A DNA stretch of 48,712 bases from Pseudanabaena sp. (lineage in GTDB: Bacteria > Cyanobacteriota > Cyanobacteriia > Pseudanabaenales > Pseudanabaenaceae). Both the position numbers and the translations under genes were made by a program. The notes under the pieces were generated by a model. The model did not search any database. It was not told the origin of the DNA and was given only the letters and a program-made list of their open reading frames with translations. The stretch is taken from positions 1-48,712 of the forward strand of contig QBMK01000005.1 in assembly GCA_003249035.1 (NCBI GenBank), in the 5' to 3' direction. Numbering within the stretch: position 1 is the stretch's first letter; every line of letters begins with the position of its first letter. Positions 1 to 48,712 of the stretch are shown in pieces.

Positions 1-2
1 CA

Positions 3-110
3 AAGGGGATCTCCCTGACTAAAGTGGATATGCGGGAAATTGAGAAGAGATTGGACCGTAATCCAGAATTACCGAAATGGGACATCCTGATTCGACCTAC
101 CAGTGGGTAA
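3..110 (+). CDS. 3' end of an unrecognised protein (partial)
   Basis: An open frame enters from the left edge and stops with TAA at 108-110, giving a 35-residue tail that ends DILIRPTSG. The composition (KVDMREIEKRL, then a short hydrophobic strand) looks like real coding sequence, but I do not recognise the family. The frame has no start inside the window, so the gene begins upstream. It converges with the NYN-domain gene on the other strand, with about 23 bases between the two stop codons. Confidence 0.5.
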   Translation, partial: KGISLTKVDMREIEKRLDRNPELPKWDILIRPTSG

Positions 111-133
111 ATTCTTTCTTAGAAATCTCCTTA

Positions 134-838
134 CTAGTTGTCACGATCGCTATCTATGGATGCAACTCCAGAGATGGGGCGGTAAGTGTAATTACCTATA
201 GATGGGGAAGCATTGGGTATACTGTTAGGCGATTGAGAGCGCGATATTTTCATAATATCTTCTTTGATCGCTTCGAGATCGACATAGCGATCAGCAACAT
301 TAATCAAATGATCGCTTGTCATCGATCGCAAACTGACCACTTCAACACGTACACCGCGATAGCTTGCCGCATCGACTGCATAGGCAAGATCCCCATCGCC
401 ACTAACAAGTACGGCTGTGTCATAGGAACCAATTAGCGCCATCATATCGACAGCAATTTCGACATCAAGGTTGGCTTTTTTAGAGCCATCGGGTAGTTGT
501 ACAAGTTCTTTGGAAATTACTCTATAGCCATTTCTACGCATCCACAATAGAAAACCCTGTTGCTTTTCATTGGTGCGATCAACACCTGTGTAGAAAAAGG
601 CTCGAAGTAGCCGTGAGCCATCTGTAAGGCATAAAAGCAACTTGGTATAGTCGATTTCAACTCCAAGTTGCAGCGCTGCATAGAAGAGATTAGAGCCATC
701 AATAAAGATAGCAACCCTGCCTCTGTTTTCTAAAATCTGGTCTGCTTTGAAACCAGAATCTTGCTCAAAAGGTAACATGTTTTTGCCTATAGAACGTTTA
801 TTATCTAGTGCTGCGGGATGAAGCTTTGGTATTAGCAT
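134..838 (-). CDS. LabA-like NYN domain protein
   Basis: This 234-residue protein has the NYN (PIN-like) nuclease fold of the LabA/DUF88 family. The first strand with its conserved Asp is RVAIFIDGSNLFYA (D47, N50), the middle acidic block is ANLDVEIAVDMM (D125, D131), and the third is VLVSGDGDLAYAVD (D148, D150). These acids are the expected metal-binding set. In Synechococcus, LabA is linked to circadian output; other family members are putative RNases, so the exact role is open. A second ATG at residue 21 (position 778) is an alternative start, because the domain only begins near residue 40. The C-terminal 40 residues are Ser/Pro-rich and probably disordered. Confidence 0.85.
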   Translation of the reverse strand: MLIPKLHPAALDNKRSIGKNMLPFEQDSGFKADQILENRGRVAIFIDGSNLFYAALQLGVEIDYTKLLLCLTDGSRLLRAFFYTGVDRTNEKQQGFLLWMRRNGYRVISKELVQLPDGSKKANLDVEIAVDMMALIGSYDTAVLVSGDGDLAYAVDAASYRGVRVEVVSLRSMTSDHLINVADRYVDLEAIKEDIMKISRSQSPNSIPNASPSIGNYTYRPISGVASIDSDRDN

Positions 839-1201
839 TGATACTTAAACCCGTCCTAAGTGATTAATTAACTAGTTTGCCTAACTTCAGACTAATAAAC
901 TCACGCACAGTTTTTTAAAACTATGGTCGGACGTTAAAAGTAATCTTCAATAAAAAAACTTGGCTTTATTCCAAGACTATTTAAAATATGAATTTAAGAT
1001 TAAATTTAAAGTGGATTTAAAGCGAATTTAGAAGTGTTTAGATAAATTTTTACGATAAAGCTGTCGTAGAAAATAACTTATCTTTATAACTTATTTATAA
1101 CTATACACTATAAGTAAATATACTTATAGACGTAGATTAAACTTCACGATTTTAAAAAGTACAAGGCTCAAATCTAAAAAGCATTGCAACTCAGGCGCAC
1201 T
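839..1201. other. AT-rich spacer, no gene seen
   Basis: This spacer lies between the start of the NYN gene and the end of metG. It is very AT-rich with repeated TTTAAA-like runs and no convincing ORF. A perfect 9-bp inverted repeat (ctataagta, 4-base gap, tacttatag) sits at 1108-1129. The promoter of the NYN gene should lie near 840-900, but I cannot place it with confidence. Confidence 0.5.
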
Positions 1202-2770
1202 TTATTTATGTTCAATGCGTTGAAAGATCGGAGTTGCCGCTGAAAGGGACTGACCAGTTTGTAGGATTCCCCAAGTTGTATGACTCCAATCTGGAGGAGA
1301 TGTTTCATCAAAAGGTAACCCTAGCTGTTGATATGCGGCAATGCTCATGTGAGGAGTGATTGGTGAGAGTAGATATACAGCAATTCGTACTGATTCGAGA
1401 AGGGTATATAAAGTTTCGTTAACTTCTTTTTGGTTCCCTGCTTTAAATTGCTTCCAAGGAGTAGTTTCATCAATTAATTTGTTGCAATTCCAGATCAGTT
1501 CAAGAATTTTTTCGCAAGCCGCCCGAAAGTTGAGATTTTGATAATCAATTGCAACGCGATCGCCTAAAGATGAAGCTTGCTCAATTACTGGTCGAATTAG
1601 GTCTGACAATTCAGTACGATCGCTGGGATCATGCGCGGGAATAGTTTGTTGGCAGTATTTACTTGCCATTCCAAGACTGCGATTGAGCAAATTTCCAAGG
1701 CTATTGGCAAGATCGGCATTAATGATCGCCACAAATCTCTCTTCGTTAAAATCGCCATCTCGCCCAAATTCGATTTCCTTGAGAAAATAGTACCGAATTG
1801 GGTCTGCACCATAACGTTCAACAAGATCGTAAGGATCGATGGTGTTACCGAGAGTTTTCCCCATTTTCAATCCATCTTTTGTCAGTAAACCATGACCAAA
1901 TACACGCTTTGGCAAGGCTAATCCCGCCGACATCAGCATAGCTGGCCAGTAAATTGCATGAAATCTGAGGATATCCTTACCAATAATATGTAAACTGAAG
2001 GGATACCAATATTTAAGGGCATTTTCGAGGGTCGGCTCATCATCAGGATCTAGCAAAGCTGTGACATAGCCAAGCAAAGCATCAAACCAAACATAAATCG
2101 TATGAGTGGGATCTGTGGGAATCGGGAAGCCCCAATCGAGATTGACACGGGAAATTGAAAAATCTTGCAAACCCTGCTTCATAAAGCCAAGCACTTCATT
2201 ACGGCGACTTTCGGGCTGGATAAAGTTTGGGTTAGCGGCTTGAAATTGATCGAGCGCGTCTTGATATTTGGAGAGACGAAAGAAATAATTGGGTTCGTCA
2301 CGCCATTCGCAGACAACATTGGTGTGGATCGGGCAATGATGACTGGCGGGTAGTTCGCGCTCCTCTTTAAATTCTTCGCAAGCTACGCAATACCAACCTT
2401 TTTGCTGATTTAAGTAAATATCACCTGCGTCATAAACCCGTTGAAAAAATTCATTAACGATTGCTTGATGTTTGGGCGCGGTAGTCCGCGTAAAGCGATC
2501 AAAACGAATATTAAACTTTTCCCATAGTTTATAAAATTCAGCAACAGTGCGATCGCAATGCTCTTGAGGTAATAAATTATTTTTTTCGGCAGTGCGCTGA
2601 ATTTTTTGTCCATGTTCATCAGTGCCAGTCACAAACATGACTGGATGTCCTTTGAGTCGATAGAACCGGGCAAAAGCATCGGCAGCGATCGTTGGGTAAG
2701 CGCTACCAATATGAGGGCGATCGTTGACGTAAAAAAGTGGTGTGGTTAAAGCGATCGGTTCAAGGGACAT
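1202..2770 (-). CDS. metG: methionyl-tRNA synthetase
   Basis: This 522-residue class I aminoacyl-tRNA synthetase charges tRNA-Met and initiator tRNA in the cytoplasm. The HIGH-type signature is PHIGSAYPT (H20-G22). The KMSKS-type loop is present as LKMGKTLGN (residues 301-309). A connective-peptide zinc knuckle is seen with C128, C131 and C146/C154. A typical anticodon-binding helical domain follows. The length matches the short form without the C-terminal tRNA-binding EMAP domain. The start MSLEPIALTT leads directly into the first strand of the Rossmann fold. It is transcribed divergently from tadA, with hairpin elements in between. Confidence 0.97.
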   Translation of the reverse strand: MSLEPIALTTPLFYVNDRPHIGSAYPTIAADAFARFYRLKGHPVMFVTGTDEHGQKIQRTAEKNNLLPQEHCDRTVAEFYKLWEKFNIRFDRFTRTTAPKHQAIVNEFFQRVYDAGDIYLNQQKGWYCVACEEFKEERELPASHHCPIHTNVVCEWRDEPNYFFRLSKYQDALDQFQAANPNFIQPESRRNEVLGFMKQGLQDFSISRVNLDWGFPIPTDPTHTIYVWFDALLGYVTALLDPDDEPTLENALKYWYPFSLHIIGKDILRFHAIYWPAMLMSAGLALPKRVFGHGLLTKDGLKMGKTLGNTIDPYDLVERYGADPIRYYFLKEIEFGRDGDFNEERFVAIINADLANSLGNLLNRSLGMASKYCQQTIPAHDPSDRTELSDLIRPVIEQASSLGDRVAIDYQNLNFRAACEKILELIWNCNKLIDETTPWKQFKAGNQKEVNETLYTLLESVRIAVYLLSPITPHMSIAAYQQLGLPFDETSPPDWSHTTWGILQTGQSLSAATPIFQRIEHK

Positions 2771-2828
2771 AGAAGACTCAATTCAGGACTAATACCATTT
2801 TGCAAAACAATGGCAGCAAATGTAACAT

Positions 2829-2881
2829 TAAACCCAAAAATTATCGGCGGCGCTTTTCGCCGCCGATAATTTTTGGGTTTA
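2829..2881. repeat. long hairpin, 24-bp perfect arms
   Basis: The left arm at 2829-2852 and right arm at 2858-2881 are perfectly complementary, with a ctttt loop. The outer half is AT-rich (taaacccaaaaattat) and the inner end is GC-rich (cggcggcg). The AAACCCAA end is shared with the hairpins at 3026-3082 and 26186-26240. Confidence 0.9.
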
Positions 2882-2900
2882 GAAAAGCTGTAAACAAAAG

Positions 2901-3000
2901 TTCAGATTGACGAAAGCGGAGAATGGTAAGAATCGCAAAGCGGTTCTTACCATTCTCCGACATTTGCGCTGTGCGGAGCACAGCGCAAATGTCGGTATCA
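2901..3000. repeat. double-hairpin element, copy 1
   Basis: Two adjacent hairpins are present: 2917-2959 (16-bp stem around a cgcaaagcg centre) and 2958-2994 (17-bp perfect stem, gga loop). A short closing pair, ttga with tcaa, flanks them. The 100 bases align without gaps to 48561-48660, and substitutions in the stems are compensated on the opposite arm. Confidence 0.88.
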
Positions 3001-3025
3001 AAACACTGTAAGGAATGATAATTTA

Positions 3026-3082
3026 ATAAAACCCAAAATTGGTTCGGCGGGCTTTGCCCGCCGAACCAATTTTGGGTTTTAT
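3026..3082. repeat. long hairpin, 27-bp perfect arms
   Basis: Arms at 3026-3052 and 3056-3082 pair perfectly around a ttt loop. The centre is ggcgggc/gcccgcc and the outer part carries the AAAACCCAA motif. It sits about 35 bases before the tadA start codon, so it is likely in the promoter or 5' leader of tadA. Confidence 0.9.
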
Positions 3083-3115
3083 ATGCACATGTTATGTAAT
3101 TTTCATTCCTAAACA

Positions 3116-3604
3116 ATGAAAAATCTAGAAATGCATCAAGTTTGGATGGATCGAGCGATCGCACTGGCAAAAGAAGCAGGAGCGGCGGGAGAAATTCCTG
3201 TGGGCGCAGTGATTGTGAATAGTGTGGGGGTTGAGATCGCTACAGGAGTAAATTGCAAAAAGCGAGATCAAGATCCTACTGCCCATGCTGAAATAGTCGC
3301 AATTCGTGAAGCGTCGAGGGTCTTGAACGATTGGCATTTGAAGGGATATACATTATATGTGACATTAGAGCCTTGTCCGATGTGCGCAGGGGCGATTTTG
3401 CAGGCGAGGATTAGTACTTTGGTCTATGGTGCTGATGATCCCAAAACAGGGGCTATTCGCACTGTGGCTAATTTGCCAGATAGCCCTATGTCTTTCCATA
3501 AGCTTGAGGCGATCGCAGGAATCCGCGAACAAGAATGTCAAAAATTATTACTAGATTGGTTTGAAAACCATCGACGCTATTTACTGCACAGTGAATTGAT
3601 TTGA
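3116..3604 (+). CDS. tadA: tRNA-specific adenosine deaminase
   Basis: This 162-residue zinc deaminase converts adenosine 34 to inosine in tRNA-Arg(ACG). The catalytic signature is complete: AHAEI with H57 and E59, and PCPMCAG with C87 and C90 as zinc ligands. Length is normal for TadA. ATG codons also occur at residues 6 and 11 and there is no strong Shine-Dalgarno sequence, so the exact start is uncertain. Its last 28 bases overlap the 3' end of the convergent lipoprotein gene. Confidence 0.95.
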   Translation: MKNLEMHQVWMDRAIALAKEAGAAGEIPVGAVIVNSVGVEIATGVNCKKRDQDPTAHAEIVAIREASRVLNDWHLKGYTLYVTLEPCPMCAGAILQARISTLVYGADDPKTGAIRTVANLPDSPMSFHKLEAIAGIREQECQKLLLDWFENHRRYLLHSELI

Positions 3605-4038
3605 TCGACGATCTCACTTTCCTTGGTTGATACATTCTCTAGATCTTGTTTAGCTTTATTAATAGCATTTGTATCTTTAGCATCAACTGCTTTGACTTGG
3701 CTTTTTAAAGCTTGAGAAGCCTCACCATAGACCCCCAACAATTGCGTTTGCAATTCCTTGAGCTTCGAGTCTTGGACTGTGATCGCCTGTATCTCTGAGC
3801 GAATTTGATCGATATTTTCGGCGAATGGGGCAAAGCCTGTAATATCCTTGGGCATGATGAAAGCATTCGCTTTATTGGCAATAGTAACAACTTTGTTACA
3901 TTGGGAAATCTTACTTTCTCCACAACCGTAGAGAAAAATTCCAATGGTCAAGGTAGTAGCCCCCAGAGCAACACGACGGTTGAGACGATTTGGTAAACGA
4001 TCAGACAAGTGCTGGGGAAATTGCTTTTGAAGTTGCAT
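3577..4038 (-). CDS. putative small lipoprotein
   Basis: This 153-residue protein has an N-terminal basic stretch (NRLNRRVALGA), a hydrophobic segment and a lipobox-like LYGC ending at C39, so it is probably an exported, lipid-anchored protein. The rest is helical and rich in Gln, Lys, Ala and Ser, with a predicted coiled-coil character, and ends NSLCSK. I do not recognise a named domain; similar short cyanobacterial lipoproteins are uncharacterised. It overlaps tadA tail to tail by 28 bases. It is divergent from ilvD with only about 90 bases between start codons, so their promoters probably overlap. Confidence 0.75.
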   Translation of the reverse strand: MQLQKQFPQHLSDRLPNRLNRRVALGATTLTIGIFLYGCGESKISQCNKVVTIANKANAFIMPKDITGFAPFAENIDQIRSEIQAITVQDSKLKELQTQLLGVYGEASQALKSQVKAVDAKDTNAINKAKQDLENVSTKESEIVDQINSLCSK

Positions 4039-4130
4039 TTGGTGGTTGCCGATAGTCCAGGGTGATTATTCTAGTGTCTAAAAATTCTAAAATGTTTTAG
4101 TTGATTAAGCTAATAACAGAGATTTTAACT

Positions 4131-5816
4131 ATGTCCGACAATCGCAGAAGTCGTGCAATTACCGAAGGCGTTCAGCGATCGCCTAACCGCGCTATGTTAC
4201 GCGCCGTTGGTTTCCAAGACTCAGATTTTACTAAACCTATTGTCGGTGTTGCAAGCGCCCATAGCACAATTACCCCTTGTAATATGGGTATTGCCCCACT
4301 AGCGATCCGCGCTGAAGCAGGAATTCGCGCCGCTAATGGGATGCCTCAAGTTTTCGGCACGATCACCGTTAGCGACGGGATCTCCATGGGAACTGAGGGG
4401 ATGAAATATTCTCTCGTATCCCGTGACGTAATTGCGGACTCTATCGAAACCGCTTGTAGTGCTCAGAGCATGGATGGCATTTTAGCGATCGGTGGCTGTG
4501 ACAAGAATATGCCAGGGGCGATGATCGCAATGGCAAGAATGAACATTCCCGCTTTATTTGTTTATGGCGGCACAATCGAACCAGGACATCTTGATGGCGA
4601 AGATTTGACTGTAGTTAGTTCTTTTGAAGCTGTTGGTCAATATAGTGCAGGTCGAATTGACGAAGTCAGACTCAACTCAGTTGAGCGCAATGCTTGTCCT
4701 GGGGCTGGCTCCTGCGGTGGTATGTATACGGCAAATACCATGTCTTCAGCATTTGAAGCCATGGGCATGAGCTTAATGTATTCCTCCACCATGTCCGCGA
4801 TCGCGCCTGAAAAAGCCGCTAATACCGAGTTGGCTGGCACTGTCTTAGTCAACGCGATTCGCAATAATTTGTTACCCCGTGACATCATCACCCGCAAATC
4901 GATCGAAAATGCGATTTCTGTCGTCATGGCAGTAGGTGGCTCGACGAACGCAGTCTTACACTTTTTAGCGATCGCCTATTCCGCAGGTGTGGAATGGAAC
5001 CTTGATGACTTCGAGCGTATTCGTGAGAATGTTCCTGTTCTCTGCGACCTCAAGCCATCGGGACGCTACGTTGCGACAGATTTACATAAATCTGGTGGCA
5101 TTCCTCAAGTAATGAAGATGTTGTTGGCTCATGGTTTATTGCATGGCGACTGTATGACCATTACTGGACAGACTGTTGAGGAGCTTCTCAAAGATATTCC
5201 TGTGGAACCTCGCGCCGATCAAGATGTCATCCGTCCTTGGGATCGCCCAATGTATAAGCAAGGTCATCTTGCCATTCTTAAAGGCAATCTTGCAGAAGAA
5301 GGTGCAGTCGCAAAAATCTCTGGTGTCAAAAATCCAATCATTACTGGGCCAGCTCGCATTTTTGAATCGGAAGAAGATTGTCTTGGGGCAATTCTCGCGA
5401 ACAAGATTAATGCTGGAGATGTATTAGTAATTCGCTATGAGGGACCAAAAGGTGGACCTGGTATGCGTGAAATGCTTGCGCCAACCAGTGCGATTATCGG
5501 AGCTGGTTTAGGCGACTCAGTAGCTTTGATTACAGATGGAAGATTCTCTGGCGGAACCTATGGCATGGTGGTTGGTCACGTTGCCCCTGAGGCTTTTGTC
5601 GGTGGTGCGATCGCCTTAGTAAATGAAGGTGACTCAATCACAATTGATGCACATCAAAGATTGATTCAACTCAATGTCAGTGATAAGGAGATTGCTGCTC
5701 GTCGGGCGAATTGGAAGCCTCCCGCTCCTCGCTATACCAAAGGGGTTTTGGCAAAATATGCCAAGCTTGTTTCGACTAGTAGCAAAGGCGCTGTGACTGA
5801 TTTAGACCTGTTCTAA
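4131..5816 (+). CDS. ilvD: dihydroxy-acid dehydratase
   Basis: IlvD dehydrates 2,3-dihydroxy-isovalerate and the isoleucine analogue in branched-chain amino acid synthesis, using an Fe-S cluster. Family motifs are all present: [19 protein letters not shown], and [16 protein letters not shown], which supply the cluster cysteines, plus the C-terminal DGRFSGG block. The frame is open from 4101, but the ATG at 4131 ([11 protein letters not shown]) matches the usual start of the family and gives 561 residues. No other ilv gene is adjacent. Confidence 0.96.
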
Positions 5817-5967
5817 AAATTGCTATCTGAGAGAATCTAGCCTTTCCCTAGTTTTTTGCATGTCACTTCACCTCCTCAACAACGCATTCCCATAGATTTA
5901 AAGAAATAGGGAATTTGTCTTTGGCTGGTAATCCTTGTCAATACTTCAATTGTTTAGCTACGGTCAA

Positions 5968-6070
5968 TTGTCTTACTCCCTTCCCCCGCAAGAATTAGTG
6001 GCGCGGCGCTCCGCGCCACTAATTCTTGCGTTTTACTGTCTATTTTTAGAATAGCAAGGGAGTAGGACAA
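5968..6070. repeat. three-way-junction repeat element
   Basis: An outer 15-bp stem (ttgtcttactccctt at 5968-5982 with aagggagtaggacaa at 6056-6070, one G-T pair) encloses two hairpins. The large one is 5987-6030, with 20-bp perfect arms and a cgct loop. The small one is 6040-6054 (ctatt/aatag). The outer-arm motif ACTCCCTTCC recurs at 17903-17912 and near 48690. Confidence 0.85.
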
Positions 6071-6080
6071 ATCAACAAAC

Positions 6081-6121
6081 AAGAAGTGATTGGCGGCGCT
6101 CCTCTCCGCCAATCACTTCTT
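6081..6121. repeat. hairpin, 16-bp perfect arms
   Basis: Left arm aagaagtgattggcgg (6081-6096) and right arm ccgccaatcacttctt (6106-6121) flank a 9-base loop. The GGCGGCGC centre resembles the other hairpins in the window. Confidence 0.85.
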
Positions 6122-6185
6122 GAGTTTTAGGCTCTAGTACATTTGTCGATAGCTAAAGAGTTTGCCAAATTTTTAGGATAAACAC

Positions 6186-7319
6186 TCATTTTGAAACTGG
6201 TATGAACTTTAAGTGTCTTTCTACTCGGGCTTCGATCACAATGTCGGGGCGATTATATTGTAGATGTCTATTAAGTAGTTTGAGATCTGGCCATTCCCAG
6301 ACGTAAACAGTCTTAGCAAAATATTGAGAAATATAGGGCTGCAATGCAATAAAGAATGAATCTCTAAAAATTAGCACTCTCGGTGCATCAACCCGACATT
6401 CTGTAAAGAATGTGACCTTCATTGGATCATTCGAACTCTCTTCCGAAATATACTTGTGACATGCAGGTAATGGTTTTCGTAATTCAGGAACCATTTCCTT
6501 GAGGAAATAAGAGATATTTAACATATTGGCAATATCCCCTGACTTGTATTCTCTCAGTACGAAATCTTCAAACGAATAATTAATTGGGCTAAGGTTTGGA
6601 TAAATTTTTTGGATAGTTCTGATGATTTCAGAATGTGCGATCGCAGCACCAAAGTCATTCCAATGAGTATCAGTTTTATAAAACAACTGTCCTTGTGGCT
6701 TCGCTGCGAGTAGAGCAGGTCTTAAATCCAGAACTTGCACTTCCGAATCTTGCATATAGTCTATCAATTGATCAAGACGAGTTTGTTTGCCAACTTGACG
6801 AATATGCTTAGGCATATATTCTGGATAAATAGAATATTTGTCAGGAACAACTATAAAGAGATAGGTAATTCCTTTCTCTTTGAGTAACTTATATTTTGAC
6901 TCTAATGCAATTTTCCAGCTTCTGAGTTCTTCAGGCGTTAAAGGATCATTTCTACGATAATCCTCAAGACTATCACCTTCCGCAGGGTTAACATAAAATA
7001 GCCAATCCTCTAATCCAATTAAAACTTTAGGGTTTGAGGAGCTCCTCAATACAATGCTGTATAAAGAATAAAGCTGAGTTAACTGATCGCGTAATCCGAA
7101 ATGATCGTTAAAGAAAGATTCAAACTGAGATGGGAATTTAGTAATAGTTTTTCGATCCCATTTAAGCTCAGGAAACTCTGCAAGTTTGCGTTTCTCTGTA
7201 GCTGATTCTTTGCGATTATGAGTTAGAACTAAAGGCAAAAATAGACCAATTACAAAAGTCCCAATCAATAGATTGTCAAATATTCGAGATGAGTTATTCT
7301 TCTTGTTTTCTGTGAGCAT
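6186..7319 (-). CDS. AlgJ/AlgX-like SGNH acetyltransferase
   Basis: This 377-residue protein has one N-terminal membrane anchor (about residues 15-34) and an extracytoplasmic SGNH-hydrolase-like domain. The signature DTHWNDFG (D217, H219) and a later FRDSFF serine block are the catalytic motifs of the AlgJ/AlgX family, which acetylates surface polysaccharides. It lies 20 bases downstream of the membrane O-acyltransferase gene on the same strand, so the two form an operon. The MBOAT partner would bring acetyl groups across the membrane, and this protein would transfer them. The target polymer is unknown. Confidence 0.85.
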   Translation of the reverse strand: MLTENKKNNSSRIFDNLLIGTFVIGLFLPLVLTHNRKESATEKRKLAEFPELKWDRKTITKFPSQFESFFNDHFGLRDQLTQLYSLYSIVLRSSSNPKVLIGLEDWLFYVNPAEGDSLEDYRRNDPLTPEELRSWKIALESKYKLLKEKGITYLFIVVPDKYSIYPEYMPKHIRQVGKQTRLDQLIDYMQDSEVQVLDLRPALLAAKPQGQLFYKTDTHWNDFGAAIAHSEIIRTIQKIYPNLSPINYSFEDFVLREYKSGDIANMLNISYFLKEMVPELRKPLPACHKYISEESSNDPMKVTFFTECRVDAPRVLIFRDSFFIALQPYISQYFAKTVYVWEWPDLKLLNRHLQYNRPDIVIEARVERHLKFIPVSK

Positions 7320-7339
7320 GTGGCAGTTTGTCTATAGCT

Positions 7340-8803
7340 TTAAAAGCGGTAATAGATAAATGGATTATAAGTTCCTGCGGCTAAACTAGCGGCGGAAATC
7401 AGAAATAGAATAACTAAAAGAAAATAATACCCACCATATAAAGTAGGCTGAAGATGACTAAATTGGGGAGAAACAACTCTCTTTTGTAATTGTATGGCAA
7501 CCCAACTTGCTACTGGTGTTGCTAATATACAGCCCATAATTAAGTTGATTAGAGTTTTGAAATCAAAGTATAAAAGCGTAAAATATTTAACTCCATCTGC
7601 ATTCGTAATACCCATCATACTTCCTAAATATTGGATCGATTGATTGAGGGATTCTGATCGAAAAAAAACCCATCCAATCATCACTAGTAATAACGTATAC
7701 AAATGTCTCAATGGTATCCATAAGCGATCTAGATATTTGTGCCAGCCCAATCTCTCAATCACTAAATAAGCTCCGTGCAAGGCTCCCCAAATGATAAAGT
7801 TCCAACTTGCTCCATGCCATAGTCCACATAGTAGAAACACTATCCACAAATTGAGGTATGTTCGCAGTGAAGAGCCACGATTACCGCCCAAAGGGATGTA
7901 AAGATAGTCTCGGAACCAAGTCGATAGGGAAATATGCCATCTCCGCCAAAAGTCACGCATAGATTGGGCAATGTATGGATAATTAAAATTCTCTAGAAAT
8001 TCAAAACCAAAAAGCCGTCCTAACCCGATCGCCATGTCGGAATATCCTGAGAAATCAAAATAGACCTGTAAGGTGTAGCAGACAATCCCTAACCAAGCCA
8101 TGCCTGTGGTGACCTCATGTACTGGCACAGCAAAGATTTTATCAGCAACTTCTCCTAATGGATTTGCTAGCATCGTCTTTTTGGCTAATCCAAAAATAAA
8201 TCTCTGAATTCCCGCAGAAAACTGTGGTCTAGTAACTGTCCGTGACACAATTTGCATAGCGACATCATGGTAGCGAACAATTGGTCCCGCAATCAGTTGC
8301 GGAAACAGACTAACGTATAGTCCACAATTGATTGGATTTAACTGCACATCAGTTTCTTTACGATAGACATCGATCACATATGACATTGCTTGAAATGTAA
8401 AAAAGGATATCCCGATTGGCAAAGGGACTTGAGAATATGCGATCGTTGGAATTGAAAGATTTTGCAGAACGGCATTGAGGTTATTGAAGAAAAAATTGGC
8501 ATATTTAAAATAAAATAACAATCCTAAATTACTAACAATGGAGATTAAGAGTATTTCCTTCTCTTGCATGAATAAGATCGATTTTTGCCGATGAAGGTGT
8601 AACATCAGCCCGGCAACGTAATTCAGCAAGATAGAAGCAATCATGAGGAAAACATAAACTGGTTCTCCCCATGCGTAAAAGATTAAGCTCATTAGTAACA
8701 GGAAAATATTCCTTAGATAATGTAGCTTGGAGCTAATCAGAAAATATCCTACTAAGGTCAGTGGTAAAAATAAGAACAGAAACAGTGCTGAGGCAAAAAT
8801 CAT
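7340..8803 (-). CDS. MBOAT family O-acyltransferase (AlgI-like)
   Basis: This 487-residue polytopic membrane protein belongs to the membrane-bound O-acyltransferase family. The AlgI-type motifs are clear: RRWHISLSTWFRDYLYIPLG, and LCGLWHGASWNFIIWGALHG containing the invariant catalytic His of the WHG motif. It probably passes acetyl groups from the cytoplasm to an extracytoplasmic acetyltransferase, the AlgJ-like gene just downstream. The likely product is an acetylated exopolysaccharide or cell-wall glycan. It is divergent from ackA, with roughly 290 bases between the starts. Confidence 0.9.
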   Translation of the reverse strand: MIFASALFLFLFLPLTLVGYFLISSKLHYLRNIFLLLMSLIFYAWGEPVYVFLMIASILLNYVAGLMLHLHRQKSILFMQEKEILLISIVSNLGLLFYFKYANFFFNNLNAVLQNLSIPTIAYSQVPLPIGISFFTFQAMSYVIDVYRKETDVQLNPINCGLYVSLFPQLIAGPIVRYHDVAMQIVSRTVTRPQFSAGIQRFIFGLAKKTMLANPLGEVADKIFAVPVHEVTTGMAWLGIVCYTLQVYFDFSGYSDMAIGLGRLFGFEFLENFNYPYIAQSMRDFWRRWHISLSTWFRDYLYIPLGGNRGSSLRTYLNLWIVFLLCGLWHGASWNFIIWGALHGAYLVIERLGWHKYLDRLWIPLRHLYTLLLVMIGWVFFRSESLNQSIQYLGSMMGITNADGVKYFTLLYFDFKTLINLIMGCILATPVASWVAIQLQKRVVSPQFSHLQPTLYGGYYFLLVILFLISAASLAAGTYNPFIYYRF

Positions 8804-8986
8804 ATTTTCCTAATCTTTTAACTGCATTGGTTAGTTTCTATGATTTTCAGTCTTGTATTACTCGCCTCGTCACTAGGTATACAGAGGAACTGCAAGAATT
8901 GATCGATTCTAATCTAGATGTAATCCCAAAGCACAAAATAACTACGCCATTTTACGAATTTAAAAACCTTTGCTGGGCTTGGTTTT

Positions 8987-9027
8987 CAATTCACAAAAGT
9001 ATGATCACACTTTTGTGAATTGGTATA
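8987..9027. repeat. hairpin followed by TTGGTAT motif
   Basis: Left arm caattcacaaaagt (8987-9000), loop atgatcac and right arm acttttgtgaattg (9009-9022) pair perfectly over 14 bp, and the arm runs directly into TTGGTATAAAT. The loop and the trailing motif resemble 23997-24031. It lies in the divergent algI/ackA spacer. Confidence 0.75.
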
Positions 9028-9092
9028 AATGAAGTAGAGATCATAATGCGATCGCTCAATTCCCATTTTATAATTAAGAGCAATCAAAAACA

Positions 9093-10301
9093 ATGAAAAT
9101 ATTAGTACTTAACGCAGGATCGAGTAGCCAAAAAAGCTGTTTGTATGACTTAGAAAAAGTTTTACTCGATACACCCCCTGAACCAATCTGGGAAGCAAGT
9201 ATTGACTGGACGCATCATGATGGCTTTGCCGAAATTAAGGTCAAACCACTACATGGCAAAGTTCTGGAAGAAGAAATCTCCGCAACATCTCGTCCAGAGA
9301 TCATTGCACATATGCTAGAGACCCTATGGAGTGGTGAAACGCCTGTTCTCAAAAGTCCATCGGAAGTTGATATCATCGGGCATAGAGTTGTACATGGTGG
9401 TGCAGAATATCGCCAAAGTACAATAATTAATGCTGAGGTAAAAGAGGCGATCGCAAAATTATCCATATTCGCCCCTGTGCATAATCCTGCAAATTTGGAA
9501 GGAATTGAAGCTGCCGAAAAAGTGTTTGGGAAAATTCCACAAGTTGCGGTATTTGATACTGCTTTTCATGCGCATTTATCTCCTGCCGCTTATACCTACG
9601 CAATCCCTACAAAATATACAAATCAAGGGATTCGTCGCTATGGCTTTCATGGAATCAGTCATCAATATTGTCGCGATCGCGCCGCAAATATTCTCAATCG
9701 TAATATCGAAGATTTCCGCCTGATTACATGTCATTTGGGGAATGGATGTTCATTAGCAGCCATTCGTAATGGTCAGAGCATTGATACGACCATGGGCTTT
9801 ACGCCCCTAGAAGGCTTGGTGATGGGCAGTCGTTCTGGTTCTATTGATGCAGGAATTCTCATCCATTTATTGCGCCAGCCCGATATGGATGTCGAAAAAC
9901 TCGATCGTATACTTAATCGTGAATCAGGACTATTAGGTGTTTCTGGTATTTCTGGGGATCTGCGTCCAGTACTCAAGGCGATTGACGAAGGCAACCCGCA
10001 AGCGCAATTAGCCTTTGACGTATATGTCCATAGTCTGCGATCGCATATCGGCGCAATGCTAGCGAGTCTCGGCGGATTAGATGCCTTGATATTCACCGCA
10101 GGCGTTGGCGAAAATGCTCCCGCAGTTAGAGCTGCTGCTTGTTCAGGATTTGAGTTTTTGGGACTGAAACTGGATTTAGATAAAAACAATCAAAGATTGC
10201 TTGATGTAGATATTGCTGCACCTGATTCCGCAGTGCGAGTTTTAGTGATCCACACTCAAGAAGATTGGGAAATTGCCCGTGAATGTTGGAATTTAAAGTA
10301 G
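9093..10301 (+). CDS. ackA: acetate kinase
   Basis: AckA interconverts acetate plus ATP with acetyl phosphate. The protein has 402 residues, normal for the family. It begins with KILVLNAGSSSQKS, the phosphate-binding ASKHA start, and contains HRVVHGG, FDTAFH, GFHGISH, CHLGNGCSLAA and the late FTAGVGENAPAVR adenosine-binding block. No phosphotransacetylase gene is adjacent. A TATAAT at 9069-9074 is close to the start codon, but I see no matching -35 box. Confidence 0.96.
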   Translation: MKILVLNAGSSSQKSCLYDLEKVLLDTPPEPIWEASIDWTHHDGFAEIKVKPLHGKVLEEEISATSRPEIIAHMLETLWSGETPVLKSPSEVDIIGHRVVHGGAEYRQSTIINAEVKEAIAKLSIFAPVHNPANLEGIEAAEKVFGKIPQVAVFDTAFHAHLSPAAYTYAIPTKYTNQGIRRYGFHGISHQYCRDRAANILNRNIEDFRLITCHLGNGCSLAAIRNGQSIDTTMGFTPLEGLVMGSRSGSIDAGILIHLLRQPDMDVEKLDRILNRESGLLGVSGISGDLRPVLKAIDEGNPQAQLAFDVYVHSLRSHIGAMLASLGGLDALIFTAGVGENAPAVRAAACSGFEFLGLKLDLDKNNQRLLDVDIAAPDSAVRVLVIHTQEDWEIARECWNLK

Positions 10302-10330
10302 AAGGTTTTGCTTTGCAAAACCTTCTACTT
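10296..10330. terminator. hairpin at the end of ackA
   Basis: Perfect 16-bp arms (aagtagaaggttttgc and its complement) with a ttt loop. The ackA stop codon lies inside the left arm. A short ttt follows but there is no long U-tract, so it may be a weak terminator or another member of the hairpin repeat family. Confidence 0.55.
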
Positions 10331-10342
10331 TCTATATGATGA

Positions 10343-10627
10343 TGTCGAATCCCATCCTGTAATGAGCCAATTCAAGGATATCCAGACTGGTTGATTGAGA
10401 TTCTTTCGCCAGATCAAAGCACAACAAAACTAATTACAAAAATTCAAGCTTGTTTGTCTGAATGCTCAAAACTTGTTTGGTTAATTGACAGTAAAGAAGA
10501 AGCAATCATGATTTTCCTGCCAGATCTACGGCTCCGACTTGTTAGAGGTGACGAACCCCTAATTGTTTTAGATGAGATGTCATTAAAACTAACTCCAAAT
10601 CAGATTTTCAGTTGCTTAAAACGGTAA
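10343..10627 (+). pseudogene. Uma2-family endonuclease remnant
   Basis: The frame reads PDWLIEILSPDQSTTKLITKI and continues to WLIDSKEEAIMIF and LTPNQIFSCLKR. This is the C-terminal half of a Uma2 (DUF820) PD-(D/E)XK nuclease-like protein. The family is normally about 180-200 residues; here an in-frame stop lies at 10340-10342 and only about 94 codons remain, with no suitable start. The N-terminal half and the first catalytic acid are missing, so I call it a 5'-truncated pseudogene. Uma2 genes are numerous and degenerate readily in cyanobacteria. Confidence 0.7.
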
Positions 10628-10642
10628 ATAATAATTTATTCT

Positions 10643-10972
10643 TTATCCTTTACCGCTTATTTTCGCTTTATAGCCTAAGCCTAATAAAATCTGCAAAATT
10701 TTCTGACTACAATCGCCCTGAATTTCGATCGCTTGATCTTTCGATGTACCACCAGTACCGCATTGATTTTTTAACTGCTTGGTCAACTTTGCCAAATTCT
10801 CAGGTGTTGTCTGAAATCCTGTCACCTCAGTTACGGTCTTTCCGCCTTTGCCTCGACGCGTTACTTGAATACGAGGGTTTTGTTGCTGCGGTGGTAAATC
10901 AACCACATTATTTTCTGAATCATCTTCCTCTGGTGCGCCAAACTCACGATAAACTACACGATTTTTTGTCAT
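10643..10972 (-). CDS. SUI1/YciH-family translation factor
   Basis: This protein carries the eIF1/SUI1 domain: VTRRGKGGKTVTEVTGF, then the CGTGGTSKD block and the helix leading to LGYKAKISG. Bacterial YciH proteins of this type bind the 30S subunit and can affect start-codon fidelity. A longer frame reaches 10996, but the ATG at 10972 (MTKNRVVYREFG) is preferred because it overlaps the upstream gene's TAA by one base (TAATG), a sign of translational coupling. That gives 109 residues with a Gln/Pro-rich N-terminal tail. Confidence 0.9.
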   Translation of the reverse strand: MTKNRVVYREFGAPEEDDSENNVVDLPPQQQNPRIQVTRRGKGGKTVTEVTGFQTTPENLAKLTKQLKNQCGTGGTSKDQAIEIQGDCSQKILQILLGLGYKAKISGKG

Positions 10973-11571
10973 TATTCCACCCATGCCGATCGCCATGCTA
11001 ATTCTGCTTCAGCGATCGTCTTTTGTTGATATTTTTGGTCTAGTTCATTATGTAGATGCGCTAGCCTTGCCGATAAAACGCGCAACTCGCCGCGATGAGA
11101 CAAGACATTGCGATCAGTAAACTCAATTTCAGCAAGACGAATACTCATTTGCGGAGTCTTGCCATCTTGATCCTTGTCGGCATCGGCGCTTAAAACTTTA
11201 TGATTGACTAAAAGCTGATTTAGTTTCTCCATGCTTTCGTTGAGCAGATTACTAAGCAAAAGATCGAGATTTTCTTGATTGGAGCGACTGTAGCGATCGC
11301 ATTCTTCTAGAGTTTTTTGTATCTGATCACAAAGTGATTTGATCGTTTGCCTCAAAGCTTCTTGTAAGTTCTGGCGTGCTGATAGGGATAGAGCCAAGAA
11401 TTTATCAGGACATTTTTGAGTGCAAAATTTAAATGCAGTTTGCAAAATCTGTTGCTGCACAGCTATGGCGATCGCCTGAGAATACTCAATATGAATAACA
11501 TCGATGCGATCAATCACATCAGCGATCGCCTTTTGAATATTATGAATATCTTTATCAATACGCACCAGCAT
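10972..11571 (-). CDS. coiled-coil protein of unknown function
   Basis: This 199-residue, mostly helical protein is rich in Gln, Leu, Glu and Lys, with long heptad-like stretches (for example LCDQIQKTLEECDRY and LNQLLVNHKVL). There is no signal peptide or membrane segment, and I do not recognise a named domain. It is translationally coupled to the SUI1-like gene by a TAATG overlap, so the two are one transcript. A link to ribosome or RNA work is only suggested by that context. Confidence 0.7.
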   Translation of the reverse strand: MLVRIDKDIHNIQKAIADVIDRIDVIHIEYSQAIAIAVQQQILQTAFKFCTQKCPDKFLALSLSARQNLQEALRQTIKSLCDQIQKTLEECDRYSRSNQENLDLLLSNLLNESMEKLNQLLVNHKVLSADADKDQDGKTPQMSIRLAEIEFTDRNVLSHRGELRVLSARLAHLHNELDQKYQQKTIAEAELAWRSAWVE

Positions 11572-11607
11572 CGCAGTTCACACTTTTTCTTTTTTTCGTA
11601 TAAACAC

Positions 11608-11640
11608 GAATATGGGCGGTGTTTCTCACCGCCCATATTC
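11608..11640. repeat. hairpin, 14-bp perfect arms
   Basis: Arms gaatatgggcggtg and caccgcccatattc flank a tttct loop. It lies upstream of the coiled-coil gene start (11571), near its promoter or leader. Confidence 0.8.
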
Positions 11641-11809
11641 ACCAAGTCACAGGGCTTTGCCATGCAATGAGAGCAAAGATTTTTATAGCCATAAGTTGCC
11701 AATAAAATACTACTAATTTTTTGCGAAAGTCATGTTTAGCGCGACTTTCGCAAATGTTTGATTTTATCGAAGTTTACAACAATGAAAATCTTACGGGCGG
11801 ATGGATAAG

Positions 11810-11840
11810 TTATGCCACTGGAGTAACGAGAGTGGCATAA
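11810..11840. repeat. hairpin just downstream of tsf
   Basis: A 10-bp stem (ttatgccact with agtggcataa) and an 11-base loop sit immediately after the tsf stop codon. There is no U-tract on the tsf strand, so terminator function is only possible. Confidence 0.5.
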
Positions 11841-11845
11841 GTAAC

Positions 11846-12445
11846 TTATTCACCAACAACAAAGCGTACAAAGCGGCGAACTTTAACATTTTCGCTGAGC
11901 TTAGTAGCTGTAAGTTTAACCAATTCATCAACGGTAATACTTTGATCTTTGATGTAAGGTTGATCGAGTAAGCACAGTTCTTTTAAGCGCTTTTCAATGC
12001 GGCCAAGTACGATCTTCTCGCGAATAGCGGCAGGTTTGCTAGCTAAGTCATCTTTGCCCGCTTCAATTTGCTTTTCACTTTCCACGAAAGCAGCAGGAAT
12101 ATCAGCAACACTCACATACTCTACGTTAGGGCAAGCAGCAATTTGCTTGGCTACACTATCGGCTAGCTCTTTTAGCTCTTCACGACGCGCAACGAAATCA
12201 GTTTCGCAGTTAACTTCGACCAGTACACCAATGCGGCTGCCAAAGTGAATATAACTATGCACGATTCCTTCAGATGCAGCACGACTTGCTTTTTTAACAG
12301 CAGAGGCAAGCCCCTTTTGTCTTAGGTATTCGGTTGCCTTGGTAAAATCACCACTGGAGTCAACGAGCGCTGCTTTACAGTCTTTGATACCTGCGCCAGT
12401 TCTCGCACGTAGCTCTTGAATTTGTTGGGTTGTAATGTCTGCCAT
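11846..12445 (-). CDS. tsf: elongation factor Ts
   Basis: EF-Ts exchanges GDP for GTP on EF-Tu. The 199-residue protein starts MADITTQQIQELRARTGAGI with the UBA-like N-terminal domain and carries the core motif CETDFVARREEL. It is the short form without the long insertions of E. coli EF-Ts, typical for cyanobacteria. In many bacteria rpsB precedes tsf in one operon. Here rpsB is absent and the upstream neighbour is csaB, so tsf appears to have its own promoter in 12446-12650. Confidence 0.95.
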   Translation of the reverse strand: MADITTQQIQELRARTGAGIKDCKAALVDSSGDFTKATEYLRQKGLASAVKKASRAASEGIVHSYIHFGSRIGVLVEVNCETDFVARREELKELADSVAKQIAACPNVEYVSVADIPAAFVESEKQIEAGKDDLASKPAAIREKIVLGRIEKRLKELCLLDQPYIKDQSITVDELVKLTATKLSENVKVRRFVRFVVGE

Positions 12446-12772
12446 ATTAAGTAAGCTTGTTTTGGATTTCTAGGGCAACATTTCGAGGAGCGAGGAGTTT
12501 TTGCTCGTTGCCGAAAATATCTCTCGAAAATATTTCTAAAATGTTTACAGTACTCTAAGTTATCACAATTCCATGTACACAGGGTTTTGAAAATTTATAA
12601 CGATCTCCGAACTTGCCAAATAGGTAAGAGGCGCTGATAAGAACAGTCTCTAATCTATCTGGCAAAGCCATTTTGAGAATTCTAAAACCTTAAGAACAAA
12701 AGAGAGTTATGACGCGAAGCGCCATAGCTCTCTTTTGTTCTTTGATGCTAGTTAGAGTTTGTGAAATTGGCT
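12446..12772. other. spacer upstream of tsf with a hairpin
   Basis: The spacer separates csaB (upstream, same strand) from tsf. It should contain the tsf promoter and 5' leader. The hairpin at 12692-12742 follows the csaB stop; otherwise no ORF is supported. Confidence 0.5.
12692..12742. repeat. long hairpin after csaB
   Basis: About 20 bp of stem (aagaacaaaagagagttatg with one G-T pair) continue through an A-C mismatch to cgc/gcg with a gaa loop. A further outer pairing, aaagcca (12664-12670) with tggcttt (12768-12774), could enclose it. No U-tract is present. Confidence 0.75.
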
Positions 12773-13813
12773 TTAGCCTAATATTTTTTGATGAATCAAA
12801 GCTTGCTGCTTGAGTTTCTGCACCCGATCGCTTAAACCCTGATCTCGATTTTCGAGATTATGAACCCAAGCATCTGCAATTAACTGAGAATCTTCTGGTA
12901 AATCCCCTAATTCCCAGCCAGGGATTCCTAAACCTTGCATTAGATAAGAAACTTTCGGATCGTAACTAATTGCCGAACAATGGCAACCCTCAGCCGCCGC
13001 CATGATCAGTCCATGCAGGCGCATAGCGATCGTCAAATCTACCCCATTAAAAATACCCTTCAGGCGGCGTGGATCTTTTTGAATGATCACTTGGCTCTGA
13101 TTGGGCGTCTTCTGATTAAGCGAATCACAAATTGCTTGGGCGATCGCTTTATCTTGTGATGGTTGGAATGGAATTAGCAAAATCTCAGTATTAGTTTGCA
13201 TCTGCAACTTTTGCAAAGCTTCAGTAATTGTGGCAAGACGACAGGAGGTCAGATCAGGATGCGATCGCAAAACTACAGCAACACGGGGTTTTGATAAATC
13301 TCGGTACATGTTGACCGAAGTTGCCTCCAATGCCCAAACAGGATCGGGTGCAACCACACTCTCAGTTTGCCAGTCTGCTAATAATTGTGCCGATTGGCGA
13401 TCTCTCACAGATACTGAAGCACACCCCTGAAAAGCTCGTTTGGCAATCCATTTACTCAAGTTACGCTTTAGTGGCCCCACCCCTTGCGCCCAAGCGATCG
13501 TTTGCAAGCCCATCCCCTGCGCTAGACCCATAACCCCACCGTAATAAATCGGATTTCTAGCACTAGTCGCATCTTGCATTAAGCTGCCACCACCCCAAAT
13601 AAATAAATCCGATCGCCTAAGTTCCTTGAGCAAAGCAAATATCGAATAGCGATCGCTAGCTTCGACCTGATGTAAATTTTCGGTGGCTCTAGGACTAGCA
13701 GACAATATAAGCGGTTGGACATTATTAGGCAGCATTTGTAGCAACGTGGCAAGCAAAGCCTCATCACCACCATTCCCCATTCCGTAATATCCACATAAAA
13801 CCGCACGACGCAT
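12773..13813 (-). CDS. csaB: polysaccharide pyruvyl transferase CsaB
   Basis: CsaB-family enzymes add ketal pyruvate to cell-wall polysaccharides, which can then anchor S-layer-homology proteins. The 346-residue protein starts RRAVLCGYYGMGNGGDEALL, the family's glycine-rich first loop. It contains FIWGGGSLMQDATS and the nucleotide-binding AMRLHGLIMAAAEG block, then YDPKVSYLMQGLGIPG. Length is normal. It is preceded on the same strand by the small membrane protein gene, with a 150-base gap. Confidence 0.9.
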   Translation of the reverse strand: MRRAVLCGYYGMGNGGDEALLATLLQMLPNNVQPLILSASPRATENLHQVEASDRYSIFALLKELRRSDLFIWGGGSLMQDATSARNPIYYGGVMGLAQGMGLQTIAWAQGVGPLKRNLSKWIAKRAFQGCASVSVRDRQSAQLLADWQTESVVAPDPVWALEATSVNMYRDLSKPRVAVVLRSHPDLTSCRLATITEALQKLQMQTNTEILLIPFQPSQDKAIAQAICDSLNQKTPNQSQVIIQKDPRRLKGIFNGVDLTIAMRLHGLIMAAAEGCHCSAISYDPKVSYLMQGLGIPGWELGDLPEDSQLIADAWVHNLENRDQGLSDRVQKLKQQALIHQKILG

Positions 13814-13880
13814 ATTTATTGTCCCAAATATCTTTTAGATTTATAGAAAATACTTACAAAAACTCATTGTCGCGCATTTG

Positions 13881-13954
13881 TACAGCAATTCTTATTATGA
13901 AAGCGATTTTGGAGTTTTTAAAGCGGGCTGGGCACTATGAAAACCCTAAAATCG
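13881..13954. repeat. diverged half-copy of the ccmO-upstream element
   Basis: Bases 13881-13920 match the reverse complement of 42072-42111 at about 35 of 40 positions, starting TACAGCAATTCT. The segment forms a stem (13904-13917 with 13941-13954, one mismatch and one wobble). The far terminal repeat seen in the other copy is not recognisable here, so this copy looks truncated. Confidence 0.7.
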
Positions 13955-13963
13955 GTTTTAAAA

Positions 13964-14497
13964 CTATGCAGTTTTAATAAAGGTAGCGCTCATAACTAGC
14001 GTTACACCAATTAACACCCAAATTATTGGCATATATTCAGGCATGATAAAACTATTACCCATCTGCATTAAGGCGATCGCCATTCCTGTAATGATTGCAA
14101 TTCCAATCGCCCATAGCCAATGCAGTCGAAGACGACTAGATCGTTTTGCAGGTTTTTTGAAAAGTTTTGGGGATGAATTTGAAACATAAAACTGAGTCTG
14201 TGGAAAGCGATTGCTAGAGGCTGCCAAATTCCCCATAGAATTATTTGCGATAACTTGGGTCGAAACCAAGGATCTTTGCGTCTTGGGAAATACTTTTTGG
14301 GCATTTTTCTTTATTTTGCCCTGAATAAATCTTGAATTTAGCTGTCTTCGTTTTTGATTAAGACGGTTTTCGATTTTCTTGAGACGCAACCAAAATATTA
14401 GTAACAACGCTATAGCAATTGAGCTCAAAGCGATCGCTAACTTGACTAAAAAAAGCAATAAGTCTATGTTTTCTTGAAGGGATAAAACAATCGCCAT
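13964..14497 (-). CDS. small membrane protein of unknown function
   Basis: This 177-residue protein has one hydrophobic segment near residues 12-38 (LLLFLVKLAIALSSIAIALL), a basic, Gln/Asn/Ser-rich middle of about 75 residues, and two C-terminal hydrophobic segments (about 128-147 and 154-172). I recognise no family. Codon use is like its neighbours. The stop codon lies at the edge of the repeat element at 13881-13954, so the insertion may have set the present C-terminus. Confidence 0.65.
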   Translation of the reverse strand: MAIVLSLQENIDLLLFLVKLAIALSSIAIALLLIFWLRLKKIENRLNQKRRQLNSRFIQGKIKKNAQKVFPKTQRSLVSTQVIANNSMGNLAASSNRFPQTQFYVSNSSPKLFKKPAKRSSRLRLHWLWAIGIAIITGMAIALMQMGNSFIMPEYMPIIWVLIGVTLVMSATFIKTA

Positions 14498-14805
14498 ATG
14501 CGTTGTAATTAAGCCAAATTGCGGGTTTATTTCGCAATATTATTTCACTTCATCCTAAAATTCACTAACTAGAAATCACCAGCAAAAATGTCAGCAAAAA
14601 CATGGCAATGCGTAACCATGTCGAAAGCAAATGGACAGTCAAAAAGAATTTATCAGAATGTACTTATACCTATCTGCTGCATGATATTGGCTATCGCTAT
14701 TTAAATTAAAAGTGTCTTAACGCCACTCTTTTTATGAAAAGTTTAATGCTTACTTCAGCACAAATTGCTAGGGAAATTCAAACAGATGGCAATTTAGCAT
14801 TTTGT
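14498..14805. other. spacer between membrane protein and FHA gene
   Basis: About 300 AT-rich bases. Two ATG-started frames of 35 and 32 codons (from 14602 and 14734, plus strand) exist, but neither has a ribosome-binding site or a recognisable product. A weak hairpin, agtg/cact near 14711-14726, is followed by ttttt. Nothing else is supported. Confidence 0.4.
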
Positions 14806-15153
14806 TTAAGTTTGACTACTCAAGTATGTTAATTCAACATTTGGGGCTAGCGTAATCACATCGCCGTTACATAAATCATGGGAAGAGGCTATCTTCATAT
14901 GATGATTGATAATTACGCCATTGACGCTGGGCTTGCCAGAAAGATCCCCATCAATAATTCGATACAAATAACGCCCACCCTCACCAGGCACTCGCAGCAA
15001 CACCGCATGTTGGCGAGAAACAAATCGGGAATAGAGTTGAATATTATTATTCACATCTCGCCCAATTGTATACTTCAAACCATCAAGTGCGAGTTTTCTA
15101 CTACCTCTCGCATCTGTGATTAGCAGCGTGTGACTAACGTTTGTTTCGCTCAT
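14806..15153 (-). CDS. FHA domain protein 1
   Basis: This 115-residue protein is essentially one forkhead-associated domain, which binds phosphothreonine peptides. The hallmark residues are visible: YTIGRDVNNNI (Gly-Arg), FVSRQHAVLL (Ser and His), and GKPSVNGVII (Asn-Gly). It has no signal peptide or other domain. A second, similar FHA gene lies upstream on the same strand (15363-15743), so they probably arose by duplication. The partner kinase is not in the window. Confidence 0.88.
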   Translation of the reverse strand: MSETNVSHTLLITDARGSRKLALDGLKYTIGRDVNNNIQLYSRFVSRQHAVLLRVPGEGGRYLYRIIDGDLSGKPSVNGVIINHHMKIASSHDLCNGDVITLAPNVELTYLSSQT

Positions 15154-15362
15154 TAGCTCACCAAAAAAAGAAGAAGATGTGGCTTACCAGCGAAAAGTAT
15201 ATGCTACTGGTAGACATTTGGTTTGACCTCGCTCTACTTTACTCTACAAACGGATTGAATTTTGCAGTTTTTACTTACAGTCAAAGAATCACTGGAGCTT
15301 GGCTATACCTTGTAAATTTACAGGGCAGATTAAAATTTAATCTTCAAGTTACTTTAATATTT

Positions 15363-15743
15363 TTACATTAACTTCGGTGCAAGATACAGAATATGTACTT
15401 CAGGTGCGAAGGTGACAATATCGCCGTCTTGCAGATCGTGTGAAGAAACTTTTTCGATCGCATTTAAAACAATCCCATTTTTACTTGGTTTCCCAGATGC
15501 GCTGCCATCAATGATCCTGTAGGTATCAAGTCGATCTCGATGATGTACCCTTCTCAAGATTGCGTGATACCGAGAGACAAAATCTGAGTTGAGGTACACA
15601 GTGTTATCGGATTCTCGACCGATTGTATATTGTCTGTCAACTAATGACATCTTGCGTGTTCCGCTGTTGTCAGTTACTACTAACAAGTGATCAGGGGAAA
15701 GATTAACGCTGATTTCAGTCTCTTCACGAATTGTATTTGGCAT
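15363..15743 (-). CDS. FHA domain protein 2
   Basis: This 126-residue FHA-domain protein is clearly similar to the one at 14806-15153. Shared blocks include YTIGRESDNTVYL, FVSRYHAILRRV, YRIIDGSASGKPSKNG and LQDGDIVTFAPEV. The phosphothreonine-binding residues Arg, Ser, His and Asn-Gly are conserved. A 200-base gap separates the two genes, so they may have separate promoters. It is divergent from prfB, with about 150 bases between starts. Confidence 0.88.
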   Translation of the reverse strand: MPNTIREETEISVNLSPDHLLVVTDNSGTRKMSLVDRQYTIGRESDNTVYLNSDFVSRYHAILRRVHHRDRLDTYRIIDGSASGKPSKNGIVLNAIEKVSSHDLQDGDIVTFAPEVHILYLAPKLM

Positions 15744-15896
15744 ATTTTAAAATACTACTCTTAATTTTCTTCGCTAAATTAATCTATAGCTAACGGAGAA
15801 AGCAAGCACCTTGGGGGTGAGTGTAAAGAGCCTACCTGGATTGGCTTGTTATACAATAGCTCAATTAAAGCTTGCTATATTTTGGAGAATAATTTA

Positions 15897-17004
15897 GTGG
15901 ACGTTACGGAGATTACCCGTCAGACTCAGATTCTATCTCATCGCCTGAGCATTGCTCAGGACTATCTTTGACGTACCAGCGATCGCAGCAAAAATTAGTG
16001 ACTTAGAACAAACAGCCGCCCAAACCGAGTTTTGGGAAAACAGCGATCAAGCCCAAAAAACAATGCGAGAACTAGATGCGCTGAAATCTTACCTCGAAAA
16101 GTTTGAGCAATGGCAGAAAACCATCGAAAACCTTGAAGCGATCGCTGAGCTATTAACTATTGAAGATGATCCTGCTCTAGTAAATGAAGCCAAACAAAGC
16201 CTAATTCAAATGCTGCAAGAAATGGATCGATGGGATCTAGAACAATTGCTGTCAGGAATTTATGACAAATATGATGCGGTTTTAACAATCAATGCTGGCG
16301 CAGGTGGCACTGACTCCCAAGACTGGACGGAGATGCTGCTACGAATGTATACCCGCTTTTGTGAATCCCAAGGCTACAAAGTCGAGATTTCCGAAATTTC
16401 CGAAGGTGAGGAGGCAGGTATCAAATCAGTTACTTTGCTCGTGCATGGTCGTTATGCCTATGGATATCTTGCGCCCGAGAAAGGTACGCATCGCCTCGTG
16501 CGAATTTCGCCGTTTAATGCCAATGACAAACGCCAAACTAGCTTTGCTGGAGTAGAAGTAATGCCATTATTGGAAGAGGATCCCGATCTTGAAATTGATC
16601 CAAAAGAATTAGAAATTACAACAACAAGAGCAGGAGGCAAGGGCGGACAAAATGTCAACAAAGTTGAAACGGCGGTAAGAATTACCCATTTGCCCACAGG
16701 AATTTCCGTACGCTGTACCCAAGAGCGATCGCAATTACAAAACAAAGAAAATGCAATGAGACTGCTGAAAGCAAAGTTGTTAATCATCGCCCAAGAGCAA
16801 CGCGCTCAGAAAATTGCCGATATTCGTGGAGATATGGTGGAAGCTGCTTGGGGCAATCAAATTCGCAACTATGTGTTTCATCCTTACCAATTAGTCAAAG
16901 ATTTACGCACAGGTGCAGAAACCACAAATATTCAAAATGTTATGGACGGAGACCTCGATCCTTTTATTCAGTCATATTTAAGGCAACAAAATCAACCTGT
17001 TTGA
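15897..17004 (+). CDS. prfB: peptide chain release factor 2 with programmed +1 frameshift
   Basis: RF2 ends translation at UGA and UAA. The gene is read in two frames: GTG at 15897 starts 24 codons ending ..AQDYL at an in-frame TGA (15969-15971), and the ribosome then slips +1 on CTT so that reading continues with GAC at 15970. The slip site CTTTGAC is canonical, and an AGG lies just upstream as the internal Shine-Dalgarno-like stimulator. The joined protein has 368 residues. It contains the class-specific VRISPFNAN (SPF) tripeptide and the GGQ loop [14 protein letters not shown]. Frameshifting lets RF2 level control its own synthesis. TTGGAG at 15882-15887 is a fair ribosome-binding site for the GTG. 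Confidence 0.95.
15963..15972 (+). promoter_or_regulatory. prfB +1 frameshift site
   Basis: The zero frame reads TAT CTT TGA followed by C, and the AGG at 15959-15961 can pair with 16S rRNA. This is the conserved RF2 autoregulatory site: when RF2 is scarce, the slow UGA decoding favours slippage into the main frame. Confidence 0.93.
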
Positions 17005-17069
17005 GTCAATACTTTAGATAACAGATTACGTCCTTAGTGTTTTTGACGATTAATTAATGGCAATTGACT

Positions 17070-17672
17070 ATGAATAGTTGGCATCAGAGATATTCGATTT
17101 ATTTTAAGCAATTTGCAAACCATCAAACCCAAAACTTAGATTTAACATCAGATCAACGCGATGTTAAGAATCATTTCAAAAAATATCTAGGTCATGGAAT
17201 AGGCACGATTAGCCTGCTTAGCATATGTGTAGTGATAGGGACAATTGTTGAGCCGATGATGGTCGTTAGCAGCTTATCAGCGTCTGCGGAAACTTGTGTA
17301 AAACCGTCAAATTTACAAAATTTTCTCAATCAGGTGTCTCTTGGCGAAGACAATATTACGCGCTATGCTACGGCAGCTTATAGGATCGAAAACAAACGTT
17401 TAGAGATTTTTCGAGCAGCAAAGAGTAACCCTGATTGGTCTACTGTCGCGAATCTCGCAGAATCGCAACAGACAAAAGTCTGCGACCTCACCAATCCACC
17501 GGAATTTTTGCGATCGCTCTGCGATCAGTTACGCCGCTATAGCGAAGAAGAAATTTGCCGCTATGGATTTACTGCGCAAGAGTTTAATCAAATTACACTG
17601 GAGCAGAAGCAAAATCCGCAACTGAGAAGCTTAATTCAAGATAAGCAAATACAACTACGCGGCAACAAATAA
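17070..17672 (+). CDS. DUF4168-like exported protein
   Basis: This 200-residue protein has one hydrophobic segment (about residues 45-70, ISLLSICVVIGTIVEPMMVV) after a basic N-terminus, so it is exported or membrane-anchored. The remainder resembles DUF4168: YATAAYRIENKRLEIFR, then FTAQEFNQITLEQKQNPQLRSLI near the end. DUF4168 is an uncharacterised cyanobacterial and proteobacterial domain. Four Cys residues in the mature part could form disulfides. A TTG six bases upstream (17064) could also serve as start. Confidence 0.7.
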   Translation: MNSWHQRYSIYFKQFANHQTQNLDLTSDQRDVKNHFKKYLGHGIGTISLLSICVVIGTIVEPMMVVSSLSASAETCVKPSNLQNFLNQVSLGEDNITRYATAAYRIENKRLEIFRAAKSNPDWSTVANLAESQQTKVCDLTNPPEFLRSLCDQLRRYSEEEICRYGFTAQEFNQITLEQKQNPQLRSLIQDKQIQLRGNK

Positions 17673-17716
17673 AAAGTAGAGACTGCGCTTAATCTAAGCT
17701 TTACCTTCTTATTGCT

Positions 17717-17793
17717 TAGGACAAATCAAAATCCAAAAGATGAGTTGCGGCGCTTCGCGCCGCAACTCATCTTTTGGATTTTGATTTGTCCTA
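17717..17793. repeat. 36-bp perfect-arm hairpin
   Basis: This is the longest perfect hairpin in the window: arms 17717-17752 and 17758-17793, loop cttcg. The inner end is gcggcg/cgccgc, and the outer end AGGACAAATC matches bases 6064-6073 next to another element. Confidence 0.92.
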
Positions 17794-17825
17794 GCCATCT
17801 CTTGCATTGCTTATAGATAATGTGC

Positions 17826-17880
17826 GAACACTGTATAAAAAAACTAGAAGCGGAGCTTCTAGTTTTTTTATACAGTGTTC
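17826..17880. repeat. 26-bp perfect-arm hairpin
   Basis: Arms gaacactgtataaaaaaact.. (17826-17851) and the complement (17855-17880) flank a gga loop. T-runs occur inside the arm rather than after it. Confidence 0.9.
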
Positions 17881-17897
17881 ACGCCATGATTTTGGAT

Positions 17898-18001
17898 TTG
17901 ATACTCCCTTCCACGCCAAGGAATAACGTTGAAGAGCAAAGCCCCGAACCATTATTCTTTGGGTTTATATGTCTATTTCTTTAATAGGAAGAGAGTATCA
18001 A
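17898..18001. repeat. nested element with ACTCCCTTCC outer arm
   Basis: Outer arms ttgatactcccttcc (17898-17912) and ggaagagagtatcaa (17987-18001) pair with one mismatch. Inside, ccaaggaataa (17916-17926) pairs with ttattctttgg (17952-17962), one wobble. The outer motif matches the element at 5968-6070. A further perfect 12-bp hairpin, aaggctaattat/ataattagcctt, follows at 18000-18036. Confidence 0.75.
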
Positions 18002-18143
18002 GGCTAATTATAAAAAGTAGTTTCATAATTAGCCTTGCTGGCTATTTTTTATTTTGTTTGCTAAAAAGACCAAAATCGTCTATAAAAAACAAGGCAAAAT
18101 CAGACATCTACGACATTCGGTATGATTATTTTCTCATGTCCTA

Positions 18144-18171
18144 TTGACAATGGTCACTTACAGTCTATAAT
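18144..18171 (+). promoter_or_regulatory. sigma70-type promoter of pilMNO
   Basis: TTGACA (18144-18149) and TATAAT (18166-18171) are both perfect consensus boxes, separated by 16 bases. The predicted transcript would start near 18178, about 55 bases before pilM. Confidence 0.75.
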
Positions 18172-18231
18172 CCCTCCATTGTTTAGTATGCCCAGTGCTA
18201 CACAAGCTACAAAACTCATAAAGACACGCTT

Positions 18232-19341
18232 ATGTTCGGCTTAAAATTTGGCGGAAAGTCTAAGAAAGGCATCGGAATCGAAATTACTTCCGAGAAGGTT
18301 AACTTCGTTCAATTGCGCCGCAAGGGGCAGTCTTCTTACAAGCTTGTGGCGTATGGTAGCGTCGAGCTTCCTGAAGGTACTGTTGAAGAAGGACGAATTC
18401 TCGATCCTGTAGCGCTGGGAGAAGTTATTCGCAGTTTGCTAGCAGACAAAAAAATAAAGGTAAAAAAAGTTGCCACCGCACTACCTGGTCGAGAAACAGT
18501 GAGTCGTCTGATTCGCCTACCTGCGGAAATTCCTGACATCGAATTACGCGAGATGGTTCTTAATCAAGAGGCTAGTCTGTACTTACCTTTTCCTCGCGAA
18601 GATGCAGATGTGGACTATCAAAAGCTGGGTACAGCTCTTGATGATGATGGCATTGAGCGTATTGAAATCTTGATGGTAGCAACACCTAAAGAGGTTACAG
18701 ACAGCTATATAAATGCTCTAGAAATAGCGCAGCTACAGGTTGACATTGTGGAAGTTAGTAGTTTTGCTCTTATTCGTGCAATGCACAATGAGTTAGCAAG
18801 ATTTAGTACATTATCGGAAGCCGTAGCGATCGTTGATATTGAGTACGAAGCCACCGAAATTACAGTAACTGTTGATGGAGTTCCGCAATTTTCTCGAACT
18901 TTCCCAATTGGTACTGCTCAAATTCAGAATGCTCAATTACGCGCTATCAACTTACCCCCTCGACGGACAACAGATATGGAGATGTTGAGTTCAACTGTTG
19001 TACCTGTCCAGTCAATGGATACAGCAAGTCTAGCAGGTGGTGGTGGAACGCCAGGAGATGCCGCGATTATGAGGGTTGTTGGCGATCTTTCCGATGAGCT
19101 AAGACGCTCAATCGACTTTTATACTAGTCAGTCTCCTGGCTCCGATGTTGTGCAGTTATTGATAGCAGGCCCTGGAGCTTGCATTGGACAATTAAATGAG
19201 TTCTTCAGTCAACGTCTTGGTATTGCTGCTATTGCCGTTGATCCTCTTACTGCAATTGGTGTAGCTGTTGATGGTGACATTCCCATAGAGGAACGCATGG
19301 CAATGTCTGTCGCTCTAGGTCTAGGTTTGAGGGAGGTTTAA
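18232..19341 (+). CDS. pilM: type IV pilus assembly protein PilM
   Basis: PilM is a cytoplasmic actin-like ATPase that binds the N-terminus of PilN and links the inner-membrane alignment complex to the pilus motor. The 369-residue protein has ASKHA features: KGIGIEITSEKVNFVQL at the first phosphate loop, VAIVDIEYEATEITV at the second, and LLIAGPGACIGQLNEFF near the adenosine site. It is followed by pilN with only 7 bases between. The pilM-N-O order is standard. Confidence 0.93.
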   Translation: MFGLKFGGKSKKGIGIEITSEKVNFVQLRRKGQSSYKLVAYGSVELPEGTVEEGRILDPVALGEVIRSLLADKKIKVKKVATALPGRETVSRLIRLPAEIPDIELREMVLNQEASLYLPFPREDADVDYQKLGTALDDDGIERIEILMVATPKEVTDSYINALEIAQLQVDIVEVSSFALIRAMHNELARFSTLSEAVAIVDIEYEATEITVTVDGVPQFSRTFPIGTAQIQNAQLRAINLPPRRTTDMEMLSSTVVPVQSMDTASLAGGGGTPGDAAIMRVVGDLSDELRRSIDFYTSQSPGSDVVQLLIAGPGACIGQLNEFFSQRLGIAAIAVDPLTAIGVAVDGDIPIEERMAMSVALGLGLREV

Positions 19342-19348
19342 AAATCGT

Positions 19349-20041
19349 ATGTATACACTTGATATCAATTTTTTAAGTGATCGCGCAGTTGATGAAGCCC
19401 AAGCGGAACGTCAACCAATTGCTGATTCACAATTCCTAATCTATGGAGGTGCAGCTGCTGTAGTTGCCCTCGCCATTGTTGGTGGTGCATTTCTAGTCCT
19501 AAACGCACAAAACGAAAGTATTAAAAAAGATCTTTCTGTTTTAGCCGCTGAGGAGTCACAGCTAAATAGCAAGCTTACAGCTCTGAAAAGTCAAGAAACT
19601 GAGCTAAAAGCGATTGAAGCAAGAACTGGAGAATTGGTAAATCTGTTTGTTGGTAATTTGCCTGTCAGTGCGATCGCTGATGACATCAGAAAACGTACTC
19701 CCATTACGGTTCAGGTAGAGTCAATTACCCAAGCATCTGCACAACCTCCAGCCACATCGACGATAACTTTGACTGGAAGAGCAACTAACTACAATGAGTT
19801 AAATGATTTTCTATTGTTACTTAAAGCATCGCCGCTACTAGATGATAAAGAGACAATACTTGTCTCATCTACCTTACAGGCTGCGACCACTGACAAAAAC
19901 TTTACATTGGTCAACTTTCAAATCCGCACGGCTCTTACAACAAAAAGCCCTGCTGAAATATTGCCTGCACTGCAAAAGGCAGGAGCAGAAGGATTAGTCG
20001 CGAGAATCAATCTATTAAAGCAACAGGGAGTGATCAAATAA
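19349..20041 (+). CDS. pilN: type IV pilus assembly protein PilN
   Basis: PilN is a bitopic inner-membrane protein that binds PilM through a short cytoplasmic N-terminus and pairs with PilO. The 230-residue protein starts YTLDINFLSDR, matching the PilM-binding INLL-type motif of the family. A single membrane segment follows (about residues 31-53), then a coiled-coil stretch and a periplasmic ferredoxin-like domain. Its stop codon lies two bases before the pilO start. Confidence 0.92.
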   Translation: MYTLDINFLSDRAVDEAQAERQPIADSQFLIYGGAAAVVALAIVGGAFLVLNAQNESIKKDLSVLAAEESQLNSKLTALKSQETELKAIEARTGELVNLFVGNLPVSAIADDIRKRTPITVQVESITQASAQPPATSTITLTGRATNYNELNDFLLLLKASPLLDDKETILVSSTLQAATTDKNFTLVNFQIRTALTTKSPAEILPALQKAGAEGLVARINLLKQQGVIK

Positions 20042-20042
20042 A

Positions 20043-20798
20043 ATGACAAACGTTGGAGCTGCGTCAGGTATTGAAGATAGTGCAGGTGGTGTAACTCTGT
20101 TTGGGATCACCTTAACATCTAAGATTTTGGGAATCTTGATTGGAGTTGGCGGGATTGCTCTAGCTGCTTATGTGGCTACAACCTACGTCATGCCTATCTG
20201 GGATTCAGTCCAATCTGGACAAAAAGACATTGAAACAAAAAAGACTGCTGTTACGGCTTTAAGAAGTCAAGTGGCGAACAAAGGCAATATTGCTCAAAAG
20301 ATTGAGGAAGCCAATCAGCAAAATAAATTTGTTCTATCGCTTTTGCCAAATGTAGATAACATTGACACCCTAATCCGCGATATTCAAGAGCAAATCCCTA
20401 AAACAATTGTGATTGCTTTGCCGCCAGATTTTTCCTACGAATTAGCTGGAACAATGCGGAATTTTCAGCCCACTGCACCAGTTAAAGGACCTCAGTATGA
20501 TACTTATACCTTCACGATTGGGTTTGATGGCAAGTTTGAAGATGTATTAAATACAATTCAGAAAATTGAGCGTTTAAAACCTTTACTAGTAATCAAAGAT
20601 TTAAAACTAACTAAGAAGGCTCTACCAACTACTACGTTCAAGTTTTCACGCCCAATCGCAGCTGGTAAGGATAAAGAAATTTTGGATAGCCTGCCTCCTT
20701 TAATTGGAGCCGATTTCACTCTTCAAGCTTTTGTTCCAAAAACGGAGGAAGAGCTTAAAGCTACTGCCGCCGCCGCTGCTGCCCCACCGAAAAAGTAA
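20043..20798 (+). CDS. pilO: type IV pilus assembly protein PilO
   Basis: PilO forms heterodimers with PilN in the inner membrane. The 251-residue protein has one N-terminal membrane segment (about residues 26-52), a coiled-coil region (GQKDIETKKTAVTALRSQV), and a periplasmic domain. It ends in an Ala/Pro-rich tail. Cyanobacteria generally have no separate pilP, and none is seen here before pilQ. Confidence 0.9.
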   Translation: MTNVGAASGIEDSAGGVTLFGITLTSKILGILIGVGGIALAAYVATTYVMPIWDSVQSGQKDIETKKTAVTALRSQVANKGNIAQKIEEANQQNKFVLSLLPNVDNIDTLIRDIQEQIPKTIVIALPPDFSYELAGTMRNFQPTAPVKGPQYDTYTFTIGFDGKFEDVLNTIQKIERLKPLLVIKDLKLTKKALPTTTFKFSRPIAAGKDKEILDSLPPLIGADFTLQAFVPKTEEELKATAAAAAAPPKK

Positions 20799-20919
20799 AA
20801 TACAGACCTCTACTGCAATGAAATTCTGCTGTGGAGGTCGTATATAAAGGATACGCAGAAAAGAAATTTGGTTTGAGCAATCAAGTCTATTATTTTTTTG
20901 ATTTGAAATTGACAAAGTA

Positions 20920-20928
20920 TGGTATAAT
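20920..20928 (+). promoter_or_regulatory. extended -10 promoter of pilQ
   Basis: TGGTATAAT combines a TGn extension with a perfect TATAAT (20923-20928), 133 bases before pilQ. A TTGACA at 20909-20914 is only 8 bases away, too close to be its -35 box. The site suggests that pilQ can be transcribed independently of pilMNO. Confidence 0.5.
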
Positions 20929-21060
20929 CTCGCACCATAATCGCGTCAATTCTGTCTTGGTTATGTCGTTCATTTAGTTTGGACATGTTCAAGTTTCTAC
21001 AGATTTACTACAAAGATTAAGTGTATTGAGTTCCGCTATGGAATCAAGAGGAGTGTAATT

Positions 21061-23418
21061 ATGAATGCTAAATTGAATGATAGGTTGAATAGGAATTTGA
21101 ATAGTAAGTCTTTAGCTTGCTGGTTTCTGATTGCTGCGAGTTGCCCACAGGTTTTAGCGATCGCGCCGAGCCAAGCTCAAAATGCAGTCCAAAGCCCCAT
21201 TTCCGCAAATAAGACTGATGTAGTTGCGGTGGCGAGTCGGATTACAGACATTAATACAAGTGTCTCAGGCGATCGCTTGAGTTTGACGTTAAATTTTGCC
21301 AGTAGCGATCGCCCTCAAGTCACTTACACAAAACAGGGTAAGGCATGGGTAGCGGTATTAAATGGCGCACAGTTGCAGCTAGATAATGGGAATGCTAGCT
21401 ATGCAAAGGCTAATCCTGCCCCAGGTATTACTGCGATCGAGGCGACTCAATCCGCTGCAAATAAGGTGCAAATTCGAGTCACTACTAACGATCCAGCGAT
21501 GCTTAAGGATTTGATCAAGCGTCAGGATATAGGAGATAGCCTAGTTTTTAGTCTAGAGATGCAACCATCCGCAACTCAAGCTGGTTCTCTCTCTGCATCT
21601 AATGCGCCTGAATCTGGATTTGTCAGTAAACCGGATTCTGAGTCTAATCAAACATTAATTGCCCAAAATACAACTAGCGCTTCAGTTGGCAAGCCATTAT
21701 TTGACCCGAAAGTTACAATCACTACTGCTGATGGCAAGACTCGTGTAGCGCAAAACACACCTCCAAATTCTGGAGCAAATAATGTGCCGCCACCTGTTGC
21801 CAATCCAGTGACACCGCAGTTACCTGGTCGTGTACCTGGTGTCGTGCCTCCTTTCCGTCAAATCAAGACTCCTCCTGTTGGCGATATTGCGACAACTACT
21901 TCTAAGCTTCGTGCTGATATCGTTGAACTTGGCACGGCTGAAAGAGTACCGAGAATTACTTTGCGTGATGCTCCAGCGATCGAAGTTTTGACTCTAATCG
22001 GTCGTGTGGCTGGGTTGAGTGTGGTATCTGCCGAAGCTCCTGCTGCGGCTGGTGCAGCTCCTGCGGCTGGTGCAGCTCCTGCGGCTACGGGTTTAAGACA
22101 ACCAGTTAGTCTCTCGATTGAGAATGAAACTGCTCAGGATGTCTTCAATAACGTATTGAGAATCTCTGGTCTAGAAGCAAATCGCATCGGTCAGACAATC
22201 TTTGTGGCGACGAGGCTTCCTGTGACTTTAAGGAACCTAACAACCAAAAGCTATCGACTCAACCAAATTACTGTGGGTGAAGCCTCGGCTTATTTGATCG
22301 GTTTGGGAGCCTCCCGTGTCGTCAATCGTCAACGTCCGATTCCAGGTGCTCAAACGGCAACTGTCGGGACAGCTTCAGCTGCTACAGTTGTAAACATTCC
22401 AACTGAGTCCGTGCCAACGTTGGAAACCGTAGCAGTTACTCCAGAATCCGGAGCTACTCCGCTCTTGAGAGGATTGCAAGTAATTGCTGAAGAGCGTGGT
22501 AACTCTATTACGCTAATTGGCTCTCCTAGACAAGTTGAGTTTGCAGAAGCTCAACTTGCTCGGCTTGATTTGCGTAAGCGTCAAGTTTCAGTCAATGTGA
22601 GAGTTGTAGAAGTCCTCCTACAGGCAGGGCAAACAGTTGGAACAACTTTCAGGTTTAACGCAAGCAATCCTGATGGCAGTGGAACAGGTGCAGCAGTTAG
22701 ATCAGATCAGGGGGTTCTTGGACTGAATTTTAACGATCCGCTCGCACTTCCGTCTATTTTCCTTTTCCCTCAAAGGTTCTCGGCTACTCTAGATGCCCAA
22801 ATAAACAGTGGAAATGCCAAGATTATTACCGATCCAACCTTAACAGTTCAAGAAGGTGAAACAGCAACAGTTGCACTAACAGAAGATGTCGTAATTTCTA
22901 ATACAGTTACGACAACACAGAGCAACAGTGGAAATGGTAATCCTACCGTATCTCAAACTGTAACTACCCAGCCAGTAGGGCTAACCTTAAACATTGCTAT
23001 TTCACGCGTAGATGATAATGGTTTTATTAACTTTGCTGTATCCCCCGCTGTCAGTGCTTTAGTTGGAACACAACCATTAGGTGTAGTTCAGGGGATTCCC
23101 ACGTTCCAAGGTTTAGTCTCTAGGAGAACTCTTAACTCTGGTCAAATCAGAGTCCGTGATGGTCAGACTCTTATATTATCTGGAGTTATCCGCGACTCAG
23201 ATCGTCAGACCGTAACTAAAGTTCCAATCTTGGGAGATTTACCAATTCTTGGAGTATTGTTCCGTCAAGAAGTTAATACCAATACCCGTAATGAAGTGAT
23301 TATCATTGTTACACCACGCATCGTTGACGATAGCCAGAATGCGAATTTTGGTTACACTTATCAACCAGGTGCAGAAGTCCAGAAAGTTCTAGACAGCAAC
23401 CAAAGGAAGATTCAATAA
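21061..23418 (+). CDS. pilQ: type IV pilus secretin PilQ
   Basis: PilQ forms the outer-membrane channel for the pilus. The 785-residue protein has a signal peptide ending near residue 40 (..APSQAQNA), an N-terminal AMIN-type domain (about 60-165) that binds peptidoglycan, an STN/short secretin N-domain (about 300-385), and a C-terminal secretin domain with the family block FQGLVSRRTLNSGQIRVRDG and VPILGDLPILGVLFR. A low-complexity Ala/Pro/Gly stretch near residue 330 is encoded by 18-bp tandem repeats. GAGGAGTG at 21048-21055 is a good ribosome-binding site. Confidence 0.94.
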   Translation: MNAKLNDRLNRNLNSKSLACWFLIAASCPQVLAIAPSQAQNAVQSPISANKTDVVAVASRITDINTSVSGDRLSLTLNFASSDRPQVTYTKQGKAWVAVLNGAQLQLDNGNASYAKANPAPGITAIEATQSAANKVQIRVTTNDPAMLKDLIKRQDIGDSLVFSLEMQPSATQAGSLSASNAPESGFVSKPDSESNQTLIAQNTTSASVGKPLFDPKVTITTADGKTRVAQNTPPNSGANNVPPPVANPVTPQLPGRVPGVVPPFRQIKTPPVGDIATTTSKLRADIVELGTAERVPRITLRDAPAIEVLTLIGRVAGLSVVSAEAPAAAGAAPAAGAAPAATGLRQPVSLSIENETAQDVFNNVLRISGLEANRIGQTIFVATRLPVTLRNLTTKSYRLNQITVGEASAYLIGLGASRVVNRQRPIPGAQTATVGTASAATVVNIPTESVPTLETVAVTPESGATPLLRGLQVIAEERGNSITLIGSPRQVEFAEAQLARLDLRKRQVSVNVRVVEVLLQAGQTVGTTFRFNASNPDGSGTGAAVRSDQGVLGLNFNDPLALPSIFLFPQRFSATLDAQINSGNAKIITDPTLTVQEGETATVALTEDVVISNTVTTTQSNSGNGNPTVSQTVTTQPVGLTLNIAISRVDDNGFINFAVSPAVSALVGTQPLGVVQGIPTFQGLVSRRTLNSGQIRVRDGQTLILSGVIRDSDRQTVTKVPILGDLPILGVLFRQEVNTNTRNEVIIIVTPRIVDDSQNANFGYTYQPGAEVQKVLDSNQRKIQ
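22051..22086. repeat. 18-bp tandem repeat inside pilQ
   Basis: The unit ggtgcagctcctgcggct occurs twice in tandem (22051-22068, 22069-22086) after a partial third copy. It encodes GAAPAA units of a linker between the N-domains, so copy number could change without breaking the frame. Confidence 0.85.
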
Positions 23419-23457
23419 ATCTTGCATTTTCTTTCTTAATTTACACTCCCTTTTTCT

Positions 23458-23490
23458 CAGCCTTGGAAATATTTCCAAGGCTGTTTTTTG
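23458..23490 (+). terminator. rho-independent terminator of pilQ
   Basis: A 13-bp perfect stem, cagccttggaaat with atttccaaggctg, is followed directly by TTTTTT. It lies 40 bases after the pilQ stop. Confidence 0.9.
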
Positions 23491-23548
23491 TCAAAATTTC
23501 TAGATTGAGCGTCTATTTTTGTGAAGTGTAATAATCTCAAATAAAAAG

Positions 23549-23585
23549 GTAAGGATGTGCGGCGCGAAGCGCCGCACATCCTTAC
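23549..23585. repeat. 17-bp perfect-arm hairpin
   Basis: Arms gtaaggatgtgcggcgc and its complement flank a gaa loop. The GCGGCGC..GCGCCGC centre is the one shared by many hairpins of the window. Confidence 0.9.
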
Positions 23586-23996
23586 TAATACCAATTAGAG
23601 CAACCGCACACGTTTCTTAATAAAGTAATACATATTTCTTAGTAATCACTCGAAACGAAACAGTGACTATGTTGAAAGCCTCAAGCATAGCCTTAAGGTA
23701 GTTGTTATTTCAGCCAGCCTTGAGCCGTTTGGGCACTGGTCAGCTAAAACGTGATCGACGTATTTGCGTCTTTTTTGTTGTCGTGAAATGTACATTTCAG
23801 CACCCATCCCCTCATTAACTGACCAATGCCCACAACACAGCAAAAGCCGAAAAAGACTTCTTAGCCCGATCGCAATCAACAATCCGCATTACTGAGAAAA
23901 CATATTTACAGTGGATTAGTCTTCTATTAATTCAATGATCACATAGCGCTGATATCACCTATCAGATTTCATAAATGGATTTGTTTTTTTAATCTC

Positions 23997-24031
23997 CGAA
24001 AGTATGACAACACTTTCGGAAGTTGGTATTA
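23997..24031. repeat. hairpin followed by TTGGTATTA
   Basis: A perfect 8-bp stem (ccgaaagt/actttcgg) with loop atgacaac is followed by aagttggtatta. It parallels 8987-9027, which has loop atgatcac and then ttggtata. Confidence 0.7.
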
Positions 24032-24042
24032 ATCTAGAAAAC

Positions 24043-24084
24043 AAAAAAAAGAGATAGAGCGTTTAAAGCCCTATCTCTTTTTTA
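24043..24084 (-). terminator. rho-independent terminator of psaFJ
   Basis: On the minus strand a stem agagatag..ctatctct is followed by a run of T. It sits 60 bases after the psaJ stop and fits as the operon end. Confidence 0.85.
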
Positions 24085-24143
24085 TTGTGAAATCTATGGT
24101 TTTAGTTTAAAAGCAATGCTCTTAAGTTAAAGCTTCTAAAGAT

Positions 24144-24260
24144 TTAGAAAGGGAATGTCAAGGTGTCTGGGAACAAGCGATTAGCTTCGATCAAGACACT
24201 AGCGGTGATGGTCATCCATACGGCAGCCAAGACAGGAGCGGAAGATAAAAAGCGATTCAA
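24144..24260 (-). CDS. psaJ: photosystem I subunit IX (PsaJ)
   Basis: A 38-codon gene reads [20 protein letters not shown] and ends FPDTLTFPF, matching PsaJ, the single-helix photosystem I subunit that stabilises PsaF. The start is TTG at 24260, since no ATG precedes the conserved sequence. AAGGAG lies 7 bases upstream and supports it. The gene follows psaF on the same strand by 100 bases, the usual cyanobacterial psaF-psaJ order, and ends before a clear terminator. It is short enough to be missed by automatic gene calling. Confidence 0.92.
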
Positions 24261-24360
24261 TGGAGTTCTCCTTTTAGATAGTTTTGATTTTTCCCAGAGC
24301 GCTTAAACACTTGTCGCAACAATCTGGAAAAGTTAGCAAAGCGATCGCTAGATATAAAAA

Positions 24361-24936
24361 CTAGCGAGGCGAGACGGTAACTTCATTTTCAGGAACCAAC
24401 AGTTCGCCAGTGCCAAACTCTTTGAGCGCAGCAAGGGGCCATGCAAAACCAGTCAGCATACATTTAACAGCAAGAGGAAGATCGAGGATGATTTCCTTTT
24501 CAGTTGCAGTTGCTGGATCTTTGTGAATTGCAATCAGATAAGCACGACCAACCCAGCCGATCCAACCTGTGATGAATAGAAACATCAAGGCAGGAATGGT
24601 GAATTCGCCAGCGTGACTCCAACGACCATCGCTGATCAAGTGAGGTAGACCATCTTCGCCGCAAAGCAAGCCAGAGTTAGCATACTTGGCAAAACGAGCT
24701 TCAGTTTGGGCAACTTTACCTTTGAGGTATTCAGCAGGGCCGCTACCAGCTTTGAAATTAGCTAGACGGGCTGTATAACCATCAACTTCAGTTTGCAAGC
24801 GATCTTGAAAAGCAGAGGAGGTTGCACAAGGAGTCAAAGCATTGAATGAGAATTCTGCGTATGCAGCAGGGGTTGCAGCAAGGCTAATGCCAAACCACAG
24901 GCTAATAACTAGAATGAGAGCAAAAAGTCTTTTCAT
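24361..24936 (-). CDS. psaF: photosystem I reaction centre subunit III (PsaF)
   Basis: PsaF is the lumen-exposed subunit of photosystem I near the electron donor docking site. The 191-residue precursor has a lumenal signal peptide ending at AAYA (residue 27), followed by the mature start [13 protein letters not shown]. Two conserved Cys (in LTPCATS and [13 protein letters not shown]) and the typical [20 protein letters not shown] leading into a membrane segment (about 110-135) are present. Length is slightly above the usual 160-165 because of the tail [12 protein letters not shown]. It is divergent from tsaD. Confidence 0.96.
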
Positions 24937-25069
24937 GGACTGACCTTAATTTACCTTGGATAAGATAGGCAAAAATAACGAGATTATCGTTTGAGAACTT
25001 AGCCTCAGATCCTATATCAGCGATCGCGCCTTGGTAAAGCAATCTTCACATCCTGTAAAGTAAATTATC

Positions 25070-25118
25070 AATTAAGATGATCTAACTGCCGCATCGCGGC
25101 AGTTAGATCATCTTAATT
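25070..25118. repeat. 23-bp perfect-arm hairpin between psaF and tsaD
   Basis: Arms at 25070-25092 and 25096-25118 (aattaagatgatctaactgc.. and complement) flank an atc loop. It ends 10 bases before the tsaD start codon, in a divergent spacer. In a tsaD transcript it would fold next to the ribosome-binding region. Confidence 0.9.
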
Positions 25119-25128
25119 TTGTTTAGTA

Positions 25129-26154
25129 ATGCCAACTATTCTTGCAATCGAATCTAGCTGTGATGAAACGGCGGCGGCGGTTGTATGCGATCGCCAAATT
25201 CTCAGTAGCGTGGTTTCATCGCAAATTTTAACCCATGCGCTTTATGGCGGCGTTGTGCCTGAGATTGCAGCACGGCAACATGTGGATACGATTAATCCTG
25301 CGATCACACTTGCCTATCGCGAATCAGGAAAAACATGGGCTGAGATTGACGGGATTGCGGTGACGACTGCCCCTGGACTAATTGGTTCGCTGATGATCGG
25401 CGTGACGGCGGCAAAAACCTTGGCGATGTTACACAAAAAACCTTTGATAGCGGTGCATCACCTTGAGGGGCATATCTGTTCAGCTTTATTAGCTGATCCA
25501 ACTTTAGAGCCACCATTTTTATGTCTATTGGTTTCAGGCGGACATAGCAGCATTATTTTAGTCAAGGACTATACCGACTATCAGGTAATGGGCAAAACTC
25601 GCGATGATGCGGCGGGTGAGGCGTTTGACAAGGTAGCGCGGTTGCTCGGTTTAGGTTATCCAGGGGGGCCAGCAATTGACAAGATTGCGATCTCGGGAGA
25701 TCCCAAGGCTTACAAATTACCGCAGGGACGTATTCCTGATTTTCCATATGACTCTAGCTTTAGTGGTTTAAAAACCGCAGTATTGCGATTGACCCAAAAA
25801 CTTAGTCCCAATGGCGAAGAGTTACCGATCGCTGATATTGCGGCGAGTTTTCAAGAAACCGTTGCTGCTGCTCTGGTAACCCGCACGATTAAATGTGCAG
25901 TTGAGCATAACCTATCGACAATCGTGGCAGTTGGTGGTGTAGCGGCAAATAGCGCATTGCGATCGCGCCTTGTGACCACCGCCGCAGAGCATGATATTCG
26001 CGCAGTTTTTCCGCCCTTGAGCCTTTGCACAGACAATGCGGCAATGATTGGCTGTGCAGGAGCTATTCATCTCGCTCGTGGCGAAACTTCGTCAATGAAT
26101 ATTGCGACGCGATCGCGCCTCAATCTCGAAGATTGCCAAAGTCTCTATGCGTAA
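25129..26154 (+). CDS. tsaD: tRNA threonylcarbamoyladenosine transferase TsaD
   Basis: TsaD transfers the threonylcarbamoyl group to adenosine 37 of ANN-decoding tRNAs. The 341-residue protein begins [18 protein letters not shown], has the metal-binding motif HHLEGH (H111, H115), [25 protein letters not shown], and the late [12 protein letters not shown] block. All are diagnostic of the Kae1/TsaD family. The start codon follows a long hairpin closely, and no good Shine-Dalgarno sequence is seen. Confidence 0.96.
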
Positions 26155-26163
26155 ATAAAAAAC

Positions 26164-26240
26164 GCCGCGAAGCGGCATTAGACATAAAACCCAATAATTG
26201 ATTGGCGGCGCGGAGAGCCGCCAATCAATTATTGGGTTTT
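26164..26240. repeat. two hairpins after tsaD
   Basis: A short one (gccgc gaa gcggc, 26164-26176) is followed by a 24-bp perfect-arm hairpin (26186-26209 with 26217-26240) whose outer ends are AAAACCCAA/TTGGGTTTT, as at 2829 and 3026. They lie between convergent tsaD and the acyltransferase gene, so a terminator role is possible. Confidence 0.88.
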
Positions 26241-26267
26241 GATTTACCCGAAGACAATTGACTGTAG

Positions 26268-27653
26268 CTATATAGCAGATGGCACGACCAAATCTTTCAT
26301 CGCACGATGTATATCTTCAGTGAGTTTACGGGTGCATTCTTTGGAGGCGGCTCGACTAGATTGATATTCGGCTAAATGCTCAGACACGGATAAAGGTTCG
26401 GCAACTGAGATCGTTAATTTGCGATCGCCAAAATTAGGAGTTTCTTTAAAAGCAGAATCTTGATTTCGCTCAGTGACGCGCTGTAACACGCTCCACATTA
26501 ATTTCAAAACTTCAATATAGCGACTAGGGCTAGGATGCTGGCGAACATAGTCACTGGTTACACCGATGATACTTTCAGCGATTCGCATATGCCAGTTGCT
26601 ATAGCTAGCTTCGAGTGCTAATTGATCAGCAAAGCCACGCTCTACCCCAGATAATTTCTCAATCTCCTGAATGTCATTACGAAAAATCCGATCCCATCCT
26701 GCCTGTTCGAGGCGACGGCAGCGATCTATTGGTGAACCCTTTGCCTTGATCCCAAAACTCATTTCCGCAACACTCAAAATGCGATCAGCTAGTTCTTCCA
26801 AATTTGCGGCTAAATTATCGGGATTGGTATTTTCGCTATTAATTTTGGCATAGTTGCCGTAGAAAGCTTTGTAATAATCGCTTACCCATTTCACTAGATA
26901 ACTACCCAAATCGTAAAGTCTTTGATAGCGGTTATCAGGAGTAATCGCGGGTTTACTAATTCCACATTCTTTTTCAATCGTGACGATTGTTTGATCGATT
27001 TTGCCCCAAGCCTGAGTCGAATATTCGTATTGAATCCCCACAGGAATGATTAACATTTCCTCTGAACGCCCTTCTTTCTGCAAATCCTCGGCAGCCCAAA
27101 ACCCAATTTGAGCAATTCCTGGTTCTAGTTCAGCAACTGTTTCACTTTTGCCATTAGTGCCACCTTCAGGAGCCATCGAAAGTGGTACATCACCATGTGT
27201 AATTTGTTTGCGCATCCAACTTAGAGCGAGACGATCAAGCTTACCGCGAAAAATGGAAATCCCTCCTAATGCTGGAAATAGCCAATTGACGTAATCTCCT
27301 GCCCATAGAGAAATGCCGCGATCGTACACAAACCCGCTATGGGGCAATGTAGTTAACTTGATGCCCATATCTCTTGCCTCTTCTGGCACAGCGTAGGCAA
27401 GCAGATACAACATCGCAAAGGGATCATCCGTGGTGGGATGCCGAAAAGCAAGCATATAACGAGCTTTGCCATCCTGAAACTTTTTTGTAGCATCAACAAG
27501 GCGATCGATATAGCGGGTTTCAATCTGCTTGATGCCACATTGCCACCGCAACCAAAAAGGCGTTAACAGCCGTATGATTTTCAATATAAATTGATTGGCT
27601 TTGGGCGGATAAACTTTGAGAGGTGGTTGAACGCGAGTCAGATCTACTGCCAT
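26268..27653 (-). CDS. phospholipid/glycerol acyltransferase-like protein
   Basis: The protein has a PlsC-type acyltransferase region: the block FRHPTTDDPFAMLYL carries the HxxxxD-like catalytic element, and LSMAPEGGTNGKSE is the PEG substrate-binding motif. The C-terminal 230 residues are helical and unassigned. A longer frame begins at 27695, but the ATG at 27653 (MAVDLTRVQPPLKV) has AAAGGA a few bases upstream and is chosen, giving 461 residues. The likely role is acyl transfer in lipid metabolism; the acceptor is unknown. It is divergent from the carbonic anhydrase gene. Confidence 0.78.
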   Translation of the reverse strand: MAVDLTRVQPPLKVYPPKANQFILKIIRLLTPFWLRWQCGIKQIETRYIDRLVDATKKFQDGKARYMLAFRHPTTDDPFAMLYLLAYAVPEEARDMGIKLTTLPHSGFVYDRGISLWAGDYVNWLFPALGGISIFRGKLDRLALSWMRKQITHGDVPLSMAPEGGTNGKSETVAELEPGIAQIGFWAAEDLQKEGRSEEMLIIPVGIQYEYSTQAWGKIDQTIVTIEKECGISKPAITPDNRYQRLYDLGSYLVKWVSDYYKAFYGNYAKINSENTNPDNLAANLEELADRILSVAEMSFGIKAKGSPIDRCRRLEQAGWDRIFRNDIQEIEKLSGVERGFADQLALEASYSNWHMRIAESIIGVTSDYVRQHPSPSRYIEVLKLMWSVLQRVTERNQDSAFKETPNFGDRKLTISVAEPLSVSEHLAEYQSSRAASKECTRKLTEDIHRAMKDLVVPSAI

Positions 27654-27989
27654 GATTTCCTTTGTGTGTACAGCAATACGAATTAAAACACGCAAATCGT
27701 ATCTTCGAGATTTTAGCTTTTTTTACAAACTAAATAATATTTTCAGATAAAGAACTATTAATTTTCAAAGGAACATAGATAAAAAATTCTAAAAATATTT
27801 AGAATTTTTTTAAAGTCAAGTCAATCAATAATCTTTATGGCGCACAATTTCATCAAGTGTGAAAAGTGAAATGGGGTGCATGCGCCCCATCTCACTTTCT
27901 GGGGTGCAAAGCGCTATACACTTAGACAGTAAGCAATACACACAAGCAATAAAGCGATAAATTGCGGCATCCAAGGTCAACACTGGTAT
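27654..27989. other. divergent spacer acyltransferase/icfA
   Basis: The spacer has an AT hairpin (27781-27810, aaaaaattctaaa/tttagaatttttt) and a GC-centred hairpin (27863-27898). TACAGCAATACG at 27669-27680 resembles the terminal motif TACAGCAATTCT seen at 13881 and near 42111. No ORF is supported. Confidence 0.45.
27863..27898. repeat. hairpin with one mismatch
   Basis: The stem aaagtga-atggggtgc pairs with gcgccccat-tcacttt around an at turn, with one A-C mismatch and one G-T pair. Short flanks aagtgt/acactt can extend it. Confidence 0.75.
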
Positions 27990-28784
27990 ATGAGAAAACT
28001 ACTAAAGGGTTTACATAAGTTTCAATCGTCCTATTTCCCTGCCAATCAAGAAATTTTTGAACAACTCGCCGATGGACAAAAGCCGCGTGTGTTGTTTATT
28101 ACCTGCTCCGATTCGCGGATTGTGCCGCATCTCATTACTCAGTCAGGTGTTGGCGAACTATTTGTCATTCGTAATGCAGGGAATTTAGTACCGCCCTTTG
28201 GTGCTGCGAATGGTGGTGAAGGCGCTGCGATCGAATATGCGATTCATGCGCTGGGGATCGAGCAGGTAATTATCTGTGGGCATTCTAATTGTGGAGCAAT
28301 GAAAGGGCTGCTCAAGTTAGAAAAGCTGAGAACCGAGATGCCTTTGGTCTATGAATGGTTGCAACATGCTGAGTCAACTCGCCGTTTGATTCAAGAAAAT
28401 TATGCTGACGTTAAAGGTGAAGAACTAATGGCGATCACGATGGCAGAGAACGTCGTCACCCAAATCGAAAACCTAAAAACCTATCCCGTAATTCGCTCTA
28501 AATTGCATCAAAACAAAATGTCAATCTACGGATGGATCTATGACATTGAGTCGGGTGAAGTCCTTGCTTACAATCCTGAAACTGATGATTTTGAGGTTCC
28601 TCAAACCTTGTTAGCCAATACAAACGGCTCTTCAAATGAAAACTTTGCGCATACTGATGCCCCTCCCATTCCATCGGCGTATCAGAATCGTTCACAGCAA
28701 GTAGAGACCAAAAATGCTGGAGATTTACCTTCATGGATGTCTCCTGAGCAAGCCAATCGCATCTATCGTGGTTCTGCAAGATAA
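27990..28784 (+). CDS. icfA: beta-carbonic anhydrase (carboxysomal CcaA/IcfA type)
   Basis: This 264-residue enzyme interconverts bicarbonate and CO2. Zinc ligands are C39, H98 and C101 (ITCSDSRIVP and CGHSNCGAMKG), with the catalytic D41-R43 dyad. The numbering matches the carboxysomal CcaA enzymes. The C-terminal extension after the core (about residue 200 onward, ending WMSPEQANRIYRGSAR) is also typical of CcaA, where it helps carboxysome targeting. The gene lies about 14 kb from the ccm operon. Its stop codon is inside a hairpin shared with the convergent arsR-type gene. Confidence 0.92.
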   Translation: MRKLLKGLHKFQSSYFPANQEIFEQLADGQKPRVLFITCSDSRIVPHLITQSGVGELFVIRNAGNLVPPFGAANGGEGAAIEYAIHALGIEQVIICGHSNCGAMKGLLKLEKLRTEMPLVYEWLQHAESTRRLIQENYADVKGEELMAITMAENVVTQIENLKTYPVIRSKLHQNKMSIYGWIYDIESGEVLAYNPETDDFEVPQTLLANTNGSSNENFAHTDAPPIPSAYQNRSQQVETKNAGDLPSWMSPEQANRIYRGSAR

Positions 28785-28819
28785 CTTAAGGGCGTCTCTC
28801 TACGCCGCCCTTAAGTTAT
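28781..28819. terminator. hairpin spanning both stop codons of icfA and the ArsR gene
   Basis: Perfect 14-bp arms ataacttaagggcg (28781-28794) and cgcccttaagttat (28806-28819). The icfA TAA lies in the left arm and the ArsR-gene TAA in the right arm, so one palindrome ends both convergent genes. No long U-tract follows. Confidence 0.65.
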
Positions 28820-29113
28820 GACATTCAAAATAGAATCTAGTAAATTGGGAAATCTTGCATCTAAATCTTCTCTTCGCAAAGAATTATAATGTTGAGTTCC
28901 CTCTAATCTCGTATACATAAGCCCTGTATCTCGCAAAACCTTATAGTGGTGAGATTGTGTGGATTTACTCATTGCCAAACAAAATTCGCCGCAGGTAATC
29001 TCTTTTTTGGTTGCCAACATTTTGACAATTTGTAACCGTGTTGGATCGCTGAGTCCGAAGAGGACATCGGTTAAAGAAATATTGTCGCGATCGGGGTGTT
29101 GATATTGACGCAT
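28811..29113 (-). CDS. ArsR-family transcriptional repressor
   Basis: This 100-residue winged-helix protein has the order typical of ArsR/SmtB: LFGLSDPTRLQIVKMLATKKEITCGEF, then the recognition helix MSKSTQSHHYKVLRDTGL and the wing TRLEGTQHYNSLR. No metal-binding ELCVCDL box is seen, so the signal is probably not a metal bound at the classic alpha3 site. The ATG at 29113 is preferred to a TTG 21 bases upstream. It is divergent from the old yellow enzyme gene, and the large inverted repeat between them is the likely operator. Confidence 0.88.
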   Translation of the reverse strand: MRQYQHPDRDNISLTDVLFGLSDPTRLQIVKMLATKKEITCGEFCLAMSKSTQSHHYKVLRDTGLMYTRLEGTQHYNSLRREDLDARFPNLLDSILNVIT

Positions 29114-29190
29114 TACAAAAGACTGAGCAAGCAAATATTAAGTTAGCAAAAATAGCAAAGCTGTTTTACTAACTTAATTATCCCACGATG

Positions 29191-29220
29191 TTGCATAAAT
29201 TTCTATTGTTCGCATATAAT
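29191..29220 (+). promoter_or_regulatory. promoter of the old yellow enzyme gene
   Basis: TTGCAT (29191-29196) and TATAAT (29215-29220) are separated by 18 bases. The start codon follows at 29258. The -10 box lies in the centre of a 17-bp inverted repeat. Confidence 0.75.
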
Positions 29221-29237
29221 CGAACAATAGAAATTTA
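29196..29237. promoter_or_regulatory. operator, 17-bp perfect inverted repeat
   Basis: taaatttctattgttcg (29196-29212) and its exact complement (29221-29237) flank 8 bases that include the TATAAT. A repressor bound here would block RNA polymerase directly. The adjacent ArsR-type gene is the obvious candidate. Confidence 0.82.
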
Positions 29238-29257
29238 CACAACCTCACATTATTCCT

Positions 29258-30364
29258 ATGAGCGCTCCTCTTCTCTCTTCGGTTAAGCTCGGTCGTTATA
29301 CATTGCCCAATCGGATTGTGATGGCTCCTTTAACTCGCAATCGCGCTGCTGATGGTAACGTCCCCACAGCTTTAAATGCATTACACTATGAGCAACGGGC
29401 TTCGGCAGGATTGCTAATCACAGAAGCGACGCAGGTTTGTCCTCAGGGTCAAGGATATCCCAATACTCCAGGGATTTATTTTGATGAACAAGTCTCAGGC
29501 TGGCGCTTGGTAACGGAGGCAGTTCATGCAAAAGGAGGCAAAATCTTTTTACAGCTTTGGCATGTGGGTAGAATTTCGCATCCAGATTTTCAGCCCAATG
29601 GCGAGTTGCCAGTTGCTCCATCAGCGATCGCACCCGAAGGAGAAGTCTTTACCTATACTGGCATGAAGCCCTATGTCACGCCTCGCGCTTTGGAATTAGA
29701 AGAGATTCCTCAAATCATCGAACAATATCGAATTGGTGCAAAGAATGCTCTCGAAGCTGGGTTTGATGGAGTAGAAATTCATAGCGCCAATGGCTATCTA
29801 TTAGATCAATTCTTGCAAGACAATACCAATCTGCGCACTGACATCTATGGTGGTTCTGTCGAGAATCGTGCTCGATTGTTATTAGAAGTAACAGCAGCAG
29901 TTGTGGATGTGTGGGGTAGCGATCGCGTAGGTGTGAGACTTTCTCCTAGCGGGACATTTGGCAGTGTGTATGATTCCAATCGTGCTGTGACTTTTGGGTA
30001 TGCAGTTAAGGAATTAAACCACTTTAATCTTGCCTATTTGCATTTAGTTGCGCCTAGAGTCGAAGGATTTGGCTCTGCTGAAGATCAACCCGATCTTGGT
30101 GCTGACTTCTTCCGTCCGATTTTTAATAGCACGATTATTACTGCGGGTGGTTATACTCTTGAGACTGGAAACGCCGCGATCACATCTGGTTCTGCAGATC
30201 TGGTTGCCTTTGGTCGTCTCTACATCGCTAACCCAGACCTAGTAGAACGTTTTGCAGCCAATGCACCTTTGAATACGCCAGATCGCAATACCTTCTATGG
30301 TGGCGATGAGAGTGGTTATACAGACTATCCTACTTTAAATGCTTCAGCGACTGTAAGAGTGTAG
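29258..30364 (+). CDS. old yellow enzyme family alkene reductase
   Basis: This 368-residue FMN enzyme reduces activated C=C bonds of enones or nitro compounds with NAD(P)H. Visible motifs are the start LGRYTLPNRIVMAPLTRNRA, the HVGRISHP loop, GFDGVEIHSANGYLLDQFL with the active-site His-Asn pair, and the late FGRLYIANPDLVERF. It is the NemA/XenB-like bacterial class. Physiological substrates are unknown. The operator and divergent ArsR repressor suggest induction by a reactive compound. Confidence 0.93.
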   Translation: MSAPLLSSVKLGRYTLPNRIVMAPLTRNRAADGNVPTALNALHYEQRASAGLLITEATQVCPQGQGYPNTPGIYFDEQVSGWRLVTEAVHAKGGKIFLQLWHVGRISHPDFQPNGELPVAPSAIAPEGEVFTYTGMKPYVTPRALELEEIPQIIEQYRIGAKNALEAGFDGVEIHSANGYLLDQFLQDNTNLRTDIYGGSVENRARLLLEVTAAVVDVWGSDRVGVRLSPSGTFGSVYDSNRAVTFGYAVKELNHFNLAYLHLVAPRVEGFGSAEDQPDLGADFFRPIFNSTIITAGGYTLETGNAAITSGSADLVAFGRLYIANPDLVERFAANAPLNTPDRNTFYGGDESGYTDYPTLNASATVRV

Positions 30365-30369
30365 ATTTT

Positions 30370-30426
30370 AGGCTAAAAGGCTTCACTCATCTAGAACATA
30401 CTGATAACAGAGTGAAGCCTTAGCCT
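30370..30426 (+). terminator. hairpin after the old yellow enzyme gene
   Basis: The stem aggcta(aa)aggcttcactc pairs with gagtgaagccttagcct, 17 bp with a two-base bulge and a 21-base loop. There is no strong U-tract, so it may be a factor-dependent or processing end. Confidence 0.5.
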
Positions 30427-30599
30427 ACAAATATATATTTCTATAATATGAAACTTTATTTACCCATGAAAGCTTAGGACAAGATTGCTGAAGTTTTTAG
30501 TTCTTCAAACCTAGTCTCAGCTTTCCTTTTGCTTTTGTCTACTCCGTCGAACTCACGTCAGTGTTAGAGACTTCTTTGGGGGCAAAACAAGCCTTACCA

Positions 30600-30710
30600 A
30601 TGAGAAAAATTAATAATATTGCTGAATTTATAGAAATGTTTCCAGAAGTAAAGGAAGCGCTCATAGATGGAACAGAAAATCCAAGCCTAGGACAAAAAAA
30701 CGAATATTGA
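30600..30710 (+). pseudogene. possible IS5-like transposase remnant
   Basis: The 36-codon frame reads INNIAEFIEMFPEVKEALID, then GTENPSLGQKNEY and a stop. This resembles the middle of cyanobacterial IS5-type transposases (..LPEVKE..DGTERP..QK.YYSGKK). Only a fragment is present, with no catalytic DDE context and no terminal repeats. I call it a decayed IS trace at low confidence. Confidence 0.35.
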
Positions 30711-30729
30711 TCTCTTAGCTTAGCTTTTT

Positions 30730-32541
30730 TTAATCACCGTTCAATTGCAAAATCGCCATAAATGCTGCTTGTGGAACTTCCACGGTTCCAATCGACTTCA
30801 TCCGCTTTTTACCCTTCTTCTGCTTCTCCAACAACTTCTTCTTTCGAGAAATATCGCCACCGTAGCACTTACTCAACACGTTCTTTCTCAAAGCTGAGAT
30901 ATTCTCCCGTGCCAAGATCTTTGAACCGATCGCAGCTTGGATCGGAATTTGGAACTGTTGCTTTGGAATCAACTCTCTCAATTTAGATACTAATGCTCGT
31001 CCAACATTATAAGACTTGTCGCGATGGACAATACAAGCCAAGGCATCCACAGGTTCCTCGTTGACGAGAATATCAACAAGTACCAGATCGTTAGGACGAT
31101 AGCCAATCACTTGATATTCCATACTGGCGTATCCCTTCGTGCGAGACTTCATTTGATCGAAGAAATCTGTCACCATTTCGGCTAAAGGAAGTTCGTAAAT
31201 TAAAGTTGCTCGTTCCGTAGTGATGTACTTTGTATCTACAAATACTCCTCGTCTTGCCACGCATAACTCCATCAAAGTACCAATATATGATTGCGGAGTC
31301 ATGATTTCCAGCTTGACATAAGGCTCCTCAATCGATTGTCTAGAGTTTGGCGGCGGTAACTCACTAGGATTATCCACCATCAAAATTTCGCCAGTATTAG
31401 TCGTCACCCGATAAATTACCGATGGCGCAGTCACAATTAGATCGAGATTATATTCACGTTCGAGACGCTCTTGCACGATCTCCATGTGCAACATTCCCAA
31501 AAATCCGCAACGGAAACCAAAGCCCATCGCATTTGAGGTTTCAGGCTCGTAATTTAAAGATGCGTCATTGAGCTTGAGTTTGGTGAGAGCTTCGCGCAGT
31601 TCCTCAAATTGATCGGCATCCGTGGGAAACATGCCGCAAAAAACCATTGGTTTTGCTTCTTCATAACCAGGAAAAGGCTCAGGCGCTGAGTCGATCGCTG
31701 AAGTGATCGTGTCACCAACCCGCGCATGGGCGACCATCTTAATCGCAGCAGCGAGATAACCAACCTCACCTGCATGTAATTCATCAACTTGGATTTGCCC
31801 AGGGGCAAGCACGCCAAGCTCATCGATGACATATTCTTGTCCTGAAGCCATGAATTTAACGCGATCGCCTTTTTTGACCGTGCCATCCATCACACGAAAA
31901 TAAACGATTACGCCGCGATAGGCATCGTAATAACTATCAAAAATTAAAGCTCGTAATGGTTGATCGACCGTATCTTTGGGCGGTGGCACTTGCAACACAA
32001 TCGCCTCAAGGATCTCCCTGATCCCCACACCCTGCTTTGCCGATGCTCGAATTGCTGTCGAGCAATCTAACCCAATTAACTGTTCGATTTCATTGGCTAT
32101 GCGATCGGGATCTGCTCCTGGCAAATCAATTTTATTAAGTACGGGGACAATCTCCAGATCGTTGGCTAATGCTAAATAGACATTAGCCAGAGTTTGTGCC
32201 TCCACCCCTTGCGACGCATCAACTACTAGCAAAGCTCCTTCACAAGCCGCCAAACTACGCGATACCTCATAGGAAAAGTCCACATGTCCTGGGGTATCGA
32301 TCAGATTAATCGTATATTCATCACCATTAAGAGCTTGGTAGTTCATCCTCGCCGCTTGCAACTTAATTGTGATCCCCCGCTCTCGCTCCAGATCCATGTT
32401 GTCGAGAAACTGCGCTTTCATATCCCGATCCGCCACTGTGCCTGTAAATTGCAGCAAGCGATCGGCAAGAGTAGACTTGCCGTGATCTATATGAGCAATG
32501 ATTGAAAAGTTGCGGATGCGAGAGACGGGTACGTTGGTCAT
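30730..32541 (-). CDS. lepA: elongation factor 4 (LepA)
   Basis: LepA is a ribosome-associated translational GTPase. The 603-residue protein has G1 AHIDHGKST, the switch I/II region ERERGITIK and DTPGHVDF, G4 NKIDLPGA, and the unique C-terminal domain ending [20 protein letters not shown]. Length is normal. The start [19 protein letters not shown] leads straight into the G domain. Confidence 0.97.
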
Positions 32542-32584
32542 AAAATCACAATGCTGCGAGACTGTCCGATCCTACCTTAAATTA

Positions 32585-32690
32585 AAGTAAGTAGCTGGGC
32601 AAAAGAGCCCTTTAAGCCCAAAAAGACAGATCGCCCGCTAGGCGGGCGATCTGTCTTTTTGAGTTTTGTTTCTATTGAGTCTAGTTACTT
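32585..32690. repeat. nested hairpin element before infB
   Basis: Outer arms aagtaagtag (32585-32594) and ctagttactt (32681-32690) pair with one mismatch. Inside are a small hairpin gggc/gccc (32597-32610) and a 20-bp perfect-arm hairpin (32619-32661, tag loop, centre gcccgc/gcgggc). The layout equals the other three-way-junction elements. Confidence 0.75.
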
Positions 32691-32713
32691 AGTGTAAATA
32701 ACTGTAACAATGC

Positions 32714-32757
32714 TAAAGCCCTAGCTAATGCACTTAAGGTCATTAGCTAGGGCTTTA
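32714..32757. repeat. 17-bp perfect-arm hairpin
   Basis: Arms taaagccctagctaatg and complement flank a 10-base loop that itself contains cttaag. Confidence 0.85.
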
Positions 32758-33176
32758 CAAATTTACTCATCCCTTTGATTTGTTTAAAAAAGCTCAGTAA
32801 AACATGGGTTTTCAGATGAATCAAAGGCAATTATTCACACAAAGAGCTTTATATATAAAAAATCTCTTCTCAAAAACTGTGTTTAGGGGTAATGTACAAG
32901 TGCTAGTAAACTGAGTGAGATTTTGCCAAGGTTTGTGAGCCAAATTAGCTAGCTTCTCATATTACTAGATTGTATGAGTAATAATAGCTATAGTAGTTTC
33001 ATTTAAAAACTGAAACTTACTCGCTAGCCTGTTCAACAGGAATAGCTAGGCGCTTCTAAGATTAACTATGGTCAATGTAATTCAGTCAATGTATTCAACC
33101 TAGCAAAAGATAGGAAGCAACTTCTATGTAAATTCAATTTCATCGTGTACAACAGTTACGCAGGGCAGAGTAAGCA

Positions 33177-36100
33177 ATGAGTATAAGCAATCGAGTTCGC
33201 GTATATGAACTCTCACGAGAGTTAGATCTCGAAACCAAAGATGTAATCGCGGTATGTGAGCAATTAGATATAGTTGTCAAAAGTCATAGTAGTACAATTA
33301 CAGAATCAGAGGCGGAATTGGTAAGGATCAAAGCCCCTCAACATTATCCAAAAACAACTGATCTCAAAGCTTCTGAAAAAAAATCCGCTGCAATAAAGAC
33401 CAAAGAATCTGATGCTCGTTCTGCCAAGCAGCAAATTCTTGCGGTTACCAAGCCAACAATTCGGCTCAATACTCCGCCTGTCTCTGGTAATGTAGGAGCT
33501 ACAACTTCTCTGCATCAGCCTCTTAATTCACCTAGTGCGATCGCTGAGCCTATCTCAGAACCTCCTGCAAAAACTGCTGTTATTAACCCTCTCCTGCCCA
33601 TGCCCTCTGCTTCTTCATTAGTCAAGCCTCCTAGTCGTCCTTCTGTCTCAGAAGGTGAACAGCCCGAAACTACCCCTGCTCCCAAAATTGAATTGATCTC
33701 AGAAACAGCATTGACCTCCCCAACAAATCCACAAGCGATCAAAGACTCTCAGCCAGCATCGCTATCAGAATCAAAAACAGAATTAATTACGCCTCCAGCT
33801 CCACCCAAATCATCCGAAAAGGCGGCTATAATTACTTCTGCAAAGATCTCAGTTAGCGAGCCAGCAACGTCAAAGAGCATCTCATCCAAACAAGCACCTA
33901 AAGAGCAAGCACCCCGTAAAGAGACTCCAAGAGCTGAGCGACCACAAGCAGAAAAATCTGAGCGTCCCCCTGCTGTGCCGAAGCAATCGTTAGTAAGTGT
34001 GTCACCACCACAGGTCAAATTAAATAAGCCTGCCTCGCCGGAGAAACCTAAGCCGCCCATAGCCGTTGCGCCTAAAGCAGTTATTGCGCCCAAACCTCCT
34101 GCTGCAAGACCTTCAGACGAGTCAAGAATTTCGGCAAAAGCCAATCAGAGTAAGTCCGAGCAAGACAGGGGCGAGCAGATCACATTTGAGGAAACGCCAG
34201 AAACAATCAAGGTTAACAAGCCAGAAAAGCCAAAGCTGAATAAGCCTGGCGAACAACAGGCTGTCCCTGCAGGTGGGAGACCTCAAAGCCGCGGGCCTAA
34301 GCTGGTCAAAGACTCAGTACTAATCGAACGAGGTATCACTGCGCCGACGGAACCACCGCACAACTTGCGTCCGCCGATGCCAACTCTGATGCGTGCGCCT
34401 GAGAAGCCCGTCATTGCTGACAAAACTGGTAAGAAGCCAGAATCAACAGGTGGATTTAATCCTGCACTACCAGAACTTCTAGAAAAACCAACTTTGCCAG
34501 GCAAAGGTAGTAAGCGGAAAGGTAAGTCCAAGGAAGAAGAAGAAAAGGATTTACTAGAGCTTAAAGAAAAAAATCGCCTGAACAAGCCAAAGCGCTATTT
34601 ACGTGATTTTGCTGATGAAGATGATGATGGATCTGATGCTGACGCAGCTGCTGAGCTAGCACAGATCAGTTTGTCGCTCGCTCGTCCTGCGGCGCGTCCT
34701 AAAGCCGCAGCAGTGCCATCGAAGCCAACTATGGCGGCGGATATTAAGCCAACTCAAAAGGGCAAAAGATCGGCACCAAGTCGCGATCGCCGTCACCAAC
34801 AAGTCGAAATTATTCCTGAAAAACCAACTTCGGTAGAAATCGAAGAGGGTATGACCGTTGCTGTACTAGCCAAGCGCCTAGTACTCTCAGAGACAGAGGT
34901 AATTCGTACCCTATTTATGAAAGGGATCATGGCGAATATCAACCAAACCCTCGATGTCGGTACTGCCAAAATGGTGTCGGCGGAATTGGGCTATGAAGTC
35001 CATGCTCCTGAAGTCGTCGAGCTTGCGCTCAAGACAGAAATGATTGATGCTGGCGACCTTGATAAACTGCAACGCCGTCCGCCAGTGGTCACAATCATGG
35101 GACACGTTGACCATGGTAAAACCACCTTGCTTGACGCAATTCGTAAGAGCAAAGTTGCTCAAGGAGAGGCTGGTGGTATCACACAACATATCGGCGCATA
35201 TCACGTTGACGTTGAGCACAATGGCCAGAAACAACAAATCGTCTTCCTTGATACCCCTGGTCACGAAGCTTTTACCGCCATGCGTGCAAGGGGAACCAAG
35301 GTTACTGACATTGCTGTACTAGTTGTTGCTGCCGATGATGGTGTTCAGCCTCAGACCATTGAAGCGATCAGCCATGCTCGTGCTGCTAAAGTACCAATCG
35401 TTGTTGCCATTAACAAAGTTGATAAAGTTGAAGCTCAGCCCGATCGCATTCGCCAAGAATTAACCGAATATGCCCTCGTTGCTGAAGAATGGGGCGGCGA
35501 TACAATCATGGTTCCTGTCAGCGCCATCCGCCGCGAGAACCTTGATACCTTGCTGGAAATGATCTTGTTGGTTGCTGAAGTTGAAGATTTACAGGCGAAC
35601 CCCAACCGAACTGCTAAAGGTACGGTCATCGAAGCTCACCTCGATAAGGCAAAAGGTCCCGTTGCGACATTATTAGTCCAAAACGGTACGTTGCGCGTTG
35701 GTGACATCTTTGTGGCTGGTGCTGCCTTTGGTAAAGTACGCGCCATGGTGGACGATCGCAATGTCCGTGTTGACAAAGCTTCGCCATCCTTTGCGGTGGA
35801 AGTTCTCGGTTTGGGCGATGTCCCAGCAGCAGGTGATGAGTTTGAAGTCTACCTTGATGAAAAAGTGGCTAGAGCGATCGCCGATCAACGCACTATGGAT
35901 CAACGTCAAGCCCGCTTGGTACAGGCAATGGCTTCCCGTCGTGTCACCCTTGGAACTTTGTCGGAAAAGGTCAAAGAAGGCGATCTTAAAGAACTCAATA
36001 TTATTCTCAAGGCAGATGTCCAAGGCTCACTCGAAGCTATTCTGGGTGCACTTGCCCAGCTACCACAGCGCGAAGTCCAACTCCGCATCCTACTCTCAGC

Positions 36101-36605
36101 TCCTGGTGAAATCACCGAAAACGACATCAGTTTAGCGGCGGCAAGCTCGGCGGTAGTGTTGGGCTTCAATACTACGATGGCTCCTGGTGCAAGACAGGCT
36201 GCTGACGACATGGGTGTTGATTTCCGCGATTACAACGTCATCTACAAGCTCTTGGAAGATATCCAAGATGCGATGGAAGGCTTACTCGATCCTGAAATGG
36301 TCGAAGAATACCTCGGTCAAGCTGAAGTTAGGGCAATCTTTGCGATCGGCAAGGGTGCTGTGGCTGGCTGCTATGTTCAGAATGGCAAACTGCTCCGCAA
36401 CTGCAATGTCCGTGTCAAACGTGGTAATGAGGTTATCCATTCAGCCGTACTTGACTCACTCCGACGAGTTAAGGATGATGCGAAGGAGGTCGCCTCTGGA
36501 TTTGAGTGCGGTATCTCTCTTGCTAAGTTCTCCACATGGAAAGAAGGCGATATTATCGAAGCCTTCCGCATGGTCACCAAGCGTCGCACGTTAGCTACTT
36601 CGTAG
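33177..36605 (+). CDS. infB: translation initiation factor IF-2
   Basis: IF-2 brings initiator fMet-tRNA to the 30S subunit. The 1142-residue protein has an N-terminal IF2N-like module ([20 protein letters not shown]), then some 450 residues rich in Pro, Lys, Ser and Glu that are probably disordered, a second IF2N module before the G domain, and the G domain at GHVDHGKTT (G642). DTPGHEAF and NKVDK follow, then domains II-IV. Such long Pro-rich N-terminal regions are common in cyanobacterial IF-2. The start ATG at 33177 follows GCAGAGTAAGC, a weak ribosome-binding site. Confidence 0.96.
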
Positions 36606-36611
36606 CAGAAA

Positions 36612-36647
36612 CAATAAAAAAGCGCTCCTAGGAGCGCTTTTTTATTG
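36612..36647. terminator. bidirectional terminator infB / HEPN-like gene
   Basis: Perfect palindrome: caataaaaaagcgctcc pairs with ggagcgcttttttattg around a ta centre. T-runs exist on both strands, so it can end both convergent genes. Confidence 0.88.
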
Positions 36648-36671
36648 TTTGAAAATATTTTCAGGTAAAAG

Positions 36672-37547
36672 TTATTGATTGATGCCTAATTCTCCCATCA
36701 AATACTGCTGAATTATAGGTTGAGCTTCACCAATGACTTCATTAATTAGATTTACATGGGATAGATTATATCGATCAAATGAATAAAATCCTATCGGAGA
36801 AACTCCCAAAAAGTTTTCTAAGACTTCTTTTAACTCTTGACCTTCAACTTTTCCATGAGCAGCAAAATTTCTAGTATTTCTAAACTTCTTCTCAAGTCCT
36901 TTGTTAGTAAATAATTCCTTTAAACGGTTTCCCGATGTTTTATTGATATATTCATACAAAGAATATAAAGTGACAAAGTGTAAAACTGGATCACTATTTA
37001 AATTCTCAAGACTTAAAAATCTATCAATGTATTCATCGATATTATCTCTTTGAATTTCTAAGACTTCACAAAACTTTTGCAAAAGTATATTTTTGGGAAA
37101 TCCAAGAAATGACATTTCACCAACAACTTTATATATTGTTGCAGCAGGTTGAAATATTTTATTTCTCGTTTCAAAATCTAATACTTCAATATCATAAATA
37201 TTAGATTGATGGCGATTTCTTTCGAACGGTGTATATCTACGCTGGTTACGTAAGTCCGTAAAGGCAAATTGAACACGATTTAGAGATTTTATGAGTATTT
37301 CTAATGGTTTTTCTTTGAAAGCGTCAGTATTAATTTCTTCTTGATAATCTTCAGTTTCACAAAAAAATGCATCAAGTTTTCCTTCCGAACTAAGTCTTAA
37401 TGAAAGCTGGAAATCATCAATCTCAAAAAGTTTTACAAGCCCTTCATTATCTAGCAATGCATCCTTTATACAAAGTTCTCGCAAAATTGAATCAGGAGGT
37501 AAGCCGTAAGAAAGAATGTAGCAATACTTCTTTTTTGGGGTTAGCAT
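36672..37547 (-). CDS. unrecognised protein with a HEPN-like motif
   Basis: This 291-residue soluble protein has no signal peptide and I recognise no family over its length. The C-terminal third is helical and contains RNTRNFAAHGKV: R226 followed by four residues and H231, the RNxxxH pattern of HEPN-domain RNases (as in the ApeA or MAE_28990-like types). It is preceded by the helix DPVLHFVTLYSLYEYINKTSG, as expected for a HEPN bundle. The gene is AT-rich compared with its neighbours and stands alone, which suggests acquisition. An abortive-infection or toxin-like role is a hypothesis only. Confidence 0.7.
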   Translation of the reverse strand: MLTPKKKYCYILSYGLPPDSILRELCIKDALLDNEGLVKLFEIDDFQLSLRLSSEGKLDAFFCETEDYQEEINTDAFKEKPLEILIKSLNRVQFAFTDLRNQRRYTPFERNRHQSNIYDIEVLDFETRNKIFQPAATIYKVVGEMSFLGFPKNILLQKFCEVLEIQRDNIDEYIDRFLSLENLNSDPVLHFVTLYSLYEYINKTSGNRLKELFTNKGLEKKFRNTRNFAAHGKVEGQELKEVLENFLGVSPIGFYSFDRYNLSHVNLINEVIGEAQPIIQQYLMGELGINQ

Positions 37548-37866
37548 TTTAAAATAAATGATTGTTTTTAGGTGTTGGTATTGTTGATATTTTAGACATG
37601 ATCATAACTGAAATAAACATAAAATGTTAGCCGCTAATATTTTGCAGTGATCATTCTATAAAGCTCATCTTAATACAGAGATTCATGTATTGAGATGAGC
37701 GATCGCAATGGCTACTTATATCAAAGTTTACGAGCTCTATGAACAATACATTGCCCCAGAATATTAACGAGAGATCGCCATTAAAGAAAGCTATTAATGA
37801 AAATATTGCTTGATAATTAAAATGGGGCGATCGCACAGTATCCTGTCAAAACTATCTGGTAATTTA
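37548..37866. other. spacer between HEPN-like gene and lipB
   Basis: A hairpin lies at 37663-37700: gctcatcttaataca pairs with tgtattgagatgagc, one wobble. A 19-codon frame at 37708-37767 is too short to support. Nothing else is seen. Confidence 0.45.
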
Positions 37867-38562
37867 TTACAACTTGACTATCTCGTTGATCGCTTGAAAT
37901 TGCATGTCTAAATCAAATATTTTAGAGAAGGTTTGCGTGATCGCCTCTTTCACTTCCTCGTATTTCACATCAAGGGCAAACTGATTTAGATTACAAACTT
38001 GGCAATTGGTTATCCCGCAAGGCACAATGCGATCAAAACCTGATAAGTCCATATTTACATTTAAAGCGAAGCCATGCATGGTGATCCATTGGCTGACTTT
38101 GATGCCAACTTGAGCAATTTTTTGCATTTGACCAGAATTATCGATCCAAACACCTGTTAATCCTTGAATACGCTGTGAAGATACATCAAATCTACCTAGT
38201 GTTTGAATGATTACCTCTTCAAGTTGGCGCAGATACCAATGCAAATCACGCTGATGATAAGCAAGATTTAAAATTGGATAACAAACAAGCTGCCCGATCG
38301 CATGATGGGTAACTTCGCCACCTCGCTCGATTCGATGACATTCAATATTAGGATCATCAAGACTAAATTTTAAAAATTCTAAGCTCGAACCTTGTCCCAG
38401 CGTATAAACGGTAGGATGTTCGACCAGTAATAAAACATCAGGCAAATCTTGCCCCTCACGTCTAGCTTGTTTGCGCTCCTCGACCAATTGCTTTTGCCAT
38501 TGCCATGCAGTGAGATATGGAAGCGGGCGATCGCTTTGATAAAGCAAACAAGTTCGAGTCAT
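37867..38562 (-). CDS. lipB: octanoyltransferase LipB
   Basis: LipB moves octanoyl groups from acyl carrier protein to lipoyl domains, the first step of lipoate synthesis. Motifs: LLVEHPTVYTLGQGS, RGGEVTHHAIGQLVCYPILNL, the lysine in KIAQVGIKV, HGFALNVN, and the catalytic Cys in IVPCGITNCQV. The open frame reaches 38622, but the ATG at 38562 (MTRTCLLYQSDRPLPY) matches the family start and leaves the 38585-38619 hairpin upstream in the leader; this gives 231 residues. Confidence 0.93.
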   Translation of the reverse strand: MTRTCLLYQSDRPLPYLTAWQWQKQLVEERKQARREGQDLPDVLLLVEHPTVYTLGQGSSLEFLKFSLDDPNIECHRIERGGEVTHHAIGQLVCYPILNLAYHQRDLHWYLRQLEEVIIQTLGRFDVSSQRIQGLTGVWIDNSGQMQKIAQVGIKVSQWITMHGFALNVNMDLSGFDRIVPCGITNCQVCNLNQFALDVKYEEVKEAITQTFSKIFDLDMQFQAINEIVKL

Positions 38563-38584
38563 ATCAAAATCCTGAATATCCACA

Positions 38585-38619
38585 AAAGAGCACCATAAAA
38601 CTATTTTATGGTGCTCTTT
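38585..38619. repeat. 16-bp perfect-arm hairpin before lipB
   Basis: Arms aaagagcaccataaaa and ttttatggtgctcttt flank a cta loop. It is 23 bases upstream of the chosen lipB start, so it probably lies in the 5' leader or promoter. Confidence 0.85.
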
Positions 38620-38671
38620 CAATAATTATCTGAAAGCGCAAAGCGTCTTATATCGTTATGCTATGGGGAAC

Positions 38672-38717
38672 ATATCCAAAGACAAAGGCGTTTCGCACCC
38701 CCTTTGTCTTTGGATAT
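38672..38717. repeat. 17-bp perfect-arm hairpin after the FecR gene
   Basis: Arms atatccaaagacaaagg (38672-38688) and complement (38701-38717) flank cgtttcgcaccc. It begins a few bases past the FecR-gene stop on the minus strand and could serve as its terminator, although no U-tract follows. Confidence 0.8.
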
Positions 38718-38721
38718 TAAT

Positions 38722-39837
38722 TTAAAACGGTAAACGAGGAAGACTTGGAATTCCTGGGATTCCTGGGATTCCTGGGATCGAAATTGGGAAGTTAACACCT
38801 GGGAATAGTCCGTTAAATACTGAACGAACTTTATCGATTCCAGGGATTTGGTTAGTAAAGCCCTGAAATAAATTCCCTTTAAGTAATTCCACAAACTCAT
38901 TTTCGGTAAGCTGTTGAATTATTCCTAAGCCGCCGCCCTGATCAACTTCAACTTTCTCGCCAGCCTTCAGAACAACCTCATCTGGTTGCTTAGCAGGTTG
39001 TTTTGAAGGTTGCTCAATTGTGAGTATTGGTTTGCCATTAGCAGGTTGACCTGTTAGAGGTTCAACAGGTCTTCCGTTCTTAGGATTTGGAGGTGTTGGT
39101 GGATTTGGAGGTGTTGCCGTGGGAGGGACTGTGGGAGGAGCTACTGTCGGAGGAACTGTCGTGGGAGGTGCTGTTGTAGGAGGTGGACCAGAAAATTGTT
39201 TAACCTTAGGTGCAGTTGGAGAACTGCCGTTAGTGCCTTGAGGAGAAGGAATAAGTGGTTGGGTAACTGTTGGTTTAGTTGTTGGATTATCAGTGGGTTT
39301 AGTGTCTGTGGTGGGTTCATCATCTGCATCAATTATTGGAGTTGCGTTGCGTGTGACGACAACTTCACCCTCTAACACTTTGACCTCTTGATTACCTGAC
39401 TCATCTACTTCTAATAAATAAGTTGTACCTCTTACACCTGTAGTAATCGAAGAGGAGCAAGCATTAACCGCGCCATTGATTAAAATCGTTCCTCGCTTGA
39501 GTCGAGCGCATTGGCCGATATTCAATACAGAATTAGCCGATAGTCGAGCGACTGCACCAGAGTTAAACAAAAGCGCAGTTCTAGAATTACCCGTGCGGAC
39601 TTGCTGTTTTTGTCTTGCCACATCATTGAGAGATGCTTGCTTATTTTGAATAAAAACTTGATTGCCATCAAGGATTTCCTGAACGGTTGCTTGAGTTGAC
39701 TGAGCAGATGCGGGAGCAAGCTGGGGAGCAGCTAAAGCAAAAATGCACAAACCTGTAAAGAAAAATGCAAGCCGCCTATTGTGAGGCTTTATAACAAATT
39801 TCTGCGAAAATTTCTTGAAAAGGTTCCATAAATACAT
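38722..39837 (-). CDS. exported FecR-domain protein with Pro/Thr-rich linker
   Basis: This 371-residue protein has a signal peptide (about residues 22-45, LAFFFTGLCIFALAAPQLAP then ASAQS). The FecR/LysM-like FecR domain (about 50-165) shows RTALLFNSGAVARLSANSVL and GTRGTTY-like sequence as TTGVRGTTYLLEVDE. A Pro/Thr-rich linker follows (PPTTVPPTVAPPTVPP), then a conserved short stretch, and an IPGIPGIPG repeat near the C-terminus. FecR-domain proteins in cyanobacteria are mostly of unknown function. Here there is no sigma factor partner, so it is unlikely to be a classical FecI/FecR regulator. Confidence 0.8.
   Translation of the reverse strand: MYLWNLFKKFSQKFVIKPHNRRLAFFFTGLCIFALAAPQLAPASAQSTQATVQEILDGNQVFIQNKQASLNDVARQKQQVRTGNSRTALLFNSGAVARLSANSVLNIGQCARLKRGTILINGAVNACSSSITTGVRGTTYLLEVDESGNQEVKVLEGEVVVTRNATPIIDADDEPTTDTKPTDNPTTKPTVTQPLIPSPQGTNGSSPTAPKVKQFSGPPPTTAPPTTVPPTVAPPTVPPTATPPNPPTPPNPKNGRPVEPLTGQPANGKPILTIEQPSKQPAKQPDEVVLKAGEKVEVDQGGGLGIIQQLTENEFVELLKGNLFQGFTNQIPGIDKVRSVFNGLFPGVNFPISIPGIPGIPGIPSLPRLPF
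38753..38779. repeat. 9-bp tandem repeat at the 3' end of the FecR gene
   Basis: The unit ttcctggga is repeated three times in a row and encodes Ile-Pro-Gly on the minus strand. Changes in unit number would stay in frame. Confidence 0.85.
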
Positions 39838-39935
39838 ATGTGATTATTCTCCCTAATTGATCTTGAGAAAGGGTTTAATGAATTGTAAGAATGCGTGCCA
39901 ATTTCTCGATCGCTAATCGCAAAGACAGTTACATT

Positions 39936-40712
39936 ATGCAAAAGGTTTCACTAACATCTGAGGTAATCACTAGTAATGTCGCAATCACTACAAATAAAGT
40001 AAGTTACCAAACTAAATTTCGCACACTTTTGACAGATATTTCGGTAGCGATCGCACAGGGCAGTAAAACAGCGTTAATTGGCGCGACAGGTTCGGGAAAA
40101 ACAACATTTTTACGATTGCTTAATCGTTTAATCGATCCATCGATGGGGATAATTTCGTTACATGGCAAAAATATTCAAGAAATTCCGATTCAAACTTTGC
40201 GGCGACGAGTGTTGCTGGTTCCACAAGAACCTTGCTTATTAGGAATGACTGTTACCGAAGCGATCTCCTATCCACTAAAGTTACAAAATTTTACGCAAAG
40301 CGAAATTGACGCGCGATCGCAAAAATGGCTAAACAAATTGCAACTCGATCATAAATTACTTAATCGCGCAGAGCTGGAGCTGTCGCTTGGACAAAGACAG
40401 TGGGTGGCGATCGCCAGAGCCTTAGTCATGGAGCCAGAAGTATTACTACTCGATGAACCCACATCAGCTTTAGATCGTGGGTTATCGCATTTATTACTAG
40501 ATGTTCTAACTGAGTTAACCCTGCTACCTCAACCTATAACAGTGGTGATGATCAATCATCAGCTTGATTTAGTCCAAACATGGTGCGATCGGCTTATTTG
40601 TCTGCACAAAGGTCAATTAGTCCAAGATACTGCCGCTAGTCTTGTGAATTGGCAGGATATTGATGATTTGTTGAGACGAGATTCTAATCCCCCCAAAACC
40701 GATGAATTTTAA
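39936..40712 (+). CDS. ABC transporter ATP-binding protein, lone ATPase
   Basis: The protein has all ABC ATPase motifs: Walker A GATGSGKTT, Q-loop VPQEP, a signature in the variant form LSLGQRQ instead of LSGGQ, Walker B VLLLDEPTSALD, and the H-loop INHQ. The closest class I can see is small FetA/YbbL-like or phosphate-type ATPases, but no permease gene is adjacent, so the substrate is unknown. The frame is open from 39891; the ATG at 39936 (MQKVSLTSEV) gives 258 residues and is my preference, although the longer start cannot be excluded. Confidence 0.82.
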   Translation: MQKVSLTSEVITSNVAITTNKVSYQTKFRTLLTDISVAIAQGSKTALIGATGSGKTTFLRLLNRLIDPSMGIISLHGKNIQEIPIQTLRRRVLLVPQEPCLLGMTVTEAISYPLKLQNFTQSEIDARSQKWLNKLQLDHKLLNRAELELSLGQRQWVAIARALVMEPEVLLLDEPTSALDRGLSHLLLDVLTELTLLPQPITVVMINHQLDLVQTWCDRLICLHKGQLVQDTAASLVNWQDIDDLLRRDSNPPKTDEF

Positions 40713-40749
40713 GAAGAAAGTGTCGCTAAACACCACTTTTTTTTTAAAC

Positions 40750-41757
40750 TTAGCCAATTTGAAACGTTTGATTTCTTCCTAGCTCTTTTGCTCGATATAG
40801 CGCAAAGTCAGCAGAAGTAAGCAACACTGAAGGATCGGAGTCGTTCGTAGGAACTAAGCACGTTACCCCCATACTCAAAGTCACAAAATGGCTAACTCCT
40901 GAAGCCTCATGGGGAATTGCTAGCTCTTGGAGACCTTGCCGAATAATCTGGGCAATTGCCATAGCACCTTCTATGTCAGTATTCGGCAGCACTAGCACAA
41001 ATTCTTCCCCACCATAACGCGCTGCCAAATCTGCAGGACGATGCACCGATTGCTTAATTAAAAGCGAAACTTTGCGTAGACAATCATCACCAGCCACATG
41101 CCCATAGTTATCGTTATAGTTCTTAAAAAAATCAATATCGCACATGATCAAAGACAATGGTAAGCGCTCTCTTGCTAATCTCTGCCACTCTTGATCTAAA
41201 TACACATCTAAGCAGCGGCGATTTGCAAGTTGAGTTAACCCATCTAAATTAACCAATCGCCCTAATTTTTCATTAGCCTCTTGAAGTAAATTTTCCGCAA
41301 TAATGCGGCTACTAATTTCTTTCTTGAGTCGTTCATTTTGTTCTTGTAGCTGTCTTTGCAATCTCCGTAATGTAAGTTGATTTTCTACTCTTACTAATAC
41401 TTCTGCAATTTGAAATGGCTTAGTGATGTAGTCAACGCCACCTACAGTAAATGCTTGTACTTTATCTAAAACTTCGTCTCGTGCACTAATGAAAATAACA
41501 GGAATATTACAAATGACATCAATTGACTTTAATTGTTCACAGACCTGAAACCCATTCATATTTGGCATATTAATATCTAACAACACCAAGTCAGGCATTT
41601 CAGTTTTCACAGTTGAAACTGCTGCCAAGCTATCACTTACACCAATTACTTCATAACCCCTACGTGTAAACATAGTTATTAGTAAATGCAAGTTATGAGG
41701 CGTATCATCTACTACAAGGATGTACTCTTTTTTTGGCAAGGCTTCAGGCAGTTGCAT
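40750..41757 (-). CDS. response regulator with diguanylate cyclase domain
   Basis: This 335-residue protein has a REC domain (residues 10-130; phosphoacceptor D61 in LLDINMPNMNG, Lys in TKPF), a short coiled-coil linker (about 130-168), and a GGDEF domain with active-site GGEEF at 249-253. The RxxD inhibitory site (R240-D243) lies exactly five residues before it. It should make cyclic di-GMP when phosphorylated and be subject to product inhibition. The sensor kinase is not in the window. It is divergent from the ccm operon, with nearly 450 bases between. Confidence 0.93.
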   Translation of the reverse strand: MQLPEALPKKEYILVVDDTPHNLHLLITMFTRRGYEVIGVSDSLAAVSTVKTEMPDLVLLDINMPNMNGFQVCEQLKSIDVICNIPVIFISARDEVLDKVQAFTVGGVDYITKPFQIAEVLVRVENQLTLRRLQRQLQEQNERLKKEISSRIIAENLLQEANEKLGRLVNLDGLTQLANRRCLDVYLDQEWQRLARERLPLSLIMCDIDFFKNYNDNYGHVAGDDCLRKVSLLIKQSVHRPADLAARYGGEEFVLVLPNTDIEGAMAIAQIIRQGLQELAIPHEASGVSHFVTLSMGVTCLVPTNDSDPSVLLTSADFALYRAKELGRNQTFQIG

Positions 41758-42203
41758 TTTTCTATCTTCAGACCATGGTCATTGTGAACGCAGCATTACA
41801 AAGTTGACACTCATCAATAATTGTCTTTTCAGAACCTAACCACTCCATATCTTAAGGATATCCGAGAACCTTATTGCCCAATAGACTGTATAGATTATAT
41901 TGTCTACGACATCACTGTTGTAACAAGTAAACTTTAAACCATTTGAAGATTAAAACTCCTATTAGGCTAATTTACCCAGCAATTATCATTATATAAATCG
42001 GTTTTGATGAAAGTTCGCCGTCGGCGGACTTTCATCAAAACCGATTTTGGTGTTTCCAGTGCCTCGGTCGCTGGAAACACCAAAATCGGTTTCATAATGA
42101 GAATTGCTGTAACTTACTAGTAATTGCCATATCAGTTAAGATACTGGTTAGTGTTGATTGCTTCTTGCTTCATCATAATTTTTTTTAATCATTGTGTTAG
42201 CTA
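41758..42203. other. divergent spacer upstream of ccmO
   Basis: The 446-base spacer includes the structured element at 41977-42109 and about 95 bases between it and the ccmO start. The promoters of both the GGDEF gene and the carboxysome operon should lie here, but no consensus boxes are clear. No ORF is supported. Confidence 0.5.
41977..42109. repeat. MITE-like three-way-junction element before ccmO
   Basis: Terminal arms cagcaattatcattat (41977-41992) and ataatgagaattgctg (42094-42109) pair with one mismatch. Between them, hairpin 1 (41996-42020 with 42022-42046, one wobble) and hairpin 2 (42038-42059 with 42071-42092, perfect) both use bases 42038-42046, so they compete. No target-site duplication is obvious. 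Confidence 0.85.
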
Positions 42204-42950
42204 ATGTCTAGTAGTGCATCTCAAAGAATCGATCTCTCAGGAAGTGCTTTGGGAATGGTCTCAACTATTAGTTTTCCTGCAATCGTGGGAACCGCTGACA
42301 TGATGCTCAAATCGGCAACCGTGAGACTAGTCGGATATGAAAAAGTTGGTAATGGCTTTTGTACGGCGATCGTGCGTGGTCAGATTACTGATGTCCGTAT
42401 GGCTGTAGAGGCAGGAGCTGAAACTGCTAGGGAATTTGGGCAATTAGTCTCTACGATTGTGATTCCTCGTCCTTATCCAAATTTAGAGAAGATTTTGCCA
42501 ATTAGCACCCGTCTAAGCCAGTTAACCGATGGGAGCTACAGCCGTTTGAGTAATCAGGCGATTGGGCTACTAGAAACTCGCGGTTTCCCAGCAATGGTGG
42601 GAGCTGCTGACATGATGCTGAAGTCGGCAGATGTCCATCTAGCAGGTTATGAAACTATCGGCGCAGGTCTGTGTACTGCGATTATTCGCGGTAACGTCGC
42701 GGATGTAGCGATCGCGATCGAAGCAGGGATGTATGAAGCTGAACGCATTGGTGAGTTTCATACATTGATGATTATTCCTCGCCCTCTTGACGATCTTGAA
42801 GAAACCTTACCAACATCAGAATATTGGATCGAATCACCAATACCTGTAAATATTCCGATGATTGCTTTACAAGAACAAGAAAGAGAATTAGTACAATTAC
42901 CTAATCTAGAGATTGCCGAAGTTGAAACTATTTCGATTGGCGATCGCTAA
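42204..42950 (+). CDS. ccmO: carboxysome shell protein CcmO (tandem BMC)
   Basis: This 248-residue protein contains two BMC domains in tandem (about residues 13-100 and 112-200). Each begins with an ALGMVSTISFPAIVGTADMML / AIGLLETRGFPAMVGAADMML block. CcmO-type proteins form pseudohexameric trimers in the beta-carboxysome shell. A C-terminal tail of about 45 acidic residues ends EVETISIGDR. In many cyanobacteria ccmO is last or detached; here it is first in the cluster, 560 bases ahead of the first ccmK. Confidence 0.93.
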   Translation: MSSSASQRIDLSGSALGMVSTISFPAIVGTADMMLKSATVRLVGYEKVGNGFCTAIVRGQITDVRMAVEAGAETAREFGQLVSTIVIPRPYPNLEKILPISTRLSQLTDGSYSRLSNQAIGLLETRGFPAMVGAADMMLKSADVHLAGYETIGAGLCTAIIRGNVADVAIAIEAGMYEAERIGEFHTLMIIPRPLDDLEETLPTSEYWIESPIPVNIPMIALQEQERELVQLPNLEIAEVETISIGDR

Positions 42951-43510
42951 CCACTCGCAAAAACAAACTATTAGTTTCTTGCTATTTGTTTTAGTTGTGA
43001 ATCCTTGATTGCAAAATAGTGTATCGAGAGAATTTGCAGACCAAACCCTTTCATCCTCAAGGAAATAAGCCCTGATTATATCGACTATTTAGATTTATCA
43101 TGTCGGCTTATATTGTCAAATGTACCGCCACTCGTTATCGTAGATATAAAGATAGAGTTGAATATATTAATATTATTCAATTTCTCTGATTATTCAGATT
43201 TAGAATGGCTATATCCGTAGTAATAAATACTTATATATTATTTTTCAAATAACTATTTAAGTAACTAATTGCAACAAGTCAAAGAATATCTGTAAATTAG
43301 CTGCGAAAAGCTACTTCCAAAAAAGTAGCTGCAAAAGTGCGCCAAGCGTCATCTCATTTTTATTTTGTATTAAAAATTTGAAATTTGATGTTTCAAGCGA
43401 ACCGATCGTAGCTAAGATCAATAGTTGCGCTCGTGCATCTACATCTTTTGATAGATACAACCGCGAGAACTTCAGTTTTTTAGAGATTCGTAAGGATACT
43501 GGCTTAAATT
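42951..43510. other. AT-rich spacer ccmO to ccmK
   Basis: The spacer is AT-rich and without a supported gene. It contains a small hairpin (agctactt/aagtagct, 43309-43330) that could end the ccmO transcript, and must hold any separate promoter for ccmKKLMN. An 82-codon frame at 43378-43626 overlaps ccmK in another frame and is rejected. Confidence 0.5.
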
Positions 43511-43819
43511 ATGCCGATCGCTATTGGAATGATCGAGACCAGAGGCTTCCCCGCAGTTGTAGAAGCGGCAGATGCCATGGTCAAAGCTGCTCGTGTCACC
43601 CTTGTGGGTTACGAGAAAATTGGTAGTGGAAGAGTAACTGTCATCATCAGAGGTGACATCTCTGAGGTGAAAGCATCCATTGCTGCTGGCGTTGACGGTG
43701 CAAATCGGGTTAATGGGGGCGAAGTTGTTTCGACTCACACCATTGCTCGACCACACGAAAACCTAGAATATGTACTACCCATTCGCTATACGCGAGAAGT
43801 AGAACAATTTGCTTTTTAG
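43511..43819 (+). CDS. ccmK: carboxysome shell protein CcmK (first copy)
   Basis: This 102-residue single-BMC protein forms hexamers that tile the flat faces of the beta-carboxysome shell. It starts [20 protein letters not shown] and contains the pore-lining [14 protein letters not shown] and the conserved [14 protein letters not shown]. It ends soon after (EVEQFAF), the short CcmK2-like type. A second copy follows 116 bases downstream. I cannot assign K1 or K2 from sequence alone. Confidence 0.95.
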
Positions 43820-43935
43820 ACTTGCTTTAATTTGACTGCTTTGCTTGATTGTCTCAAAAAGACTTTCAAAAAAAAGTATCAAAAGACTGATTTTTCATTA
43901 ATTTCATTATTTATTTTTCTAGGAGAACATGAATT

Positions 43936-44277
43936 ATGGCGATCGCAGTTGGAATGATTGAAACCCTTGGTTTCCCAGCCGTAGTAGAAGCAGCAGATGC
44001 CATGGTCAAGGCAGCTCGCGTAACCTTAGTCGGATACGAAAAGATCGGTAGTGGTCGCGTTACCGTTATCGTTCGTGGTGATGTATCCGAAGTACAAGCT
44101 TCAGTAGCAGCAGGTACTGAGTCCGTCAAGCGTGTAAACGGCGGACAAGTACTTTCCACACATATCATTGCGCGTCCTCACGAAAACCTCGAGTATGTTC
44201 TACCTATTCGCTACACCGAAGAAGTTGAACAGTTCCGTGACAATGTAAACTCCATCCGTCCTATGAACCGTCCATAG
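43936..44277 (+). CDS. ccmK: carboxysome shell protein CcmK (second copy)
   Basis: This 113-residue BMC protein is nearly identical in protein sequence to the preceding one (shared [20 protein letters not shown]), but with silent differences and a C-terminal extension [20 protein letters not shown] at 43921-43926 is a strong ribosome-binding site about nine bases before the ATG. The two probably co-assemble in the shell. The extension resembles CcmK1 more than CcmK2. Confidence 0.95.
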
Positions 44278-44380
44278 TTAGGACTTAACTAGCGCGATCG
44301 CCTGTCGCTTTGGTTTGTTGCCGATTTAGTTTAGCGATTGACTTTTTTGCTTTCACATCTGTCCACGTACTTATAACAAT

Positions 44381-44689
44381 ATGCAAATCGCTAAAGTTTA
44401 CGGTACGGTCGTCAGTACCTACAAAGAGTCCAATTTGTCTGGGACGAAGTTTCTGCTTTTGCAACTTGTTGATCTGCAAGGGCAGCTACTTCCAGATTAT
44501 GAAGTTGCTACTGATACTGTTGGTGCTGGCGTAGATGAGTGGGTGCTATTTACCCGCGGTAGTGGCGCAAGACAAGTGCGAGACAGTGAAAATCGCCCAA
44601 TTGATGCAGCAGTTATAGCCATCATTGACACAGTTAGCTTAAGCGATCGCACTCTCTATAGCAAAAAATACAATGAGAGAATGCAATAG
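44381..44689 (+). CDS. ccmL: carboxysome vertex protein CcmL
   Basis: This 102-residue EutN/CcmL-family protein forms pentamers that cap the vertices of the carboxysome. It starts MQIAKVYGTVVSTYKESNLSG and contains KFLLLQLVDLQG and the loop GAGVDEWVLFTRGSGARQV, all typical. It lies about 100 bases after ccmK and about 180 before the ccmM start, in the usual K-L-M-N order. Confidence 0.95.
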   Translation: MQIAKVYGTVVSTYKESNLSGTKFLLLQLVDLQGQLLPDYEVATDTVGAGVDEWVLFTRGSGARQVRDSENRPIDAAVIAIIDTVSLSDRTLYSKKYNERMQ

Positions 44690-44870
44690 TGACATTTATT
44701 AATTATTTGTTAATAAGTATTTATCACTAAAGATTTGGCAATCAGCGCTAGTAAAGAATAGTTCTCCGATGTTGTAGCTTAAGTTGTTATTTGGAGGAGC
44801 GCTTTTAAGTTCCTATACTCTCGATTTTGATAATCAAGATATAGGTAAAGCTTACAAGTGCAGATTCACT

Positions 44871-46919
44871 ATGGTAGTTCGTAGCTTTGCTGCCCCCCCT
44901 ACACCTTGGTCTAGGAATTTGGCAGAACCCAAAATTGATCCATCCGCCTACGTTCATTCTTTTTCCAATTTAATTGGCGACGTTTATATCGGCGCTAATG
45001 TTTTGATTTCACCTGGTACATCGATTCGTGCCGATGAGGGAAATCCATTTCATATTGGCAATAGTACTAACGTCCAAGATGGTGTAGTTATTCATGGTTT
45101 AGAGAAAGGTCGCGTGGTTGGCGACGACGGCAAAGAATATTCCGTCTGGATTGGTGATAGCACCTCAATCACTCATATGGCTCTGATCCATGGGCCTGCT
45201 TATGTTGGTAATAATTGCTTTATCGGGTTCCGCTCGACGGTATTTAATGCGCGAGTCGGAGACGGCTGCATTATTTCCTTACATGCTCTAGTCCAAGATG
45301 TAGAAATTCCTGCGGGTAAATATGTTCCTTCTGGTGCAGTGATTACAACGCAGCAACAAGCCGATCTGCTACCGAATGTTCGGGAGTCAGACCAGAACTT
45401 TGCGAGTCATGTTGTCGGTATCAACGAGTCCTTGAGACAAGGGTATCGCTGTGCTGCTGATATTGCCTGCATTACACCGATTCGCCAACAACAACAGAAC
45501 TCGCCACAACCAATCAGCAGATCTGCTGCAAGCGTTACTACGCAAATTAATACGCAAGATTTTAATCAGCCTAATCAGACCAAGATAAATTTTACAAGCA
45601 CAAATACAAACGCACAGAGGAACGAACCTATGAATGGGGATTTAGCGCAGCAAATACGACAACTTTTAGCTCAGGGCTACCATGTTGCGGCTGAGTACGC
45701 AGATGAGCGCCGATTCCGCACTGGATCTTGGCAATCCTGTGCAATTCCGCACACAACAGAAGCTTCGACAGTAATTGCAGCAGTACAATCTGCTCTTGTC
45801 GAAAATGAAGGCGACTATGTTCGTCTGTTTGGAGTTGATCCAAAAGCCAAGCGCCGCCTTGCTGAGACAATTATTCAACGCCCCAGCGATAAGCCTGTGG
45901 TAATCAGTAATGCAACCTCCAGTAATGGGTCTAGTAATGGCTATAGCGCACCCAAAGCAAGCTCCAATGGTGCTGCTAGTGCTGATATTTCTGGACAAGT
46001 GCGTCAACTGCTCGCTCAAGGCTATCGCATTAGTACTGAATTTGCTGATGCACGGCACTTCCGTTCTGGGTCTTGGGAAACTGGTCCAGCGATCGATGCT
46101 TCCAATGAATCTACTGTGATTGCTGCATTAAATACTATTCTTGCCGAGCATGAAGGCGAGTATGTGCGTCTGGTTGGAGTTGATACGAAGGCAAAACGCC
46201 GCGTAGTTGAAACCATCATTCAACGTGCCGATAGCCAAGCTGTGAGCATTGGTCAATCCAATGGAAATGGCTCTGCAAGCTATAGCGCTCCTCGCGCTAC
46301 CAATGGCAAGGGTGTTGCTAATGACATCTCCACGACAGTGGGTCAGCTTTTAGCTCAAGGTCATCGCATCAGTGTTGAACATGCTGATGAGCGTCATTTC
46401 CGTACAACTTCTTGGCAGACTCTGCCTGCTATTACGGCTAAACACGCACCAGCCGCGATCGCTGCTTTAGAAAATTACATTGCTGAATATAGTGATGAGT
46501 ATGTCCGTCTAGTCGGCGTTGATACCAAGGCAAAACGTCGCGTGGTAGAAGTGTTGGTTCATCGTCCAGGCGGTCAACCAATCACCGCAACTCGTACTGC
46601 GGTTAAAGTCAGCAACTCTAGCAATAGTTCCTATGGTGGTGGTGGTGCTGGCAAGATTAGCGCTGACATGATGTCACGCATCCGCCAACTCTTGTCTCAG
46701 GGCTATCGGATTGGTACTGAACATGCCGATGAGCGTCATTTCCGCACTAGTTCTTGGTTTAGCTGTTCACCGATCGCAGCATCAAATGAGTCTGAAGTAA
46801 TTCGTGCTTTAGAAGCTTGTTTGGCTGAGCATGGTGATGAGTATGTACGTTTGCTCGGTATTGACACCAAAGCAAAACGCCGCGTATTTGAAGGCATTAT
46901 CCATCGTCCTGCGAAATAG
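44871..46919 (+). CDS. ccmM: carboxysome assembly protein CcmM
   Basis: CcmM links Rubisco to the carboxysome shell. The N-terminal gamma-carbonic-anhydrase domain (residues 1-200) has all three zinc His at H75, H102 and H107, plus C194 and C200, the disulfide pair needed for activity in Thermosynechococcus, so it may be an active enzyme. Four Rubisco small-subunit-like (SSUL) repeats follow, starting near residues 255, 372, 485 and 599, joined by Ser/Asn-rich linkers. The frame is open from 44784, but the ATG at 44871 gives the numbering that matches the family (682 residues). An internal start at 45630 makes the short form. Confidence 0.95.
45614..45632 (+). promoter_or_regulatory. internal ribosome-binding site for short CcmM
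   Basis: AGAGGA followed at nine bases by the in-frame ATG at 45630 ([13 protein letters not shown]) is a good internal start. It would yield a 429-residue protein containing only the four SSUL repeats, equivalent to the CcmM35 form of Synechococcus, which condenses Rubisco. Confidence 0.8.
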
Positions 46920-46926
46920 CGTGTTT

Positions 46927-46953
46927 AGAGAACCTCGCTTTGCGAGGTTCTCT
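46927..46953. repeat. 12-bp perfect-arm hairpin between ccmM and ccmN
   Basis: Arms agagaacctcgc and gcgaggttctct flank ttt. It lies in the 63-base ccmM-ccmN gap and might lower expression of ccmN. Confidence 0.8.
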
Positions 46954-46982
46954 GTTATGTGAACTAGAGAATATACAAAGTC

Positions 46983-47834
46983 ATGCCATCGAACTACTTA
47001 CCACCTTTAGAACCGATCGGAGATTTTCGCTCCTATGTTTGTGGGGATGTAGTGATCGATCAGACAGCAGCGATCGCGTCAGGCGTATTAATCCAAGCCG
47101 ATCAGGGTGGAAAGATTACGATCGCCGCTGGTGTTTGTATTGGTATGGGAGCAGTGCTCCATGCCCAAGGTGGGTTACTAGAAATTGGGGCTGGAGCAAA
47201 TTTGGGGGCTGGGGTTTTAGTTTATGGAACTAGCAAAATAGGGGAAGGCGCTTGTATAGGTGCTTCTAGTTCGATTGTGCGTGCGGTAATTGCTAAAGGG
47301 GCGATCGTGCCGCCTTGCTCTTTGATCAGTGGATTGGAGCAAAGTGCGGTCGAGAAAGAGGCAAGTCCTGCGATCGCTCAAGAATTAGAGATTAGCAATA
47401 GCTTCACTTCACCGACAAATCATTCGTTTACACATACCTATTCATCAGCGAAACCTTTAGCGAATAATTTCGGACAGGTGAACAGCTTCAGTCAATCAAA
47501 TGAAAATGTTCATAATGGGGTTTCTGACAATATTGTTGAGCGATCGACCACAGAGACTTATGTGCATACAAGTGTTACGGCAGCTTCTGAGAGTGTGATC
47601 GCCAATTCTGTTGAGCGAACAGTTACAGAAACTCAGATGGAGATTCCCACTGAAGCGATCTCTGATCAGACCTTGGAATCTGCTGAAGTTGTTGATAATG
47701 ATCAAATTAATTCAGTAATAAATCCTACTGGGCCTGATATTTCGACTCTTACAACTGCAAATGCTGCACAAGCCAAGGCACATGCTCAATCTCAAATTAA
47801 TCGCTTCATCAAAAGACTTTATCCCCAAAATTAA
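46983..47834 (+). CDS. ccmN: carboxysome assembly protein CcmN
   Basis: CcmN bridges CcmM and the CcmK shell. The 283-residue protein has an N-terminal left-handed beta-helix of hexapeptide repeats (about residues 20-115, for example GKITIAAGVCIGMGAVLHA), a long variable Ser/Thr-rich linker, and a C-terminal amphipathic helix QSQINRFIKRLYPQN, which fits the encapsulation peptide that binds CcmK. The linker is longer and less conserved than the rest. It is the last ccm gene in the window; rbcL is not seen downstream. Confidence 0.92.
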   Translation: MPSNYLPPLEPIGDFRSYVCGDVVIDQTAAIASGVLIQADQGGKITIAAGVCIGMGAVLHAQGGLLEIGAGANLGAGVLVYGTSKIGEGACIGASSSIVRAVIAKGAIVPPCSLISGLEQSAVEKEASPAIAQELEISNSFTSPTNHSFTHTYSSAKPLANNFGQVNSFSQSNENVHNGVSDNIVERSTTETYVHTSVTAASESVIANSVERTVTETQMEIPTEAISDQTLESAEVVDNDQINSVINPTGPDISTLTTANAAQAKAHAQSQINRFIKRLYPQN

Positions 47835-47883
47835 ATCACCCATATAGGGCTTTTCATTTTTTTAAGAACCCCATAGAGTTGAG

Positions 47884-47920
47884 AAGAATAAAACACCCTT
47901 TTTTATTCTATGGGTTTATT
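47884..47920 (+). terminator. possible terminator after ccmN
   Basis: agaataaaa (47885-47893) pairs with ttttattct (47901-47909), followed by atgggtttatttt. An alternative pairing, cccatag (47870-47876) with ctatggg (47908-47914), is also possible. Confidence 0.4.
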
Positions 47921-48195
47921 TTGATCATAAATTGCAATCTAAGCACAAAGGTTGGCACCTCTTAATTTCTATATTTTTAATGTGACTAAGATCACTCAAA
48001 ACTTGATATACAAATTACATTTGTAATCAAATCCCCCGCCTATCATAAGTATGAATCAAAATCATCTTTTGTAGCTAGCCTGAGAATTTATCTCTGTTAA
48101 ATAGGTTCACAAACATAGCTCAATTGACGGATTAGGAAACAAAAAGACGCAAGTTCGAGTCATTTTGCTAGTTGGGACAAGATTGTTGGAGGGAT
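47921..48195. other. spacer after ccmN
   Basis: About 275 AT-rich bases without a supported gene or strong repeat. The region near 48148-48160 (gcaagttcgagtc) superficially resembles a tRNA T-loop, but no cloverleaf can be built. Confidence 0.4.
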
Positions 48196-48375
48196 ATGAA
48201 GATGAACAGCACTTTTTGCCTTAAATCTAGTATTGTTTTGCTAGTTTTGGGAACTGCTATGCTTGCAGCCCCCAAGGCTCCTATAAAATCAGATGAACTC
48301 ATTACATACCAGCCCGCGATCGCAGCATCTGCGGTTGGGGCGATCGCAAACACAATGCAGTATGAAATCCTCTAA
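48196..48375 (+). CDS. small possibly exported peptide
   Basis: A 59-codon frame with ATG at 48196 is preceded by GGAGGGAT, a strong ribosome-binding site at 4-5 bases. The product has a basic start, a hydrophobic segment SSIVLLVLGTAMLAAP (about residues 11-26) like a signal peptide or single membrane helix, and a short Ala/Ile-rich tail. I recognise no family. The ribosome-binding site and signal-like N-terminus are the only support. Confidence 0.45.
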   Translation: MKMNSTFCLKSSIVLLVLGTAMLAAPKAPIKSDELITYQPAIAASAVGAIANTMQYEIL

Positions 48376-48382
48376 CTTAAAG

Positions 48383-48427
48383 TCCATAAAATAAAAGATA
48401 AACTTCGCAACATTTTTATTTTATGGA
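48383..48427. repeat. 14-bp perfect-arm hairpin
   Basis: Arms tccataaaataaaa and ttttattttatgga flank a 17-base loop containing cttcgc. It follows the small peptide gene and could end its transcript. Confidence 0.75.
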
Positions 48428-48462
48428 TTTTGATATGGCTATCGTCAATCTTGTTAGCCCAG

Positions 48463-48517
48463 AAAGCCGAAAACAAGAAAGGAGTCGCTTAGTGACTCCT
48501 TTCCTGTTTTCAGCTTT
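48463..48517. repeat. long hairpin with two mismatches
   Basis: About 24 bp of stem: aaagc.gaaaacaagaaagg with the 3' arm cctttcctgttttcagcttt, two mismatches, around ggagtc/gactcc and a 7-base loop. Confidence 0.8.
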
Positions 48518-48560
48518 TATATAAAGAAATTTATTGGTTCGCAGAGATCTCTAATCTAAC

Positions 48561-48666
48561 GTCAGTTCGACGAAAGCGAAAAGCGGTAAGAATCACTGCG
48601 TGATTCTTACCGCTTTTCGCCATTTGCGCCGTGCGAAGCACGGCGTAAATGGCTATATCGAACTTG
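48561..48666. repeat. double-hairpin element, copy 2
   Basis: Hairpin 1 centred near 48598 (cgaaaagcggtaagaatca with complement) and hairpin 2 (catttgcgccgtgc gaa gcacggcgtaaatg, one G-T) are enclosed by gttcga (48565-48570) and tcgaac (48658-48663). Ungapped match to 2901-3000. Confidence 0.9.
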
Positions 48667-48712
48667 CGTTAATCTAAGTGGCAAAAGATACTCCCTTCCC
48701 AGTGAATAATTA

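Follow-up and report, generated by a model that had tools for sequence, protein, structure and literature searches.

Matched base changes in a palindromic mobile element of Pseudanabaena most likely reflect DNA copying errors that mend arms and flip loops

Two related sequences in a 48,712-nucleotide stretch of Pseudanabaena DNA (contig QBMK01000005.1, positions 1-48712, referred to here as the window) are copies of a small mobile DNA element (MITE) of Pseudanabaena, and the matched base changes in their hairpins are most likely DNA copying errors at palindromes, in which arms are mended and loops flipped. Compensated pairs are the usual proof that an RNA fold is functional. They abound here in a mobile DNA element that bears no sign of RNA-type constraint and clear signs of template switching. 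We regard it as highly probable that the MITE is mobilised by an IS982-family transposase and that both the compensation and the loop flips come mainly from template switching.

The two copies (2898-3010 and 48558-48670) give an ungapped alignment, as the preliminary description had found over a slightly shorter stretch, with identity at 80 of 113 positions. Copy 2 is a complete 111-bp IS982-type MITE at 48559-48669 on the + strand, enclosed by the 7-bp target-site duplication TAATCTA at 48552-48558 and 48670-48676. Its left terminal inverted repeat, ACGTCAGTTCGA (48559-48570, + strand), forms one side of the outer stem, and the right one is TCGAACTTGCGT (48658-48669, + strand). Between them lie hairpin A (48576-48620, + strand), with 21-bp arms at 48576-48596 and 48600-48620 and the loop TGC, and hairpin B (48619-48653, + strand), with 16-bp arms at 48619-48634 and 48638-48653 and the loop GAA; the two overlap by 2 bases. 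Copy 1 (2899-3009, + strand) is an old MITE with decayed terminal repeats and no recognisable target duplication. Its hairpins A (2916-2960, + strand) and B (2959-2993, + strand) have the loops AAA and GGA, both different from those of copy 2. It is situated between divergent genes for a methionyl-tRNA-synthetase-like protein and a deaminase-domain protein, the latter presumably tadA-like, and is flanked by two further palindromes, at 2829-2881 and 3026-3082. The window holds 26 near-perfect hairpins (arms of at least 12 bp, loops of 3-8 bases), ie 5.3 per 10 kb, and at 17717-17793 there is a palindrome with 37-bp arms. At 45657-46907 four repeats of about 225 bases lie within a 711-aa open reading frame adjoining a hexapeptide-repeat gene; we take them to be perhaps CcmM small-subunit-like domains beside ccmN.

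Between copies 1 and 2 seven hairpin pairs are compensated, five of the 21 in stem A and two of the 16 in stem B, together with one in the outer stem. All four exchanges first described for stem A were recovered, and a fifth, G-C to A-T, adjoins the loop. The T-A to C-G exchange reported for stem B was also confirmed and is joined by an A-T to C-G exchange at the stem foot, while the T-A to C-G exchange of the closing stem was placed at alignment columns 11/103. One-sided changes are G.A to G-C at the foot of stem A and T.G to T-A in the same stem, both irregular in copy 1, and the previously noted G-C to G.T in stem B, which is irregular in copy 2. Folding of the two copies gave z values of -9.9 and -12.6 against shuffled sequences, with none of 200 shuffles equally good.

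A DNA search revealed that the genome has a third full copy, on its contig C57. A covariance model, the check proposed in the preliminary description, was built from the three copies of the window's genome, which score 129-139 bits; the next match in the genome scores 44 bits. Matches at E<=0.01 were found in 26 of 97 genomes, the window's own included. Twenty-four of these belong to the genus, for which 26 genomes were searched; the two outside it are G064 (E=0.005) and G074. The numbers of matches per genome are lower bounds, at most 37 candidates having been scored in each, and BLAST copy counts are too low because copy 2 as a query misses copy 1. Stem substitutions in the additional copies are mostly compensated. 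Exact end motifs, which are common to the MITE and an IS, number 409 in G022, 89 in G002 and 4 in the window's own genome. An exact left-end pattern was present in 17 named stretches; nine are from Pseudanabaena SR411, P. biceps, a Pseudanabaena bin and Phormidium tenue FACHB-1050, and the other eight are single matches in unrelated bacteria, none of which entered the 67- or 91-copy sets used below. Carriage by phage was considered and dropped, one exact left-end pattern having no match in viral contigs.

The MITE is 111-113 bp long and its terminal inverted repeats are 12-13 bp, with ACGTSAGTTCGA ends, which in copy 1 are decayed. An exact, flush 7-bp direct repeat surrounds 42 copies in a set of 67 (restricted to those of length 113 that match copy 2 at 75 or more positions), where 1.55 would be expected by chance, and a direct repeat of 6-9 bp surrounds 51. 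Both samples of paralogues are dominated by one genome, G022, which supplied 44 of the 67 copies and 49 of the 91. The duplications are A/T-rich, of the form TNNNNNA with the consensus TAAATTA, T being first in 38 of the 42 and A last in all 42; that of copy 3 is TAATTCA. The ends begin with 5'-AC (ACGTCAG) and are accompanied by a 7-bp duplication, as expected for an element mobilised by IS982. An earlier boundary, AACG... with a 5-bp duplication, gave way to ACG... and a duplication of 7 bp in view of the 5'-AC ends of IS982 elements. From these ends and duplications, and from the near-identical ends of an IS, the outer stem that had been described for copy 2 is the terminal repeat pair of a transposable element; the pairing is real, but in copy 1 it extends to only 5 of 13 positions, although all but one of the 37 hairpin pairs (36) are standard there. 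The aligned stretches contained no clean empty site for the MITE. At one orthologous locus the flanks occur in G005 without the MITE, but in a spacer that is otherwise different, and the two flanks of a second candidate are on different contigs. A genus search with the copy 2 locus returned MITE matches and gene pieces, and the spacer was not found. A different 100-bp MITE was seen in G025 (L249 16767-16866), with AGTAGTT...AACTACT ends, a TA duplication and an inner hairpin; comparison of G025 L249 with G023 L251 shows that only one of the two genomes has the element at this site, which is vacant in its counterpart. Another abundant Pseudanabaena repeat, of about 118 bp, occurs at L198 330-446 and in over 30 places in G005.

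The probable source of the transposase is an IS of about 1005 bp with nearly the same ends as the MITE (identical over 13 bases on the right and at 12 of 13 on the left) and a shared preference for targets: five of seven IS copies with MITE-like ends carry 7-8 bp T...A duplications, the other two being decayed. Its 303-aa protein matches NF033520, the IS982 transposase, at E=1.7e-75. Full-length open copies are present in G002, G005, G017, G022 and G023. The copy in the window's own genome (L147 499-1504) has three TGA codons and one TAG in its longest match, and in view of these stops the MITEs of that genome may be stranded. The MITE would thus be a non-autonomous element of about 111 bp, moved in trans by the DDE transposase of this IS982-family partner.

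Sister MITEs of 147 bp and 104 bp have ends resembling AACGTSAGTTCGGG, and their hairpins are wholly unlike those above. Their counterpart is a second IS982 subgroup, which has the same ends (L173, L174 and L176) and in which all three copies have 6-8 bp repeats, again of the T...A form. In another family, G074 has a 124-bp double-hairpin form and an 82-bp single-hairpin form, some with direct repeats. These elements with IS982-type ends and unrelated inner hairpins, double or single, are found at L102 3375, L117 1115, L097 31 and L129 5172 and 13329. The double hairpin is thus a layout that recurs from element to element, although the sequences that form it are unrelated.

The covariation of the two copies extends to the family. 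In 25 distinct copies, hand-picked to be diverse, two-sided changes affect 18 of 35 pairs, a result equalled by none of 500 shuffles, and shifting the pairing partner leaves at most six two-sided pairs. The compensation claimed at the outset is therefore well beyond chance, and with the very stable predicted folds of both copies it is what would be expected if the element were transcribed and its double hairpin acted as a structured RNA. Half-changed pairs offer a test of that reading, one that is blind if both strands act as RNA. They were counted at 87 insertion sites, each aligning without gaps and matching one of two references at 70 or more of 113 positions, and comprised 36 G.T, 33 A.C and 62 other half-changes; a manual count of the 49 G022 sites alone gave 9, 9 and 21, and the overlapping 67-copy set 12, 17 and 12. 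Since G.T half-changes are about as frequent as A.C, there is no wobble preference, and the lean suggested by the single + strand wobble pair in each of copies 1 and 2 is absent in the larger set. No Rfam family matched the window at gathering score. Three sub-threshold matches, two to miRNA families and one to an sRNA family, are far under their gathering scores and were put down to chance and long hairpins; one of them, at 2959-3083, overlaps part of copy 1 (32 bits against 97). The dispersal of many copies with target duplications, the interchange of loops with their reverse complements and the like behaviour of other palindromes, both described below, also speak against an RNA fold, and selection for one is very unlikely to be the explanation. 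Among G022 copies the change per site is 0.030 in stems and 0.065 in unpaired parts, a difference that both arm correction and selection predict.

The loops are less easily accommodated by selection on a fold. In copies 2 and 3, from the same genome, both are exactly reversed, TGC to GCA in hairpin A and GAA to TTC in hairpin B. At the 87 sites the B loop is GAA in 42, TTC in 28, AAA in 6, TTT in 3 and something else in 8, and the A loop is TAA in 54, TTA in 17 and another sequence in 16, although the TAA/TTA change requires one substitution only. The states of the two loops combine freely in the 67-copy set. Even where the B arms are identical, in 26 copies from G022, 16 loops are GAA, 7 TTC, 2 TTT and 1 AAA. 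One insertion is shared by G005 and G011, with flanks identical at 40 of 40 bases on each side; its B loop reads GAA in one genome but TTC in its counterpart, between B arms that are unchanged. With such flanks the loop must have changed in place and was not chosen among source copies. Four orthologous MITE pairs comprise one three-base flip, one TTA/TAA change of one base and two pairs without loop change. The loop states GAC/GTC and CGG/CCG in G074 differ by one base and were excluded from the flips, and that listing mixes reading directions.

Flipping is a property of palindromes in general. G025 and G023 were aligned over 202 kb and are 0.67% apart outside hairpins; hairpins were chosen in one genome of each pair, which biases the sample toward those perfect there. 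Of 84 hairpins (arms of at least 12 bp, loops of 3-8 bases), 61 have the same loop, three of these being self-complementary, 20 have it exactly reverse-complemented and 3 are otherwise changed, where point changes alone predict 2.2 loop changes. Three or more bases are involved in 17 of the flips and one base in 3, and the reversed loops are up to 6 bases long. The frequency depends on arm length: 0 of 113 hairpins with arms of 7-9 bp and 1 of 42 with arms of 10-11 bp are reversed, followed, in classes of rising length, by 3/25, 4/13, 5/17, 5/18 and 3/8. An IS982-type end lies within 70 bases of only 3 of the 20 flips, so that 17 belong to other palindromes. At the 6.5% divergence of G005 and G011, six of 16 hairpins are reversed (one by a single base), three otherwise changed and seven the same. 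Twenty-one comparisons between genomes 11-22% apart gave 3 the same, 2 reversed, 11 otherwise changed and 5 with loop gaps, and at that distance the signal is buried; one of the two reversals is in a gapped hairpin and the other, TTC/GAA, is between G002 and G023. That such varied hairpins flip in place between orthologues suggests a mechanism of DNA copying.

The flips are read from assemblies, several of them many-contig drafts, and G025 is probably a metagenome bin, a setting in which misassembly at palindromes could produce both flipped loops and perfect arms. However, the arms measure 13-24 bp in 17 of the 20 flipped hairpins, less than what we take to be the usual assembly word size, and only 1 of the 155 hairpins with arms of 7-11 bp is reversed. 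Both loop states also occur inside the six-contig genome G022, and the TTC/GAA reversal between the single-contig genomes G002 and G023 is one of six hairpins compared there. We consider an artefact extremely improbable. A site-specific or homologous inversion system acting on palindromes outside replication is scarcely more credible. It would account for one flip that is an exact inversion of a 16-bp block, carrying its mismatch along (G.G becoming C.C), but the flipped palindromes have no obvious common sequence by eye, and spacers of 3-6 bases give ordinary recombination between duplex arms little space.

Selection for the folded form of the DNA deserves more weight. If cruciforms or single-strand hairpins were needed for transposition or replication, broken copies would not be propagated, and this would suit the symmetry of G.U and A.C, the change of stems at half the rate of unpaired parts, and the unrelated hairpin pairs at the same position in sister MITEs (147 bp in Pseudanabaena, 124 bp in the other family). 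Yet copy 1, a dead copy with decayed ends, has kept its hairpins, which fits slow arm-to-arm correction; single-hairpin forms of 104 and 82 bp exist; and three intact-looking copies of the IS have no hairpin with arms of at least 9 bp and loops of 3-8 bases. Nor are loop flips predicted. In the ungapped hairpins of G025 and G023 12 of 1512 arm pairs have changed on one side and 2 on both, ie 16 changes in 3024 sites or 0.53% against 0.67% outside. Arm changes are thus near background, and broken pairs are hardly purged at this divergence. We judge DNA-fold selection possible but unlikely as the main cause. The preliminary description had offered selection on the fold, or a mobility mechanism that needs the hairpins. 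Mobility is borne out by the terminal repeats, target duplications and IS982-family partner; a need for hairpins is not, and the wobble counts, copy 1, the arm changes and the flips together do not favour selection as the main cause.

The argument that drift would break pairs overlooks the possibility that the arms of a palindrome template each other. The interior of the MITE is made up of two tandem perfect palindromes, and a Ripley-type template switch during replication, in which one arm serves as template for the other, would yield compensated changes and so keep them perfect. The inter-strand form of the same switch would turn the loop into its own reverse complement. We infer that the flips are such switches and that the same process made most of the compensation. 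The share of double changes rises from 2 of 14 at 0.67% to 3 of 11 at 6.5% and 9 of 28 in the distant pairs pooled, all small counts. One case (a difference between GT and AT) would be compatible with an arm change and a loop flip in a single event. Visible arm correction is much rarer than flipping, and one-step compensation was not caught in bulk.

Near-perfect palindromes with arms of at least 12 bp are 8 to 12 times denser in Pseudanabaena (3.6-5.7 per 10 kb) than in E. coli (0.5). E. coli K-12 and REL606 (143.5 kb, 0.83% apart) show no flips in 142 informative hairpins with arms of at least 7 bp; only six of these have arms of at least 12 bp, and we therefore make no claim that Pseudanabaena is exceptional in this process. 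Loss of SbcCD as a cause of stable palindromes was rejected, SbcD, the one subunit searched for, being present in 26 of 26 genomes. We incline to the view that continual palindrome copying in Pseudanabaena, which by 0.7% divergence has inverted about a quarter of the perfect palindromes whose arms exceed some 12 bp, is enough by itself to yield RNA-style covariation in a mobile element devoid of RNA function. If true, palindromic DNA can give rise to false structured RNAs, a caution for covariation-based RNA discovery.

Both the MITE family and the frequency of flips in natural bacterial genomes are new here; the best-ranked matches in a largely open-access literature include no account of the element or of cyanobacterial loop flipping. 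The main text of PMC7335449, on the IS982 family, likewise contains neither 'MITE' nor 'Pseudanabaena'. According to that text the ends of 57 of 69 IS982 elements start with 5'-AC, and the partner IS shares with the family its length of about 1 kb, such ends, a DDE transposase and variable direct repeats, whereas the MITE itself has no gene. The IS-derived prokaryotic MITEs treated in the relevant parts of PMC10969869, eg cyanobacterial Nezha, resemble the present one in being short, with terminal inverted repeats, a target duplication, A/T-rich intergenic targets and transcripts predicted to fold back. The present element differs in its interior of two separate perfect hairpins and in its IS982 ends, the named cyanobacterial MITEs being compared by description rather than sequence. 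It resembles the REP, BIME and REPIN sequences, as portrayed in the sections of PMC3733652 concerned, in being a dispersed intergenic palindrome, but its terminal repeats, its 7-bp duplications and its DDE partner set it apart, and no GTAG or CGTC tag was noticed by eye at the feet of its stems. The flip pattern between close genomes appears to match the footprints of quasi-palindrome template switching, as set out in the pertinent sections of PMC8604942 and PMC8794818, in exact reverse-complement spacers, an arm-length threshold and reversibility, and may do so in arm homogenisation. In yeast that footprint consists of arm homogenisation with spacer inversion, inversions occurring only with arms over 9 bp, and ten spacer inversions are given for coding genes (PMC8604942); 69 loop-only inversions are given for a large rRNA set (PMC8794818). 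The role of template switching in stem maintenance is described there as less clear, the strongest evidence being circumstantial (PMC8794818), and it could be measured directly on the non-coding palindromes in which closely related Pseudanabaena genomes are rich. In contrast to the cases in those two sources, as far as their sections on inversions extend, about a quarter of long palindromes are flipped here at 0.67% divergence, and the same process would explain the covariation of a mobile element.
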